Part shown: positions 1-64,000 of the stretch, in pieces
How positions within the stretch are numbered: the stretch's first letter is position 1
Layout: every line of letters begins with the position of its first letter
Source: Clostridia bacterium
GTDB taxonomy: Bacteria; Bacillota; Clostridia; Christensenellales; CAG-138
Direction: 5' to 3'
DNA: 64,000 nt
NCBI GenBank assembly: GCA_003246365.1
Contig: QKAN01000213.1
Span: 1 to 64,000, forward strand
The notes under the pieces: generated by a model
Seen by the model: only the letters and a program-made list of their open reading frames with translations
What the model was told of the DNA's origin: nothing
The model's database searches: none
Program-made: the position numbers and the translations under genes

Positions 1-15
1 AACATATATTATATA

Positions 16-44
16 TTGACAATACATTCTGCATTCTTTATAAT
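16..44 (+). promoter_or_regulatory. Consensus promoter of the first liv operon
   Basis: The sequence shows TTGACA at 16-21, a 17-bp spacer, and TATAAT at 39-44, a full match to the vegetative sigma-A consensus. It lies about 80 bp upstream of the binding-protein gene at 125, so transcription should start near 51 and give a leader of roughly 75 nt. Confidence 0.85.
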
Positions 45-124
45 CATGCATAACACAATGGCGTGTGATTATTCTTTGAATAGTCATAGCCTTTTTTGTT
101 ATTATCGAAGGAGGAAAGTCACAA

Positions 125-1357
125 ATGAGGAAACTTATCAGTTTGCTGCTCGTTCTCGCGCTCGCCCTCAGCCTCGTCGCCTGTGCAAGCAGCACCCCGG
201 CAGCCACCGAGGCTACCGATTCCACCGCTGCTGAAGCGACCGAAGCCACCGCAACCGAAGAAGCGGCCGGCGGCATCACGCTTGGCGTCATCTCGCCGAA
301 CACCGGCGCACTTGCGGTATACGGCGCAGCCGTTACCAACGCCGTCGATCTCGCGGTCAGCGAAATCAACGCTGCGGGTGGTATCCTTGGCCAGCAGGTT
401 ACCGTTATCAAAACCGACGACCAGTTTGACCCGACCGAAACGCTCAACGCGTTCAACTCTCTCGTGTCCCAGGGTGTCGGCCTCATCGTCGGCTCCGTCA
501 CCTCTGGTTGCACCTCTGCAATCACCGAAGCTGCCAACGAAGAGCATGTCGTTCTGTTGACGCCGTCCGCAACTGCTGACAGCATCACGACCGCTGACGA
601 CTATGTATTCCGTGCCTGCTATGCTGATAGCTTCCAGGGCGCAATCGCTGCCTACTATGCCAAAGAAGCCGGTTATACCGATGTTGGCGTCGTCTACTGC
701 GCAGCGGACACCTACTCCAAGGGCCTCTATGACTCTTTCTCGGCTGCCGCCGCGACCTATGGTCTGAACGTTGCCGCCGTCGAGTCCACCGCTTCTCTGG
801 ATGTTCAGGATTACACCAACCAGTTTGCCGCCATGGCGAGCTCGGGCGTACAGTTTGTGTATGCGCCGTACTACTATGACGTCATCGGACCCTACATCGT
901 CACCCAGGCTCGTGCAGCTGGTTATACCGGCATCATCATGGGCGCCGACGGTTATGACGGAACGCCCGACTACGTTGTCGAAGGCGCAGATCTGACCGCT
1001 TTCAACGATGTATACTGGACCAACCACTATGACCCGACCGACACCGATCCGGCAGTTCAGGCGTTTGTTGCCGCCTATCAGGCAATGTGGGATTCCACGC
1101 CGAACGCGATCTCCGCTCTTGCTTATGACGCAGTTTATATGTATAAGCTCGCCATCGAGAACGCAGGTACCGCCGATCCGGAAGCCGTCCGCGATGCGCT
1201 TGCAGATCCTGCGACCACGTTCAGCGGAGTCACCGGCACGTTTGCATTCAACAATGATACCGGTACGCCTTCGAAGGGCGCCGTCATCCTCTCGTTTGCT
1301 TCCGACGGCACCTCCGTCACCACCAAGCTGGTTGACGTTATCAAAGAGCTCAAGTAA
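125..1357 (+). CDS. livK: Branched-chain amino acid ABC transporter, substrate-binding lipoprotein
   Basis: This is the extracytoplasmic binding component of a LivKHMGF importer, 410 residues. The N terminus is a lipoprotein signal (hydrophobic run, then LVAC with the lipidated cysteine at residue 20), followed by an Ala/Thr/Glu-rich linker to about residue 47. The mature part matches the type I periplasmic-binding fold of the Leu/Ile/Val family, beginning GITLGVISPNTGALAVYG. A GGAGG site precedes the ATG by about 10 nt. It is the first gene of the operon and is followed by permeases and two ATPases. The ligand could be another amino acid or an amide, since family members vary; the transporter class itself is clear. 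Confidence 0.93.
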   Translation: MRKLISLLLVLALALSLVACASSTPAATEATDSTAAEATEATATEEAAGGITLGVISPNTGALAVYGAAVTNAVDLAVSEINAAGGILGQQVTVIKTDDQFDPTETLNAFNSLVSQGVGLIVGSVTSGCTSAITEAANEEHVVLLTPSATADSITTADDYVFRACYADSFQGAIAAYYAKEAGYTDVGVVYCAADTYSKGLYDSFSAAAATYGLNVAAVESTASLDVQDYTNQFAAMASSGVQFVYAPYYYDVIGPYIVTQARAAGYTGIIMGADGYDGTPDYVVEGADLTAFNDVYWTNHYDPTDTDPAVQAFVAAYQAMWDSTPNAISALAYDAVYMYKLAIENAGTADPEAVRDALADPATTFSGVTGTFAFNNDTGTPSKGAVILSFASDGTSVTTKLVDVIKELK

Positions 1358-1386
1358 CGAAGCATTCGCAATAACGCTATAAAGGC

Positions 1387-1420
1387 CAAAGGAGGCGAGG
1401 CTCACGCCACGCCTCCTTTG
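1387..1420 (+). other. Intercistronic hairpin between livK and livH
   Basis: An 11-bp perfect stem (CAAAGGAGGCG at 1387-1397 with its complement at 1410-1420) surrounds a 12-nt loop. No U-run follows, so it is not a typical terminator. In this position it could block 3' decay and give the binding protein more mRNA than the permeases; that role is inference. The second liv operon has a comparable hairpin at the same place. Confidence 0.75.
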
Positions 1421-1449
1421 CCGTTAAATTCGAAAGGCGGAACGCATAA

Positions 1450-2346
1450 GTGAGCACATTTTTGCAAACATTGTTTGTCGGGCTTCGTCTCGGGAGTATC
1501 TATGCTCTCGTCGCACTCGGCTACACCATGGTCTACGGTATTATCCGTCTGATCAACTTCGCACATGGCGATTTTATTATGGTCGGCGGCTATACGATGA
1601 TCTTTACGATCCCCGTGGTTGCCGCACTCGGCCTGCCGCTCTGGGCATCTGTATTTTTCGCGATTTTGGTTTGCGCAATCGTCGGTATGTCAACTGAGCT
1701 TGTCGCATACCGCCCCGTCCGCAAAAAAGGCACCTCGATGACGGCGCTCATTACGGCCATCGCGGTCAGTCTTCTTTTGGAAAACCTCGCGCAGGCCATT
1801 CCTCAGATCGGACCGAACCCAAAGGTCGCAAATCAGATTTTTACCGCCGGCGGCATCCGTATTCAGGATGTTACGCTGGAGTGGACTACGCTGTTAACGA
1901 TCTGCATCAGCGTCATCGTTATGATCGCCCTTTACCAGTTCACGCAGAAAACAAGAATCGGCCGCGCAATGCGCTGCGTTTCGGAAGATAAGTCTGCGGC
2001 AATCCTGATGGGTATCAACGTTAACCGCACCATCGTTACGACGTTTGCCATCGGCTCAAGCCTCTCGGCAATCGCTGCGTTGATGTATATCGCCCAGTAT
2101 CCCAAGGTTTATACGACCATGGGCGCAATGTTGGGTCTCAAGGCTTTCGTCGCGGCCGTTCTCGGCGGCATCGGTATCATTCCCGGCGCTATGCTCGGCG
2201 GCTTTGTCATCGGCCTTGTCGAATCCTTCACCACCAGCTATGTCAGCTCCAGTATGGCGGATACGTTCGTATTCCTGATCCTGATCATCGTGCTGATTAT
2301 TAAACCCGCTGGTATTCTCGGAAAGAATATGGGTGAAAAAGTATGA
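1450..2346 (+). CDS. livH: Branched-chain amino acid ABC transporter permease LivH
   Basis: This is one of the two transmembrane subunits of the Liv importer, 298 residues and almost wholly hydrophobic. Family signs include the start TLFVGLRLGSIYALVALGYT, the early segment LINFAHGDFIMVGGY, and a C-terminal GGIGIIPGAMLGGFVIGL. The start is GTG with a GAAAGGCGG stretch upstream; this start is the best available because the first conserved helix begins directly after it. The stop overlaps the livM start as ATGA, so the two are translationally coupled. Confidence 0.93.
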   Translation: MSTFLQTLFVGLRLGSIYALVALGYTMVYGIIRLINFAHGDFIMVGGYTMIFTIPVVAALGLPLWASVFFAILVCAIVGMSTELVAYRPVRKKGTSMTALITAIAVSLLLENLAQAIPQIGPNPKVANQIFTAGGIRIQDVTLEWTTLLTICISVIVMIALYQFTQKTRIGRAMRCVSEDKSAAILMGINVNRTIVTTFAIGSSLSAIAALMYIAQYPKVYTTMGAMLGLKAFVAAVLGGIGIIPGAMLGGFVIGLVESFTTSYVSSSMADTFVFLILIIVLIIKPAGILGKNMGEKV

Positions 2347-3494
2347 TTAAGAATAAAACAGTACAGGGGTATATCCTCAATACGCTGGTTCTCGCGGTGC
2401 TTTTAATCGTATTCTCCGTGATCAAAGAATCCTTTGGTAAAGCGGGCGATTTCAAGCTTATCATCGCGCCCAGCATCTGGCAGTGCTGCTATTTGATTAT
2501 CCTCGCCGCCTCGCTCAACCTGACGCTCGGCTTTTTAGGCCAGCTCTCTCTGGGTCATTGTGGCTTTATGGCAATCGGCGCTTACTCCGCGGCGTTGCTC
2601 TCGCTCGCCGCCCAGCGCGCAGGTGTATACGATGAAAAGAGCGGCACGGCGTTTGTCCTCGTGCTCATCGGCTGTATCCTCATTGCGGGTGTTCTCGCGG
2701 CGATTGTCGGCCTGCTCGTCGGTATTCCGGCGCTGCGTCTGAAAGGCGACTATCTTGCGATCATTACGCTGGGATTTGGCATGATCATCGTTAACATCAT
2801 CAATAACCTCCCCTTTGCCGGACAAAACGGCCTTGCGGAAGGTTCCGCCGCCGCTTCCCTTTATAAGAACGGACTCGGATTTGGCACCGCGCTGAAAGTA
2901 ACCTATATCTGGGCGGCAATCGGCGTGACATTAATTGCGCTCACGATGATGTTCATGTTCGTCCGTTCGAAATACGGCCGCGCCATCCGCGCGATTCGCG
3001 ACGATGAAATCGCCGCTTCTGCGTCCGGCATCAACACCGCGTACTATAAGGTGTTCACCTTCGCTTACTCGGCGTTCTTTGCGGGCGTTGCGGGCGCGCT
3101 TTACGCCTGTTCCAATGCGACGCTTTCCACCTCGTCCTTCGCATTTGCCAACGGCGGCATCCTGAACTCCACGTTCGTCGTCGTCATGGTCGTTCTCGGC
3201 GGCATGGGATCGCTAACGGGTTCCATCGTTGCAGCGGTTATCATGTTCGTCGTCAACTACCAGATTAAAAACGGCGTCTGGGTGCAGCATCTGCCCATGT
3301 GGCTGCAGAACATATTTAACTTCCCGATGCTGGTTTACGCCATCATCCTGATTATCGTAATTATGTTCCGTCCCAAGGGTATTTTCGGTACATACGAATT
3401 GTCTCTTAGAAACTTCTTCTCGGATATCAAGAAAAAGCGCCAGAATCGGCTGGCTCAGAAAGAAGAAAGCAAGGAGGCGCTGAGCAATGGCTGA
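2343..3494 (+). CDS. livM: Branched-chain amino acid ABC transporter permease LivM
   Basis: The second membrane subunit of the importer, 383 residues. It has LivM hallmarks: LNLTLGFLGQLSLGHCGFMAIGAY near the N terminus, the RSKYGRAIRAIRDDEIAASASGIN cytoplasmic loop that contacts the ATPases (here split by position 200-225), and the C-terminal FRPKGIFG. A charged Lys/Glu tail follows. It overlaps livH by 4 nt and livG by 8 nt, so the whole set is one transcript. Confidence 0.93.
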   Translation: MIKNKTVQGYILNTLVLAVLLIVFSVIKESFGKAGDFKLIIAPSIWQCCYLIILAASLNLTLGFLGQLSLGHCGFMAIGAYSAALLSLAAQRAGVYDEKSGTAFVLVLIGCILIAGVLAAIVGLLVGIPALRLKGDYLAIITLGFGMIIVNIINNLPFAGQNGLAEGSAAASLYKNGLGFGTALKVTYIWAAIGVTLIALTMMFMFVRSKYGRAIRAIRDDEIAASASGINTAYYKVFTFAYSAFFAGVAGALYACSNATLSTSSFAFANGGILNSTFVVVMVVLGGMGSLTGSIVAAVIMFVVNYQIKNGVWVQHLPMWLQNIFNFPMLVYAIILIIVIMFRPKGIFGTYELSLRNFFSDIKKKRQNRLAQKEESKEALSNG

Positions 3495-4260
3495 GGAACG
3501 AATTCCCGTACTCGAAACGAGAAAGCTCGGTATCACATTCGGCGGTCTCGTCGCTGTTTCGGACTTTAACATCAAGGTGTTTAAGGGTGAACTCGTCGGT
3601 TTGATCGGCCCCAACGGCGCGGGCAAAACGACGGTGTTTAACATGCTGACGGGCGTTTATAAACCCACCGAAGGCTCCGTGCTTTTAGAGGGCGTTGTGC
3701 TCAACGGCAAAAAAACACATCAATTCGTAGCCGCCGGCATCGCGCGAACCTTCCAGAACATCCGTCTGTTCAAGCAGATGACGGTGCTGGAAAACGTGCT
3801 TTCCGCGTTTACGAAGGACATTCAATATGGCATGATCGACGCGCTCTTCCGCACGCCTCGTTTCTGGAAAACAGAAAAAGAGCTGAAGGAAAAAACGATG
3901 GATCTGCTCTCCATCTTCCATCTGGAAGACAAAGCGGACTATATCGCCGCCAACCTTCCCTACGGTCAGCAGCGCAAACTGGAGATTGCCCGCGCGCTTG
4001 CGACAGACATGAAACTGCTCCTGCTGGACGAACCCGCCGCGGGCATGAACCCGACGGAAACTGCCGAATTGCTCGACTGCATCAACACCATTCGCAGCCG
4101 TTTCGGCATCGCGATATTGCTCATCGAGCACGATATGTCGCTCGTCATGAACATTTGCGAGCGGATACAGGTTATTGACTACGGCATCACGATTGCCAAA
4201 GGCCTGCCCGAAGAAATCGCGAAAGACCCGAAGGTCATTGCGGCCTATCTGGGACAATAG
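3487..4260 (+). CDS. livG: Branched-chain amino acid ABC transporter ATP-binding protein LivG
   Basis: An ATPase subunit of 257 residues that powers import. Walker A is GPNGAGKT at residues 41-48, the signature is the LivG-type LPYGQQRKLEIARAL, and Walker B is LLLLDEPAAGMNP. The AAGMNP form after Walker B is characteristic of LivG rather than LivF. The gene begins inside the 3' end of livM and is followed after 10 nt by livF. Confidence 0.93.
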   Translation: MAEERIPVLETRKLGITFGGLVAVSDFNIKVFKGELVGLIGPNGAGKTTVFNMLTGVYKPTEGSVLLEGVVLNGKKTHQFVAAGIARTFQNIRLFKQMTVLENVLSAFTKDIQYGMIDALFRTPRFWKTEKELKEKTMDLLSIFHLEDKADYIAANLPYGQQRKLEIARALATDMKLLLLDEPAAGMNPTETAELLDCINTIRSRFGIAILLIEHDMSLVMNICERIQVIDYGITIAKGLPEEIAKDPKVIAAYLGQ

Positions 4261-4270
4261 GAGGCTGAGC

Positions 4271-4975
4271 ATGCTAGAGATTAAAGATCTTCACGTCTAT
4301 TACGGCGCAATTCACGCCATAAAAGGCATTACGCTTAAGGTTAACGACGGCGAGCTGGTCTCCCTCGTCGGCGCAAACGGCGCAGGCAAAACCACAATTT
4401 TGCATACGATTTCGGGACTGCTGCACGCGTCCTCCGGCGAAATTCTGCTGGACGGCAAAAACCTGCAAAAAGTACCGCCGCATACGATTATCAACATGGG
4501 ACTCGCGCACGTTCCGGAAGGACGCCATGTTTTTTCGCGCATGACCGTAGAGGAAAACTTGCGGATGGGGGCGTATATTATTAATGACCCCAAATGCATC
4601 AACGAGGGCCTCGAACGGGTTTATCACCATTTCCCCCGTCTCAAGGAACGCGCCCGCCAACTTGGCGGCACGCTCTCCGGCGGCGAACAGCAAATGCTTG
4701 CAACCGGTCGCGCATTGATGACAAACCCGAAAATCCTGTTGATGGACGAACCTTCCATGGGTCTTTCGCCCATTCTCGTCAATGAGATTTTCACCATCAT
4801 CGAGCAACTGCACAACAGCGGCATTACGATTCTGCTCGTCGAGCAAAACGCGAAAAAAGCGCTCTCAGTCGCCGACCGCGCGTATGTTCTCGAAACCGGA
4901 AAAATCTCCATGCAAGGTTCGGCAAAGGAGCTGGCCGAGGACGACCGCGTTCGCAAGGCGTATCTCGGCGCGTAA
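4271..4975 (+). CDS. livF: Branched-chain amino acid ABC transporter ATP-binding protein LivF
   Basis: The second ATPase, 234 residues from the ATG at 4271. An open frame extends upstream to 4175, but it would run inside livG; the ATG at 4271 has AGGAGGCTGAGC just before it and starts exactly at the conserved MLEIKDLHVYYG. Walker A is GANGAGKT, the signature LSGGEQQML and Walker B ILLMDEPSMGLSP, all LivF-like. It closes the Liv complex; the kinase-like gene at 5006 follows with no terminator between. Confidence 0.93.
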   Translation: MLEIKDLHVYYGAIHAIKGITLKVNDGELVSLVGANGAGKTTILHTISGLLHASSGEILLDGKNLQKVPPHTIINMGLAHVPEGRHVFSRMTVEENLRMGAYIINDPKCINEGLERVYHHFPRLKERARQLGGTLSGGEQQMLATGRALMTNPKILLMDEPSMGLSPILVNEIFTIIEQLHNSGITILLVEQNAKKALSVADRAYVLETGKISMQGSAKELAEDDRVRKAYLGA

Positions 4976-5005
4976 GGGACTCGACGGAAAGGAGACTGAA
5001 ACTCG

Positions 5006-5632
5006 ATGGCACACTATGTGATTACAATCGCGCGCGAAAAAGGCAGCGGTGGTTACGACATCGCAAACAAGCTCTCCGAAAAGCTTAATATCCCGTTTTA
5101 TGACCGGAAACTCCTCAGAATTGCTTCGGATGTCAGCGGAATCAATGAAGAGCTTTTTGGTGAAGTAGACGAGCGGCTCGGCAAACACGAAATGATGCGC
5201 GCCGCGCAGAAAGTCTACACGGGAGAAGTATTGCCGCCTGATAGCGACAATTACACTTCGCAAGAAAACCTGTTCCAGTTTCAGGCAAAGATCATTACGG
5301 AACTTGCGGAAACGAGCAGCTGCATCATCGTCGGCCGTTGCGCAAACCACATTTTGCAGAATAAGCCGTATCTGATGCGTGCGTTTATCCATGCGCCAAT
5401 CGAAGCGCGAATCGAACGCGTTGCAAAATACTCCCTCGCATGGTCCACCGCAGAGATTTCCAAATATATCTGTGACCAGGACAAGCACCGCGCAGAATAT
5501 TACAAGTTCTATACTGGAGAAGACTGGCGCGACGCGGCACATTTTGATATCAGTCTGGATTCCGCAGCGCTCGGCGAAGACGGTTGCGTAGACCGCATCA
5601 TCAAAGCCTTGCCGGTTTTCACGAAAGAATAA
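5006..5632 (+). CDS. Cytidylate kinase-like family protein
   Basis: A 208-residue P-loop protein. The start MAHYVITIAREKGSGG is the atypical phosphate-binding loop of the cytidylate-kinase-like family, followed by GYDIANKLSEKLNIPFYDRKLL, and a later IIVGRCANHIL strand. These proteins resemble Cmk but are usually adjacent to transporters and lack a proven substrate, so nucleotide phosphorylation is only inferred. The ribosome site GGAGACTG precedes the ATG. It is the last gene of the first liv transcript; a strong terminator follows at 5656. Confidence 0.8.
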   Translation: MAHYVITIAREKGSGGYDIANKLSEKLNIPFYDRKLLRIASDVSGINEELFGEVDERLGKHEMMRAAQKVYTGEVLPPDSDNYTSQENLFQFQAKIITELAETSSCIIVGRCANHILQNKPYLMRAFIHAPIEARIERVAKYSLAWSTAEISKYICDQDKHRAEYYKFYTGEDWRDAAHFDISLDSAALGEDGCVDRIIKALPVFTKE

Positions 5633-5655
5633 CTCGTTTTCAAACAATCAAATAT

Positions 5656-5684
5656 CGCCTGCGGCATATGCCGCGGGCGTTTTC
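5656..5684 (+). terminator. Intrinsic terminator of the first liv operon
   Basis: A 10-bp GC-rich stem (56-65 against 70-79, one G-U pair) with an ATAT loop is followed by TTTTC. It lies 24 nt after the kinase-like gene and ends the livKHMGF transcript. Confidence 0.8.
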
Positions 5685-5719
5685 GTCTCTATCCATTTTA
5701 AATTTCAGGTGATAATCGA

Positions 5720-6088
5720 ATGAATATCAAATTATTGTCGCAGTTGTTTTCTGTCTGCAAACTGTCAAGCTGTTCCGATTTTGATTATGGCGAACCGTAC
5801 TGTTTTCTCGGCGTAACAGACGAGGAGATTTCACTCGTGTGCCCAACGCAGAAAGTTCCCGCGGATACACTCGCGCGGGAGGACGACTGGCGCGGGTTTC
5901 GCGTACAGGGAGTGCTGGATTTTTCGCTCGTAGGCATCCTTGCCCAGATTTCTTCTCTTCTTGCGGAACAGGGAATCAGCATATTCGCGGTGTCCACTTA
6001 CAATACGGATTATATTTTCGTGAAATCAAACGTGTTTAACCGAACGATATCCGTGCTTCAAAACGCAGGCTACTCTGTGGAAAAATAG
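5720..6088 (+). CDS. ACT domain-containing protein
   Basis: A small cytoplasmic protein of 122 residues. The C-terminal half (about residues 55-120) reads as an ACT ligand-binding fold: a strand FRVQGVLDFSLVGILAQIS, a helix, then GISIFAVSTYNTDYIFVK. The N-terminal half resembles the CASTOR/DUF-type ACT_7 proteins, which tend to bind amino acids. AGGTGAT precedes the ATG. Standing next to an amino-acid importer, it might sense amino acids, but nothing in the sequence proves this. Confidence 0.8.
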   Translation: MNIKLLSQLFSVCKLSSCSDFDYGEPYCFLGVTDEEISLVCPTQKVPADTLAREDDWRGFRVQGVLDFSLVGILAQISSLLAEQGISIFAVSTYNTDYIFVKSNVFNRTISVLQNAGYSVEK

Positions 6089-6184
6089 TTAAAGGTAATT
6101 ACAATTCACATTCCTTAAGCGCATTAATATGAATTGAATTTTGAATTATTAAAATAATATAAGAACTAGGATTCGAGTGAAATT

Positions 6185-6742
6185 ATGACGTATGAAGAAA
6201 AATTAATCCGCGCAAAACTGTATGCTGATAAACTAGCAAGCGGAATTGATCCAATATCAAATAACGCTGCGCCTTTAGATTCAATTATTAATCAACCCAG
6301 ATTGTCGAGATATTTCTCTTTTATTTCAGAAGTACTAAAGGAAAAGATTTTTTCTGAATCTCATGTCAATCCTTTGCCATCCCAAAAGTCTCAATTTAGT
6401 ATTTCAAAAGAAGCTATTAGTTCAATAGTTTTATCCGACGAACCAATACCTATTAGTAACTTAGCTAGACGAATTTGGGTAAAATCGGAGCCTGGATGCA
6501 AGCATTTTTCTCATCGTTGGGCCACAGATTGGTTGATAACACAAGGATATCTCTATCTTCATGAAGATTCCAAAAAAAGAATCCCTACAACTTCAGGAAC
6601 AAAATTAGGAATATTCCAAGAACTTCGTCCCTCAGCTTATGGTAATCTTTTAGTCACTTTATACAGGAAAGAAGCCCAACAATATATCCTCGATCATATC
6701 GTTGATATTCTTGCTCTAAAAGGCATTTACATTAATTTGTAA
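6185..6742 (+). CDS. Hypothetical protein, AT-rich gene
   Basis: A 185-residue protein of unknown function. Its codons are strikingly AT-rich (AAA, TTA, ATT, AAT) compared with the GC-rich genes on both sides, and its upstream region is also AT-rich, so recent acquisition is likely. The central part (ISNLARRIWVKSEPGCKHFS followed by HRWATDWLITQGYL) looks like a small helical, possibly winged-helix segment, and the C-terminal ALKGIYINL ends a long helix. It loosely resembles Bacillota hypothetical proteins that begin with LAxGIDP and an SRxF motif; I know no function for them. The ribosome site is weak. Confidence 0.6.
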   Translation: MTYEEKLIRAKLYADKLASGIDPISNNAAPLDSIINQPRLSRYFSFISEVLKEKIFSESHVNPLPSQKSQFSISKEAISSIVLSDEPIPISNLARRIWVKSEPGCKHFSHRWATDWLITQGYLYLHEDSKKRIPTTSGTKLGIFQELRPSAYGNLLVTLYRKEAQQYILDHIVDILALKGIYINL

Positions 6743-6755
6743 ATTTAAAAATCTG

Positions 6756-9083
6756 TTAAAACTTGATGACCTCTTCCACAAACACGCGCGCAATGCGAGG
6801 ATCAAACTGCGTTCCTGCATTCTTTAAAATCTCCGCTATTGCAGCTTCCTTGCTGCGCTGCTGACTATAGATGCGGTCGTTTGTCATCGCGTCGTACGCA
6901 TCCACAACTGCGAGAATTCGAGAGAGAATCGGTATCTCCTCTCCTACCAGTCCCCGCGGATATCCCTTGCCGTCCCAACGTTCATGATGCGAGAGAATAT
7001 ACTCCGAAATCGGAGCCAGATCAACATTGTTTTGCGCAATTCGGAACCCGATTTCCGGGTGTTTTCGCATTTCTAGCCATTCTTCGTCCGTCAACGCGCT
7101 GGGTTTTTGCAGAATCGAATCGTTAATTCCAACTTTACCGATATCGTGCAGCATTGCAAAGAGCGACATTTCGTCCATCTCTTTGGCAGAAATGCCGAGA
7201 ATATTACCTACCTTTTCGCAAGATTCGCGCAAACGTTCGGCGTGTTCCTCGGTTTCCTCGCTCTTTGCCGCAAGCGTAGAAAGCAAAGCATTGATGACAC
7301 TGCTGCGAAAGCTCTTTTCAATCATCAGTTTCCGCCGATACGTTAACTGTTCCGCATCCCGCAGTACGTTTCGTATATCGTCTTCCGTCTCGCTCTTAAT
7401 TGCGTACCCAAGCGCAATACTAAGTTGAAGCTTATTGTCGCTCTCCTCCACGCATCGAGATGAAATTTTTGCAATCACTTGATTCGCTTCCTGTGCGGTA
7501 GCGTCGGGCAGCAGAATCAAAAATTCGTCTCCGCCCCAACGGCTGACAACGCCCAGTTCTCCGGTGCTTTCGGTTAATATCGACGCGATCTTTTTGATAA
7601 AGTGGTCGCCCTCATTATGACCAAATGCGTCGTTGATCAGCTTTAATCCGTTCAAGTCGCCCATGATCAACGCACATTGCAGTTCCGGGTTTTCTTCGTA
7701 TTGCTTGAGCTGTTCTTCCATATACCAGCGGTTATACAGGCCGGTCATGGAGTCATGGGACATGATGTGCTCAATCTTATCCCGCTGTTGTTTTTCCGGC
7801 GTAACGTCACGGAATACCATTACAACGCCGTAAATCGTTCCGTTTTGATCTCGAATCGGCGCAGCTCCGTCCGCAATCGGTATCTTCATGCCAGATTTGT
7901 TAACGAGGGCTGTATGATTCGCAAGTCCTACAATCTCTCCGGTTTCAAGCACTTTCTCAATCGGCGAAGCAACGCGTTTTTCGGTTTTTTCATTGATTAA
8001 ATACAATACATCCGAGAATTGCGCGCCGATCGCCTCGTCTCCCCACCCGGACATTTTCCTCGCAGTGGGGTTCATCAAGGAGATTGTGCCGTCCATGCCG
8101 GTTGCAACAACGCCGTCGCCGATCGACTGAAGCGTAATTCTCATGAGTTCTTTTTCATGCATCAGTTCAGCGGTCTTTTTTCGAACCTCTTTTCGCAGAC
8201 GGTAATTCCACAAAATAATCGCAATAATAACCACCGCAATTATGGCTGTACCGATCAATACGTATTCTATGAAGTAAGACAAATAGATAAATGAACCTTC
8301 TCTTCCATACCATTTGTCGTCAATTCTATTCAGCTGATCTGTGGAGATTTTGGCAAATCCGTCTTCCACCAAGTTTAACATCGCCATATCGCCTTTTGCT
8401 ACGGCACGATGAAATTCGCCGGAGTAAAGCGACTGACTGCGACTAAATTCTTTTGCGATCCCTTTTTGATAAAGAAAATACAACGCAGGCGGTTCATCGA
8501 TCACAAAAACGCTGATCGCTCCGTCCTTTGCTGCATCTACAATTGATTCATAGCTTGGATACGCCTCGATATCCGTCACTCCGGCAGCCTGCAAAATTGA
8601 GATGCAGTTGTCCTCCGCCTTTACCGCAACGGTAAACCCGCGCAAAGATTCCGCGTTTGTAATTCCGCTGATGCTGTTGCTGTGAAATATCGGTACGTCA
8701 ATTGTTGCGTAAGCTTTTGTAAAATCCAGCCAGGTGTCACGCTCTTCATTATAGAAAATGGTGTCGATCACATCGTATTCGCCATTCTTCATTCCGGTGA
8801 GCGCATCCGCCCAATCCATTGCGTGAATTTCAGCGGTAACGCCGGTTTCCTTGCTCCACAGCGCCCACTGGTCAACAAGAATTCCTTGCAATTCGCCGTC
8901 CGAATTGCGATAAATGTACGGCGGATAGTTGTCGTCCATAACAACGGATATCGTTTTTGTGGAATCCGGAAGCTGAGAGTTGAATCGATCGCGGTACTGC
9001 AAATAAAGCAATCCGGCGACGCTAAACAGCGCGACGAACACGAACACCAGCAGAAGAAAAATCGTATTCTTCTTCAACCTCAA
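6756..9083 (-). CDS. Periplasmic-binding/PAS/GGDEF/HD-GYP cyclic-di-GMP sensor
   Basis: A 775-residue membrane signalling protein. Order: N-terminal signal anchor (residues 8-28), a family-3 solute-binding domain (about 40-260, with DNYPPYIYRNSDGELQGILVD), a second membrane helix (about 270-292), a PAS domain (about 305-430), a GGDEF domain with an intact RWGGDEF motif, and a C-terminal HD-GYP domain with HDIGK and HHERWDGKGYP intact. Both a cyclic-di-GMP synthase and a phosphodiesterase motif are therefore present. The start is TTG with AGAGGTGA upstream; no ATG lies nearby. It probably binds an amino acid or similar solute outside and adjusts cyclic-di-GMP inside; it sits between two amino-acid type importers. 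Confidence 0.88.
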   Translation of the reverse strand: MRLKKNTIFLLLVFVFVALFSVAGLLYLQYRDRFNSQLPDSTKTISVVMDDNYPPYIYRNSDGELQGILVDQWALWSKETGVTAEIHAMDWADALTGMKNGEYDVIDTIFYNEERDTWLDFTKAYATIDVPIFHSNSISGITNAESLRGFTVAVKAEDNCISILQAAGVTDIEAYPSYESIVDAAKDGAISVFVIDEPPALYFLYQKGIAKEFSRSQSLYSGEFHRAVAKGDMAMLNLVEDGFAKISTDQLNRIDDKWYGREGSFIYLSYFIEYVLIGTAIIAVVIIAIILWNYRLRKEVRKKTAELMHEKELMRITLQSIGDGVVATGMDGTISLMNPTARKMSGWGDEAIGAQFSDVLYLINEKTEKRVASPIEKVLETGEIVGLANHTALVNKSGMKIPIADGAAPIRDQNGTIYGVVMVFRDVTPEKQQRDKIEHIMSHDSMTGLYNRWYMEEQLKQYEENPELQCALIMGDLNGLKLINDAFGHNEGDHFIKKIASILTESTGELGVVSRWGGDEFLILLPDATAQEANQVIAKISSRCVEESDNKLQLSIALGYAIKSETEDDIRNVLRDAEQLTYRRKLMIEKSFRSSVINALLSTLAAKSEETEEHAERLRESCEKVGNILGISAKEMDEMSLFAMLHDIGKVGINDSILQKPSALTDEEWLEMRKHPEIGFRIAQNNVDLAPISEYILSHHERWDGKGYPRGLVGEEIPILSRILAVVDAYDAMTNDRIYSQQRSKEAAIAEILKNAGTQFDPRIARVFVEEVIKF

Positions 9084-9291
9084 CCGTCACCTCTCATAAA
9101 ATATTTGAATCGTTTCAAAACAATCAATCACTATTATTTTTTGTGTTTTTTAAAAATATATTTCGACTAATATTATTGATTCTATTGTATTCGGTCTCGT
9201 TTTTCGCGTCAATGCGGAATTTGTATGTCGACTATTCCGGCATCGAATCACTCTTTTTGTGTTGCGCCTCAACATCTGACGCTTGTCCAAA

Positions 9292-9319
9292 ACAAAAGCC
9301 GCCCGAAGGCGGCTTTTGT
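9292..9319 (-). terminator. Terminator of the second liv operon
   Basis: A 12-bp stem ending in GCCGCC/GGCGGC with a tetraloop is flanked by A- and T-runs, so it can work in both directions. It lies just after the minus-strand livF stop at 9351. Confidence 0.85.
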
Positions 9320-9350
9320 TGAATTGAATATTGTGTTGATCCAGTTTAGA

Positions 9351-10061
9351 TCAGGTTCCCAGATAGGCCGCTTTGACAGCCTCGTTGACCAGGAGCTCTT
9401 TTCCGGGGCCGGTCATGGTAATTCGCCCTGTCTCAAGCACATAACCCGTATGCGCCGTTGAAAGCGCCATATTTGCGTTTTGCTCGATCAGGAGGATCGT
9501 AACGCCACGTTTGTTGATCTCCTTGATGATGCTGAAAATATCGCGCACGATCAGCGGCGCAAGACCTAGGGATGGTTCGTCCATCATCATCAACTTCGGC
9601 CTGCTCATGAGCGCGCGTCCGACCGCAAGCATCTGTTGTTCACCGCCGGAGAGCGTTCCGCCCGCCTGCCAGTTTCTTTCCTTCAGTCTGGGGAATAGTT
9701 CGTAAACCCAGTTGATATCGGGTGTGATGTCGTCTTTTCGCATATATGCGCCGACACGGAGGTTTTCGTAGACCGTTAAATCAGGAAAAATGCGGCGGCC
9801 TTCCGGCACAAGCGTAATTCCGCGGCTGACAATCATCGTCGTGTCTTTCCCGGCGATATTTTCCCCCTCAAACTCGATCGTACCGCTTTTGGGTTTTACC
9901 AGTCCCGCAATCGCGCGTAATGTGCTGCTCTTTCCCGCGCCGTTTGCGCCGATCAACGTTACGATATCGCCCTTCGGCACGTCAAAGCTGATGCCTTTTA
10001 CCGCCTCGATACCGCCGTAGTTTACCTTCAGGTCCTTGATGCTGAGTATGATGTCGCTCAT
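9351..10061 (-). CDS. livF: Branched-chain amino acid ABC transporter ATP-binding protein LivF (second copy)
   Basis: A 236-residue ATPase with Walker A GANGAGKS, signature LSGGEQQML and Walker B LMMMDEPSLGLAP. It differs enough from the first LivF in the same window that the two look like separate lineages, not a recent duplication. The start ATG overlaps the stop of livG by 4 nt (coordinates 10058-10061). It is the final gene of the minus-strand liv set, and a strong terminator follows at about 9300. Confidence 0.93.
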   Translation of the reverse strand: MSDIILSIKDLKVNYGGIEAVKGISFDVPKGDIVTLIGANGAGKSSTLRAIAGLVKPKSGTIEFEGENIAGKDTTMIVSRGITLVPEGRRIFPDLTVYENLRVGAYMRKDDITPDINWVYELFPRLKERNWQAGGTLSGGEQQMLAVGRALMSRPKLMMMDEPSLGLAPLIVRDIFSIIKEINKRGVTILLIEQNANMALSTAHTGYVLETGRITMTGPGKELLVNEAVKAAYLGT

Positions 10062-10900
10062 TCGCTCACCCCCAGATATGCATTGATCACCTTCGGGTCC
10101 GCCTGCACGACCGCGGGCGTACCTTGGCTGATCAGTTTGCCAAAGTCGATGACGTAGATCCGGTCGGAAAACTGCATAACCAAATCCATATGGTGTTCGA
10201 TCATGAACACCGTCAAATCATATTTGTTCTTGATCTGTACGATAAACTCGCCGAGCTCTTGCGTTTCCTGCGGATTCATGCCCGCGGCGGGTTCGTCCAG
10301 AAGCAACAGCTTCGGATCGGTCGCAAGCGCGCGCGCGATTTCCAACCGTCTCTGCAGGCCATACGGCAGGCTCACGGCAAGATCATCCGCATACTGCAAC
10401 AGATTCTGTTCTTCGAGCAATGCGGCTGTCTCCTCGCGCATGCGCTTCTCTTCGCCATAGGTGAGGCGAAGCGTCGCCGAGAACACATTCTGTTTTGCGC
10501 GCATGTGCTTTGCGGTCAACACGTTGTCAAACACCGTCATGCTCTTCCAAAGGCGAATGTTCTGGAACGTGCGCGCAATGCCGAGTTTCGTCACCTGATC
10601 CGGCGTGGGATCCACCGTGCGCGATGAAACATACATCTTCGCGTTTTCGCCTGCGTAGAGTTTTTTCATCTTGCCGCGCGGGTGGTTTTCCACAATGGTC
10701 TTGCCGTTGAATTGAATCTTTCCGTTCGTCGGATCATAGATACCGGTTACGCAGTTAAAGGCCGTCGTCTTACCCGCGCCGTTGGGGCCGATAAGCGCGA
10801 CGATTTCACCTTGGTTGACTTCCAGCGAGAGGTTGTTGACGGCGACGACGCCGCCGAACTGCATGGTTACGTTTTCAAGACGCAGTACGTTTTCAGGCAT
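10058..10900 (-). CDS. livG: Branched-chain amino acid ABC transporter ATP-binding protein LivG (second copy)
   Basis: A 280-residue ATPase, longer than the first LivG by about 23 residues because of an insertion near residues 75-105 (GKMKKLYAGENAKMYVSSRT), between the Walker A region and the ARTFQNIRLW motif. Walker A is GPNGAGKT, the signature LPYGLQRRLEIARAL, Walker B LLLLDEPAAGMNP. It overlaps livM by 8 nt and livF by 4 nt. Confidence 0.93.
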   Translation of the reverse strand: MPENVLRLENVTMQFGGVVAVNNLSLEVNQGEIVALIGPNGAGKTTAFNCVTGIYDPTNGKIQFNGKTIVENHPRGKMKKLYAGENAKMYVSSRTVDPTPDQVTKLGIARTFQNIRLWKSMTVFDNVLTAKHMRAKQNVFSATLRLTYGEEKRMREETAALLEEQNLLQYADDLAVSLPYGLQRRLEIARALATDPKLLLLDEPAAGMNPQETQELGEFIVQIKNKYDLTVFMIEHHMDLVMQFSDRIYVIDFGKLISQGTPAVVQADPKVINAYLGVSE

Positions 10901-12020
10901 CGATACCGCCTCCTTTCGCCGCTTTCAATGGTTTGTTTTTGTTAAATCGCCTGATCAATCCGGCGAAGGAAATCTCCTTGTCGCCCATAAGCCCTTTCGA
11001 GAAGAAGAGCACGATCATCATGATGATGATGGAGAACACGAACCGCCTAAAGCCGGAGCGGAACAAATTCGGCGCTTCGATACCGAGGAATTTACCCATA
11101 TCCAGGCCCCTGAGCCACCATTCGGAAGCCGCGATATAAAGAAACGTTGCTATGCAACTACCGGAGACGGAGCCAATACCGCCGATGACCACGATGAGCA
11201 GAATCTCATAGGTCATAGCCGCTTTAAACTGCGCCGCCTGCACAGTGTACTGGTACATTGCAAGCAATGCGCCGGAAACGCCCGCGAAAAACGAGCTGAT
11301 GACAAAGCTCATCTCTTTATGCTTGAAGAGGTTGATGCCCATCGCTTCTGCGGCAACTTCATCATCGCGAATGGCCTTAAATGCGCGCCCGTAGGACGAG
11401 TTGATCAACAATACGATCAACGCGATGCAAACCCCCGACGCGAGAAACACATATAGTGTCGGCGGAAACGGTTTGTCCGTAAACGGAATTTTTACATCGG
11501 TTAGATCGAGATAATTGCGCATGACGTTGGCGCCGTTGGTCACGGGGCCGAGCACGTCCCATTGAAAAATTGCGCGAATGATTTCGGCAAAACCGATAGT
11601 CGCGATTGCGAGATAGTCCGACTTCAACCGCAGAACCGGCAAGCCGATGAGCGCCGCAAACAGCGCCGCCGCAAGCCCCGCACAAACGAGCCCGATAAAG
11701 ATGCCCGTGTCGAATTTGATTGCCGCCTCATAGTATTTGTAGACTGACTCGGTCAGCTTTACTTCCGTCGGCATGGTGAAGATAGAATAAGTATACGCGC
11801 CGATGAGCATAAAGCCCGCCTGTCCCAGCGAGAACAGACCGGTAAAACCGTTGAGCAGGTTCATCGACACCGCAACCAGCGAATAGATCGCACCCTTTTT
11901 CAGAACCGTAAACACAATGTGGTTGGGATCCATCGTCTGTTCCAACACAGTGATCAGGATATAGATGAGGGCGATTGCCGCAAAGGCGACCCAAAGTTCC
12001 GCTTTGCTTTTCTTTTTCAT
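10893..12020 (-). CDS. livM: Branched-chain amino acid ABC transporter permease LivM (second copy)
   Basis: A 375-residue multi-pass membrane subunit. Family signs are AVSMNLLNGFTGLFSLGQAGFM near the N terminus, the SSYGRAFKAIRDDEVAAEAMGIN loop in the middle, and IGGIGSVSGSCIATFL near the C-terminal third. A GGGAGGGGACGAT stretch lies just before the ATG. It follows livH by 13 nt. Confidence 0.93.
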   Translation of the reverse strand: MKKKSKAELWVAFAAIALIYILITVLEQTMDPNHIVFTVLKKGAIYSLVAVSMNLLNGFTGLFSLGQAGFMLIGAYTYSIFTMPTEVKLTESVYKYYEAAIKFDTGIFIGLVCAGLAAALFAALIGLPVLRLKSDYLAIATIGFAEIIRAIFQWDVLGPVTNGANVMRNYLDLTDVKIPFTDKPFPPTLYVFLASGVCIALIVLLINSSYGRAFKAIRDDEVAAEAMGINLFKHKEMSFVISSFFAGVSGALLAMYQYTVQAAQFKAAMTYEILLIVVIGGIGSVSGSCIATFLYIAASEWWLRGLDMGKFLGIEAPNLFRSGFRRFVFSIIIMMIVLFFSKGLMGDKEISFAGLIRRFNKNKPLKAAKGGGIDA

Positions 12021-12033
12021 ATCGTCCCCTCCC

Positions 12034-12948
12034 TTATGCCTTGTCCGTGGCTTTTTCGCCGAACAGACCGGTAGGCTTGACCACGAGAATGATGATCAAC
12101 AACGCGAATGTAAACGCATCCGAAAACGTCGTCCAACCGCTTCCACCGAATCCGAAGATCGACGTTCCGCCCTTGATGATATTCTCCGCGATGCCAATGA
12201 TAAACGCGCCGATCACCGCGCCGGGAATGCTGCCGATTCCACCGAATACCGCGGCGACGAAGCACTTTAGTCCCGGCATGCTGCCGGAGATGGGCGTAAC
12301 CGACGCATAGTTGGTGAAATAGAGCATAGAACCGACCGCCGCGAGGAAAGAACCGATGATAAACGTAGTCGAGATAACAGTGTTGATCTTGATTCCCATC
12401 AATCGGCTGGTTTCAAAATCTTTGGAAACAGCGCGCATCGCCATGCCGACCTTGGTGTATTTAATCAGCAGCGAGAGCAGCACCACAAGCACAAGCGTGA
12501 GAATCGGCGTTACCACCGTAACCATTTTCGTTGTCGATCCCCAAATGGTTACCGTTTGACTCAACCAGGGAATCGCAGGATACACCTTGGCAAGGCCGCC
12601 GGTAAAATATAACGCAGCATTCTGAAGCAGATACGATACGCCGATCGCACTGATCATAACGGACATACGCGGCGCCGTGCGGAGCGGTTTATAAGCCGCG
12701 CGCTCAATAATAAACCCGAGCACAACGGTCATAACCAGCACGAGCGGAATCGCAACCGTAACCGGCAAAGCCGTCGAAAGATACACCATCATAAGACCAG
12801 CGCACATGAATACGTCGCCATGCGCAAAGTTGATCAGGCGCAAGATACCGTATACCATTGTGTACCCGATGGCAATCAGCGCATATTGGCCGCCGACCGA
12901 TATTCCCGACAGAATATAGGAGAGGTTGGCGTGCAAAAATTCAAGCAT
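12034..12948 (-). CDS. livH: Branched-chain amino acid ABC transporter permease LivH (second copy)
   Basis: A 304-residue permease from the ATG at 12948. The open frame reaches 13026, but the ATG at 12948 has GGAGGCAAA directly before it and starts at the normal LivH N terminus (MLEFLHANLSYILSGISVGG). Internal marks are LRLINFAHGDVFMCAGL and GGIGSIPGAVIGAFIIG. It pairs with LivM to form the membrane channel. Confidence 0.92.
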   Translation of the reverse strand: MLEFLHANLSYILSGISVGGQYALIAIGYTMVYGILRLINFAHGDVFMCAGLMMVYLSTALPVTVAIPLVLVMTVVLGFIIERAAYKPLRTAPRMSVMISAIGVSYLLQNAALYFTGGLAKVYPAIPWLSQTVTIWGSTTKMVTVVTPILTLVLVVLLSLLIKYTKVGMAMRAVSKDFETSRLMGIKINTVISTTFIIGSFLAAVGSMLYFTNYASVTPISGSMPGLKCFVAAVFGGIGSIPGAVIGAFIIGIAENIIKGGTSIFGFGGSGWTTFSDAFTFALLIIILVVKPTGLFGEKATDKA

Positions 12949-13081
12949 TTGTTTGCCTCCATCTATGCCGCTTGAACCGGAAACGACACGCATTCCCGCT
13001 TCAAGCGGCATCCAAATACGAAACACGGCGGCAGTCCGCCGCTTTGATCAATCATACAACAAAAAACAACCTGTTACAAAG

Positions 13082-13110
13082 TACGGCGGGGGCTGGTCGC
13101 CCCCGCCGTA
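13082..13110 (-). other. Intercistronic hairpin between livK and livH (second operon)
   Basis: A perfect 12-bp GC-rich stem (82-93 against 99-110) closes a 5-nt loop. There is no U-run after it on the minus strand, so it is more likely an mRNA stabiliser or partial attenuator than a full terminator. Its place after the binding-protein gene mirrors the hairpin at 1387-1420. Confidence 0.8.
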
Positions 13111-13125
13111 TCCGTTTGAAGGGAA

Positions 13126-14328
13126 TTAACCGATTGTAACCGCGGGCAGAGCATCCCATGCGCCGGTTTCAGTGTTGCAATGTTTGACATATGCGGTGTT
13201 GCGAATTGCGTCGCCGTTGACCTGATCAAGCGCGATCGGGCCGGAAACGCCTTCGTAGGTGGTGCTCCAGAGAGCGGTCATGATGGCGGCGGGGTCAATG
13301 CTGCCGGCCGTCTTCATGGCTTCGAGCGCAAAGAAGTATGCGTCGTAACCCATTGCGGTAACCGCGGCAACGGTGTCGTCGCCGCCGTTGTTGGCAAGCA
13401 GGGTGGAATCCGAACCGACCCAGGCTTTGAAGCCGGCGTCGAATTCAGCATTTGCGCCCTCGGGATAGAAGGTTGTGACGGTGATGTCAACATTCTTGCC
13501 CTTTGCAGCCTGAAGGATAACGTTGCTGTCCCATGTATCGCCCGCGAGAATCGGCATGCCGAGCGCCTGCGATTCCGCCTGGTCAATGATGAGCTGCGCC
13601 GCCTCGGTGGACACCGGCGAGAAGAAGACCTGCGCGCCGCTGTTCTTTGCGTTGTTGATGTAGCTGGTGAAGTCGCTGTTGCCATCCGGGAAGGTGTCCT
13701 GCACGCAGGTACCGCCGAGGGCTTCAAACGCCTTGACGAAGTAGTTCACCAAACCGCCGGAGTAATCGTCGCCCAGTTTGGAGAGGCAGTATGCGGTCGT
13801 CACGCCGAGCGTGCTGAACGCATAGTTCGCAAGAACGGTGCCCTGGAACGGATCGAGGAAGCAGATGCGGAAATAGTGCGTGTTTCCTTCGGTAACCTGC
13901 GGGTTGGTGCAGGTGATGCCGATGCAGGGGATGCCGGCTGCTTCAAACGTCGGAGAAGCGGCGATGGACACGCCCGAGCCATAGGAACCGAGCACGACAG
14001 ACACGCCCGCCGAAACCAGCGTGGACGCGGCAGAAGCGGCCTTGTCATTGGAGCTCTCGTTGTCTACCTTGACGAGCTGCACATCATACGTCGTTCCGTT
14101 GATTTCAACGGTAGGGCTGACGGAGTTTGCATATTCGATGCCAAGGGTTTCCTGTTTACCGCCCGCGCCGTTATCGCCGGATGCGGGTTCGTAAATGCCG
14201 ATTTTTACGACGGGATTACCGGAAGCGGACTCATCCGCCGCGGTGGCGTCGCTCGCGGCAGGTGCCGCGCAAGCGGCAAACGACGCGACAAGAACGAGCG
14301 CCAAGAGAATGGCTACTACTTTCTTCAT
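13126..14328 (-). CDS. livK: Branched-chain amino acid ABC transporter, substrate-binding lipoprotein (second copy)
   Basis: A 400-residue lipoprotein with the lipidated cysteine at residue 20 (SFAAC), a short acidic/Ser linker, then a type I periplasmic-binding fold starting VVKIGIYEPASGDNGAGGKQ. The pocket region differs from the first LivK, so the ligand may differ. GGAGG is found about 8 nt upstream of the ATG. It is first in a livK-H-M-G-F minus-strand operon with its own promoter at 14412-14440. Confidence 0.93.
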   Translation of the reverse strand: MKKVVAILLALVLVASFAACAAPAASDATAADESASGNPVVKIGIYEPASGDNGAGGKQETLGIEYANSVSPTVEINGTTYDVQLVKVDNESSNDKAASAASTLVSAGVSVVLGSYGSGVSIAASPTFEAAGIPCIGITCTNPQVTEGNTHYFRICFLDPFQGTVLANYAFSTLGVTTAYCLSKLGDDYSGGLVNYFVKAFEALGGTCVQDTFPDGNSDFTSYINNAKNSGAQVFFSPVSTEAAQLIIDQAESQALGMPILAGDTWDSNVILQAAKGKNVDITVTTFYPEGANAEFDAGFKAWVGSDSTLLANNGGDDTVAAVTAMGYDAYFFALEAMKTAGSIDPAAIMTALWSTTYEGVSGPIALDQVNGDAIRNTAYVKHCNTETGAWDALPAVTIG

Positions 14329-14379
14329 GACTGTTTTTCCTCCAATTTAATTTTAGAAGTATCTGTCTGGACAAGGACA

Positions 14380-14400
14380 TCGGCACAAAATTTGTGCCGA
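14380..14400 (-). other. 21-nt palindrome in the second livK leader
   Basis: Two perfect 10-nt arms (TCGGCACAAA and TTTGTGCCGA) flank one central base. On the minus strand it lies just downstream of the promoter, so it is at or near the 5' end of the mRNA and could be either an operator or a protective 5' hairpin. Confidence 0.65.
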
Positions 14401-14411
14401 GGTCTAGCCAA

Positions 14412-14440
14412 ATTATAAACTTCATAAAACTGGTATGCAA
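14412..14440 (-). promoter_or_regulatory. Promoter of the second liv operon
   Basis: Read on the minus strand, TTGCAT (14435-14440) is followed by 17 bp and TATAAT (14412-14417). It points at livK and is 84 bp from its start codon. Confidence 0.8.
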
Positions 14441-14445
14441 TACCA
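14431..14445. promoter_or_regulatory. Candidate operator over the liv promoter -35
   Basis: TGGTAT-GCA-ATACCA is a perfect 6-3-6 dyad that covers the whole -35 box of the livK promoter. A dyad there would normally act as a repressor site; the regulator is not identified. Confidence 0.5.
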
Positions 14446-14713
14446 ATATGCACTTCCTATGCAATATATAATTTTGGAATTCCTGGCTGCTCAAATATTC
14501 GTTAAAAATGCAACATTGCCCATAAAAAGCGATGTTTAAAGCATTTTTACACATATACGACTTCTATTACACCGTAACGTTATATCGCGCGTTGACAACA
14601 AAAAACGTCAGTACAAATGAATATAAATCAGATAAAATGACGTTTCTTTCATTTTTACCGCTGTCAGGCGTGTCACTTTCCGATGCGAGTCGTATGAAAT
14701 TTTTCATTGTTTA

Positions 14714-14742
14714 TTGACAAGGTTCCGTTTTTTTTATATACT
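14714..14742 (+). promoter_or_regulatory. Promoter of the pyrimidine operon
   Basis: TTGACA at 14714-14719, 17 bp spacer, TATACT at 14737-14742. Transcription should begin near 14750, giving a leader of about 318 nt before pyrB. The region from 14446 to 14713 upstream holds no gene that I can support; it contains one inverted repeat, AAACGTCA at 14603-14610 with TGACGTTT at 14638-14645. Confidence 0.85.
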
Positions 14743-14782
14743 GCTCAAAATGAGTAAAAAAGAATGAAAGGAAGGAAACAGA

Positions 14783-15001
14783 ATGAACCCGCGGGTGGAT
14801 GCTGGAAAAACTGTAAACCGTCTCCGTTCTCCCCGTGTTCCCTCCGTTCTTCCCCATTTCATTTTCGTTTTCAAAGCTTTGACGAAAGGAATTTTCCTTT
14901 TTGATCAAAGCTTTTTTATTAGCCGTTTACATCAGCTTCGTGTTCACAACAAGCTTTCCATTTTTCCATTTAATATTTGTTTTTTGACACCGGCGTTGTA
15001 A
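14783..15001 (+). CDS. Leader peptide ORF of the pyrimidine operon
   Basis: A 72-codon ORF with AAGGAAGG seven bases before its ATG. It is rich in Phe, Leu and Arg and has no resemblance to an enzyme. It crosses a C/U-rich stretch (about 14819-14872), all of terminator 1, and stops with TAA inside the loop of terminator 2. This matches the layout of the E. coli pyrBI leader, where a translating ribosome breaks the terminator when UTP is scarce. It is interpreted as a regulatory peptide, not a functional product. A rival frame from ATG 14764 lacks a ribosome site and ends in the terminator 1 stem. Confidence 0.6.
   Translation: MNPRVDAGKTVNRLRSPRVPSVLPHFIFVFKALTKGIFLFDQSFFISRLHQLRVHNKLSIFPFNICFLTPAL
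14873..14917 (+). terminator. pyr leader attenuator, terminator 1
   Basis: An outer 10-bp stem (AAAGCTTTGA at 73-82 with 105-114) and an inner 7-bp stem (AAAGGAA with TTCCTTT) form one long hairpin followed by TTTATT. It is inside the leader ORF and upstream of pyrB, so it must be read through for pyr expression. Confidence 0.8.
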
Positions 15002-15015
15002 CCGGTGTTTTTTTA
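14987..15015 (+). terminator. pyr leader attenuator, terminator 2
   Basis: ACACCGG (14987-14993) pairs with CCGGTGT (15002-15008) around an 8-nt loop, followed by a run of seven or eight T. The leader-ORF stop codon is in the loop. It is 52 nt before the pyrB start. Confidence 0.8.
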
Positions 15016-15067
15016 TGGCCACATCCGCCGACAGCGGGGAGCGAACGAAAAGGAGAGAGAAAACAAA

Positions 15068-16000
15068 ATGCTGAAAGACAAAAGCCTCATCGCACCAAGC
15101 GACTTCACTCTGGAGGAAATTGGAGAACTGCTTGCGCGCGCAGAGCGCATCATCGAATCCCCGGCGCGCTATGCGGACGTTTGCAAAGGAAAGATTCTTG
15201 CAAGTCTGTTTTACGAACCCTCTACCCGCACAAAGTTTTCCTTCGACGCGGCGATGCTTCGCCTCGGCGGCAACACGCTCGGCTTCTCCGACCCGAACAC
15301 CTCCAGCACGGCAAAAGGCGAAACGATAGCGGACAGCGCGCGCACGGTCGGTAAATACGCCGACGTGATCGTCGTTCGCCATCCCAAAGAAGGCACGGCA
15401 AAGCTCATGAGCCGCTATGCCGACTGTCCGGTCATCAACGCGGGCGACGGCGGACACCACCACCCGACACAGACCCTGACGGACCTTCTGACCATACGGC
15501 ACTACAAGGGATCGTTCGACGGGCTGACGGTCGGGTTCTGCGGCGACCTGAAATTCGGTCGGACGATTCACTCGCTCTCAACCTGCCTCGCACGGTATCA
15601 AAACGTGCACTTCATCTTCATCTCACCGGAAGAGTTGACCATGCCGGCCTTCGTAAAAGAAGAGCTGATCGAAAAAGGCGTGCAGTTCACGGAAACAACC
15701 GATCTGGAAGGCAGCATCTCGCAGCTGGATGTGCTCTACATGTCCCGCGTACAGCGCGAACGGTTCATCAGCGAAGAGGAATACCTCCGCCTGAAAGACT
15801 ACTTCATCCTCACAACTGAGAAAATGGAACTGGCGAAGCCGGATATGATCGTCATGCACCCCCTGCCGCGCGTCAACGAAATCTCAACCGACGTCGACGC
15901 GGACCCCCGCGCAGCATACTTTGAGCAAGTGAAATTCGGTATGTACATCCGCATGTCGCTCATCATGAGCCTGCTCGGCGCGGAAGAACCGCGCGCCTAA
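15068..16000 (+). CDS. pyrB: Aspartate carbamoyltransferase catalytic subunit
   Basis: Carries out the first committed step of pyrimidine synthesis: carbamoyl phosphate plus aspartate to carbamoyl aspartate. The 310-residue product has the carbamoyl-phosphate loop FYEPSTRTKFSFDAAM, the HPKEGTA stretch, and the C-terminal MHPLPRVNEI with the conserved HPLPR. The start at 15068 has AAGGAGAGAG upstream; the longer frame from 15005 begins inside terminator 2. pyrI follows by 26 nt, so the enzyme is the regulated class B type. Confidence 0.95.
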   Translation: MLKDKSLIAPSDFTLEEIGELLARAERIIESPARYADVCKGKILASLFYEPSTRTKFSFDAAMLRLGGNTLGFSDPNTSSTAKGETIADSARTVGKYADVIVVRHPKEGTAKLMSRYADCPVINAGDGGHHHPTQTLTDLLTIRHYKGSFDGLTVGFCGDLKFGRTIHSLSTCLARYQNVHFIFISPEELTMPAFVKEELIEKGVQFTETTDLEGSISQLDVLYMSRVQRERFISEEEYLRLKDYFILTTEKMELAKPDMIVMHPLPRVNEISTDVDADPRAAYFEQVKFGMYIRMSLIMSLLGAEEPRA

Positions 16001-16026
16001 CCAGCACAACACAGGAGGAAAGCGAA

Positions 16027-16449
16027 ATGATTAACGTATCGAAACTGAAAGAAGGCATCGTGATCGACCATATCCTCGCGGGTCACGGTTATAAAATTTT
16101 TCAACAACTCGGGCTGGATCTGCTCGACGGTGTGGTCGTGCTGATGCGAAACGTGGACAGTACAAAGATGGGAAAAAAAGACCTGATCAAAATCGAGACG
16201 GATTTGAACCTTGACCTCGACGTGCTCGGCCTCATCGACCCGAATGTCACCATCAACTATGTAAAAAACGGCGAACGCGTCAACAAAGTAAGCCTGACGC
16301 CGCCGCAGACGGTAACAGGCATACTAACCTGCAAAAACCCGCGCTGCATCACCAATCAGGAGCACATACACGACGTGAAGTTCTACCTTGTAGACGCGGC
16401 AACAAACCAGTACGCCTGCGAATACTGCGACGCGCGCACGCGCCTGTAA
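16027..16449 (+). CDS. pyrI: Aspartate carbamoyltransferase regulatory subunit
   Basis: A 140-residue subunit that binds nucleotide effectors and joins PyrB trimers. The N-terminal allosteric domain begins MINVSKLKEGIVIDHI; the C-terminal zinc domain has four cysteines in CKNPRCITNQEH and CEYCDAR. The full set of zinc ligands argues that it is functional. AGGAGGAAAGCGAA precedes the ATG. Its presence predicts CTP/UTP feedback on PyrB in addition to leader control. Confidence 0.95.
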   Translation: MINVSKLKEGIVIDHILAGHGYKIFQQLGLDLLDGVVVLMRNVDSTKMGKKDLIKIETDLNLDLDVLGLIDPNVTINYVKNGERVNKVSLTPPQTVTGILTCKNPRCITNQEHIHDVKFYLVDAATNQYACEYCDARTRL

Positions 16450-16483
16450 CCCAACCACACGCGCAAACGAAAGGAGAAACGGC

Positions 16484-17644
16484 ATGAAAACACTGTATCG
16501 AAACGCGAGATTGATCGACGCGAACGAGGATTGCTACGGCGATCTGCTCGTTGAAGACGGAAAAATTCTGTTTCGCGGCCCCCTCTGCTGGCAAAAAGCG
16601 GATCAGGTGATCGATATGCGGCGAAACGCGATCATGCCGGCGTTTATCGATCTGCACTGCCACCTGCGCGACCCGGGCTATCCGCAAAAGGAAACCATGG
16701 AAACGGGCATGCGCGCAGCGCTCAAGGGCGGATATGCGCACCTCATCGCGATGGCAAACACCAACCCCGTCATCTCCACCCCCGCGCTGGTAGAAGCAAA
16801 CCACGCGAAAGCAACGCGCCTGCATCTTTGCAACCTCACGCAGGCCGCAGCCGCCGGAGAATCGCTCGGCGACGAAGCGCCGACCGACCGCGCCGCACTC
16901 AGCCGGGTTACCAAGGTGTTCTCCAACGACGGCAAAACGATCTTCTCGGACGAGTTCATGCGCCAGCTTCTGCTCGACTCGACGAAATACGGATTTATCA
17001 TCAGCACGCACTGCCAGCCGGAGCGCAAGATAGTAGAGCGGGATATCCGCCTGCTGCGCGAAGTCGGCGGCAACCTGCACATCGGCCACATCAGCCGCGC
17101 AGAAACAGTGCAGATGGTGCGCGACGCGAAGGCGGAAGGCCTGCATCTCACCTGCGAGGTAACGCCGCACCACCTCTTCGGATGGGACAACGACTATAAA
17201 GTGAATCCTCCGATGCGCACGCGCGCGGATGTGGAAGCGCTGATCGAAGGAATCAAGGACGGCACGGTCGACTGCCTTGCAACCGACCACGCGCCGCACA
17301 CGCCGGAGGATAAGGCAAGCGGAATGGCGGGCATCAGCAACATCGAATACGCCTTTTCGGTCTACCTCAAAGTGTTCACCGAAAACGGCATCCCGCTCAC
17401 AAGACTATCCGAGATGCTCTCCTTCAACCCCGCAAAGAGGCTAGGCCTGCAAGCAGGGCTCCTGCGCCCCGGATATTCGGCGGATCTTGCCGCACTAGCC
17501 GTAGAAGAAGAAAGCGAGATCGACGCCTACGCCATGATCTCCCGCTCGCACAACACGCCTTTTCACGGCAGAGCGGTGCAGGGGCGGGTGCTCAAGACCA
17601 TCATTGAAGGCGAAACCAAATACGAATACGGAACAGCAATCTGA
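16484..17644 (+). CDS. pyrC: Dihydroorotase
   Basis: Closes carbamoyl aspartate to dihydroorotate. The 386-residue protein is a class I (PyrC/AllB-like) amidohydrolase: zinc-binding DLHCHLRDPG near residue 53, a later ISTHCQPER, the GHIS histidine, and the catalytic aspartate in ATDHAPHTPEDK. It sits after pyrI by 34 nt with AAAGGAGAAACGGC before the ATG. Confidence 0.95.
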   Translation: MKTLYRNARLIDANEDCYGDLLVEDGKILFRGPLCWQKADQVIDMRRNAIMPAFIDLHCHLRDPGYPQKETMETGMRAALKGGYAHLIAMANTNPVISTPALVEANHAKATRLHLCNLTQAAAAGESLGDEAPTDRAALSRVTKVFSNDGKTIFSDEFMRQLLLDSTKYGFIISTHCQPERKIVERDIRLLREVGGNLHIGHISRAETVQMVRDAKAEGLHLTCEVTPHHLFGWDNDYKVNPPMRTRADVEALIEGIKDGTVDCLATDHAPHTPEDKASGMAGISNIEYAFSVYLKVFTENGIPLTRLSEMLSFNPAKRLGLQAGLLRPGYSADLAALAVEEESEIDAYAMISRSHNTPFHGRAVQGRVLKTIIEGETKYEYGTAI

Positions 17645-17667
17645 TCTAACAGGAGGAGAAATCAAAA

Positions 17668-18519
17668 ATGGGAATGGAACGATTATTCGAAGCAGTGCAG
17701 CAAAAAGGCCCGGTTTGCGTGGGTCTGGACACACAGGTTTCCTTTCTGCCGGAGTATATTAAGAAGAAACCGCTGACCGACGGCGAAAAAATATTTGAAT
17801 TCAACCGCGTCATCATCGACGCAACGGAGGATCAGGCGGGCTGCTTTAAACTCCAGATCGCCTGTTACGAAGCGCTTGGGTTAGACGGCATGCAGGCATT
17901 TTCCAAAACATTAAAATATGCGCGCAGCCGCGGCAACGTAACCATCACGGACGCAAAACGCGTGGACATCTCCTCCACCGCCGCGCAATACGCCGCCGCG
18001 CATTTTTCCGGCGACTTTGAAACAGACATCATGACCATCAATGTCTTCATGGGCGAAGACGCGGTCTCGCCATATTATCCCTACCTCGAAAAAGGCAAGG
18101 GTGTGTTCGCGCTCGTAAAAACGAGCAACCCCAGCGGAAAAGACTTTCAGGATCTGATGATCGGAGACGAAACGCTCTATGAGCGCACGGCAAAGAAGGT
18201 TTCCGAATGGGGCGAGCGGTTTATCGGCAGCAGCGGATTCTCCGCCATCGGCGCGGTAACCGGACTGACCTATCCGGAAGAGTTTGAGCGCATCCGCCCG
18301 CTTCTGCCGCATACCTTCCTGCTCATACCCGGCTACGGCGCGCAGGGTGGCACCGGCAAAGACATCGCTGGATTTTTCCGCGGCGGTGTGCGCGGGGTGG
18401 TCAACTCCTCCCGCGGTATCATCACGGCGCACAAGGGCAAGAGCGAAGACGCGCGGTTTGTAGACCATGTCCGCGCGGCGGTGCTCGACATGAAAAAAGA
18501 CATCTTACAGCAACTGTAA
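17668..18519 (+). CDS. pyrF: Orotidine 5'-phosphate decarboxylase
   Basis: Makes UMP from OMP. At 283 residues it is the longer type 2 form (bacterial PyrF in Mycobacteria, Myxococcus and many Clostridia). The catalytic segment is VTITDAKRVDISSTAAQYA with the active lysine, and the phosphate-binding end reads LLIPGYGAQGG. GGAGGAGAAATC precedes the ATG. Confidence 0.94.
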   Translation: MGMERLFEAVQQKGPVCVGLDTQVSFLPEYIKKKPLTDGEKIFEFNRVIIDATEDQAGCFKLQIACYEALGLDGMQAFSKTLKYARSRGNVTITDAKRVDISSTAAQYAAAHFSGDFETDIMTINVFMGEDAVSPYYPYLEKGKGVFALVKTSNPSGKDFQDLMIGDETLYERTAKKVSEWGERFIGSSGFSAIGAVTGLTYPEEFERIRPLLPHTFLLIPGYGAQGGTGKDIAGFFRGGVRGVVNSSRGIITAHKGKSEDARFVDHVRAAVLDMKKDILQQL

Positions 18520-18540
18520 GTCAAAAAAAGGATCGCATCA

Positions 18541-19257
18541 GTGGCAGTTATTACTTCCAATCAGAATATCGCAGACGGCATCTGGCGCATGACCGTTTCC
18601 GGCGCGCCAATCGGACGCGCGGGACAGTTTTTCATGCTGCGCGTGCCGGGCGCACTCGATCCGCTGCTCGGCAGACCGATCAGCATCTGCGAAATCGACC
18701 CGGTAAAGGACAAAACGACGTTTGTGTATCAAACCGTCGGGCGCGGCACCGCGCAGTTTTCCGCGATGATTCCGGGGCAAACAATCGACACACAAGGACC
18801 CTACGGCAACGGATTTCCGTTGATCGAGGGCAACGCCGTCATCCTCGGCGGCGGCATCGGAACGGCGCCGATGCTGCAACTAACAAAAGAACTCCGCGCA
18901 ATCGACCCGAACCGCCGGATCGATGTGTTTCTTGGGTTTCGCGAGGAAACATATCTAAAGAGTGCGTTTGAACAATACGCAGACAGCGTAACGATCAACA
19001 TCGGCGGGTTCGTCACCAACGACGCGGACTTTTCGCTGGACGCAACCTATTATGCCTGCGGCCCCGCGCCGATGCTGCGCGCGGCGGCAAACGTAGCGGA
19101 TGCGGTAAACGCAAAGCTCTATGTCTCGCTCGAAAAACACATGGCCTGCGGCGTAGGCGCGTGTCTCGGTTGCACCTGCCAAACGAAGAGCGGCAGAAAA
19201 CGCGTCTGCAAAGACGGACCGGTGTTCGACTGCAGGGAGGTGCGCGATGAACTATGA
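18541..19257 (+). CDS. pyrK: Dihydroorotate dehydrogenase B, electron transfer subunit
   Basis: Links PyrD to NAD+ through FAD and a 2Fe-2S cluster. The 238-residue protein has a ferredoxin-reductase FAD region (GRPISICEID), an NAD region GGGIGTAPMLQL, and the cluster cysteines in CGVGACLGCTC plus VCKDG. The start is GTG with AAAGGATCGC upstream. The last 11 nt overlap pyrD. It shows that PyrD is the NAD-dependent class 1B form. Confidence 0.95.
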   Translation: MAVITSNQNIADGIWRMTVSGAPIGRAGQFFMLRVPGALDPLLGRPISICEIDPVKDKTTFVYQTVGRGTAQFSAMIPGQTIDTQGPYGNGFPLIEGNAVILGGGIGTAPMLQLTKELRAIDPNRRIDVFLGFREETYLKSAFEQYADSVTINIGGFVTNDADFSLDATYYACGPAPMLRAAANVADAVNAKLYVSLEKHMACGVGACLGCTCQTKSGRKRVCKDGPVFDCREVRDEL

Positions 19258-20155
19258 TTCCCTCTCCCTCACACTCTGCGGTATATCGCTGAAAAATCCG
19301 GTGATCGCGGCAAGCGGTACGTTCGGCTTTGGGCACGAATACGCGGAATGGATGGACGTCTCCCGCCTCGGCGGCATCAGCGGAAAAGGGTTAACGCTCA
19401 ACGGCAGCGCGGGCAACAAAGGCATGCGCGTTTACGAAACGCCCTCCGGCATGCTCAACAGCATCGGTCTGGAAAATCCCGGTGTACGGCATTTTGTGGA
19501 GCATGAAGCGGCGTATATGCGCTCGCTCGGCCCTGCCGTGCTCTGCAACCTTGGCGGACATTGCGAAGAGGATTATCTGGAAGGCGCCCGCCTGCTCAAT
19601 GCGGCGGATATCGACTTTCTGGAACTCAATATTTCCTGCCCAAACGTAAAGGCGGGCGGAATGGCGTTCGGCATGCTGCCGGAACCAGCGGCGGACATCA
19701 CAAAAAAGGTGAAGGCAATCACCCGGCACAAGCTGATGGTGAAACTTTCCCCAAACGCGCCGGATCTTGTCGGCGTCGCACGCGCCTGTGAAGACGCGGG
19801 CGCGGATGCGCTCAGCCTGGTCAACACATTTCTCGGCATGGCGATTGACGTATCCCAAAAGCGCGCGGTGTTTGAAAACGTATACGCGGGGTTGTCCGGC
19901 CCGGCAATCTTGCCCATCGCGCTTCGCATGGTGCATCAGGTTTCGCACGCGGTGAACATCCCCGTCGTCGGCATGGGCGGCATCGCAAGCGCAGAGGACG
20001 CGCTGAAGTTTATCATGGCCGGCGCGCGCGCAGTGCAGGTTGGCACCATGACATTTGCCAATCCGAACGCAATGCTGAATATAATTGACGGCCTCGCGGC
20101 ATACTGCGAAAAAGAAGGAATAACCAACTTACAGGACATTTGCGGAATAATTTGA
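19247..20155 (+). CDS. pyrD: Dihydroorotate dehydrogenase B, catalytic subunit
   Basis: Oxidises dihydroorotate to orotate with FMN. The 302-residue protein starts with LCGISLKNPVIAASGTFGFG, has LNISCPNVKAGG at mid-sequence with the catalytic cysteine, KLSPNAPD, and the C-terminal GMGGIASAEDALKFIMAGA FMN phosphate site. It overlaps pyrK, which supplies its electron acceptor. Confidence 0.95.
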   Translation: MNYDSLSLTLCGISLKNPVIAASGTFGFGHEYAEWMDVSRLGGISGKGLTLNGSAGNKGMRVYETPSGMLNSIGLENPGVRHFVEHEAAYMRSLGPAVLCNLGGHCEEDYLEGARLLNAADIDFLELNISCPNVKAGGMAFGMLPEPAADITKKVKAITRHKLMVKLSPNAPDLVGVARACEDAGADALSLVNTFLGMAIDVSQKRAVFENVYAGLSGPAILPIALRMVHQVSHAVNIPVVGMGGIASAEDALKFIMAGARAVQVGTMTFANPNAMLNIIDGLAAYCEKEGITNLQDICGII

Positions 20156-20216
20156 AAGTTCTCGTTAACCGAGTAAAAAAGAAATATTTTACGGTTTAGT
20201 AAGGAGTATATAGAAT

Positions 20217-20798
20217 ATGAAAGACAATCTCACCATCATGAAAGAATGCGGCGCGTTTCTGGAAGGACACTTCCTGCTCTCGTCCGGACGCCACAGCGGC
20301 GGTTACTGCCAGTGCGCCAAGCTGCTCAAGCATCCAGACCTGTCGGAAACGGTGCTTTCCACCGTTGTCGAGCAGGTGAAACATCTGCCGATCACCAAAG
20401 TCTGCGGGCCTGCGATGGGCGGCATCATCGTTTCCTACGAGCTGGCGCGTCAGCTCGGCGTTGAGAGCATCTTCACCGAGCGAGTCAACGGAGAGATGCA
20501 ACTGCGCCGCGGTTTCACCGTCGGCAAAGGCGATAAAGTGCTGATTGCGGAGGACGTCATCACCACGGGAAAATCCACGATGGAAACGGTCAAAGCGCTG
20601 AAAAGCATGGGCGCGGAAGTCATCGGTGCGGCTTGCGTCGCCGACCGCAGAGCCGCGGACTGCGACTTTGCCCTGCCCGTTTACGCGGCGCTGAAATTGA
20701 CAATTGAATCATACGAACCGGACGAATGCCCGATTTGCAAAGCAGGAAGCCAGCCTCTCGTCAAACCCGGCAGCCGCGAAATGCCCGCCGCAAAATAA
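20217..20798 (+). CDS. pyrE: Orotate phosphoribosyltransferase
   Basis: Adds ribose phosphate to orotate. The 193-residue protein has the PRPP loop KVLIAEDVITTGKSTMETV and the family start GAFLEGHFLLSSGRHS. It is last in the pyr operon, 61 nt after pyrD, with TAAGGAG upstream. A terminator follows at 20830. carAB and pyrR are not in this window. Confidence 0.95.
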   Translation: MKDNLTIMKECGAFLEGHFLLSSGRHSGGYCQCAKLLKHPDLSETVLSTVVEQVKHLPITKVCGPAMGGIIVSYELARQLGVESIFTERVNGEMQLRRGFTVGKGDKVLIAEDVITTGKSTMETVKALKSMGAEVIGAACVADRRAADCDFALPVYAALKLTIESYEPDECPICKAGSQPLVKPGSREMPAAK

Positions 20799-20829
20799 AT
20801 TAAGGCGATTATAGCCGCAGTTTGAATCA

Positions 20830-20856
20830 AAAATATCCCGCATTGCGGGATATTTT
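20830..20856. terminator. Bidirectional terminator after the pyr operon
   Basis: A 12-bp stem (30-41 against 45-56) with a 3-nt loop is flanked by A- and T-runs. It ends the pyr transcript. Confidence 0.85.
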
Positions 20857-20994
20857 GTTTGTAATATCCCTTTTTCGTTGTTATTACAACGCATATATTG
20901 ATACGAATCACTTATACTCAATCCAGAACAAAAGCTGCAACGCCGTTAATGCCGCAGCATACCCCAACCGATATCACCGAAGGAGGGCGCGCAA

Positions 20995-21336
20995 ATGCCA
21001 AACAAAATTCTGAAAAACATCGATCTTTCCGCTCCACTGGAGCTTCGCTCTCTCGTTGAGTATCAACCCGGACAAATCGTGAGCCGCACGCTCGCGCAGA
21101 ACAGAGCAGTTAGTTTAACCCTGTTTGCCTTTGACACCGGTGAAGAAATCAGCTCGCACGAATCCAAAGGAGACGCGATGGTACAAATTCTAGACGGAAC
21201 GGCGAAGATTACCATCGGTGAAAACGAATTCCTGCTCTCAGCAGGCCAGACCATCGTCATGCCTGCGGGCGTGCCGCACGCGCTCTTTGCCGAAACGCCG
21301 TTTCAAATGTTCCTGACCGTCGTTTTCCCAAGTTGA
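20995..21336 (+). CDS. Cupin domain protein
   Basis: A 113-residue single cupin. Conserved blocks are GEEISSHESKGDAMVQILDGTA (motif 1) and GQTIVMPAGVPHALFA (motif 2), with His/Glu residues that would hold a metal. GAAGGAGGGCGC precedes the ATG. These small cupins are often stress- or sugar-related and unassigned; the substrate cannot be given. Confidence 0.85.
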   Translation: MPNKILKNIDLSAPLELRSLVEYQPGQIVSRTLAQNRAVSLTLFAFDTGEEISSHESKGDAMVQILDGTAKITIGENEFLLSAGQTIVMPAGVPHALFAETPFQMFLTVVFPS

Positions 21337-21373
21337 ATCTGCTTGCAAATCTTTTTATTAAAACGAGTGCAAC

Positions 21374-21398
21374 AAGGCCGCGCATTTCGCGCGGCCTT
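21374..21398. terminator. Hairpin between convergent cupin and GGDEF genes
   Basis: A perfect 10-bp stem (AAGGCCGCGC at 74-83 with 89-98) closes a 5-nt loop. The U-run is poor in both directions, so termination strength is uncertain. Confidence 0.6.
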
Positions 21399-21412
21399 CG
21401 AACTATATTTCT

Positions 21413-22243
21413 TTATCGAACAGCATTTCGGCCAGCGTTTTTCGCCTCATAAAGCATTTCGTCCGCGCCTTGTAACAATTTTGCTGCAGTCATTTCGCCC
21501 ATTGTCCGGTCATACGATTGCACGCCGAAACTGCACGTTAAACTGATCGCCGCCTGTTCAAACACAAAACATTCGCCCATCATCGCCATGCGCAGCCGGT
21601 TTGCGATGCGCTTTGCCGCGTTTAAATCCGTGTTTTGCAGGCAGATTAAAAACTCATCCCCGCCGTATCGCGCAACCCAGCTGTCCGTCTTCCGGATATG
21701 GTTCTGAATCAGATGAGCAACATGTTGTAGTATAAGGTCTCCAGTTATGTGGCCATATTGGTCATTCACATCCTTGAACCTGTCTATATCCGCGAAAATG
21801 ATGGAAAATGGTTTTTGTTGTTTTTCGGCTGTTTTGATTGCGTCGGGCAGAGCTTCGTCGATATATCTTCTGTTAAAAAGTCCCGTTAGTTTGTCTTTGT
21901 GAATTAAATCCCCAACCGCACTGAAGATACTCTTTTGTCCGTTTCGAGATGAAGAACCCTCACTCGCAACCTGCGAAATGACGTTTTGATACGGTTGTAT
22001 CATTTCCAGCGCGCAACGCGTTTCTCCAACGGCAATCGGCAGGCTTGATATTTCATATGTTTGCTGCTCTGCGTCAAAACGCATTTCCGTTCTGCGATGC
22101 AGTTTTGTCTCTGTCGATTTTTCGATGTTTGAGGTATAGAGTGCAGAACCGTCGTTTATGTTCACGATTCGAACAGAACAACAAAACTCCTCCAGAATCG
22201 CGGATTTTTCCACAGCTTCATCTAAAGAATCAAACTTCAGCAT
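21413..22243 (-). CDS. GGDEF domain diguanylate cyclase
   Basis: A 276-residue soluble protein. The N-terminal 110 residues resemble a small sensory domain with no membrane helix; the C-terminal part is a GGDEF domain with DIDRFKDVNDQYGHITGD and the intact active-site motif RYGGDEF. It should make cyclic-di-GMP from GTP. AAGGGAGC precedes the ATG. It diverges from the LytTR regulator unit, and the 290-bp gap between them holds the control regions of both. Confidence 0.88.
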   Translation of the reverse strand: MLKFDSLDEAVEKSAILEEFCCSVRIVNINDGSALYTSNIEKSTETKLHRRTEMRFDAEQQTYEISSLPIAVGETRCALEMIQPYQNVISQVASEGSSSRNGQKSIFSAVGDLIHKDKLTGLFNRRYIDEALPDAIKTAEKQQKPFSIIFADIDRFKDVNDQYGHITGDLILQHVAHLIQNHIRKTDSWVARYGGDEFLICLQNTDLNAAKRIANRLRMAMMGECFVFEQAAISLTCSFGVQSYDRTMGEMTAAKLLQGADEMLYEAKNAGRNAVR

Positions 22244-22395
22244 GTCTAGCTCCCTTTTATAACTTCTTTTGCAACTTACTTTTGCATAGTAAAGTGATTA
22301 AATATCCGATTTCGTCAGATTATAGGGCTTAGAACGGCAAAAATGACAGAAAATGTAATAAAACTTGTCTAAAATGATTCAAAAAAGCCTTTTTT

Positions 22396-22425
22396 CACAT
22401 GTATAATATAAAATACGTGTGAATT
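22396..22425 (+). promoter_or_regulatory. Possible promoter and dyad upstream of the LytTR unit
   Basis: A TATAAT at about 22402-22407 lies within an imperfect dyad (TTCACATG ... CGTGTGAA). The -35 is poor, so regulation by an activator is possible. A longer-spaced inverted repeat, AAAACGTG (22431-22438) and CACGTTTT (22489-22496), follows in the leader. I see no other gene here. Confidence 0.4.
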
Positions 22426-22534
22426 TTTAAAAAACGTGCAAACGCAGTTTTCGATCTTTGTGTTTGAATCGTTTCTTAACATGAAAACCACGTTTTATGA
22501 CATGCAACATCGATTTGCAGCGAAAGGAGCTATC

Positions 22535-22600
22535 ATGCAAAATAAGGCGGGCTATTTGACATGGAGTGCCGGAAACCAGGCGGCGCGGAAAGCAAGATGA
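22535..22600 (+). CDS. 21-residue upstream ORF coupled to the LytTR regulator
   Basis: An ATG preceded by AAAGGAGC (the best ribosome site in the area) starts a 21-codon ORF whose TGA overlaps the regulator's ATG as ATGA. The peptide begins MQNKAGYLTW and ends in basic residues; it has no signal peptide. The regulator itself has no good ribosome site, so this ORF probably delivers ribosomes to it. A signal-peptide role is possible but unsupported. Confidence 0.5.
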   Translation: MQNKAGYLTWSAGNQAARKAR

Positions 22601-23304
22601 ACATCTTCATCTGCGACGACAGTGCGGAGCATACGTCACTCTGCAAAAAAACACTGCTTCGGCTTTCGCAACGCCATAGCGTACATGTGAAAATTAAAAC
22701 CTTCCCTTCGGGAGAAGCGTTGCTGTTCGAGGCGGAAGACGCTTTTTCAAACGTGGATCTGATCTATCTGGATATCGGCATGCCCGGTCCGGATGGAATG
22801 GAAACCGCAAGGCGTCTGCGTGCGCTCGGATATCTGGGCGATATTGTGTTTTTTACCATATCGCCTGATTATGCCATCTCCGGCTACGACGTGAGCGCGC
22901 TGCACTATGTGGTAAAGGAACAGACCACCGCGGAAAAATTCGAGGAAATCTTTCTGCGCGCGGTAGAGCGCAAAGCGCGCCGCGAGAGCGAAGTGCTGGT
23001 GCTGACCTGCGCGGGAGAAAGCCGCTGTATTCCGGTGGAGACGATCCGGTATTTTGAAATTCAGCAGCGCATCGTCACCGTGGTTTACGAAGACGACCGG
23101 TTCGAGTTTTACTCGACCATGATGCGCCTTGAAGAGCAGCTGTTTGAGAAAGGCTTTGTTCGCACACACAAGTCGTTTCTTGTGAACAAGCGCTTTATTC
23201 GCTCGATTGACAGCAACCGGTTGTTGCTTGACTCCGGCGAAGAATTGCCGATCGGTAAGCGATATTATTCTGATAGTTTAAAGAGCATCGGCGCAGCAAG
23301 CTGA
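22597..23304 (+). CDS. LytTR-family response regulator
   Basis: A 235-residue regulator of the AgrA/ComE/LytR type. The receiver begins MNIFICDDSAEHT with the likely phosphorylated Asp59 in IYLDIGMPGPDG; the DNA-binding LytTR domain occupies the C-terminal 100 residues (VETIRYFEIQQRIVTVVYED and later FVRTHKSFLVNKRFI). No histidine kinase is adjacent. The start at 22597 coincides with the conserved receiver start; an in-frame ATG at 22561 adds only 12 residues. It lies 56 nt before the surface protein and probably shares its transcript. Confidence 0.87.
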   Translation: MNIFICDDSAEHTSLCKKTLLRLSQRHSVHVKIKTFPSGEALLFEAEDAFSNVDLIYLDIGMPGPDGMETARRLRALGYLGDIVFFTISPDYAISGYDVSALHYVVKEQTTAEKFEEIFLRAVERKARRESEVLVLTCAGESRCIPVETIRYFEIQQRIVTVVYEDDRFEFYSTMMRLEEQLFEKGFVRTHKSFLVNKRFIRSIDSNRLLLDSGEELPIGKRYYSDSLKSIGAAS

Positions 23305-23360
23305 TCGTGTCTCGCCTTGTCCCGGTTGACGGAGCCAAATGTTTTCGCGAGGAATGCGAT

Positions 23361-24590
23361 ATGAAACGATTCAAACAGGCAATATGTTCGCTCCTTCTGC
23401 CCGCAATTCTGCTGGCCTGTTTGGTTATCCCTGCTTCCGCTTTCGCGGCAAGCGGATTGGGAAACGACAATCATACCGACACCGATGATTACTGTCTCCG
23501 CGCACATGACGTATCGGTAGGGTTGAGCGAATTTACTAGTAAATCCCGCACGCAACTGGAAAGTGATATCATCGCGGCATCCGCGTTTACGTTTTATTAT
23601 CGAAGTGACTGGAACACGGTCACTTCCGGTTACAGCGTCGATTTTTCCGCGTTGACGGATGCCGTCAGTTCAGTGGGATATCCGGTTGTCGTTACGCTTG
23701 ATCCGATTTCTATGAGTTCGTCTTCATACATCACATTTCGAGTGTTTGTCGTGGACGATACCCCGGCATCCTACGATGTATCCTATTCGTTCGAAAGCGG
23801 CACATCCGGTCTAACGTTGCCGTCCGGCGTTCAGTCTCTTTTGCCATCCGGCAGCACAGCGGTCTCCGGCTCAACCGTTACGCCTTCCGCCGATTTTTCC
23901 GGCGTGATCGAAGGCGCGGGAAAATGGACGTTTTCCGGTTGGTCGCCTGCAAGTGTCACGATTGATTCATCGGACGTTTCTTTTACCGGAACATGGGTCT
24001 GGACCGCGTTTCCGGTCTATACGGTGGAATATCGGTTTGTCAGCGACTCCAGTAAATATTCGCTTCCGCAGAGTGTTCTCGCCAAACTGCCCGCATCGAC
24101 CAGCGGAATTGCCGGCGATGTGTTTTCCGCGCCGAATATGAGTTCGGTTTCGGCAAGCGGCGGCATCTGGCGTTTTTCCGGATGGGACACGCACACGCAG
24201 ACGATTAACAACGCAGACGTTGTGTTTACAGGAACCTGGCACTGGCATGCATATACTTCCGGTTCTTCGTCCGCAACGCCTTCACCTTCCCCGGTTGGTT
24301 CGCCCGCGGCAACGCAAACACCGGAACCGACGCAAAGCGCCGAACCGTTATCAACAGAAACGCAGGAAATATCGGCCGCATCCATTCAGGTTTTAGAGCA
24401 AGTGAACGACTCTGTTCCGCCTCCCACGGCAGCAGCCGCCGCACCGGACAACAGCATTTCTCCCGTGCAGGCTGCCGTCGCCGCCGCGCTGGCGGCGCTC
24501 GTTGCAACGCAGTCCTTTGCCGTCGCATCCGATCTGAAAATCCTCAAATGGTATCAGGCAAAAAAAGCGGCGCGGAGGGTTCGCTCATGA
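23361..24590 (+). CDS. Secreted surface protein with SHIRT-type repeats
   Basis: A 409-residue protein from ATG 23361, which starts a clear signal peptide (basic MKRFKQ, hydrophobic core, cleavage near AFA-AS). After a unique domain (to about residue 135) come two repeats of about 80 residues, each with YxVxYxF...LP..V..LLP...G and ending W.FSGW.....DVxFTGTW, the pattern of SHIRT domains known from adhesin stalks. Next is a Pro/Ser/Thr/Glu-rich stalk with repeated TPxP-like units, then a hydrophobic segment and a basic tail, so it should be membrane-anchored; there is no LPxTG. The open frame reaches 23307 without a signal start. Confidence 0.8.
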   Translation: MKRFKQAICSLLLPAILLACLVIPASAFAASGLGNDNHTDTDDYCLRAHDVSVGLSEFTSKSRTQLESDIIAASAFTFYYRSDWNTVTSGYSVDFSALTDAVSSVGYPVVVTLDPISMSSSSYITFRVFVVDDTPASYDVSYSFESGTSGLTLPSGVQSLLPSGSTAVSGSTVTPSADFSGVIEGAGKWTFSGWSPASVTIDSSDVSFTGTWVWTAFPVYTVEYRFVSDSSKYSLPQSVLAKLPASTSGIAGDVFSAPNMSSVSASGGIWRFSGWDTHTQTINNADVVFTGTWHWHAYTSGSSSATPSPSPVGSPAATQTPEPTQSAEPLSTETQEISAASIQVLEQVNDSVPPPTAAAAAPDNSISPVQAAVAAALAALVATQSFAVASDLKILKWYQAKKAARRVRS

Positions 24591-24784
24591 GTTGGTGGAT
24601 CAATGTTCTCATCGCCGTGCTTGCGCTTGTGCTTGTGGTTTTAATTGTTGTCCGCCTGCGTTTGAAGCAACGGCTGGATAGCATCGACGGCTTCGTTGGT
24701 ATCGCAAAAGCAGGAGAATTCAGCGGTAAAGTCATCGGCGGCGAGCTGACGAAAGTTTATCGTCACAACAGCAAAAAGAGTTGA
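24587..24784 (+). CDS. Small single-pass membrane protein
   Basis: A 65-residue protein whose ATG overlaps the surface protein's stop as ATGA. It has one membrane helix at residues 4-24 (WINVLIAVLALVLVVLIVV) and a short basic cytoplasmic tail. Coupling to the surface protein suggests they act together; the function is not known to me. Confidence 0.7.
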   Translation: MSWWINVLIAVLALVLVVLIVVRLRLKQRLDSIDGFVGIAKAGEFSGKVIGGELTKVYRHNSKKS

Positions 24785-24950
24785 TTTTCACATTGCAATA
24801 CAAAATAGTATTTGCCCCGCTTGCTGTGGGGCTTTTTTTATGGCTTTCATGTGAACTTTAATCGATAACCATTTTCATTACTATGTTTTTATGTTTTAAT
24901 TCAATTGCTTGACACATCGTCTGGTAATTGTTGATTTTTAGGAGATTATC

Positions 24951-26339
24951 ATGCAAGAATTGCGTTTGCGGGTTTCCGGCATGACCTGCGCACATTGCGA
25001 AATGCGCGTTGCAAAAGCGGCAAAAAGCGTCCGCGGCGTCACCGCCGCGAAAGCGTCTTTTTCGCGGCATAGGCTGGAAATTTCATATGATTCTGCAAAA
25101 ACGGATGCGGAAACGCTGACCGCCGCGGTCACGGCGGCAGTTGAACGCGAAGGATACCATGTGATTGGAACAGTAAAAGAGAGGCAGCCGATTGTAAAAG
25201 TAATTCCTATTGCGGTCATCCTGTTTGCGCTGTATCTTATTTTGCGCTACACGGTTGGGTTTGACTTTTTCGGTTATATCCCGAAGATTGACAGCGCTGT
25301 GTCGCTTTCCGCGTTGTTTGTTACCGGTTTGTTCACGAGCGTGCATTGCATTGCCATGTGCGGCGGAATCAACCTGTCCCAAAGCGTGCGCACAGGCGAA
25401 TACAAGAAAGCCAGTCTGCGCGGGCCGTTGCTGTATAACTTCGGTCGAGTGATCTCCTATACCGTCATTGGCGGCATCGTCGGCGGTCTTGGTTCTGTGC
25501 TGTTTCTCAGCGAAACGGCAAAAGCGGTAATTCTCGTTCTCGCCGCGGTCGGCATGTTGTTGATGGGTCTTGGTATGCTCGGGTGGCTACCCTGGTGGCT
25601 CGTTCCCCGTGCACCGGCATTTCTTTCCAAGCGGCTGGACAAAGCGGGCGTGGGCAAAGGTCCCCTCGTCGTCGGCCTGCTGAATGGATTTATCCCTTGT
25701 GGGCCGCTGCAGGCGATGCAGCTCTACGCGCTGGCAACCGGCTCTGCGCTCACCGGTGCACTCTCCATGCTGCTCTTTTCCCTTGGTACCGTTCCACTGA
25801 TGCTTGGCGCGGGGGCAATCTTCTCCGCGCTGAAAGGCAAGTTTACCTATGTTGTGCAGCGCGTCAGCGCGGTGCTTGTTGTGTTTTTCGCCGTCGTTAT
25901 GGCGTCGAGCGCATTCTCACTCTTCGGCATCCGTCCCGACGCAAACAATGTGGAAGTGCCGCAGGCGGCAGCCGCCACGGCAAAACAGGAAAAACCGTCC
26001 AAATCGCTCTATCAACAAGCGCTGGACAAGGGATATATTCCCGCAACGCTTGAAAACGGCGTGCAGACGGTGCAGGCGGATTTAAACCCGTCGATTTATC
26101 CGTTTATCATCGTGCAAAAGGGAGTTCCGGTCGAATTCATCATTTCGGCGGACGAATCAAACATCACCGGCTGCAATCAGACCGTTGTTCTGCCGGCATA
26201 TAACGTAAGGCAATCGCTCAAAGCGGGCGATAATGTGATTTCCTTTACGCCGGAAGAGACGGGCATCGTACCATATACCTGCTGGATGGGCATGATCGAT
26301 GGGCGCATCCTCGTCGTTGACGATCTTAGCGATTCATGA
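24951..26339 (+). CDS. HMA / TauE-like membrane / cupredoxin fusion, copper handling
   Basis: A 462-residue membrane protein with three parts: an N-terminal heavy-metal domain (GMTCAHCEMRV, residues 9-19), a multi-pass region of the TauE/SafE-UreH type (about 85-320) with SVHCIAMCGG, and a C-terminal cupredoxin-like domain (about 360-460) with TGCNQTV and YTCWMGM as likely metal ligands. It should move or bind copper. It is followed by the CopA ATPase after a 118-bp gap. AGGAGATTATC precedes the ATG. Confidence 0.85.
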   Translation: MQELRLRVSGMTCAHCEMRVAKAAKSVRGVTAAKASFSRHRLEISYDSAKTDAETLTAAVTAAVEREGYHVIGTVKERQPIVKVIPIAVILFALYLILRYTVGFDFFGYIPKIDSAVSLSALFVTGLFTSVHCIAMCGGINLSQSVRTGEYKKASLRGPLLYNFGRVISYTVIGGIVGGLGSVLFLSETAKAVILVLAAVGMLLMGLGMLGWLPWWLVPRAPAFLSKRLDKAGVGKGPLVVGLLNGFIPCGPLQAMQLYALATGSALTGALSMLLFSLGTVPLMLGAGAIFSALKGKFTYVVQRVSAVLVVFFAVVMASSAFSLFGIRPDANNVEVPQAAAATAKQEKPSKSLYQQALDKGYIPATLENGVQTVQADLNPSIYPFIIVQKGVPVEFIISADESNITGCNQTVVLPAYNVRQSLKAGDNVISFTPEETGIVPYTCWMGMIDGRILVVDDLSDS

Positions 26340-26405
26340 GCAGAATTCGTGCGTCATGTCACATAATAAATGTTTGGCATGCGCTATAATAACATCAGGA
26401 TTATA

Positions 26406-26439
26406 TTGCGATGACGATTCCTGTCATGAATTATCGCAA
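26406..26439 (+). other. Inverted repeat in the copA leader
   Basis: TTGCGAT (06-12) and ATCGCAA (33-39) are perfect 7-bp arms with a further ATGAC/GTCAT pairing inside. A TATAAT lies upstream near 26385. It may be a regulatory hairpin or an operator for a copper sensor; no CsoR, CopY or CueR gene is seen nearby. Confidence 0.4.
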
Positions 26440-26457
26440 CCAGAGGAGAGATAACGA

Positions 26458-28923
26458 ATGAAAGATTCGATTTTTTTAGTCAGCGGCATGACCTGCTCGG
26501 CTTGTTCGGCGCACGTTCAGCGCGCGGTGTCCAAGCTGGACGGCGTTGCATCGGCAGAGGTAAACCTTGCGACCGAAACGCTGCGCGTACAATATGACGA
26601 AAGCAAAGTCGGCTTTGAGCAGATGAAAACCGTGGTGGAGAACGCGGGTTACGGTTTGAGCATTCCGCAGATGATCAAGCGCGCCGAACTCGGCGTAGAC
26701 GGCATGACCTGCGCGGCATGCTCCGCCTCTGTTGAGCGCTCCGTTAAGAAGCTAGACGGCGTATCGGAAGCGTCCGTCAACCTCGCAACCAACCGGGCGG
26801 TGTTTTCCTATGACCCCGCAAAGGTAAAGCTCACGCAGATTCGCGACGCAGTCACGCGAGCGGGTTATACCCCGCTCGACCTGACCAGCGAGGACACGCG
26901 CGACGCGGAGCAGGAAAAACGCGAAAAGGCGCTCAAGCAGATGCGGCTGCGGCTGATCGTCGCAATCGTGTTTGCCGCGCCAATTCTCTATATCGCAATG
27001 TCGCATATGTTCCCTTCTCTCGGCGTTCCGCTGCCGGAGTTTCTCAACCCGCACATGCATCCGCTGACCTTTGCGCTCACGCAGTTGTTTTTGACCGTTC
27101 CTGTGTTGATTGCGGGCGGACGCTTTTTCCGCGTTGGCATGCGCACGCTGTTTAAAGGCGCGCCGAATATGGACACGCTGGTAGCGATTGGCACAGGCAG
27201 CGCGTTTCTTTACGGCATATACGCAACGGTGTTGATCTATCTGGGCAGCACGGACTTTGCGCAGCACCTCTATTTTGAATCCGCCGCCGTGGTGATTACG
27301 CTCGTCATGGTAGGCAAATATCTCGAAGCGGTCAGCAAGAGCAAAACCTCCGAGGCGATCAAGGCCCTCATGAACCTTCGCCCGAAAACCGCAGTCATCC
27401 TCAAGGACGGCGCGGAGCTGGAAGTTGCGCTCGACGAAGTCGCTGTTGGCGACGTGGTTCTCGTGCGCCCCGGCGCGGCGATTCCCGTTGACGGCGTGGT
27501 AACGGACGGCGCATCCAGCGTAGACGAAAGCATGCTCACCGGCGAAAGCCTGCCGGTTGAAAAACAGCCCGGATCGGCTGTTACCGGCGGCAGCATCAAC
27601 GGCGAAGGACTCCTGCGGTTTACCGTCACGAAGGTTGGCGAGGACACCGCGCTGTCCAAGATTATCCACCTCGTGGAAGAAGCGCAGGGACGCAAAGCGC
27701 CCATCGCAAAACTTGCTGACGTAATCTCCGGTTATTTTGTGCCGACCGTCATCGGCATCGCGGTTCTCGCCGCGGTGGTCTGGGCGCTGGTTGGCAAGGA
27801 TTTCAATTTTGTGCTGAATATCTTCGTGACCGTGCTCGTCATCGCCTGCCCCTGCGCGCTAGGTCTTGCAACCCCAACCGCGATTATGGTTGGCACAGGT
27901 AAGGGCGCGGAGCTTGGCGTATTGATCAAAGGCGGAGAAGCGCTGGAAAGCACGCAGCGCGTTGATACGATCGTGCTCGATAAAACCGGCACTATCACGC
28001 AGGGCAAACCGGAGTTGACCGACATCGTACGCTTTACGCAGGAAGCGGAAGCGGATGTGCTCGCCCTCGCGGCGTCTGCAGAGCGCGGATCGGAGCACCC
28101 GATCGCGCGCGCAATTGTGGAAGCCGCAGAAAAACGCAGGCTTACGCTCGCACAGCCGGACACGTTCCGCGCGATTCCGGGACGCGGTATTGACGCCGTG
28201 GTCTCCGGTCGCCGCGTTCTTGCAGGCAGCGCAAAGCTTCTCGCGGAAAACGGCGTGGATCTTTCCGCATCCGAAGCGGGCGCAAACGCGCTCTCCGGCG
28301 CGGGCAAGACGCTGATGTATATTTCGTTTGACGGCGCGCTCACCGCCCTCATGGCGGCGGCAGACGCAGTGAAAGAAACCAGCAAGGACGCAATTGCGCA
28401 GCTCAAGTCTCTGGGGTTAGACGTGTATATGCTAACGGGCGACAACGCCAGCACAGCCAAAACCGTTGCCGAGAGCGTTGGCATTGATCATGTTCTTTCG
28501 GATGTATTGCCGGACGGCAAAGCGGCGGCGGTGCAGCAGTTGCAGACCAATGGCAAGCGCGTCGCCATGGTTGGCGACGGAATTAACGACGCGCCCGCAC
28601 TGGTGCAGGCGGATGTTGGCATGGCAATCGGCAACGGCACGGACGTAGCGGTAGAATCCGCGGACGTGGTGCTCATGCGCGGAGACCTCTCCGCGGTTGC
28701 CGCTGCGGTTGCGCTCAGCCGCGCGACCATCCGCAACATCCGGCAGAATCTCTTCTGGGCGTTTGCCTACAACGTCATCGGGATTCCGTTCGCGGCCGGT
28801 GTGTTTTTCGCATTCGGCGGCCCGCTGCTTACCCCCGTATTCGCCGGCGCGGCGATGGCGATGAGTTCTGTCTCGGTCGTCACAAACGCGCTCCGGCTCA
28901 AACGGTTCCGCTATCCGCGTTGA
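26458..28923 (+). CDS. copA: Copper-translocating P-type ATPase
   Basis: An 821-residue P1B ATPase that exports Cu(I). Two N-terminal metal domains carry [11 protein letters not shown] and [11 protein letters not shown]. Then come the TGES dephosphorylation loop (LTGESLPV), the CPC membrane site ([12 protein letters not shown]), the phosphorylated Asp in [12 protein letters not shown], the SEHP histidine ([10 protein letters not shown]) and the hinge [10 protein letters not shown]. The CPC motif and twin CxxC domains assign Cu+ rather than Zn2+. GAGGAGAGATAACG precedes the ATG; a terminator follows at 28947. Confidence 0.95.
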
Positions 28924-28946
28924 TTCGTTTCATCATTCACAAGCGC

Positions 28947-28977
28947 AAAAACCCGCTCCTTTCCGAGCGGGTTTTTT
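28947..28977 (+). terminator. Terminator after copA
   Basis: A 12-bp A-run/GC stem (47-58 with 65-76) is followed by TTTTTT. Confidence 0.85.
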
Positions 28978-29025
28978 GTTGCATTTCATGATTTGTCCTT
29001 TTTGGTTTTGAGAAAGCGATTTTTG

Positions 29026-29110
29026 TACCACGCATGGTAATATGACCTCTCGCAATAAAGATGCACGGTTTATGCTGATCTGAAACTTTGATTTTTACCA
29101 TTTGTGGTAA
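29026..29110. repeat. Two TACCA-N4-TGGTA dyads upstream of the DUF523 gene
   Basis: TACCACGCATGGTA at 29026-29039 and TTACCATTTGTGGTAA at 29095-29110 are dyads with the same arms and the same 4-nt spacer, 70 bp apart centre to centre. A third half site, TACCACGC, occurs near 29192, close to the start of the gene at 29217. They look like sites for one dimeric regulator. Confidence 0.5.
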
Positions 29111-29216
29111 TTTTCGGTTTAGCGCTCTCGCTGCTCCGGTTTGCTGAATCTATTATTCTTCATTTGTCCGTATGGTATAATGGGTTCGACTTTACCACGC
29201 AAGGAGCTACCCCACC

Positions 29217-29660
29217 ATGCCGGATCAACTGCCAATTCTCGTGAGCGCCTGCCTGCTCGGAACCCCATGCCGTTACGACGGCATCGGCAAAGCGGATGAG
29301 CGCGTGCTCGCGCTTGCAAAAACGCGTTGCCTGATTCCCGTCTGCCCGGAACAGCTAGGCGGCCTGCCTACCCCGCGCCCTTCGGCAGAGCGTGTTGGCG
29401 CACGGATCACAACAAAAGACGGCGCAGACGTAACCGCTGCGTTTACCCGCGGCGCAAAAGAGACACTTCGCCTTGCCCAGCTCTTGGGATGCCAAACCGC
29501 GATCTTAAAGAGCAACAGTCCCTCCTGCGGCAGCGGACAAATATATGACGGTAGCTTTTCCGGCAAATACATTTCCGGCGATGGGATGACGGCGGCGCTG
29601 CTCAAGCAAAACGGAATAACCGTGTTCAGCGAAGGCGACGATTTTAACGAGAGTTTGTAA
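29217..29660 (+). CDS. DUF523 family protein
   Basis: A 147-residue protein starting with the family signature LVSACLLGTPCRYDG, followed by VCPEQLGGLPTPRP and the C-terminal LKSNSPSCGSGQIYDGSFSGK. Conserved cysteines suggest a metal or cluster site, but no function is established for this family. AAGGAGCTACC precedes the ATG. A hairpin terminator follows. Confidence 0.88.
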   Translation: MPDQLPILVSACLLGTPCRYDGIGKADERVLALAKTRCLIPVCPEQLGGLPTPRPSAERVGARITTKDGADVTAAFTRGAKETLRLAQLLGCQTAILKSNSPSCGSGQIYDGSFSGKYISGDGMTAALLKQNGITVFSEGDDFNESL

Positions 29661-29715
29661 ATATATTTTGAATCGGTTGCGGCAATCAAACCAGCGCTAA
29701 TTACAAAAAGTCCCG

Positions 29716-29740
29716 AACAGCCAGTACCTATGGCTGTTTT
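29716..29740 (+). terminator. Terminator after the DUF523 gene
   Basis: AACAGCCA (16-23) pairs with TGGCTGTT (31-38), followed by TTTTGTTTTT. Confidence 0.8.
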
Positions 29741-29818
29741 TGTTTTTGGCGTTTTCCGCCGGTTTCGCTAGACGCCGTTTTCTGTGATAAACGCACCGTT
29801 TTGCATTGGTTCGCGGCA

Positions 29819-29847
29819 TTGCGGCGCGCAATATCTTGTGCTAGTAT
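29819..29847 (+). promoter_or_regulatory. Promoter of nrdAB
   Basis: TTGCGG (29819-29824), 17 bp, TAGTAT (29842-29847). The first NrdR-like box falls exactly in the spacer. The 5' leader would be about 120 nt and holds a short CCGCC/GGCGG hairpin near 29913-29928. Confidence 0.6.
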
Positions 29848-29872
29848 GGGTTCAGGGCACAACCTGTTGCGT
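29826..29872. promoter_or_regulatory. Tandem NrdR-like boxes
   Basis: GCGCAATATCTTGTGC (29826-29841) and GCACAACCTGTTGCGT (29857-29872) match 12 and 11 of 16 positions of the known NrdR box (ACACWATATATWGTGT). They are 15 bp apart, 31 bp centre to centre, which is the usual NrdR spacing, and cover the nrd promoter. Confidence 0.65.
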
Positions 29873-29972
29873 TTCTACTTCAATTTTCAACAGTTTGATC
29901 GATACGACGCTCCGCCTGTTATGGCGGGTTGTTTTACACGATGTTGCGCATCTTTCACGGGGGGACTCAAGC

Positions 29973-32492
29973 ATGGAGATTATCAAGCGGAGCGGTCAGG
30001 CGGAAACCTACGACCGCAACAAGATTACCAACGCGATTCGAAAGGCGTTTGTCAGCACGAACGCCGAGATTTCGGAAGCGGCGCTAGAGGCGATCACCGC
30101 CGCCGTGGAAGCGCGCATCCCCCTGCTCCCGCCGCCGGTTTCGGTTGAGCAGATTCAGGATTTGGTGGAAGAGACGCTCATGCTCAAGGGCTATTATGCG
30201 CAGAGCAAGAGCTATATTCTATACCGCAACGAGCGCACGCGCATGCGCGGGCAGAGAAAAAGCATCTGCTCCCTCTTTGCAGACGGAGATGCGCTGGACG
30301 CCGTGCTCGCCAAAGCGCAAAAAGATTATCCCGAGGAGATGTACGAACTCTCGCGGCTGGACGAAAAATTCCGCTCGTTCCTCAAGCCGGAGATGGGCGA
30401 AGCAAACAAGCGCGCCGCCCTCACCCGCGCGGCGGCAGAGCTCACCACGCAGGAAGCGCCGCACTGGGAATTCATCGCCGCGCGCATCCTGATGCACGAT
30501 TTTAAAACCGAACTTTCCCGCTCGCTGGAAGAACTACATCTGGCAAGTTTTTACGACAAGGTGCGCTATCTTGCCGAGCGAAAGCTTTACGGCGACTACA
30601 TTCTCGAAAACTACACAAAAGAAGAATTGGACGAAGCGGAATCGTTTCTTAACCCCGCGAATGACGAAAAACTCACCTATTCCGGACTTGAGCTGCTGCT
30701 GCGGCGCTATGTCATCCGCAGCCATCAGGGGCAGCCACTGGAAACACCGCAGGAGATGTATCTCGGCATCGCGCTGCACCTCGCCATGCCGGAAACGCAA
30801 AACCGCATGACCTGGGTGCGCCGGTTTTACGAGATGCTCAGCGCGCTGAAGGTAACGATGGCAACGCCGACGCTCGCCAACGCGAGAAAGCCGTTTCATC
30901 AGCTCTCCAGCTGTTTTATCGACACCGTGCCGGACAGTTTGACCGGCATCTACCGCAGCATCAACAACTTTGCGCAGGTGAGCAAATATGGCGGCGGCAT
31001 GGGATTATATTTCGGCAAAGTGCGCGCAAAGGGCAGCACGATCCGCGGTTTCGAAGGCGCGGCGGGCGGCGTCATCCGCTGGATTCGCCTCGCAAACGAC
31101 ACGGCGGTGGCGGTTGACCAGCTTGGCGTTCGTCAGGGCGCGGTGGCGGTGTATCTGGATGTTTGGCACAAGGACCTGCCGGAGTTTTTGCAGATTCGCA
31201 CCAACAACGGCGACGACCGCATGAAAGCGCACGACGTTTTTCCGGCGGTGTGTTATCCCGATCTCTTCTGGAAAACCGTGCGAGACAACATTGAAAGCAA
31301 CTGGTATCTCATGTGTCCGCACGACATCTCCGCCGTAAAGGGCTATTGCCTCGAAGACTACTGGGGCGAGGAATGGGAAACACGATATCGCGACTGCGTT
31401 GCCGACAGCCGCATTGAGAAGCGCGTTATCCCGATCAAGGAACTGGTTCGCCTGATCCTCAAGAGCGCTGTGGAAACCGGCACGCCATTTGTATTTAACC
31501 GCGACGCGGTGAACCGAACGAACCCGAACCATCACACGGGCATGATCTATTGCAGCAATCTCTGCACCGAGATTGCGCAGAACATGAGCGGCATTTCCGA
31601 CGTTAGTCAGGAGATTGTAAACGTAAACGACGAAACGGTTGTTGTGACAACCACGAAACCGGGCGACTTTGTGGTCTGCAATCTTGCGAGCCTTTCCCTC
31701 GGGCACATTGATCTAAACGGAGACGAGCTCGAAACCATTACGGGGCATGTTGTGCGCGCGCTGGATAACGTAATTGACCTCAACTTCTTCCCGGTGCCGT
31801 ATGCAAAGGTGAACAACCTCAAATACCGCCCGATCGGCCTCGGCGTCAGCGGATATCATCATATGCTCACCAAAAACCACATCGGCTGGGAAACCGAAGA
31901 GCACCTGCACTTTGTGGATCAAGTGTTCGAGCGCATCAGCTACGCCGCCATCTCGGCAAGCAGCGACGTTGCCGCGGATAAGGGGCGATACTCCCTGTTT
32001 GAAGGCAGCGACTGGCAGACGGGCGCGTATTTTCACAAGCGCAACTACACCAGCGCGCGCTGGCAGGAACTCGCGAAAAAAGTTGCCGCGCAGGGCATGC
32101 GAAACGGCTGGCTCCTCGCCATTGCGCCGACAAGCAGCACGAGCATCATCGCCGGCACGACAGCCGGCATCGACCCCGTGATGAACCGCTATTTCCTTGA
32201 AGAAAAGAAAAACGGTTTGATTCCGCGCGTGGCGCCCGATCTTTCGCCGGAAACCTACTGGTATTACAAGAGTGCGCATCTGATCGACCAAACTTGGTCC
32301 ATTCGCGCAGCCGGAATCCGCCAGCGGCACATAGACCAGAGCCAGAGCATGAATATCTACATCACAAACGAATTCACCTTCCGCAAGGTGCTCGGGCTGT
32401 ATATCCTCGCCTTTGAGCAGGGTGTTAAAACCGTTTATTATGTGCGCAGCAAGAGCCTCGAGGTGGAAGACTGCGCCGCCTGTTCGTCCTGA
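29973..32492 (+). CDS. nrdA: Ribonucleoside-diphosphate reductase, alpha subunit
   Basis: The catalytic subunit of class I ribonucleotide reductase, 839 residues. The first 90 residues are an ATP-cone (MEIIKRSGQAETYDRNKITNAIRKAF) for dATP feedback. The core has LSSCFIDTVPDS, SKYGGGMGLYF, the FNRDAVNRTNP and YCSNLCTEI regions, and the C-terminal tail ends in a CAAC cysteine pair for reactivation. The frame is open from 29784, but that part includes the promoter and NrdR boxes, so ATG 29973 is the start. nrdB follows by 42 nt. Confidence 0.94.
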   Translation: MEIIKRSGQAETYDRNKITNAIRKAFVSTNAEISEAALEAITAAVEARIPLLPPPVSVEQIQDLVEETLMLKGYYAQSKSYILYRNERTRMRGQRKSICSLFADGDALDAVLAKAQKDYPEEMYELSRLDEKFRSFLKPEMGEANKRAALTRAAAELTTQEAPHWEFIAARILMHDFKTELSRSLEELHLASFYDKVRYLAERKLYGDYILENYTKEELDEAESFLNPANDEKLTYSGLELLLRRYVIRSHQGQPLETPQEMYLGIALHLAMPETQNRMTWVRRFYEMLSALKVTMATPTLANARKPFHQLSSCFIDTVPDSLTGIYRSINNFAQVSKYGGGMGLYFGKVRAKGSTIRGFEGAAGGVIRWIRLANDTAVAVDQLGVRQGAVAVYLDVWHKDLPEFLQIRTNNGDDRMKAHDVFPAVCYPDLFWKTVRDNIESNWYLMCPHDISAVKGYCLEDYWGEEWETRYRDCVADSRIEKRVIPIKELVRLILKSAVETGTPFVFNRDAVNRTNPNHHTGMIYCSNLCTEIAQNMSGISDVSQEIVNVNDETVVVTTTKPGDFVVCNLASLSLGHIDLNGDELETITGHVVRALDNVIDLNFFPVPYAKVNNLKYRPIGLGVSGYHHMLTKNHIGWETEEHLHFVDQVFERISYAAISASSDVAADKGRYSLFEGSDWQTGAYFHKRNYTSARWQELAKKVAAQGMRNGWLLAIAPTSSTSIIAGTTAGIDPVMNRYFLEEKKNGLIPRVAPDLSPETYWYYKSAHLIDQTWSIRAAGIRQRHIDQSQSMNIYITNEFTFRKVLGLYILAFEQGVKTVYYVRSKSLEVEDCAACSS

Positions 32493-32534
32493 TACGGTCG
32501 GCCAGATCCAATTTTTACGACGGGAGCAGATACG

Positions 32535-33578
32535 ATGGAAGTACTCAAACAAAAACCGCTGTTTAACCCGAACGGCAGCATCGACCTTGCCGAGCGGCGC
32601 ATGATTGCGGGTGACACGACAAACTTAAACGACTTCAACAATCTCAAATACGGCTGGTCGCACGACTGGTACCGGCAGGCGATGAATAACTTCTGGATTC
32701 CGGAGGAAGTCAACCTCACCACGGATGTAAAGGATTATCCCAACCTTCCCGCCGCCGAACGGCGCGCTTACGATAAAATTCTGTCGTTTCTGATCTTTCT
32801 CGACAGCATACAAACCGCGAACCTCCCTGCCGTCGGCGAATATATCACGGCGAACGAGGTAAACCTCTGCATCGACATACAGACCTATCAGGAAGCCATC
32901 CACAGCCAGAGCTACAGCTATATGCTCGACACCATCTGCGAACCGCAGGTGCGCGACGAGGTGCTGTATCAATGGAAAAACGACGAAATGCTGCTGCACC
33001 GCAACACGTTTATCGGCGAAGCATACAACCACTTTTACCGCGAACGCACGGCGGAAAACCTCATGCGCACCATCGTCGCGAACTACATATTGGAAGGCGT
33101 TTATTTTTACAGCGGTTTCATGTTCTTCTATAATCTCGGCAGAAACAATCTCATGCCGGGTTCGGTGCAGGTCATCCGCTATATCAACCGGGACGAAAAC
33201 ACACACCTTTGGCTGTTTCGCAGCATCCTATTAGAACTCAAGCAGGAGAACCCGGAACTGTTTACGCCGGAGAAGGTGGAACTGTATCGCGGCATGATCC
33301 GCGAAGGCTGCGAACAGGAGATCGCCTGGGGACACTATGTCATCGGCAATGACGTCGCAGGGCTGACCAAAGAGATGATCACGGACTATGTACAGTATCT
33401 CGGCAATTTGCGCTGCACAAATCTCGGTTTTGAAAAGCTCTACGATGGTCACGACGCGGAGCCGGAGAACCTGACCTGGGTAAGCCAGTACAGCAACGCA
33501 AACACGATCAAAACCGATTTTTTTGAAGCGCGCAGCACGGCTTACGCGAAAAGCGGCGCGTTGGTGGACGATCTGTAA
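32535..33578 (+). CDS. nrdB: Ribonucleoside-diphosphate reductase, beta subunit
   Basis: The radical-bearing small subunit, 347 residues. Metal ligands are visible as Asp90 (FLIFLDS), Glu120 and His123 (QEAIHSQS), and later Glu/His in RDENTHLWL. Tyr127 lies at the radical position (E-x2-H-x3-Y), so this is a tyrosyl-radical class I enzyme that needs oxygen to activate. A class I enzyme in a presumably anaerobic lineage suggests oxygen exposure or use beside other classes not seen here. Confidence 0.94.
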   Translation: MEVLKQKPLFNPNGSIDLAERRMIAGDTTNLNDFNNLKYGWSHDWYRQAMNNFWIPEEVNLTTDVKDYPNLPAAERRAYDKILSFLIFLDSIQTANLPAVGEYITANEVNLCIDIQTYQEAIHSQSYSYMLDTICEPQVRDEVLYQWKNDEMLLHRNTFIGEAYNHFYRERTAENLMRTIVANYILEGVYFYSGFMFFYNLGRNNLMPGSVQVIRYINRDENTHLWLFRSILLELKQENPELFTPEKVELYRGMIREGCEQEIAWGHYVIGNDVAGLTKEMITDYVQYLGNLRCTNLGFEKLYDGHDAEPENLTWVSQYSNANTIKTDFFEARSTAYAKSGALVDDL

Positions 33579-33604
33579 GAGCTTAAAACTTCACATAAAG
33601 CAGC

Positions 33605-33632
33605 AAAAGCCGCAGAGTACTCTGCGGCTTTT
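33605..33632. terminator. Perfect palindromic terminator after nrdB
   Basis: A perfect 28-nt palindrome beginning AAAAGCCGCAGAG ends the nrd transcript and may serve the reverse strand as well. Confidence 0.8.
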
Positions 33633-33638
33633 AGATTG

Positions 33639-33731
33639 CGTTTCTTTCTATTCTTTCGATTCTTTTCTTTCGATTCTTTTCTTTAAATTTTTTCTATTCT
33701 TTCTATTGTTTCTATTGTTTCTATTATCTGT
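33639..33731 (+). repeat. Pyrimidine-rich TTCTTT/TTCTAT tract
   Basis: About 90 bp of nearly pure T and C units such as TCTTTCGATTCTTT, TTTCTATTC and TTTCTATTGTTTCTATTG, duplicated several times. It separates nrdB from the convergent ABC exporter. Confidence 0.75.
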
Positions 33732-33738
33732 ATTTTAA

Positions 33739-35502
33739 TTAAGATGCGACAAACTGGCTTTGATACAGCCGCGCATAGAAGCCGTCGAGCTTCAGCAGAT
33801 CTTCGTGCGTTCCACGCTCAATGATCTTTCCCTCGTTCATAACTAGGATCACATCCGCCTCACGGATGGTGGAAAGCCGGTGCGCAACGACAATGCTCGT
33901 TCTTCCCTCCATCAACCGCGCAAACGCCGATTGTACCTGCTGCTCCGTGCGCGTGTCGATTGACGACGTTGCCTCATCCAAGATCAGCACCGGCGGCAGG
34001 CGCAGCATCACCCGCGTAATGCACAAAAGCTGTTTCTGCCCCTGAGAGAGACTTCCGCCGTCCTCGCCGATGACGGTGTCGTACCCGTCCGGCAAGCGCT
34101 TGATGAAGCTATGCGCATGGGACGCTTTCGCTGCATTGAGAATCTCCTCCTCTGTCGCGTCCGGTTTTCCGAGCGTGATGTTTTCGCGGATCGTCCCCGC
34201 GCGGAGCCAAGTATCCTGCAGCACCATGCCGTATCCGCCGCGCAGACTCTTTCGCGTAATGCCGCGGATATCGCGCCCCTCAACGAGGATCGCGCCGCCG
34301 TCCACATCGTAAAAGCGCATCAAAAGATTGATGATCGTGGTTTTGCCGCAGCCGGTCGGCCCGACAATGGCGACGCGCTGACCGGGTTTGGCGTAAAAAT
34401 TGAGCGCGCTGATCAACTCTTTTTCCGCCGAGTAAGAGAACGACACGTTCTCCAGCCGGATGTCGCCGTCCATGGCGGTCAACTCAACCGCGTCCGCCGC
34501 ATCCGGCGTTTGCGGTTCTTCTTCCATCAGCGCGAACACGCGCCCCGCACAGGCAAGCGCGTTTTGCAGCTCCGCCACGACGCCGGAAATCTCGTTAAAG
34601 GGTTTGGTATATTGCGCGGCGTAGCTTAAAAACACCGCAAGCTGGCCGACGGTAAACACGCCGCCGGAGGAAACCGCCGTCAGCGCACCGATCAACGCAA
34701 CGCCCGCGTAGACGAGCGCGTTAACAAAGCGCGTCGAAGGATTTGTGATGGAGGAATAGAAAGTCGCTTTTTGATAAGCGTCCGCGAGACGCTCGTTGAT
34801 TTCGTCAAACTGTGCCTGCGTTTCCGCGGTATGGGAAAACGCCTGCACGACCTTTTGCTGTTTCATCATCTCGTCGATAAGCCCCGTCTGCTCCGCGCGA
34901 ATATCCGACTGCGCGCGGTACATGCGGTAGGTGCGCCCCGCGATGACGCGCGCGGAGATCAGCGAAAGCGGCGTAAGCAAAATCACCGCAAGCGCAATTT
35001 TCCAGTTGATGACCAGCATAAACACCAACGTACCCAAAATCGTAATGACGCCGGTAAATATCTGCGAAAATCCCAGTAAAAGCCCGTCCGCGAACTGATC
35101 CACGTCTGCAATCACGCGGCTGACGATTTCGCCGTGCGCATGCGTGTCGATGTATTGAAGCGGCAGGATTTCAATTTTTCGAAATGCCGCGTCGCGCAGA
35201 TCCCGAACCGTGCGATAGGTAACGCGGTTGTTCAGCGTGTTCATGAGCCACTGCAACAGCGCGGTCGCCCCCGCAACAATCCCGACCCGAATGAGAATTT
35301 GCATAATGGAAGCAAACGCAACGTCGTTTTGTCCGGCGATCAGGTCGATCGCCCTGCCGATTAAAATCGGCACATACAGCGTTCCCGCAACCACACAAAG
35401 AGCAAGCAACAGTGACAACGCCAGCGTGAATCGATCGCGTCCGAGCACGCGCAACACTTTTTTCAAAATATCCCGATCGGGACGAACGGATGAACTACGC
35501 AT
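33739..35502 (-). CDS. ABC exporter half-transporter, canonical ATPase
   Basis: A 587-residue fusion of six membrane helices (about 30-320) and a nucleotide-binding domain. Walker A is GPTGCGKT, the signature LSQGQKQLL, and Walker B LILDEATSSID with the catalytic glutamate. The start ATG at 35502 has AGAGG six bases upstream and overlaps the end of the upstream gene by 8 nt (35495-35502); an in-frame start at 35523 would be inside that gene without a ribosome site. Together they form a heterodimeric multidrug/lipid-type exporter; the cargo is unknown. Confidence 0.9.
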   Translation of the reverse strand: MRSSSVRPDRDILKKVLRVLGRDRFTLALSLLLALCVVAGTLYVPILIGRAIDLIAGQNDVAFASIMQILIRVGIVAGATALLQWLMNTLNNRVTYRTVRDLRDAAFRKIEILPLQYIDTHAHGEIVSRVIADVDQFADGLLLGFSQIFTGVITILGTLVFMLVINWKIALAVILLTPLSLISARVIAGRTYRMYRAQSDIRAEQTGLIDEMMKQQKVVQAFSHTAETQAQFDEINERLADAYQKATFYSSITNPSTRFVNALVYAGVALIGALTAVSSGGVFTVGQLAVFLSYAAQYTKPFNEISGVVAELQNALACAGRVFALMEEEPQTPDAADAVELTAMDGDIRLENVSFSYSAEKELISALNFYAKPGQRVAIVGPTGCGKTTIINLLMRFYDVDGGAILVEGRDIRGITRKSLRGGYGMVLQDTWLRAGTIRENITLGKPDATEEEILNAAKASHAHSFIKRLPDGYDTVIGEDGGSLSQGQKQLLCITRVMLRLPPVLILDEATSSIDTRTEQQVQSAFARLMEGRTSIVVAHRLSTIREADVILVMNEGKIIERGTHEDLLKLDGFYARLYQSQFVAS

Positions 35503-37228
35503 GCGCCGCCTCTTTCTGCGCAAACTGCGTCTCGTAGATTTCGCGATAGATCGCGCAGGTGTTTAGCAGTTCGTCGCTTGTGCCGAGGCCGATCGGCTTC
35601 CCATCGTCCAGCACAAGAATCTGGTCGGCATTCAACACGGAAGACGCGCGTTGGGACACGATGAACACCGTCGGACGGTCTTCCAGATTCCGTATTGCGC
35701 GCCGGAGCGCAGCATCCGTTGCGTAATCCAGCGCGGACGCGCTGTCGTCCAGAATCAAAATTTCCGGTTTGCGCACGAGCGCGCGGGCGATGGTCAGCCG
35801 CTGCATCTGTCCGCCGGACAGGTTTTTTCCGCCTTGCTCTACCGCGGCGTCCAACCCGTCTTTTTCGCGGACGGCGCCAGCCACCTGCGCGCGTTCCAGC
35901 GCGCGCCAGATTTCCTCATCCGTCGCGTCCGGCTTGCCCCAGCGGACGTTGTCCCGCACGGTGCCGCGAAAGAGCGCCGCGCTCTGCGGCACAACGCCGA
36001 TTTTTTTGCGAAGATCATCCAGCGGATAATTTTTCACATCCACGCCGTCCACCAGAACGGTTCCCTCACTCGCATCATAGAAACGCGGAATCAGGTTGAC
36101 AAGCGAGCTCTTGCCCGCGCCGGTGCCGCCGAGAATGCCAACTGTTTCTCCGCGACGAACGGCAAGATTGATTCCTGCAAGCGCCTCGTCCGCGCAGGCG
36201 TGATATCGCAAGCCAACGCCTTTTAATTCTACGGCGTAATGATCTTCTCGCAATTGATCAGGCAATTCAGCGGGCGATTTCATAGAGGGCGTTAACGCCA
36301 AAATATCGCGAATACGGTTGCCGCTTGCAACCGCGCGCGTCATCGTAATGATAAGGCTGGCGAGTTTGACGAGTTCCACGAGAATCTGGCTCATATAGTT
36401 ATAGAGCGCAACCACTTGCCCCTGCGAAAGCGCGCCGGAGTCAACGCGAATCGCGCCGATCCAGATCAGCAAAGCGATTGCGAGATTGATAATGACGAAT
36501 GTCGCAGGATTCAGAAGCGCAGAGATGCGCCCGACGCGCCGCTGCATGCCCGCAAGCGCATCGGTTTCTTTGCTGAACGATTCGGTTTCGCTCTCTTCCA
36601 GGCCGAACGCGCGAACAACGCGCGCGCCGGCAAGATTCTGCCGCGTCGCGCCGAGGATGCGGTCCAGCCGGCCCTGCGCCGCGCGATAGAGCGGAATGGT
36701 CGCGAGCATCACGCCAAACACCACCGCCGCCAGAACGGGGATAACGCCGGCGAACACAAGCGCCGCTTTCGCGTCCACCGTGAACGCCATAATGCACGCG
36801 CCAAACACGATAAACGGCGAGCGAAGCAGAAGCCGGAGCGTCAGATTCACGCCCGTCTGCGCCTGATTGCTGTCGCTCGTCAGCCGCGTCACCAACGTTG
36901 AGATGCCGGCTTTGTCCAAATCCGCAAAGGCAAGCGACTGTATCTTTTGAAACAGCGCGCTCTTTACCTCTTTTCCGAATCCCGCGGCGGCTTTTGCCGC
37001 AAAGTACTGCGCGGTGATGGAGCTGACCATCCCAAGCAGCGCAAGCCCCGCGAGCAGCAGACACATGCGAAGAATGAATCCATTGTCCGCGTTTGCAATG
37101 CCGCGGTCGATCAACGCCGCAACAGCAAGCGGAACGGCAAGCTCCAGCGCCGCCTCAAACAGCTTGAACAGCGGGCTGAGAATACATTCTTTTTTATAAT
37201 CTCTTAGATAAATTAGTAATGACTTCAA
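35495..37228 (-). CDS. ABC exporter half-transporter, degenerate ATPase site
   Basis: A 577-residue partner of the gene above, same domain order. Walker A is GGTGAGKS and the signature LSGGQMQRL, but Walker B reads LILDDSASALD with aspartate in place of the catalytic glutamate, the usual mark of the non-hydrolysing site in heterodimeric exporters. I choose the TTG at 37228: it starts the conserved LKSLLIYLRDYKKE and has AAGGG eight bases before it. The frame extends to 37342, but a TATAAT at about 37303 on the minus strand lies inside that stretch. Confidence 0.85.
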   Translation of the reverse strand: MKSLLIYLRDYKKECILSPLFKLFEAALELAVPLAVAALIDRGIANADNGFILRMCLLLAGLALLGMVSSITAQYFAAKAAAGFGKEVKSALFQKIQSLAFADLDKAGISTLVTRLTSDSNQAQTGVNLTLRLLLRSPFIVFGACIMAFTVDAKAALVFAGVIPVLAAVVFGVMLATIPLYRAAQGRLDRILGATRQNLAGARVVRAFGLEESETESFSKETDALAGMQRRVGRISALLNPATFVIINLAIALLIWIGAIRVDSGALSQGQVVALYNYMSQILVELVKLASLIITMTRAVASGNRIRDILALTPSMKSPAELPDQLREDHYAVELKGVGLRYHACADEALAGINLAVRRGETVGILGGTGAGKSSLVNLIPRFYDASEGTVLVDGVDVKNYPLDDLRKKIGVVPQSAALFRGTVRDNVRWGKPDATDEEIWRALERAQVAGAVREKDGLDAAVEQGGKNLSGGQMQRLTIARALVRKPEILILDDSASALDYATDAALRRAIRNLEDRPTVFIVSQRASSVLNADQILVLDDGKPIGLGTSDELLNTCAIYREIYETQFAQKEAAHA

Positions 37229-37544
37229 CCGTTTTTCCCTTGTTTCGTCCCTATGCAACACACATATCTTTTTTGCCAGAAGGACGATCATTTTGTTGAA
37301 GCTATTATAACATTGAACGAATGAATCGCCACATCCTTGCACAACATGAACCCGATATTTGTATATTTCTCCAATATACGTTTATTTCCAGTATTGCATC
37401 AGGATGCACTTTGGTTCTACTTTCTATATTTTATATACATATGCATCATATATCGGTTTGTTCCTTGTCATTTTTTTTAAAAAGTTGTATAACGGTAATA
37501 GCCTTGATCCAGAAAAACCGTGAAACGGGAATTGACATCCGCCC

Positions 37545-37573
37545 TTTACAGCGCGCGATTGTCGCAGTAGAAT
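37545..37573 (+). promoter_or_regulatory. Promoter of the ATP synthase operon
   Basis: TTTACA (37545-37550), 17 bp, TAGAAT (37568-37573). It is 148 bp upstream of the first gene. The segment 37321-37540 is AT-rich and holds no gene I can support. Confidence 0.55.
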
Positions 37574-37635
37574 GGATCATATATCCTGTCATTGGCGTCG
37601 TAGCCGGGTTCCCGATCGACATCGGCGGATCACGG

Positions 37636-37674
37636 GCGCGCCTATATTGATCAGGATTATTTCTCTAGGCGCGC
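37636..37674 (+). other. Hairpin in the atp operon leader
   Basis: Perfect 9-nt arms GCGCGCCTA (36-44) and TAGGCGCGC (66-74) enclose a 21-nt loop. No U-run follows. It lies in the leader between the promoter and atpI. Confidence 0.6.
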
Positions 37675-37720
37675 GTGTGCTTGCATGCCGCCGTGATTTG
37701 CGAGAGAGGAGTGCGGAAAC

Positions 37721-37990
37721 ATGATTGGTTTCATCATTGGTCTTGCCTGCGGCGCGGCGGAACTGTTTTTGCTCACGCACTTAACCGGATCGCTTTTATC
37801 CGGAAATGCGCTCAAAGCCGCCGGTATCTTTCTGATCAAGATCATCCTGCTGGCCATCGCTCTCGTTGTGGTTACAGTGTTTTTCCGTCAGGATCTCATT
37901 TGGTGCGGCGTCGGCGTTACTTCCGTTTTGGTCATCGGCGCGTTTGTCATCAACGTGATGAAACGTAAAAAAGGAAAAGGAGACAAGTAA
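37721..37990 (+). CDS. atpI: AtpI-like small membrane protein
   Basis: An 89-residue protein with about three membrane helices and a basic tail (KRKKGKGDK), first in the ATP synthase operon. This position and size match ATP synthase protein I, an assembly helper. Sequence resemblance is weak, so the call leans on context. The TAA overlaps the atpB start by one base. Confidence 0.65.
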   Translation: MIGFIIGLACGAAELFLLTHLTGSLLSGNALKAAGIFLIKIILLAIALVVVTVFFRQDLIWCGVGVTSVLVIGAFVINVMKRKKGKGDK

Positions 37991-38904
37991 TGCAGTTTGT
38001 CATGCCGACGCTCGGCAAGTGGATTACAATTGCATGTTCGCTGATCATCGGTATTGCCGCGCTTTATTGGCGCAAGCGTATTTTGCTTCCCGATCTGTCG
38101 GCTCCGAACTATATCTCCATCAAGAAGAAACGCAATCTTCTGGTTACGGTTGCGGTTCTTGCGCTCTGGTTTTTTTCCGGCCTCGTCATCGGGTGCTTTA
38201 CCAGCGGCACGACCACCACGTTTCAGGTGGAAATCAGCCCGACGCGGGTTGATCTGCTCGGTTTTTCCGTCAGTTCAACCGTAATCATCGCCTGGATTGT
38301 CATTGCGGCGCTTGTCCTTGCGGCGGCGCTGATTCGCATTTTCGTTATCCCCCGCTTTCAGGAAACGCCGCGCGGGCTGCAACTGGTGCTTGAAACGGCG
38401 GTTGGCGCCATTTCAAAGTTGACGAATGATAAATGCGGACGCAAAAACGAGGGATTGGCTTCCTACTTTTTCGCGCTGGCGGCGCTTTTGCTCGGTTCGG
38501 CAATTATCGAGCTGTTCGGGTTCCGTCCGCCGACGACGGATTTGAGCATGACGTTTTCCTACGCTATCGTCACGTTCATCCTGATCAACGTATACGGCGT
38601 GCATAACAAAGGCCTAAAGGGCAGACTTAGGAGTTTCACCTCGCCCAACGCGGTGATCTTGCCGTTTAAGATTCTTTCGGATCTGGCGGTGCCGATCTCG
38701 CTTGCCTGCCGACTCTTTGGCAACATGCTCGGCGGCATGGTCGTCGTTGAACTGATCTATTTTGCGCTCGGCGCGTTCTCGGTCGGCGTTCCCGCGGTGT
38801 TGGGATTGTACTTTAACGCATTCCACCCGCTGATCCAGTTCTTCATCTTCATCAATCTGTCTTTGACATTTATTGGAGAAGCGATGGAAGCCGAAGAAGA
38901 GTAA
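37990..38904 (+). CDS. atpB: ATP synthase F0 subunit a
   Basis: The proton/sodium channel subunit, 304 residues. The essential arginine is in SLACRLFGNMLGG; the earlier block RPPTTDLSMTFSYAI is also diagnostic. The usual subunit is about 225-270 residues. Here the N terminus carries an extra 75-90 residues with two hydrophobic stretches (residues 10-26 and 50-68) before the standard first helix. It starts at the one-base overlap with atpI and is followed by atpE after 73 nt. Confidence 0.92.
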   Translation: MQFVMPTLGKWITIACSLIIGIAALYWRKRILLPDLSAPNYISIKKKRNLLVTVAVLALWFFSGLVIGCFTSGTTTTFQVEISPTRVDLLGFSVSSTVIIAWIVIAALVLAAALIRIFVIPRFQETPRGLQLVLETAVGAISKLTNDKCGRKNEGLASYFFALAALLLGSAIIELFGFRPPTTDLSMTFSYAIVTFILINVYGVHNKGLKGRLRSFTSPNAVILPFKILSDLAVPISLACRLFGNMLGGMVVVELIYFALGAFSVGVPAVLGLYFNAFHPLIQFFIFINLSLTFIGEAMEAEEE

Positions 38905-38977
38905 ACAAAAAAAATAATTCGGCTCTGCCGGAATGATTGATATTTTTTAACTGAATTACTATAGGAGGAATCTCACT

Positions 38978-39208
38978 ATGACGGATATTGGATTGATCGC
39001 AATCGGCGCAGGCATCGCCGTGTTAACAGGCGCCGGAGCCGGACTTGGCATGGGTATTGCAACAGGAAAAGCCGTTGAGGCAGTTGCGCGCCAGCCCGAA
39101 GCAAACAGCAAGATCAACGCGCTGCTGCTGCTTGGCTTGGCATTGACAGAATCGACCGCTATCTACGGATTTGTAACCGCATTGGTTATGATTTTTACGA
39201 TGAAATAA
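38978..39208 (+). CDS. atpE: ATP synthase F0 subunit c
   Basis: The 76-residue rotor-ring subunit: two membrane helices joined by the ARQPEAN loop. The ion-binding carboxylate is the Glu in [11 protein letters not shown]. The E-S-T-x2-Y pattern matches the sodium-type c subunits, but the glutamine usual in their first helix is a methionine here, so ion choice is open. TAGGAGGAATCTC precedes the ATG. Confidence 0.94.
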
Positions 39209-39230
39209 AAAACCATCGAAAGGGGCATCC

Positions 39231-39707
39231 ATGGAATTTCACCTGATCGATTTCATTGAGCATGCGTTAAACTTACTGATCCTTTTCCTGCTTCTGCGTA
39301 CCTTTCTTTATAAACCGGTAAGCAAGTTCATGGCGGATCGGGAGGCGAAGTTTGCTCAGGAGCGAGAGCAGATCGACGCAGCGCAAAGCGAAGCCGACAG
39401 CTTAAAATCGAAATATGAGACCTCTATGAAGAATGCACGACTTGACGCGGAGCATCTGGCCGAAGCGCGCCGCCAGGCGGCGGAGCGAGAAGCGGAAGAC
39501 CTCCGTAAAAAGGCGAAGCAGGAAGCGCAGGAAATACTTTCCGACTCGATGAATCAAGCGATCAACGAGCGCGAAGCGATGCTTGAAGATCTGAAATCGC
39601 AGACAGCAAAGCTCGCGGTCGATATCGCAGGCAAAATTCTTGAGCGCGAAGTCAAAGAGGACGATCACAAGAAAATCATCGACAGCTTTTTTGACAAAAT
39701 CGGCTGA
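39231..39707 (+). CDS. atpF: ATP synthase F0 subunit b
   Basis: The peripheral-stalk subunit, 158 residues: one N-terminal membrane helix (residues 10-26) and a long charged helix rich in Ala, Glu, Lys and Arg that dimerises. The C-terminal KLAVDIAGKILEREV is typical and normally contacts the delta subunit. AAAGGGGCATCC precedes the ATG. Directly afterwards, where atpH normally lies, comes the fused alpha gene. Confidence 0.92.
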   Translation: MEFHLIDFIEHALNLLILFLLLRTFLYKPVSKFMADREAKFAQEREQIDAAQSEADSLKSKYETSMKNARLDAEHLAEARRQAAEREAEDLRKKAKQEAQEILSDSMNQAINEREAMLEDLKSQTAKLAVDIAGKILEREVKEDDHKKIIDSFFDKIG

Positions 39708-39761
39708 TTTTCTGATCGCTGAGGTTTGATCGCACCGCTCTATCTCACAATGGGGATGGCG

Positions 39762-41588
<1,827 letters not shown>

Positions 41589-41634
41589 ACGCGTAAGCCA
41601 AGCGCCTATTTGACACAGAAAGGAGGCCCGGCCA

Positions 41635-43967
<2,333 letters not shown>

Positions 43968-43994
43968 ATGCCATTCACAGGAGTTGTTTGATTC

Positions 43995-44426
43995 ATGGCA
44001 AAGACCTTTAACCTCATGGTGCTCACACCGGAGCGCGAGTTTTACAAAGGAGAAGCGGTATACGTCGGCGTGCAAACCATCGCCGGTTCTATCGGTGTGC
44101 TCTCCGGGCATATTCCGATGGTCTCCGCGCTGGACGTCGGCGCGCTCGTGATTAAACCGGACGAGCACACAACGCGCACGGCGTTTCACTCCGAAGGGTT
44201 TATCGAGGTGCGGCCGGAATGCGTCTATATTCTTTCGCAGGCTTGCGAATGGCCGGAAGAAATCGACGAGAAACGTGCGCTCGAGGCAGAGCAGCGCGCG
44301 CAGGAACGCCTTGCGCAGGAGCGACAGGGCGACGATTTGGGCACTATGGGTCACAGCAAGGTCGCGCTCATGCGCGCCATGACGCGGCGGCGCATCAAAT
44401 CCATGTCCTCTCCGGGATCAAAGTAA
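43995..44426 (+). CDS. atpC: ATP synthase F1 subunit epsilon
   Basis: A 143-residue subunit that joins rotor to ring and can inhibit hydrolysis. The N-terminal beta-barrel (FNLMVLTPEREFYKGEAVYV, GSIGVLSGHIPMVSAL) is clear; the C-terminal helices are present and unusually basic at the end (MRAMTRRRIKS). GGAGTTGTTTGATTC precedes the ATG. Last gene of the operon. Confidence 0.92.
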   Translation: MAKTFNLMVLTPEREFYKGEAVYVGVQTIAGSIGVLSGHIPMVSALDVGALVIKPDEHTTRTAFHSEGFIEVRPECVYILSQACEWPEEIDEKRALEAEQRAQERLAQERQGDDLGTMGHSKVALMRAMTRRRIKSMSSPGSK

Positions 44427-44445
44427 AGAACGATTACACAAGCGG

Positions 44446-44469
44446 CGCTCCGGTAACGGAGCGTTTTTT
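44446..44469 (+). terminator. Terminator of the ATP synthase operon
   Basis: CGCTCCG (46-52) pairs with CGGAGCG (57-63) over a GTAA tetraloop, followed by six T. Confidence 0.87.
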
Positions 44470-44522
44470 GTTTTATTCAACCACGTTTTCGTCTGCGTAA
44501 AAAATTGTGTTCTTATCGGCAA

Positions 44523-44551
44523 TTGCGTTCGCCGCCGCCGTTCCTTATAAT
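44523..44551 (+). promoter_or_regulatory. Promoter of the CHASE kinase / regulator pair
   Basis: TTGCGT (44523-44528), 17 bp, TATAAT (44546-44551). The predicted start near 44558 leaves almost no leader before ATG 44563, so ATG 44599 is preferred as the kinase start. Confidence 0.75.
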
Positions 44552-44598
44552 AGAAAAAGCGAATGAATCCTATTTATATCGAAAGCGGGGCGAAAAAC

Positions 44599-46071
44599 AT
44601 GAACCATCGGCGCATCACAAAGCCGGTTATCGGCGCTTTTTTCGCCACGCTCGCCATCTGCGCCGCGCTTTCGGCCTATATTGAATACGGCAGACGCGCG
44701 CGCGAAGACGACCAGATGAAGTTCATCGCGAGCACGGTCAGCGCGCAGGCATACGAAGTGCTTTCCGCGCAGCTGAACAAAGCGAAAACGCTGGAAGCGT
44801 TCATCGTTCAGAACGAAGGCGGAACCGACGGGTTCGAGCGCGTTGCGCGGCTGCTCGTAACCGACAGCACCGTGCGAAACGTGTTGCTCGCGCCAAACGG
44901 AATCGTAAGCGACGTATATCCCCTCACGGGAAACGAGAGCGTAATCGGTCATGACCTCACCGGCGAGAACGCAGGCGACCGGGAGGCGCAGGCCGCCATC
45001 GACCGCGGAACCATGATCATGGCGGGTCCGTTTACGCTCGTACAAGGCGGACTCGGTATCGCCGGCAGATTGCCGATCTATTTGAACGGTACCTTCTGGG
45101 GCATCGTCTCCGTCACGCTGAATTATCCGGATGCGCTGGACGGTCTCACCGCGCCGGACACCGTTGAGCAGCAGGGCTTTGCCTGCCGCATCTGGCGCGT
45201 CAATCCCGACGCTGGCATTGAACAGACCATACTGCAAACAGGCGAAGGTATACAAAGCCGCGCTTTTGATTACGCGTTTCCAATCTATAATTCCGAATGG
45301 CATGTGACCGTTTCCCCCGAAAAGCCATGGTATACAAACACAACCGTTTTGCTCTCCGCTTTGGTGAGCTTGTTGCTGAGTTTTTCTGTTGCGGCGGGCG
45401 TGTATAACACCAGCACCATTCGCCGCATGGAGAAAGAAGCCGCCGAGGGTCGCATCCGCGCACTGCAAAAGCAGGTGGAATACGACCGCACAAACGTGCT
45501 GTTAACGCAGATCAGCTCCCACTTTTTTTATCATACGCTCAACGCCATTCAGGCATTGATCATACTCGACCCCGACGCCGCATACCGAATGACGGAGCAT
45601 TTTTCCCGTTTTTTGCGCTTTAAGGTAGACAGCGTGAGCGCGGAAGACGGCCTTGTTCCGTTTCGTGAAGAGCTGCGCACGGTTCGCGCCTATGCGGAGA
45701 TCAACCGCATCCAGTTGCAGGATCGGTTAACGCTGGAATACGAAGTAATCGACGCAGATTTCCTGATTCCCGTGCTCACGGTGCAGCCTGTTGTGGAAAA
45801 CGCAATTATACACGGCATCAAACCCAAGGTCGGCGGCGGAACGGTTAAACTCAGCCTCTCGCACGAGGACGGCGCATATATCGTTCGCGTCAGCGACGAC
45901 GGCGTGGGTTACACGCCGGGCGATGAAACCAGCGAGCACTCCGTCGGCATACAAAACATCCGCACGCGCATGGAGCAATACCCCGGCTGTTCGCTCAGCG
46001 TGGATAGTAAACCCGGACGCGGCACGGTGGTTACCCTGCGGTATGCAGAGCACCTCGGGAAGGAGACGTAA
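44599..46071 (+). CDS. CHASE-domain sensor histidine kinase (LytS/HPK8-like core)
   Basis: A 490-residue membrane kinase. Two membrane helices (about residues 8-24 and 255-275) enclose an extracellular CHASE domain, recognised by LLAPNGIVSDVYPLTGNESVIGHDL (here in two stretches). The cytoplasmic part has the His_kinase motif QISSHFFYHTLNAIQA, with the usual NPHFLYNTLN changed to SSHFFYHTLN, and an ATPase domain with VVENAIIHGI and DDGVGY. The stop overlaps the response regulator by one base. CHASE domains bind small ligands such as adenine derivatives in other organisms. Confidence 0.85.
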   Translation: MNHRRITKPVIGAFFATLAICAALSAYIEYGRRAREDDQMKFIASTVSAQAYEVLSAQLNKAKTLEAFIVQNEGGTDGFERVARLLVTDSTVRNVLLAPNGIVSDVYPLTGNESVIGHDLTGENAGDREAQAAIDRGTMIMAGPFTLVQGGLGIAGRLPIYLNGTFWGIVSVTLNYPDALDGLTAPDTVEQQGFACRIWRVNPDAGIEQTILQTGEGIQSRAFDYAFPIYNSEWHVTVSPEKPWYTNTTVLLSALVSLLLSFSVAAGVYNTSTIRRMEKEAAEGRIRALQKQVEYDRTNVLLTQISSHFFYHTLNAIQALIILDPDAAYRMTEHFSRFLRFKVDSVSAEDGLVPFREELRTVRAYAEINRIQLQDRLTLEYEVIDADFLIPVLTVQPVVENAIIHGIKPKVGGGTVKLSLSHEDGAYIVRVSDDGVGYTPGDETSEHSVGIQNIRTRMEQYPGCSLSVDSKPGRGTVVTLRYAEHLGKET

Positions 46072-46868
46072 TGAAAACAATACTTGTTGACGATATGGCG
46101 CTGGATATGCAGCTATTGGAGCTCAAGTGCGCAGATATGCCGGAGATTGAAATCGTCGGAAAATTCACCGTCCCTGAGGAGGCAATTTCATTTGCCGCAA
46201 CGCACGACGTGGAGTTTGCGATGCTAGACATCGACATGCCCGGCATGAACGGCATCGAATTAGCCATGCGCCTTCGCGAACTGCGCCACGACATCATCAT
46301 CGTGTTTATCACAGCGCACCCGCGCTTTGCCGTTCAGGCGTTTCAGATGAAGGCCGACTACATGGTGTTTAAGCCCTTTGACCGGGATGATATTCAAGAT
46401 GTGCTGGAGCGCGCGCGCCTACTGCAGAACAGACAGAAAAAACGCGTTCAATTTCATACGTTTGGCAATTTTGAAATGCTCGTGGACGGAAAACCCGTTC
46501 GGTTTTTATCCGCCAAAGCAAAGGAGCTTATGGCGCTATGCGTGTTTTACGAGGGTCGCAGCGTCGGAATATACGACATCATCGAATCACTCTGCGAAAG
46601 CAGCGAAAACAAGACCGCCGAAAACACCGGTTATCGGCGTACAATCAAAGAACTCACCGACACGCTGAAAGCCTGCAACGCGGAAGAAATATTCGTGCGC
46701 GAGCGCGGCAGCTGCCGCATTAAAAAGGAACTAGTTTCCTGCGATTATTATGATTTCTGGGCAGGCAAAACGGACGCCGTTTCCCGCTTTGACGGACGTT
46801 TTATGAGCGACTACGCCTGGGCGGAATCCGCTATCTACCGCATGTGCGAAAAAAAAGGCCTGTCCTGA
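46071..46868 (+). CDS. Response regulator with winged-helix (SARP/OmpR-like) output domain
   Basis: A 265-residue regulator. The receiver (1-120) has VDDMALD, Asp53 in AMLDIDMPGMNG, FITAHPRFAV and the lysine in VFKPFD. After a short linker, residues 130-230 (FHTFGNFEMLVDGKPVRFLSA, then KAKELMALCVFYEGRSV) form a winged-helix DNA-binding domain of the OmpR/SARP type, ending FMSDYAWAE. Such domains bind 7-bp direct repeats at 11-bp period, and such repeats are found directly downstream at 46956 and 47092. Confidence 0.87.
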   Translation: MKTILVDDMALDMQLLELKCADMPEIEIVGKFTVPEEAISFAATHDVEFAMLDIDMPGMNGIELAMRLRELRHDIIIVFITAHPRFAVQAFQMKADYMVFKPFDRDDIQDVLERARLLQNRQKKRVQFHTFGNFEMLVDGKPVRFLSAKAKELMALCVFYEGRSVGIYDIIESLCESSENKTAENTGYRRTIKELTDTLKACNAEEIFVRERGSCRIKKELVSCDYYDFWAGKTDAVSRFDGRFMSDYAWAESAIYRMCEKKGLS

Positions 46869-46955
46869 TTCCCTCTAATTTCGCTGCAAATCAGTATTGT
46901 CTTCGCTAAAAATCACTGTTAAATCTGAAAAAAATCATATATGATCCGCCAAAAC

Positions 46956-46988
46956 CGTACGGTTCTCGTACGGTTTGTGTGCTATATT
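46956..46988 (+). promoter_or_regulatory. Tandem heptamer repeats and -10, copy A
   Basis: CGTACGG at 46956-46962 and again at 46967-46973 (4-bp spacer, 11-bp period), then 9 bp, then TATATT at 46983-46988. There is no separate -35. The layout equals a PhoB/SARP-type activator promoter. Confidence 0.7.
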
Positions 46989-47091
46989 AATTGGCAAATA
47001 GTTTTCCGGATCGCTGCACTATGCCGCTAAAGTTCGGAAACGGAATAAAAATTGCATATATGCGCCTGTCGGCAATGAAACAATGACGTTT

Positions 47092-47124
47092 CGTACGGTT
47101 TTCGTACGGAACGTTTGTTATATT
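47092..47124 (+). promoter_or_regulatory. Tandem heptamer repeats and -10, copy B
   Basis: CGTACGG at 47092-47098 and 47103-47109, then 9 bp, then TATATT at 47119-47124. Spacings are identical to copy A. It is 162 bp before the ABC transporter gene at 47286. Apart from these two elements the gap 46869-47285 holds no gene. Confidence 0.7.
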
Positions 47125-47285
47125 TTTCATAGATTCGATTGCCGGATACCGATTGAGAGAAACCCGGACAAAACAGGCATATCGCACTTGCGAACAACAT
47201 TCCGTTGAACAAAATCAAAAAAAACAAAGCATAGTAAAGCATAATATATCTCACATACGCTGGAAACGGGAAGGGGACGTGGTCA

Positions 47286-48794
47286 ATGAACGAAATCCTC
47301 CGCATGGAGCATATCAGCAAGCAGTTTGGTGACTTTTACGCGAATAAGGACATCTGTTTTGATGTACAAAAAGGCGAAGTACACACGCTGCTGGGCGAAA
47401 ACGGCGCGGGCAAAAGCACACTCATGAACGTGCTCGTCGGTCTCTATCAGCCGACGGAAGGTTCCATTTTTCTCCGCGGCGAAAAGGTACACATCGAGTC
47501 CCCTGCACAGGCGGTTCGCCTCGGCATCGGCATGGTGCACCAGCACTTCATGCTTGTGGAGGCCATGACCGTTATGCAGAACATCCTGCTCGGCGACAAG
47601 CGCTATAAGGGTCTTTTCATCAAGCACGACGCACGCAGGAAAGAGATTTTGGAACTCTCCTGGCGTTACGGCTTAAACGTAGACCTCGAGGCAAAGATTA
47701 CGGATATCTCCGTCGGTGCGCAGCAGCGCGTAGAGATTTTAAAGGCGCTCTATCGCGGCGCGGAACTTCTCATTCTGGACGAGCCGACCGCCGTTTTGAC
47801 CGATATCGAAGTCGAGGGACTCTATTCCATCATCGAAAAGCTCAAAAACGAAGGCAAAAGCATCATCTTCATCAGCCACAAAATGCGCGAAGTGCTGCAT
47901 GTTTCAGACCGCGTCACCATTCTCCGCGCCGGCAAAACCATCAAGACGCTCAAAGCGAGCGAGACGGACGGCAAAGAGCTGGCGAACCTCATGATCGGGC
48001 GTGAGCTGATCGAGTGCGATTATGAAAAGGTGGAATCCACGCAGGAACCGGTCATCGAGCTTAAGAACGTGGACTTCAACAAAGCCTCCAAGCACAACGG
48101 GTTAAACGATGTTTCCCTCGTTGTGCGCAAAGGAGAAGTGCTCGGCGTTGCGGGCGTTGACGGAAACGGACAAAGCCAGCTCAGCCAGATCGTTACCGGC
48201 GTAACAATGGCGGAGGGCGGCGAAGTCATCCTCAAGGGCTGCAAAATTTCCCGCGTTACCGCAGCGGATTTCATCAAAAAGAACGTTTCGCATATTCCAG
48301 AAGACCGCAACCGCATGGGTCTTGTCGGCAACATGACGGTGGAAGAAAATATTCTGCTCAAGAGCACGCAGAACTGCGCGTTTTGCGACGCGAACGGCTG
48401 GCATCTGAAAAAGAAAGCCATGCACGCCTACGGCGAAAAAATGCGGGCGAAATACGACATCCGCTGCCAGTCCATGGATCAGGAGATCCGCTCCCTCTCC
48501 GGCGGAAATCAGCAAAAGGTCATTCTTGCGCGCGAACTGGAAGCAAGCCCGGATCTGCTTGTCGCGGTACACCCGACGCGCGGTCTCGACATCGGCGCAA
48601 CGCGCTACGTGCGCGACACGATGATCGCCGCGCGGGACAAGGGCTGCGCGGTGCTGCTCATCAGCGCGGATTTCGACGAGGTATTGCAAATGTCGGACCG
48701 CATCATCGTGATGTTCGAAGGTAAGATCATGGGCGAATACTCCGGCAAGAACCCGCCGATTCAAACAATCAGCCTCGCGATGGCAGGCAAGTAA
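47286..48794 (+). CDS. nupO: Nucleoside/BMP-type ABC transporter ATP-binding protein
   Basis: A 502-residue protein with two ABC domains in one chain, as in the YufO/NupO and RbsA-like families. Domain 1 has Walker A GENGAGKS, signature ISVGAQQRVEILKAL and Walker B LLILDEPTAVLTD; domain 2 has the degenerate GVDGNGQS and LSGGNQQKVILARE. With the two permeases and the BmpA-like lipoprotein that follow, it most likely imports nucleosides. Upstream lie the tandem repeats of the regulator. Confidence 0.88.
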   Translation: MNEILRMEHISKQFGDFYANKDICFDVQKGEVHTLLGENGAGKSTLMNVLVGLYQPTEGSIFLRGEKVHIESPAQAVRLGIGMVHQHFMLVEAMTVMQNILLGDKRYKGLFIKHDARRKEILELSWRYGLNVDLEAKITDISVGAQQRVEILKALYRGAELLILDEPTAVLTDIEVEGLYSIIEKLKNEGKSIIFISHKMREVLHVSDRVTILRAGKTIKTLKASETDGKELANLMIGRELIECDYEKVESTQEPVIELKNVDFNKASKHNGLNDVSLVVRKGEVLGVAGVDGNGQSQLSQIVTGVTMAEGGEVILKGCKISRVTAADFIKKNVSHIPEDRNRMGLVGNMTVEENILLKSTQNCAFCDANGWHLKKKAMHAYGEKMRAKYDIRCQSMDQEIRSLSGGNQQKVILARELEASPDLLVAVHPTRGLDIGATRYVRDTMIAARDKGCAVLLISADFDEVLQMSDRIIVMFEGKIMGEYSGKNPPIQTISLAMAGK

Positions 48795-48804
48795 GGAGGA
48801 ACAC

Positions 48805-49866
48805 ATGCAAAAAACAAAACTGCTCAACGTGCTCATCCCGGTGCTTTCCATCCTGCTGGCGTTCCTCGTCGGTATGCTGATTATTCTCTCGCTGGGCGCG
48901 AATCCCATCGAAGCACTAGGTTATCTGATGAAGGGCGCGTTTGGCTCCAAAACCAACCTCGCCAACACGGTCGTGCGCTCCATGCCGCTGATCTTTACGG
49001 GTCTTTGCACCTGTTTTGCATATCGTTGCGGCGTGTTCAACCTCGGCGGCGAAGGACAGTTTCTCGCAGGCTCCATGGCAGCCATCACGGTTTCTCTGCT
49101 CATCGGTCACGAGGGCTGGTGGGTGACCATTCTCGCCATCATCGCGGGCACAATCGCCGGCGGTTTCTGGGGACTGTTGCCGGGCATCTTAAAAACCTGG
49201 CGCGGACTCAACGAAATGATCACCACGATCATGTTCAACTATGTCGCGACGCTTTTCATGGGATATCTGTATACCACCGCGCTGCGCGAAGGCAGCGTGC
49301 CGCAGACAGCGCCTGTTCCGGATGCCACAAAGCTCGGCCGCATCATTCCGGATCTGCGCATCACCTGGGGTATCGTCATCGCGCTCGCCGTCGGCATCGG
49401 CATTTGGTATTTCCTCTTTTATACATCCAAGGGATTCCAGCTCCGAGCGGTCGGGTTTAACCCGATTGCCAGCAGCTACAACGGCCTTTCCGTCAAGAGA
49501 TACATGTTGGTCTCCTTCATTATCTCCGGCGCAATCGCGGGTCTTGGCGGCGCGGCGGATATCCTCGGCACGCAGTTCCGCCTCATCAGCGGCTACGGCA
49601 GTGGTTATGGGTTCGACGGCGTGGCAATCGCGCTGATTGCGCAACTGCATCCGATTGCGACCGTCATTGTTGCATATTTCTTCGCGGTTCTTCGCGTTGG
49701 CAGCACGACGATGCAGGTTGGCACAGGCGTGCCCACCAGCGTAATCGACATCATTCAGGCGTTGGTCATCATCTTTGCCGTCGCCGGTTCGTCAATGATG
49801 CATCTGCCGAAGATCCGGAAATTCATCATGAGCCTCTTCGAAAAACGGGAGGTAAAACAGTTATGA
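48805..49866 (+). CDS. nupP: Nucleoside/BMP-type ABC transporter permease
   Basis: A 353-residue membrane subunit with about nine helices. CRCGVFNLGGEGQFLAGS (with TFCAY-like start) and LNEMITTIMFNYVA are signatures of the NupP/YufP permease family. It follows nupO by 10 nt with TAAGGAGGAACAC before the ATG. Confidence 0.88.
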   Translation: MQKTKLLNVLIPVLSILLAFLVGMLIILSLGANPIEALGYLMKGAFGSKTNLANTVVRSMPLIFTGLCTCFAYRCGVFNLGGEGQFLAGSMAAITVSLLIGHEGWWVTILAIIAGTIAGGFWGLLPGILKTWRGLNEMITTIMFNYVATLFMGYLYTTALREGSVPQTAPVPDATKLGRIIPDLRITWGIVIALAVGIGIWYFLFYTSKGFQLRAVGFNPIASSYNGLSVKRYMLVSFIISGAIAGLGGAADILGTQFRLISGYGSGYGFDGVAIALIAQLHPIATVIVAYFFAVLRVGSTTMQVGTGVPTSVIDIIQALVIIFAVAGSSMMHLPKIRKFIMSLFEKREVKQL

Positions 49867-49936
49867 TTCGGATAAACGTATTAGAAAAACACCGTTTTGC
49901 TGTTTGTTTCAAATCAGAAAAGGAGGCCGCCAGATC

Positions 49937-50866
49937 ATGAATTGGAATGTAATGTCCGAAGTGCTTATTTCCGCCGTGCGTATGGCGACGCCGCTTCTGT
50001 TCGTTGCCCTTGCGGAGCTCTATTCGGAGCGCGCAGGCCTTGTTAACATCGGTCTCGAGGGGATTATGGCGTTTGGCTCCCTCGTTGGCTTCCTTGTGTG
50101 TTACTGGACGGGAAATCCGTTTCTCGGCGTGCTCTGTGGCGCGCTCGGCGGCGTGTTGGTCAACATGATATACGCCTTCTGCACCATTACGCTTGCGGGT
50201 CAGCAAATCGTCTACGGTATGGCGCTCAATATTTTCGCGCCTGCTCTGGCGTCGTTTATCTACCGAATCGTGTTCGGGGTCAGCTCCACCCTCGCGCAGG
50301 CAACGCTCATGAAAACCGTTTCGATCCCCGTGCTAAAGGATATCCCTTTCCTCGGAAAGTTGCTTTTTGACCAGACGCCGATTGTGTACGCGGTCTATCT
50401 GCTCGTCATCCTGACGGCAATCTATTTTAACCGCACAAAATCGGGCCTCAACTACAAAGCCGTCGGCGAATATCCAAAAGCCGCCGAAACGATGGGCATC
50501 AACGTGGTTCTGCACAAGTATATTGCGAGCATCATCTGCGGTTTTCTCGCGGGCATGGGCGGCGCGTACCTGACCACCTGCTACATCAACACCTATTCCG
50601 ACGGTATCGTTGCCGGTCGCGGATTCATCGCGCTCGCAGCCGTCATCTTCGGCCGCTGGTCGGCCTCCGGTGTATTGCTCGCCTGCCTGCTGTTCGGATT
50701 TTTCGACGCGCTTCAGCTGCGCCTTCAGGTCGGCACCGACCTGCTGCCGTACCAGCTGTTCCAGATGATTCCTTATTTGATGACGCTGATCGCGCTGACC
50801 ATCTTTGGCAGCAAAATTGCCGGACCAAAGTCCAAAGGCAAGCCCTACTACCGCGAAGAGCGGTAA
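49937..50866 (+). CDS. nupQ: Nucleoside/BMP-type ABC transporter permease
   Basis: The second permease, 309 residues from ATG 49937, which has AAGGAGGCCGCCAGATC upstream and starts at the family's usual N terminus; the frame opens at 49904. Marks: LYSERAGLVNIGLEGIMAFG and GRGFIALAAVIFGRW. A 70-nt gap separates it from nupP. Confidence 0.88.
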   Translation: MNWNVMSEVLISAVRMATPLLFVALAELYSERAGLVNIGLEGIMAFGSLVGFLVCYWTGNPFLGVLCGALGGVLVNMIYAFCTITLAGQQIVYGMALNIFAPALASFIYRIVFGVSSTLAQATLMKTVSIPVLKDIPFLGKLLFDQTPIVYAVYLLVILTAIYFNRTKSGLNYKAVGEYPKAAETMGINVVLHKYIASIICGFLAGMGGAYLTTCYINTYSDGIVAGRGFIALAAVIFGRWSASGVLLACLLFGFFDALQLRLQVGTDLLPYQLFQMIPYLMTLIALTIFGSKIAGPKSKGKPYYREER

Positions 50867-50959
50867 TCTCCCCCGCGTCGCGGCTTTACGCCGCATTAAA
50901 CTGGTAATTACGGACGCATCCGTTTATTACAACAAATTTTTAGGAGGAAAAGGACAATT

Positions 50960-51949
50960 ATGAAGAAGATTCTTGCTATCGCGCTCGTACTCTGCCTGGC
51001 CGTCGGCATGCTCGCCGGTTGCGCCAAAGAAGCCGCTGCCCCTGCTGCGGAAAAAACCTATAAGGTTGCCATGATCTGCGACTCCAGCATTTCGGACGGC
51101 GGCTGGGGTGCTGCCTGCTACAACGGCATGACCGCCGCTGCCGCAGAGCGCGGTTGGGAAACCGCCTACACCGATTCCATCGATCAGTCCGCCTATGCGG
51201 ATACCATGATCAGCTACTGCGACCTCGGCTATGACATGATCTTTGCGCCGGGCAACCAGTACAGCGACGCTGTTGCGCAGGTTGCGGCGGACTATCCGGA
51301 CATCGCGTTTGCGGTGCTCAACGGCTCCACCTCTCTGCCCACCGACAACATCATGAGCATCCTGCCCAACGCTGACCAGATCGGCTCCATCGCGGGCATC
51401 ATCGCCGGCGTCATGAGCAAAACCGGCGTAATCGGCTTCATCGGCGGCATGGAACTCGACACCACGAAATCCAAGCTCGCGCACTTTGAATCCGCCGCGC
51501 AGGTCATCAATCCTGACATCAAAGCCGTTTCCGCCTATGCCGGTTCGTTCAACGATACCGCAAAAGGTATGGAACTCGCCGCTTCCATGATCAATGAAGG
51601 CGCCGACGTATTCTTTGGCGATGCTTCCGCCGTCGACTCCGGCGCGCGTCAGGCAATTGACCAGGCCAACGGCGACAACGTAACCATCATCGACATCGGC
51701 CAGCCGGCGGACCTGCTCGGTCAGAATCCGTGCGTTGCTTGCAGCGTCGTCACCGACAACGCCCGCATGATCGCTATCTGCCTCGAAAACGTTGAAAACG
51801 GCACGTTCGGCAACGACGTCGTCTTCGGCAGCCTCGAAAATGGCGCGGTCTTCCTCGGCTCCTTCAACGACGCTCTGATCGACGCCGACATGCAGGCGAT
51901 GATCGTAGATTACGTCAAGCAGCTGCAGGACGGAACCTTCGGCAACTAA
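50960..51949 (+). CDS. BMP-family substrate-binding lipoprotein
   Basis: A 329-residue binding protein of the BmpA/PnrA/MED family. The lipobox is LAGC with Cys21. The body has VAMICDSSISDGGWGAACYNGM (short form of the family opening), FAPGNQYSDAV, and GFIGGMELDT. In characterised relatives the ligand is a purine nucleoside. It is last in the operon, though many species place it first. TAGGAGGAAAAGGAC precedes the ATG. Confidence 0.9.
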   Translation: MKKILAIALVLCLAVGMLAGCAKEAAAPAAEKTYKVAMICDSSISDGGWGAACYNGMTAAAAERGWETAYTDSIDQSAYADTMISYCDLGYDMIFAPGNQYSDAVAQVAADYPDIAFAVLNGSTSLPTDNIMSILPNADQIGSIAGIIAGVMSKTGVIGFIGGMELDTTKSKLAHFESAAQVINPDIKAVSAYAGSFNDTAKGMELAASMINEGADVFFGDASAVDSGARQAIDQANGDNVTIIDIGQPADLLGQNPCVACSVVTDNARMIAICLENVENGTFGNDVVFGSLENGAVFLGSFNDALIDADMQAMIVDYVKQLQDGTFGN

Positions 51950-51970
51950 TTCGAATCGACGCGACATCTC

Positions 51971-51998
51971 AAAAGCCCGGCTTACCGCCGGGCTTTTT
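51971..51998 (+). terminator. Terminator of the nucleoside-type transporter operon
   Basis: An 11-bp stem (71-81 with 87-97) and a TTTTT tail. Confidence 0.87.
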
Positions 51999-52010
51999 CT
52001 TTCCTGGCGG

Positions 52011-52039
52011 TTGACGGTTTCTTCTTTCGGCTTTACAAT
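52011..52039 (+). promoter_or_regulatory. Promoter of the small basic protein gene
   Basis: TTGACG (52011-52016), 17 bp, TACAAT (52034-52039). A dyad ATTGT-ATC-ACAAT at 52053-52065 sits just downstream of the start point and may be an operator. Confidence 0.7.
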
Positions 52040-52091
52040 AACGGCGGACGCGATTGTATCACAATAGACAAAAGACAGGAGTTGATAGCCA

Positions 52092-52346
52092 ATGAACCGC
52101 TTTCTCCCGCGAGAGAAGATGAGCAAACGCGAAAAGCGAACCCTTGACAACGCAAAACGGCAAACATGGGAAGGCATGAACCCCGTTACGCGAACAAGCG
52201 AGAACAAGAAAATCTACAACAGAAAAAAATCCCCGCGCTGGTACAATGACGACAGCACGGGGATTTTTTCATGTGTAAATCATTTTTATCAGTCAACCGT
52301 TTCCGAAGACGGAACCGCCTGCTGCACCGCATCATCCGGTTTCTGA
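52092..52346 (+). CDS. Small basic hypothetical protein
   Basis: Up to 84 residues. The first 50 are basic and Asn/Thr-rich (KREKRTLDNAKRQTWEG, NPVTRTSENKKIYNRKK) and feel like a small conserved Clostridial family, without known function. It has its own promoter and an AGGAG site. The frame continues through a strong hairpin (52224-52269) and 58 nt into the end of the convergent MFS gene, so the last 25 or so residues may be poorly expressed or the gene may have lost its original stop. Confidence 0.5.
   Translation: MNRFLPREKMSKREKRTLDNAKRQTWEGMNPVTRTSENKKIYNRKKSPRWYNDDSTGIFSCVNHFYQSTVSEDGTACCTASSGF
52224..52269. terminator. Bidirectional terminator inside the small ORF
   Basis: AAAAAATCCCCG (24-35) with CGGGGATTTTTT (58-69), plus an inner GCTG/CAGC. 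It can stop transcripts from both sides, including the convergent MFS gene. Confidence 0.8.
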
Positions 52347-53551
52347 TCAAGTCCACGAATTGCGGGAAGCGAGAGCATAAGTCCGGATATGGCAATTACG
52401 AGGATGCCGGAAATGAAAAACCACTGATGTACGCCAACCACTTCCGCAAACGCGCCGGACAACATGAGCCCGATCGGCATGGCAAGAGACATCATGCTCA
52501 TAGAAAGCGAAAAAACCCTGCCGAGGCACTCCGGCTCAATACGCTCTTGAAACAGAGCTGTTTGAACGCCTTGAAACGGCGCCGAAAACCCCATGACCAC
52601 ACAAAGCGCAACAAATCCAATGAACCCGTTCGCCGGTAAAAGGCCGGAAGCGGTAAACCCCGTCCCCATCATGATAACCGAAAGCCCAAGCGTCAGGATT
52701 CGCCGTTTAAACCCGCCCCACGCGCCGAGCACCAGCCCGCCGATCAGCATACCAGTGGAAAACGCCGTTTCCGCGATTGCCGCGTGCGTGGTAGTGCCGC
52801 CGAAGTAGCCCATACTCATCAGCGGAAACAGCGCGTTAATCGGCATAAACACGAGCATATACATCGTTCCGATCCAGAGAAGCTGAAACAATCCCTTGTC
52901 TTCGCGAATTGCCATGTAGCCGTTTTTTAAGTCGGTAAAAAATCCGGCCTGTCCGGTTAATTCCGATTTCGACGGTTTGGGAATCGAAATCATCGCAACA
53001 ATTGACGAAGCCGCAACCGCCCCAAGAACATCCAGCCCGACGATTGCGGAAAGAGACCATCGCGCATACAATATCGCACCAAGCGCCGGACTGACGAGAA
53101 AACTGATCGACTGAATCGACGCACTGTAACCCGCGCAGCGAGTGAGCTGATCTTCCGGCACGAGCAGCGGCGTAACCGCCGACATCGCCGGCGTATGAAA
53201 CGCAGAACCGACACTCCTTAAAAAAAGAATACCGAGCACCGTCCAGATCGGCGGTTCCATTTTCAGCGCAAGAACGGCAAGGCCGACGCCGGCGACCGCG
53301 ATAAACAAGTCGGCTCCGATCAATACGAATTTTCGGCTCCAGCGATCCACCCAAACCCCGATAAACGGGCCGAGAACGGCTTGCGGTAAAAAGCCGAAAA
53401 ACGTAGCCAGAGATAACACCATCGCGGATCCAGTTTTTTCCGTCAGGTAAAAGATCAGCACCATCTGAAGGATGCCGCTGGTAACGAGCGAAACACCCTC
53501 TCCGGCAAGAATTGTAAAATATGGCCGTTTCCAGCCTTGCTTTTTTATCAT
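52289..53551 (-). CDS. MFS transporter
   Basis: A 420-residue multi-helix protein. It has about 12 hydrophobic segments, GPFIGVWVDRWSRKFVLIGAD in the first cytoplasmic loop, and belongs to the MFS group with macrolide/enterobactin-type exporters. Substrate unknown. ATG 53551 has AAAGGG eight bases before it; the frame opens at 53572 without a site. Confidence 0.88.
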   Translation of the reverse strand: MIKKQGWKRPYFTILAGEGVSLVTSGILQMVLIFYLTEKTGSAMVLSLATFFGFLPQAVLGPFIGVWVDRWSRKFVLIGADLFIAVAGVGLAVLALKMEPPIWTVLGILFLRSVGSAFHTPAMSAVTPLLVPEDQLTRCAGYSASIQSISFLVSPALGAILYARWSLSAIVGLDVLGAVAASSIVAMISIPKPSKSELTGQAGFFTDLKNGYMAIREDKGLFQLLWIGTMYMLVFMPINALFPLMSMGYFGGTTTHAAIAETAFSTGMLIGGLVLGAWGGFKRRILTLGLSVIMMGTGFTASGLLPANGFIGFVALCVVMGFSAPFQGVQTALFQERIEPECLGRVFSLSMSMMSLAMPIGLMLSGAFAEVVGVHQWFFISGILVIAISGLMLSLPAIRGLDQKPDDAVQQAVPSSETVD

Positions 53552-53565
53552 AAAGGGTACCCTTT
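53552..53565. promoter_or_regulatory. Palindrome containing the MFS ribosome site
   Basis: AAAGGGTACCCTTT is a perfect 14-bp palindrome ending directly at the MFS start codon and including its Shine-Dalgarno sequence. It could be a repressor site or could hide the ribosome site in RNA. Confidence 0.5.
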
Positions 53566-53614
53566 CACGCAATCAATGCAGACTCATTTTACTGAATTTT
53601 GAGAGGAGTTACAC

Positions 53615-53866
53615 GTGATATGGTCACCGTATATAAACATCATTTCGGTGTGTTTTTACATGCCTCATGAAATAAAAGATATGCTCATTCTTCATTCTTT
53701 ATTCTTTGAAACAGATCTTGATCATTCTTACGCAGAGCAGCAAAAGATACCTTCCGCGAATGCTTCGCTTTGGTATAACAGATTCAAATATAAATTAGGA
53801 TTGTTTTTGCGGTCTCTCTTGAACAGAACCGCCTCTTATTTACTGCGGCGCAAAAATAGCAATTGA
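53615..53866 (+). CDS. Small hypothetical protein (doubtful)
   Basis: An 83-residue ORF with a GTG start and an excellent AGGAG six bases away, divergent from the MFS gene. Composition is AT-rich with a basic C terminus (LGLFLRSLLNRTASYLLRRK). No family recognised. The ribosome site argues for a gene; the sequence itself does not prove it. Confidence 0.35.
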   Translation: MIWSPYINIISVCFYMPHEIKDMLILHSLFFETDLDHSYAEQQKIPSANASLWYNRFKYKLGLFLRSLLNRTASYLLRRKNSN

Positions 53867-53871
53867 AATGC

Positions 53872-54606
53872 TTACCGGTTGATATTCCCGATCAGAGATC
53901 TGACCACTTCTCCCGCGAGAATGAATCCCGCTACGGGCGGGACAAACGATACGCTGCCCGGCGTTTGCCGTTTTTTATGCAGCGCCACACTATTCTCGTC
54001 AGATTCTTCTTCCAGGGGTGTGAGCGCCTCTTCGCGTGAATAAACCACCTTGAGGGATGGAATGCCGCGCGCTTTTAGCTCTTTTCGCATCACGCGCGCA
54101 AGCGGACAGACGGATGTTTTGTAAATATCCGAAACCTCGAGCCGCGCAGGATCAAGCTTGTTGCCCGCGCCCATTGCGCTGATAATCGGCGTACCGGCGG
54201 CATATGCCCGCTCGATGAGCAGCAATTTGCTCGACACGGTATCAATCGCGTCAACGATGAAATCAAACGCCGAAAAATCAAATTCGTCCGCGCTATTTTG
54301 TCCATAAAAGCAGGCATGCGCGGTCACGTTGCAGCGCGGGTTGATATCCAGAATTCGTTCCCGCATCACGTCCACCTTTTCCCTGCCGATAGTCGAATGC
54401 AACGCGATGATCTGGCGGTTGATGTTGGTGATGTTGACTTTGTCGTCGTCAAACAGATCGATCGCTCCGATGCCTGCGCGCGCAAGCGCCTCCGCCGCGG
54501 CTCCGCCGACGCCGCCGATGCCGAACACCGCAACGCGGGATTCGTACAGTTTCTTCATCGCTTCGCTGCCAAGAAGCATTTCTGCGCGTGAAAATTCATG
54601 TTGCAT
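53872..54606 (-). CDS. tcdA: tRNA threonylcarbamoyladenosine dehydratase
   Basis: A 244-residue E1-like (ThiF/MoeB fold) enzyme that cyclises t6A37 in tRNA using ATP. It has GIGGVGGAAAEALARAGIG (nucleotide loop), DDDKVNITNINRQ, and DFIVDAIDTVSSK. The C-terminal QTPGSVSFVPPVAGFILAGEVVR matches TcdA and distinguishes it from ThiF. Confidence 0.9.
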   Translation of the reverse strand: MQHEFSRAEMLLGSEAMKKLYESRVAVFGIGGVGGAAAEALARAGIGAIDLFDDDKVNITNINRQIIALHSTIGREKVDVMRERILDINPRCNVTAHACFYGQNSADEFDFSAFDFIVDAIDTVSSKLLLIERAYAAGTPIISAMGAGNKLDPARLEVSDIYKTSVCPLARVMRKELKARGIPSLKVVYSREEALTPLEEESDENSVALHKKRQTPGSVSFVPPVAGFILAGEVVRSLIGNINR

Positions 54607-54722
54607 CGGATGATTCCTTTCGGGTGCTTACGAATTGGTCTGATCGAATCATACCGCCTATTTTAACCTCCGTCAATCGGGTGGAATTCCATAAAATAAT
54701 ATATGAAATTATGCCAAAGCAC

Positions 54723-54751
54723 TTGACACTGACCGCATTGGACTTTATCAT
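54723..54751 (+). promoter_or_regulatory. Promoter of the Rrf2 regulator gene
   Basis: TTGACA (54723-54728), 17 bp, TATCAT (54746-54751). The gene starts 41 nt after the -10. Confidence 0.82.
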
Positions 54752-54753
54752 AA

Positions 54754-54774
54754 AACATACTGATTTTATATGAG
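54754..54774. promoter_or_regulatory. Candidate Rrf2 operator at its own promoter
   Basis: AACATA-N9-TATATG half sites share exact spacing with the perfect dyad upstream of cysK (56259-56279), matching 13 of 21 bases. It covers the transcription start, so it fits self-repression. Confidence 0.5.
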
Positions 54775-54791
54775 AAGGGGATTCCACCCGT

Positions 54792-55238
54792 ATGCGAATT
54801 TCCGCGAAGGGGCGCTATGCACTCGCGTCGGTCATCAGCATGGCGCAGCAATACCCAACCGGAGAGTTTATCACACTCATCAGCATTTCCGAAAAGCTGG
54901 GTATTTCAAAAATTTATCTGGAGCAGGTGTTTTCTCTGCTGAAACGCGCGGAGTTGGTCAACTCTGTCAAAGGCGCGCAGGGCGGTTATCAGCTTGCCCG
55001 CATGCCGCGTCAGATCAGCGTGCTAAACGTGCTGATGGCGGTCGAAACCAGTCTGTTTGACAAAACGGAAGATACCGTGCCGGAAAAAGCGCCGGAGATC
55101 GAGTATGCCATGCGTTCCTGTGCGTTCGATTTGCTCGACGCGTCGGTTTCGGAATCGCTCTCCCAGACGACGCTGGAGGACCTCGTCATTGCGGCGAACC
55201 GCCACAAAGCGGACGGCGCAATCATGTTTTATATTTGA
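54792..55238 (+). CDS. Rrf2-family transcriptional regulator
   Basis: A 148-residue DNA-binding protein. The N-terminal winged helix begins MRISAKGRYALASVISMAQQ and contains ISEKLGISKIYLEQVFSLLKRAELV. IscR-type [2Fe-2S] cysteines are absent; a single Cys lies in the middle, so it looks closer to CymR, the cysteine-metabolism repressor. cysK lies immediately downstream on the other strand, in agreement. Confidence 0.88.
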   Translation: MRISAKGRYALASVISMAQQYPTGEFITLISISEKLGISKIYLEQVFSLLKRAELVNSVKGAQGGYQLARMPRQISVLNVLMAVETSLFDKTEDTVPEKAPEIEYAMRSCAFDLLDASVSESLSQTTLEDLVIAANRHKADGAIMFYI

Positions 55239-55260
55239 TCTGATCATTTTGCAATATATC

Positions 55261-55286
55261 AAAAAAGCCGCAAACGCGGCTTTTTT
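55261..55286. terminator. Bidirectional terminator between Rrf2 gene and cysK
   Basis: AAAAAAGCCGC (61-71) pairs with GCGGCTTTTTT (76-86) over a 4-nt loop. Confidence 0.87.
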
Positions 55287-55297
55287 ATATTGATCCT

Positions 55298-56239
55298 TTA
55301 CTGCACAAGGTCTGCAAACAGCGCGGTAGACAAATATCGTTCTCCCGTATCCGGAAGCATTACAACAATCGTCTTCCCTGCGTTTTCGATCCGATTTGCC
55401 AGTTGTGTCGCCGCCCAGAGCGCCGCGCCGGACGAAATGCCAACCAACAATCCTTCCGATGCCGCAACTTCTCGGCTGACGGCAAACGCATCCTCGTTGC
55501 CGACGGTGATGATTTCGTCGTACACCTTGGTGTTTAGTACACCCGGAACAAAGCCCGCGCCGATCCCCTGAATCTTATGCGGTCCGGGTTTGCCGCCGGA
55601 TAAAACGGGCGATCCTTCCGGCTCCACCACCACAATTTTCACCTTCGAGTTCTTGCTCTTGAGATATTCGCCAACGCCGGTTACTGTTCCGCCGGTTCCC
55701 GCGCCTGCAACAAAGATATCCACCTTGCCGTCCGTATCGTCCCAAATTTCCGGTCCGGTTGTTGCGCGGTGCACAGCAGGGTTCGCAGGATTTGTAAATT
55801 GACCCGGAATAAACGAATTCGGGATCTCCGCCGCGAGTTCGTCCGCCTTTTCAATTGCGCCTTTCATTCCCTTTGAGCCCTCAGTCAACACGATTTCCGC
55901 GCCATATGCACGCATTAGGACCCGGCGTTCGACGCTCATGGTTTCCGGCATTGTAAGAATGATGCGATATCCTCTCGCCGCCGCGACGGAGGCAAGGCCG
56001 ATGCCTGTGTTTCCGCTGGTGGGTTCAATAATTACACTGCCTGGCTTCAACACGCCGCGTTTCTCCGCGTCGTCAATCATCGCAAGTGCGATGCGGTCCT
56101 TCACGCTGCCGCCGGGATTAAAATATTCCAGTTTGGCAAGAATCTTCGCCTGCAAGCTGTGTTTTTTTTCAAAATTAGATAGCTCCAGCAAAGGAGTCTT
56201 TCCAATCAATTCCGTCAGGCTTTTTGCTATCTTAGACAT
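55298..56239 (-). CDS. cysK: Cysteine synthase A (O-acetylserine sulfhydrylase)
   Basis: Makes cysteine from O-acetylserine and sulfide with PLP. The 313-residue protein has the PLP lysine in [11 protein letters not shown], the TSGNTGIG loop, and [15 protein letters not shown] 56239 has AAGGAG ten bases upstream; the frame opens at 56263 but without a site. Its promoter (TTGACA at 56314-56319, TACTCT at 56291-56296) is followed by a perfect 8-5-8 dyad. Confidence 0.94.
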
Positions 56240-56258
56240 ATTTGTCGCTCTCCTTAAT

Positions 56259-56279
56259 AACATATATTAATTATATGTT
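56259..56279. promoter_or_regulatory. Operator dyad upstream of cysK
   Basis: AACATATA-N5-TATATGTT, perfect arms, lies between the cysK -10 (56291-56296) and its ribosome site. Most likely bound by the neighbouring Rrf2/CymR-type regulator. Confidence 0.6.
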
Positions 56280-56290
56280 TTTTATGAATA

Positions 56291-56319
56291 AGAGTACGCC
56301 TAACTTTATCTTTTGTCAA
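56291..56319 (-). promoter_or_regulatory. Promoter of cysK
   Basis: On the minus strand: TTGACA (56314-56319), 17 bp, TACTCT (56291-56296). Confidence 0.65.
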
Positions 56320-56353
56320 GCGTCATTGTACAAATATAAAAAGATACTGAAAA

Positions 56354-57016
56354 TCAATCTGGATTATTCAAATAGATCGGCGGATCGATGACAAGGCCGG
56401 GCTTGCCGTGTTTTTTTGCCTCTAGCATTACGCGCAGCGCGTTCGTGTCTGCTTTTGAATAAACGAACTGCAAGCGTTTTGGTTCCAGCCGCGCAATGCG
56501 CAGCGATGAAAGAAGCGTCGTCAACGCATCTGCCGGATAGATCATGAAGAACCTGCCTCCATTGTTCAGCAACTGAAACGCAGACCGGATGAATCCATCC
56601 AACGTATCGCCCGCGTCATGCCGCGCCGCGCTGATGGATGCGTTTTCGCTTTTATCGCCGCTTGTAAAATACGGCGGGTTCGTCACAACCGCTTGAAATG
56701 TGCCGCGTCCAAGCAAATCCGGCGCGTCTATTACGTCCGCCGCCAGAAAACGGATGTCTTGTTTATTGTATTCCGCGCTCCGTCGGGACAGCGCAACCAG
56801 TTGTTCCTGCCGCTCCACACCCGTAAACCGCGCGCCGTATTTAGCCGCGCCGAGCACGCAGATTACCCCCGTTCCGGATCCGAGTTCTACAACAGTATCT
56901 CTGGCAGAAAGGCGCAAAAAATCGCACAGCACCAGCGCATCTGCGTTAAAGCGCGCGCAAGTAGTGTCCTGATAGAGCATCAGCCCGTCGTACTGTAAGT
57001 CGTCAAGTCGTTCCAT
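56354..57016 (-). CDS. tRNA1(Val) adenine-N6-methyltransferase-like protein
   Basis: A 220-residue SAM-dependent methyltransferase of the TrmN6/YfiC type. It has VELGSGTGVICVLGA (SAM loop) and VVTNPPYF, the NPPY of N6-adenine methylation. ATG 57016 begins the usual MERLDDLQYDGLMLYQD start, though the frame runs to 57160 and no ribosome site is evident; a TATACT lies only a few bases upstream, so a leaderless start is possible. Confidence 0.83.
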   Translation of the reverse strand: MERLDDLQYDGLMLYQDTTCARFNADALVLCDFLRLSARDTVVELGSGTGVICVLGAAKYGARFTGVERQEQLVALSRRSAEYNKQDIRFLAADVIDAPDLLGRGTFQAVVTNPPYFTSGDKSENASISAARHDAGDTLDGFIRSAFQLLNNGGRFFMIYPADALTTLLSSLRIARLEPKRLQFVYSKADTNALRVMLEAKKHGKPGLVIDPPIYLNNPD

Positions 57017-57152
57017 GGCAAGAGTATAACACATTCGCTCAAAGAAGCAGGATTTGTCCGGCGGTTCTGTTTTCTTTTTTCTCGCGCCGTGATATGATGT
57101 TACAGATGTTTGACGCATAATACCAATCCATATCACGAAAAAGGAACGAAGC

Positions 57153-57758
57153 ATGATCACGAACGACCTTCAAAAACGCATCTACCTAGGCGACAGGGAC
57201 GCCTTTCTTGCGCTGTATGAAGAATACGGGCCGGGTGTTTATTCGATTGCGTTTCAGCAGCTTTGTTCCGAGCAATTGGCAAAAGGCGTAGTCAAGCAAA
57301 CATTTTTAACGCTTTTCGAAGAGCTATTGACCGAAACAGAAGATTTTGATATTCCCGTCCGCATCCGGGAACTAGCCGACCGCGAAGTCTTGCTGCAGCG
57401 TTTGGTATCCGGCGAGCATTGTTCGCTGCCGACCGACGATGCCACCGAACCGGAGTTTTCCTCCGCGCGGAGCGCTTTGTCCGACGATGAAACAACGCCG
57501 GTTGTCTTGCCGTCGTTAGAGCGGGAGCGCGCGTTCCGCCGCCCGAGAAAAGCGCTGTTTACGCGAAACACAAAAAAGAAAACGCAAAAGAAGCGCGGAC
57601 TTTTTTTGAAATTAGTGATTCTATTGTTGGATTTATTGTTGCTGTGGGCACTAGTTGGCGTGCTGATGGGGCTTGGATATCTGCCGCACATCGACCTTGG
57701 CTACAGCTGGTTTTTTCACTCGGTACTGCCGCTGCTGCTGAATCAGCCGCTATCATAA
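57153..57758 (+). CDS. Sigma-70-region-2-like protein with C-terminal membrane anchor
   Basis: A 201-residue protein. Residues 8-60 (YLGDRDAFLALYEEYGPGVY, then LAKGVVKQTFLTLFEELL) resemble region 2 of ECF sigma factors, but region 4 is missing. After an acidic and basic linker, residues 150-170 form a membrane helix, followed by a second hydrophobic end (FFHSVLPLLL). It is 30 nt upstream of dnaD. Function unknown; regulation or anchoring are both guesses. Confidence 0.65.
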   Translation: MITNDLQKRIYLGDRDAFLALYEEYGPGVYSIAFQQLCSEQLAKGVVKQTFLTLFEELLTETEDFDIPVRIRELADREVLLQRLVSGEHCSLPTDDATEPEFSSARSALSDDETTPVVLPSLERERAFRRPRKALFTRNTKKKTQKKRGLFLKLVILLLDLLLLWALVGVLMGLGYLPHIDLGYSWFFHSVLPLLLNQPLS

Positions 57759-57788
57759 TCCTTTATTGACCAACGGAAAGATAAAACG

Positions 57789-58970
57789 ATGATCGTACGC
57801 TTCTCCCTCGAAACGACGCGGCGCAACTTTACGCCCGTCGACAACCAGTTTATTTTAGATTATCTCCCGCATGCAAGCGAACTTTGCACGCGGGTTTATC
57901 TCTATGGGTTAATGCTTTGCTATGCGGGCGCAGGCGCGGAAACGACGCTTTCCGATGCGCTCGGTTTATCCGAGCCGGCAATTACGGAGGCATATACCTA
58001 TTGGCAGCAACAAGGGCTTGTACGCATCCGCGGCGAGGAACCGCTGATCGTAGAATACCTCGATATCGAACCTTCGGAAGCGGGCGGCGTTGTCCCCGGC
58101 AAATACGCAAAGCTCGTCTCCGCGCTAAATTCATTGACCGCGCCGCGGCAGTTTGACTTTCGCGAGCTAAAGCACGTTTACGACTGGATTGAAGTGTACG
58201 GGCTGGATGAAGAAGCTGTGCTGGAATTGGTTTCCCACAGCATGGATCAAAAGGGCCGCCGCGTTTCAGTGAATTATATCGACGCCGTTGCGCGCTCCTG
58301 GTCCGAGTCCGGCGTGGTCACGCGCGAAGCGGCGCGCGCACATCTGGCAAAATACGAGCTGAAGAAACACGGCGCAAGCGAGATTCTGCGCCAGTGGAAC
58401 AAACTGCGCAAACCGACGAAAACCGAAACTGCGCTCTATGACAAATGGGTGTCGGAATGGGGCTTTACGCAGGAAGCGGTCTTTGCCGCCTTACCTAAAC
58501 TCGCCGTCAGCGGAACGCCGAACTTCGTTTATCTTGACGAACTGCTCGATTCCCTTCGCAAAGAAGGGCAGACCAGCAAGCCGAAAATCGAACAGGCGGA
58601 CGCCAGCAACGCGGAAGAACAGGCGTTTGCGCGACTTGTCTTTGAGCGCGCGGGCAAACTCGAACCCGCTACACGCACCCAACGCGCGCAGATCAGCATG
58701 TATCGCAAAGACTACAACATGCCGCGCGAGCTGCTGCTCTTCGGCGCGGAGCAGTGCCGCGGCGCAAATGAGCCGTTCGGCATGATGAAAAAACTCTGGA
58801 ACGACTGGCACGACGCCGGTATCACAACGATAGAAGCCGCGCGCGCCCGAATGGAAACCCACACGCAGAGCCACAAACCCAAATCGCAAAAGCAACAATA
58901 TCCGCAGCACGATTTAACGGACGAGCAGTTAGAACACCTGCTTGTCGATCTCGACCGCGATATTGAATAA
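57789..58970 (+). CDS. dnaD: DnaD/DnaB-domain replication initiation protein
   Basis: A 393-residue protein with an N-terminal winged helix (TRVYLYGLMLCYAGA, then an insertion/helix block to about residue 85) and C-terminal DnaB_2/DnaD domains (residues 120-200 and about 290-350 with YRKDYNMPRELLLFGAEQ). It helps load the replicative helicase in Bacillota. The following DnaC-like ATPase supports this role. Confidence 0.85.
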   Translation: MIVRFSLETTRRNFTPVDNQFILDYLPHASELCTRVYLYGLMLCYAGAGAETTLSDALGLSEPAITEAYTYWQQQGLVRIRGEEPLIVEYLDIEPSEAGGVVPGKYAKLVSALNSLTAPRQFDFRELKHVYDWIEVYGLDEEAVLELVSHSMDQKGRRVSVNYIDAVARSWSESGVVTREAARAHLAKYELKKHGASEILRQWNKLRKPTKTETALYDKWVSEWGFTQEAVFAALPKLAVSGTPNFVYLDELLDSLRKEGQTSKPKIEQADASNAEEQAFARLVFERAGKLEPATRTQRAQISMYRKDYNMPRELLLFGAEQCRGANEPFGMMKKLWNDWHDAGITTIEAARARMETHTQSHKPKSQKQQYPQHDLTDEQLEHLLVDLDRDIE

Positions 58971-58992
58971 ATCTTTTTTAGGGATAGTACGC

Positions 58993-59904
58993 ATGATCAA
59001 CGACCAGCTCGACAATCTATATACCCGCATCCGCGCAGAGGAACGCGAAGCCCGCGACGCCCGCGTACGCGACGCATATGCGCGCGCGCCGCGCCTGAGC
59101 GCGCTGGACGAAGAACGCGCGCAGCTCTTTTTTGATCTCGCCGCGCGAAAGATCTCCGCGGACGAAAGCAAACAGCGTCTTAACGAAATTTTCGCCGAAG
59201 AAAAAGCAATTCTCGCGTCCCTCGGTCTGCCGGAGGATGCGCTCTCCCTGCGCGTGCGCTGCAAACAGTGCAACGACACCGGCTATATCGGAACCAACAA
59301 CAAACCCTGCTCCTGCCGCCTGCTGCACCGGGAATCCCTGCGAGGCACAGACGGCGTTAACGCGCGGGAGACGTTTGCTAATTTTTCCATCGAAATTTAT
59401 CCGAGTCCGGAACAAAAGCGGCGTACAGTCAACGCAAAACTGATCTGCGAAGCATATGCAAAAGCGCTGCCCTCTCCAGAAAAGCCGAACATTCTGCTGC
59501 TCGGCATGCCGGGACTCGGCAAATCGTATCTCGGCAACGCCATCGCATACGAATCCCTCTCGCGCGGCGTGGATGCGGAGCGCGTTACGGCGTATGCCTT
59601 TGTGCAGACGGTGCTTCGCGATATCCGCGAAAAAACGGATCACGCCTTGCGTTACCAGACGGTTCCTCTGCTTGTGCTAGACGATTTAGGCAGCGAACCG
59701 AGCATCTCCAACGTAACGTTTGAATGGTTGTTTGCCGTCATCAACGAGCGCACCATCGCAGGCCGTGCTACGGTTTGCAGCAGCAACTGCACCTTAAAGC
59801 AACTATCCGACGTTTATGACGAGCGGTTTATGAGCCGGCTTTGCGACAAAAACACCACGCAGGTTTTGCAGCTCACCGGCGAAAATCTGCGGACGGTGAA
59901 ATAA
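58993..59904 (+). CDS. DnaC/DnaI-like helicase-loader ATPase
   Basis: A 303-residue AAA+ protein. Walker A is LLGMPGLGKSYLGNA (about residues 170-184), Walker B LLVLDDLGSE, and the sensor region is followed by a C-terminal basic-arginine stretch DERFMSRL. A zinc-like cysteine cluster (CKQCNDTGYIG, then CSC) lies near residues 95-115, as in DnaI. The frame opens at 58942, but ATG 58993 is the best start and leaves 22 nt from dnaD. Confidence 0.87.
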   Translation: MINDQLDNLYTRIRAEEREARDARVRDAYARAPRLSALDEERAQLFFDLAARKISADESKQRLNEIFAEEKAILASLGLPEDALSLRVRCKQCNDTGYIGTNNKPCSCRLLHRESLRGTDGVNARETFANFSIEIYPSPEQKRRTVNAKLICEAYAKALPSPEKPNILLLGMPGLGKSYLGNAIAYESLSRGVDAERVTAYAFVQTVLRDIREKTDHALRYQTVPLLVLDDLGSEPSISNVTFEWLFAVINERTIAGRATVCSSNCTLKQLSDVYDERFMSRLCDKNTTQVLQLTGENLRTVK

Positions 59905-59909
59905 CGCCT

Positions 59910-60743
59910 ATGTTACTGCTCTGCGCGACCCCAATCGGAAACCTCGGCGACCTCACCCCGCGCGTGCGCGAGGCGCTTTCTTCCTGCGACGCGGTATATT
60001 GCGAAGATACGCGCAGAACGCTGACGCTGCTCAACCACATCGGCATCAAAAAGCCTCTCGTTTCCTGTTACCGGGAAAATGAGCGCCAAAGAGCGGAAGA
60101 AGTCGTTAATCGACTGCAGGCAGGTGAAACAATCGTTTATGTTTCCGACGCGGGCATGCCCGGCGTGTCCGACCCAGGCGAAGCGCTCATTCAAGCCTGC
60201 ATCGCAAACGACCAGCCGTACAGCGTGCTCCCCGGCGCATCCGCCGTTTTGATGGCGGCGGTCATGAGCGGATTCCCTTCGATGCCGTTTACGTTTTTCG
60301 GTTTTTTCCCGCGGGAAAAGAAAGAGCAAAAACAGATTCTGGAACAATTAAAGCGCCTCGACCATCTGGCTATTTTTTACGAAAGTCCAAACCGCGTCGG
60401 CGCGACGCTTTCCGCAATGGAGTCCGCGCTCGGCGATCTGGACGCCGCGCTGTTGCGCGAGCTGACCAAGCTGCATGAGGAAGTCGTTCGCGGTACACTG
60501 GGCGAGCTTGCCACCAGATATAGCGAGACGGCTCCGCGCGGCGAATGCGTGCTCGCGGTTTACTGTCGCGCCCAAGCGCAGGAAAACAACGCGCCCGATC
60601 TGGAATTGCTTTTAACGCAGCTCCTCTCTTCCGGCTCCTCCGTGCGCGACGCGGCAGCCGAGGCAGCGTCGGTTTGCGGCGTGCCAAAGAAGGAAGCCTA
60701 CGCAAAAGCACTACAACTAAACAAAAACTGCTTTTCCGAATAG
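59910..60743 (+). CDS. rsmI: 16S rRNA (cytidine1402-2'-O)-methyltransferase
   Basis: A 277-residue tetrapyrrole-methylase-fold enzyme that methylates C1402 of 16S rRNA. It has LLLCATPIGNLGDLTPR, CEDTRRTLTLLNHIGIKKP, and VSDAGMPGVSDPGEALI. It begins five bases after the helicase loader; the frame opens at 59841 inside that gene. Confidence 0.93.
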   Translation: MLLLCATPIGNLGDLTPRVREALSSCDAVYCEDTRRTLTLLNHIGIKKPLVSCYRENERQRAEEVVNRLQAGETIVYVSDAGMPGVSDPGEALIQACIANDQPYSVLPGASAVLMAAVMSGFPSMPFTFFGFFPREKKEQKQILEQLKRLDHLAIFYESPNRVGATLSAMESALGDLDAALLRELTKLHEEVVRGTLGELATRYSETAPRGECVLAVYCRAQAQENNAPDLELLLTQLLSSGSSVRDAAAEAASVCGVPKKEAYAKALQLNKNCFSE

Positions 60744-60767
60744 AAAAGCAGTTAAAGATTTAATGTT

Positions 60768-60797
60768 CAGGGTGTCAATAGAGACGCCCTGTTTTTT
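60768..60797 (+). terminator. Terminator after rsmI
   Basis: CAGGGTGTC (68-76) pairs with GACGCCCTG (83-91, one G-U pair), followed by TTTTTT. Confidence 0.85.
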
Positions 60798-62046
60798 ATC
60801 CCCCGAATCCATGGGCAGCATTGAACGTGTGCATCAACGTGTTCCAGTCGATGCAGAGGAATGCGGCGTACCAATATGCCAGCGCAAACGCGCCGATGCG
60901 CAGAAACGGCGTTTTCTCGCGATAGACACGCACCGCGCCGACAACCGCAAGGAACACGAAATAAATCATCAGCCAGAGCGGCAGCACGCGGCGAATCGTC
61001 AGTCCGTAGACCCCCGTGTACAGCAGCATACGCCACGCAGCAGAGACCAGAACGATCAAGCTAGCGACAATCAGCAGTGTCTGCACGGCCTTGATTCCGC
61101 GTCCCGGTTCGCTTTTGCCGAGGCTGACGCCAAGCACGGTAAAGTTGATCATCGTCACGGCAAGAAATTGACCGAACCCTTCCCGCGCATATTCGCTGTA
61201 TGTTAAATCCACCGGCAGCGTTCCGCCAAACAGATACGTAAACTGCACATAGGTAAACAGCGCGTAGGCGGCAAGCAGCATGCAAATCGTCACGCCAGGT
61301 CCTGCGAATTTCCAGTTTTGTTTCACCGGCGCAAGATCCGCGTCCGCTTTTCCCCAAGTAAGGTTGTAAAACAGCGAATAAAACAGCATGCTTGTGCCAA
61401 ACACCACAACAATTCGCCAGAACCACTGCCAAACATTGAATTGTTCAAACAATCCGCCCAACAGTTTTGCTGTACCCTCGTCCGCGCTGGCCAGCAGCGC
61501 AAGCACGATGACCATCAGCGGCAGGCCGATGACAAACCCGATCCAACCGTGTTTTGCGCTGGAACCCTCTTTTGCGCGGAACACGCCAGTATATGCGCGG
61601 AAATACGCGCCGATTGCGGAAAACGGTTTAACGAACGCCGCACGTAGTACGCCGACAACCGCCTTTCCTTCACGTTTAAGCGAGATCTCCTGCGTCGCGA
61701 ACACACCGATGGTGATCATCAACGCGGGAATGGCGAGCATCGTAAAGCCCAGCAGCTCAAAATTCATATAGTCGAACATCAATATGCCGCAAAGAATCAG
61801 CGCGGGCACGATCAGCGCAATGACGGTTTTGTTCGAAACGACGCGTTTCCAGTTGAGCGAAACAAACACCGCAAGCGCAACCAGCCAGAAAATCGAATAC
61901 AGAAAATAGTAATCTTTCTCCATCCAGAGTTCGCAGGCAACGCCGATAGCGATTGCGCCGGCAAGCAACCAGAGCTGCGGTTTGGTTAATACGGTTTGTG
62001 ATTTCGCCTGTTCCTGCGCGTTATTCTGCATCAGATTGCGTTCCAT
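60796..62046 (-). CDS. DUF4173-type multi-pass membrane protein
   Basis: A 416-residue protein with about eleven hydrophobic segments. The C-terminal half (TYSEYAREGFGQFLAVTMIN, then RMLLYTGVYGLTIRRVLPLWLM) matches DUF4173. No function known. ATG 62046 has AAAGGAG nine bases upstream; it overlaps the end of the Cro-like regulator gene by 26 nt, so expression is likely coupled. Confidence 0.8.
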   Translation of the reverse strand: MERNLMQNNAQEQAKSQTVLTKPQLWLLAGAIAIGVACELWMEKDYYFLYSIFWLVALAVFVSLNWKRVVSNKTVIALIVPALILCGILMFDYMNFELLGFTMLAIPALMITIGVFATQEISLKREGKAVVGVLRAAFVKPFSAIGAYFRAYTGVFRAKEGSSAKHGWIGFVIGLPLMVIVLALLASADEGTAKLLGGLFEQFNVWQWFWRIVVVFGTSMLFYSLFYNLTWGKADADLAPVKQNWKFAGPGVTICMLLAAYALFTYVQFTYLFGGTLPVDLTYSEYAREGFGQFLAVTMINFTVLGVSLGKSEPGRGIKAVQTLLIVASLIVLVSAAWRMLLYTGVYGLTIRRVLPLWLMIYFVFLAVVGAVRVYREKTPFLRIGAFALAYWYAAFLCIDWNTLMHTFNAAHGFGG

Positions 62047-62257
62047 CGATTTCATCTCCTTTCACATAGACCAGAATGTCTCCTGCTTCGCAGTCCAGAA
62101 TTTCGCAAAGATTGCTCAGCGTTGAAAACCGGATCGCTTTACATTTGTTATTTTTTAAAATCGAAAGATTCGCAAGCGAAATATCCATCCGCTTTGCCAG
62201 TTCGTTGAGGCTGATCTTTCGCTTTGCCATCATGACATCCAAATTCACTTGAATCAT
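62021..62257 (-). CDS. Cro/C1-type helix-turn-helix regulator (YozG-like)
   Basis: A 78-residue HTH protein. It begins MIQVNLDVMMAKRKISLNEL, followed by KRMDISLANLSILKNNKCKAI, and ends with the acidic GDILVYVKGDE. This small family commonly partners a DUF2975 membrane protein, here 12 nt upstream on the same strand. Confidence 0.87.
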   Translation of the reverse strand: MIQVNLDVMMAKRKISLNELAKRMDISLANLSILKNNKCKAIRFSTLSNLCEILDCEAGDILVYVKGDEIDGTQSDAE

Positions 62258-62269
62258 ACCGCTACCCCG

Positions 62270-62734
62270 CTATATCGTCAGGTCGTTTTCCTGTTTATAC
62301 GCAACCGCTTTGGCAAACACGCGGCTGAGCACAAGGGAAAACAACCCGCACATGGCAACCGGCAGCGCCGCGATAACAGCCAGCGGCACGGGATGGAGAA
62401 AAAGCGTGCCGATCCCCAACAGCGCAATTACCAGCGCAACAATTCCCATCCGGCGCAGTGCATCCACATTTTTTTGCACAAACGGGTCTTTGTCCAGCGT
62501 ACCCATCATGCAAAACAACGTCGCCGCAATGTATTCCCCACCCAGCAGGCAAAGCGATGCAATAATACCCGCAAGAACTGCGTAGTACTGCGGCTTATTT
62601 TCCGCCGCAAAGAACGACGTTACAATCGGCATTTCAACCACAAAGATATCGACGATCAGCGCGACGCCCGCAAGCATGCCAAATACAATACACCCCTGCA
62701 CAAACCGGTTTAAAAAACGGTTGTTTTCGTTCAT
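62270..62734 (-). CDS. DUF2975 membrane protein
   Basis: A 154-residue protein with four membrane helices and the family pattern TLDKDPFVQKNVDALRRMG followed by a C-terminal AVAYKQENDLTI. It is the first gene of a run with the Cro-like regulator and the DUF4173 protein. Likely a membrane partner that controls the regulator; not proven. AAAGGAGAATTATC precedes the ATG. Confidence 0.85.
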   Translation of the reverse strand: MNENNRFLNRFVQGCIVFGMLAGVALIVDIFVVEMPIVTSFFAAENKPQYYAVLAGIIASLCLLGGEYIAATLFCMMGTLDKDPFVQKNVDALRRMGIVALVIALLGIGTLFLHPVPLAVIAALPVAMCGLFSLVLSRVFAKAVAYKQENDLTI

Positions 62735-62787
62735 CCTGATAATTCTCCTTTAAAGTAAGTCGGATCGATCCATCGACGGAGGAACTG

Positions 62788-62829
62788 AAAAAAGAATAGA
62801 CCACCGTCGTTTCTGACGATAGTCTATCT
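62788..62829 (-). terminator. Terminator between the amino-acid kinase and DUF2975 genes
   Basis: ATAGAC/GTCTAT and CGTC/GACG arms form a hairpin with a TTCTTTTTTC tail on the minus strand. Its right arm overlaps the -10 of the DUF2975 promoter, so it may also act as an attenuator. Confidence 0.6.
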
Positions 62830-62849
62830 CGTAATTTATCGTTTGTCAA
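62821..62849 (-). promoter_or_regulatory. Promoter of the DUF2975 / HTH / DUF4173 unit
   Basis: Minus strand: TTGACA (62844-62849), 17 bp, TAGACT (62821-62826). Confidence 0.6.
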
Positions 62850-62880
62850 TAAATATTTATTGTTTTACGATCTTGTTCTT

Positions 62881-63705
62881 TCATCGCGTACGGAATACCG
62901 TGCAACGCCCCGTCCCGTTGAGCAGATCCTGAATCCGCTGTTGGGCGTTGGCGATGAATACCGTTGTACCTTCGCGGATAGGTTGCTTGATAAAGTCCAG
63001 CTTCGCGCGCGCGCCGTTGGATCCCGCGCGGCTTGTTCCAACGCAGCTGCCGGTGAGGATGTCGATCTGATCAATCACCTCATCCGCGTCTTTTCCCTCC
63101 ACAACGGGCACGAGCGTGCTAGGATCGTTTGCGTCGCGATAGATGCCGTCTGCGCTTGTAAAGATAACGAGATATTTTGCGTGCACGAGCGAGCAAATGA
63201 CAGAAGCGGTTTCGTCGTTATCGATGCATTCCACAACGTTTTCGCCGCTTTTGCGTAGTGTGGCAAGTTCCATTTTGCGAATTTCTTCGATGCTCACCGG
63301 ATCGTTGTAGTTTACGATCGGAATCGCGTTTTGCTTTGCGGCGCGCAGCAAAAACGCGCGGATGTGCTTGCGCTTTTCCTCGTCGTTAAAGTGCGTATGT
63401 TCCACCAAAAGCTGGCGAACACTGTAGCGATCCGGAATGTATCTGCGGTATTCCATCATGAGGATGGTCTGTCCCTGCGCAGCGTAGTCCGCTTTGATCT
63501 CCTCGCGATCACCCGTCAGTTCTTTTCCGTTGCGGCGGATATAGTCGAGGCGACCAATTTCGGTCGCGCCGCTGCTGACCCAGATCATGCCGGGCCGAAG
63601 CTCCGATCCGAGGCGGGAGAAAATATTGTAGTCGATATCGTTGTCGGCTTTGCGAATCAGCGCCATGGAGCCGATTTTACCGACGAGATCATAATCGAAT
63701 TTCAT
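62881..63705 (-). CDS. Amino-acid kinase family protein (glutamate 5-kinase / UMP-kinase-like)
   Basis: A 274-residue protein of the carbamate/aspartate/glutamate-kinase fold. It opens with YDLVGKIGSMALIRK, then IWVSSGATEIGRLDY, and has IPIVNYNDPVS, DNDETAS and GTSRAGSNGARAKLDF. The SSGA and NDETAS motifs resemble glutamate 5-kinase, but there is no PUA domain and no proA beside it, so the substrate is open. It is one gene away from prfB, with a short gap. Confidence 0.75.
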   Translation of the reverse strand: MKFDYDLVGKIGSMALIRKADNDIDYNIFSRLGSELRPGMIWVSSGATEIGRLDYIRRNGKELTGDREEIKADYAAQGQTILMMEYRRYIPDRYSVRQLLVEHTHFNDEEKRKHIRAFLLRAAKQNAIPIVNYNDPVSIEEIRKMELATLRKSGENVVECIDNDETASVICSLVHAKYLVIFTSADGIYRDANDPSTLVPVVEGKDADEVIDQIDILTGSCVGTSRAGSNGARAKLDFIKQPIREGTTVFIANAQQRIQDLLNGTGRCTVFRTR

Positions 63706-63794
63706 AAAGGCTTTCTTCTTTTCTTATAGAAAAAAAGCAAAAGATTTCACGATAAAAGTTCTCGCTTTAGCGAATCAGATGTTGTTCTCCCGCA

Positions 63795-64000
63795 TTATGA
63801 CTGCACGAGATACGCGTGGATAAACGGTTCGAGTTCACCATCCATCACAGCCTGAATATTGCCGTTTTCCGCGCCTGTTCGATGATCCTTCACCAGCGTA
63901 TACGGTTGGAATACATAGCTGCGAATCTGGCTGCCCCACTCGATCTTTTTCATTTCGCCCTTGATCTGGGACATCTGCTCTTCGCGCTCGCGCTCCTGCA
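63795..64000 (-). CDS. prfB: Peptide chain release factor 2, 3' end (partial)
   Basis: The window holds only the last 68 residues. They include [20 protein letters not shown] and the terminal [19 protein letters not shown], diagnostic of RF2. Stop TAA at 63795-63797; the 5' part, including any programmed frameshift, is outside the window. A weak hairpin (TCGCT/AGCGA) lies after the stop. Confidence 0.92.

Follow-up and report, generated by a model that had tools for sequence, protein, structure and literature searches.

The locus studied here raises the question of whether two copies of a promoter-proximal repeat place a nucleoside-type importer under the control of the two-component system encoded next to it. 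We analyzed a window of 64,000 nucleotides from a Clostridia bacterium (contig QKAN01000213.1), in which an earlier note had reported CGTACGG twice at an 11-bp period, 9 bp before TATATT, at 46956 and again at 47092. These coordinates are exact (Table 1), and we call the two copies sites A and B. Since a TG stands one base ahead of TATATT in both, sites A and B are extended −10 promoters. With TATATT set at −12 to −7, the repeats start at −39 and −28. No recognizable −35 element is present at either site, a sigma-70 promoter scan gave no match to them on the + strand, and an Rfam search returned no RNA element. Just 3′ of promoter B, TAGATTCGATT-N6-TACCGATT (47130-47154) shows almost no variation among six genomes of the genus and likely lies within the 5′ end of the importer mRNA. 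The sequence GGGAAGGGGACGTGGTCWATG around the importer start codon (47268-47288) is strongly conserved, and a similar sequence occurs in other genera.

Table 1. Genes and promoter features of the importer locus, in window positions
Feature	Position	Strand	Basis
Sensor histidine kinase: CHASE extracellular domain, His_kinase (LytS type, PF06580), HATPase_c	44563..46071	+	Pfam
Response regulator: receiver (1-121), predicted SARP-type winged helix and first BTA helices (122-265)	46071..46868	+	Pfam, AF2 models
Inverted repeat overlapping site A, arms AAACCGTACG / CGTACGGTTT	46952..46976	+	perfect, 10 bp
Site A, SARP-type box CGTACGG-TTCT-CGTACGG	46956..46973	+	sequence; kept in G001, G002, G003, G006
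Parts of site A	CGTACGG 46956-46962, TTCT, CGTACGG 46967-46973, 9 nt, TATATT 46983-46988
Extended −10 of promoter A, TG-C-TATATT	46980..46988	+	sequence
Hairpin overlapping site B, 13 pairs, loop GTTTT	47085..47115	+	flanks covary across relatives
Site B, SARP-type box CGTACGG-TTTT-CGTACGG	47092..47109	+	counterpart in 12/12 regulator-bearing family genomes
Parts of site B	CGTACGG 47092-47098, TTTT, CGTACGG 47103-47109, 9 nt, TATATT 47119-47124
Extended −10 of promoter B, TG-T-TATATT	47116..47124	+	sequence
Importer ATPase, two ABC_tran domains, RbsA/Nup type	47286..48794	+	Pfam, NCBIfam
Importer permease 1, BPD_transp_2	48805..49866	+	Pfam, NCBIfam
Importer permease 2, BPD_transp_2	49937..50866	+	Pfam, NCBIfam
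Substrate-binding lipoprotein, BMP/PnrA-like (PF02608)	50960..51949	+	Pfam

The genes on either side of the sites define the candidate partners. According to Pfam, the downstream operon has the complete make-up of a BMP/PnrA importer, with a PF02608 lipoprotein, an RbsA-like ATPase, and two permeases. We set aside the NCBIfam transporter names, of which the nearest is a putative B6 importer, as all scores fell far below the cut-offs; “nucleoside-type” is accordingly a statement about the family to which the sequences assign the importer and not about its substrate. Upstream, the CHASE/His_kinase/HATPase_c trio of the kinase is present in six kinase orthologues as well. In one locus (L120, G023:C193), approximately 350 bp (9037-9387) breaks the kinase alignment between residues 292 and 298.

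The regulator had been described as a receiver joined to an OmpR/SARP-like winged helix. By itself, its C-terminus matches no Pfam family, including Trans_reg_C (PF00486), which 18 of 35 homologues match at E up to 1. Structure comparison with the full regulator was dominated by receiver domains, and the C-terminal domain was therefore modeled alone. The best structural matches of this AF2 model (pLDDT 92) are EmbR (Z 13.9 over 140 residues, 2.7 Å) and AfsR (Z 13.3), in agreement with that description, and PhoB-type domains reach a Z of at most 9.4. The model stops after three helices of the BTA region, which leaves the BTA domain incomplete; in AfsR, a BTA domain of seven helices follows the winged helix (PMC10936776). 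Given this shorter domain, the AfsR BTA contacts may be missing in the regulator studied here. Its N-terminus is a receiver and not the SARP domain found there in the SARP family. The predicted SARP-like fold, the shortened BTA region, and the receiver together suggest a SARP-like regulator with a receiver in front rather than a standard SARP.

The position of the repeats points in the same direction. The AfsR box consists of two 11-bp direct repeats, at −40 to −30 and −29 to −19, which overlap the −35, and the 3′ repeat of SARP boxes generally lies 8 bp from the −10 (PMC10936776). At sites A and B, as in the boxes of a sister clade discussed below, direct repeats at an 11-bp period overlap the −35 region. 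The distance from the 3′ repeat to the −10 is 9 bp when counted from the CGTACGG heptamer and 8 bp in the sister clade, a value that depends on how the heptamer is framed. The CGTACGG repeats lie within 1 bp of the AfsR register. The note had likened the geometry to both PhoB and SARP activator sites; the SARP half of this comparison fits in the modeled fold and in the register to the −10, while PhoB is the more distant analogue.

We then ask whether box and regulator belong together across genomes, using an orthologue cut-off of at least 60% identity and a motif search that allowed up to two mismatches; most of the genomes compared are incomplete MAGs. Regulator orthologues (61-93% identity) are present in genomes of the family and in named assemblies, Oscillibacter sp. 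PC13 and O. valericigenes among them. The relatives share the composite motif CGTACGG-TTYY-CGTACGS-N6-TG-N-TATAMT, with the extended −10 at a fixed distance, both near the orthologues and at distant positions of the same genomes. Across 19 non-redundant sites, the core, the spacer TT, and TG-N-TA are near-invariant at fixed spacing, and the TG is invariant in all of them. The second copy of the repeat has G or C as its seventh base, and in two relatives it reads CGAACGG. Within the family, the motif occurs in 12 of 103 genomes; these are the very genomes that carry a regulator orthologue, and the 91 others all lack it (Fisher p 6.5e-16, which is a guide only, as related genomes are not independent). 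None of 390 other genomes of the class contained it. In the Oscillibacter family it turned up in 4 of 300 genomes, every time next to an orthologue; each of two Oscillibacter genomes checked has a single site. A near-match in G107 lies at a contig end, with too little 3′ sequence to show a −10. Altogether, the same box accompanies the same regulator in about twenty related genomes.

These counts bear on the alternative that the sites are chance repeats in front of ordinary σA promoters with no link to the regulator. Single 7-N4-7 repeats are indeed common in the window, with 13 perfect ones of any heptamer per strand against a Markov mean of 5.7. A pair with the same heptamer within 500 bp arose in 0 of 60 simulated (Markov) windows, and exact CGTACGG-N4-CGTACGG is confined to sites A and B across the 3.4-Mb genome. 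The one-to-one co-occurrence with the regulator and the conservation across many genera leave this explanation with practically no weight.

Genomes in which the genes have been rearranged provide natural experiments, and in these the link between regulator, site, and operon persists when the genes come apart and when the transporter is exchanged. G002 and G003 carry the regulator and the transporter on different contigs, with the two boxes, spaced 138 bp, still ahead of the transporter; the 11-bp period is kept in such genomes as well as in those with the regulator beside the transporter, which was the check that the note had proposed. In G023 (L120), the regulator orthologue (71%) adjoins a non-orthologous BMP importer (lipoprotein 27%, ATPase 44%) in the order BMP-P1-P2-ATPase, and the box precedes this operon. 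The reverse case is G018 (genome 84% complete), where the transporter ATPase is 72% identical and neither a regulator orthologue nor an upstream box is found. In the Oscillibacter group, G036, and G075, the box lies between the kinase and regulator genes, ahead of the regulator and importer genes, so that the regulator would activate its own gene. The box also precedes the regulator in L127, where no transporter lies within the fetched flank. Two further observations concern individual loci. In G005 (L077, C69, upstream of 508), site A is missing and the sequence just 5′ of site B is unrelated, which suggests that a rearrangement had its endpoint beside the box, with neither the box nor its −10 disrupted. 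In L023 (G036:C113), near 1540, the regulator orthologue carries an in-frame TAG at codon 14 (LKTILVDDMLLDL*LFELKC) and is otherwise open, which may reflect a pseudogene, a sequencing error, or recoding.

How the regulator would read the box is a separate question. It had been cautioned that CGTACG is palindromic, and aptly so, since sites A and B are both inverted repeats as well (at site B, GACGTTTCGTACG/CGTACGGAACGTT, with two G-T pairs among the 13). Because CGTACG is self-complementary, direct and inverted recognition are inseparable by sequence within the CGTACG clade. We therefore turned to more distant regulators (28-39% identity) and searched around them for any 7-N4-7 repeat with a −10. 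This sister clade has the box TTGGACA-TTTR-TTGGACA with a −10 about 8 bp on, non-palindromic and placed as in the CGTACG clade. It occurs in 19 of 36 loci, compared with 4 matches in shuffles of all loci. Six genomes contain 1-7 TTGGACA sites each and the reversed control none; because the genome pattern itself contained TG and TA and tolerated one mismatch, the search partly favored an extended −10 there. Since the sister boxes are non-palindromic, the regulator family most likely reads direct repeats. Among the sister regulators of rumen Clostridia (L131-L161), the boxes before extended −10 elements follow YTGGACA-TYTR-TTGGACA (for example, L134:14045, L137:10847, L148:10820, and L157:10823), and the genes after them, as read from the sequence, appear to encode STAS-domain-like proteins, ABC transporter parts, a second response regulator, and a MATE-like exporter. 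Near Paenibacillus homologues (L167, L169), ~1.2 kb beyond the start of the regulator, TTGTAAG-like repeats of 11-bp period stand ahead of sequences resembling a −10, in numbers too few to judge.

The alternative is that the regulator binds as a symmetric dimer to an inverted repeat, i.e., a dyad operator. The perfect 10-bp inverted repeat at site A and the 13 pairs at site B are consistent with this, as is the second copy CGTACGC of the Oscillibacter group, which perfects the symmetry. Moreover, the flanks match as dyads: at the 19 non-redundant sites of the CGTACG clade, 95 of 133 possible pairs are formed, compared with 64 expected (the permutation mean) and a maximum of 86 in 20000 permutations. 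However, the flanks match within each site and differ in sequence between sites, which points to base pairing and not to base-specific protein contact. In addition, the spacer GTTYY is not symmetric and its orientation follows that of the promoter, the sister-clade boxes are plain direct repeats without a dyad (p 0.5), and head-to-tail binding is the mode of SARP and OmpR-type domains. We consider a dyad operator unlikely and favor direct-repeat recognition in the CGTACG clade, a preference that leans on the sister clade and on the predicted fold.

The dyad-type covariation outside the repeats, which the earlier note overlooked, is nevertheless not explained by SARP binding. The excess of flank pairing persists when shuffling is performed within clades only, and two-sided pair changes fill 35 cells, whereas shuffles give 14.7 and slid controls 8-18. 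The flank stems have folding energies of −10 to −25 kcal/mol. No flank hairpins were found in the sister-clade boxes (p 0.5), from which it follows that the permutation test is not biased upward. Since the flanks are kept in complementarity and not in sequence, nucleic-acid pairing is indicated rather than protein contact. The self-complementary flanks are a clade-specific addition that may serve as a weak terminator limiting read-through or may be a by-product of mutation. Taken further, the element could mainly be an intrinsic terminator for the upstream kinase/regulator gene, with the direct repeats following from the stem. The stable stems with compensatory flank changes, the flagging of site B as terminator-like, and the position soon after a same-strand gene in most loci fit this explanation. 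Yet a terminator needs neither the invariant CGTACG-GTTYY-CGTACG core nor its fixed distance to TGnTATAAT; a modest share of the bases that follow the stem are T (2-5 of 8); the upstream gene in G002 and G003 is unrelated and seems to have terminators of its own; and presence of the element tracks the regulator and not the upstream gene. A terminator at site B would also be awkward in this genus, since transcription starting at promoter A would have to run through hairpin B. We therefore hold a primary terminator function to be very improbable. For the paired flanks, as opposed to the boxes, template switching at the CGTACG...CGTACG palindrome could perfect the flanks without any function. Such perfecting is known for quasi-palindromes, and it agrees with flanks that vary freely in sequence yet stay complementary; flanks re-paired around bulges (G032, G023, and G075) and pairing beyond clade effects suggest selection instead, without proving it. 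Template-switch homogenization of the palindrome is as simple an explanation as a terminator role, and we regard a functionless by-product as a serious possibility, though not the one we would bet on. It is also conceivable, if somewhat doubtful, that ~36 bp perform two jobs, as a SARP-type box on duplex DNA and as a terminator-like hairpin in read-through RNA, so that the promoter would be shielded from upstream transcription and open only upon the signal of the CHASE kinase.

Returning to activation through direct repeats, we consider it likely that the CHASE kinase and the REC-SARP regulator activate the BMP-type importer via boxes A and B, with positive autoregulation in the Oscillibacter group. 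Sites A and B would be two activator-dependent promoters of the importer operon, each box having a pair of direct repeats, 11 bp each, that spans about −39 to −18 instead of a −35, followed by the extended −10. The kinase would sense an extracellular ligand through its CHASE domain and phosphorylate the response regulator, two protomers of which would then occupy the repeats next to each other in head-to-tail orientation. The binding expected of a SARP-type box is by a side-by-side dimer that contacts sigma region 4. The dimer would recruit RNA polymerase to a weak promoter and induce the importer; in the Oscillibacter group, where the box precedes the regulator gene, the regulator would also activate itself. 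We infer regulator binding to the boxes, its dependence on phosphorylation, and activation rather than repression. The proposal that the kinase/regulator pair probably activates the transporter gains support from the co-occurrence, the fixed spacing, the fold model, and the cases of gene separation and transporter exchange. The kinase ligand is probably a nucleoside or a related importer substrate. CHASE sensors in plants bind adenine-type hormones; a literature search on CHASE domain, nucleoside, two-component, and ABC transporter returned only cytokinin-related papers.

If correct, this model supplies a DNA target for two-component regulators that join a receiver to a SARP-like domain, for which we found no described site in the literature searched. 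Nutrient import in gut and sediment Clostridia would then join the processes governed by promoters of SARP-type architecture, and a CHASE sensor would be linked to a nucleoside-type importer. The TTGGACA repeats provide a second motif, which marks sites across several rumen genomes.

Among known systems, the importer shares with Bmp/PnrA-type nucleoside ABC importers the two-domain ATPase, the two BPD_transp_2 permeases, and the PF02608 lipoprotein, with its closest NCBIfam names below cut-offs. REC-wHTH-BTAD regulators (COG3947, “SAPR family”) have the receiver and the SARP-type winged helix in common with the regulator studied here, in which the BTA part is shortened; our literature searches found no binding site described for these regulators, no paper on SAPR with BTAD, and none giving CGTACGG as a regulator site. 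With PhoB and the Pho box, the system shares 7-bp repeats, 4-bp spacers, a −35 replaced by the activator, and a receiver joined to a winged helix, but the fold match is weaker (Z 9.4 versus 13.9), and the kinase is of the LytS type with a CHASE sensor, unlike the PhoR-like HisKA kinase of PhoB. The closest likeness is to SARP boxes (the AfsR afs box and the DnrI/ActII-ORF4 heptamer repeats), which also consist of repeats of 11-bp period over the −35, a few base pairs from the −10, and to SARPs themselves, whose fold the modeled DNA-binding domain shares. Unlike SARPs, the regulator is a two-component protein with an N-terminal receiver and a truncated BTA region, found in Clostridia; the half-sites are palindromic, with flanks that can form a hairpin; and the target is a nutrient importer instead of antibiotic genes. 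Very probably, the kinase/regulator pair switches the importer on in the manner of the Streptomyces antibiotic-gene activators.
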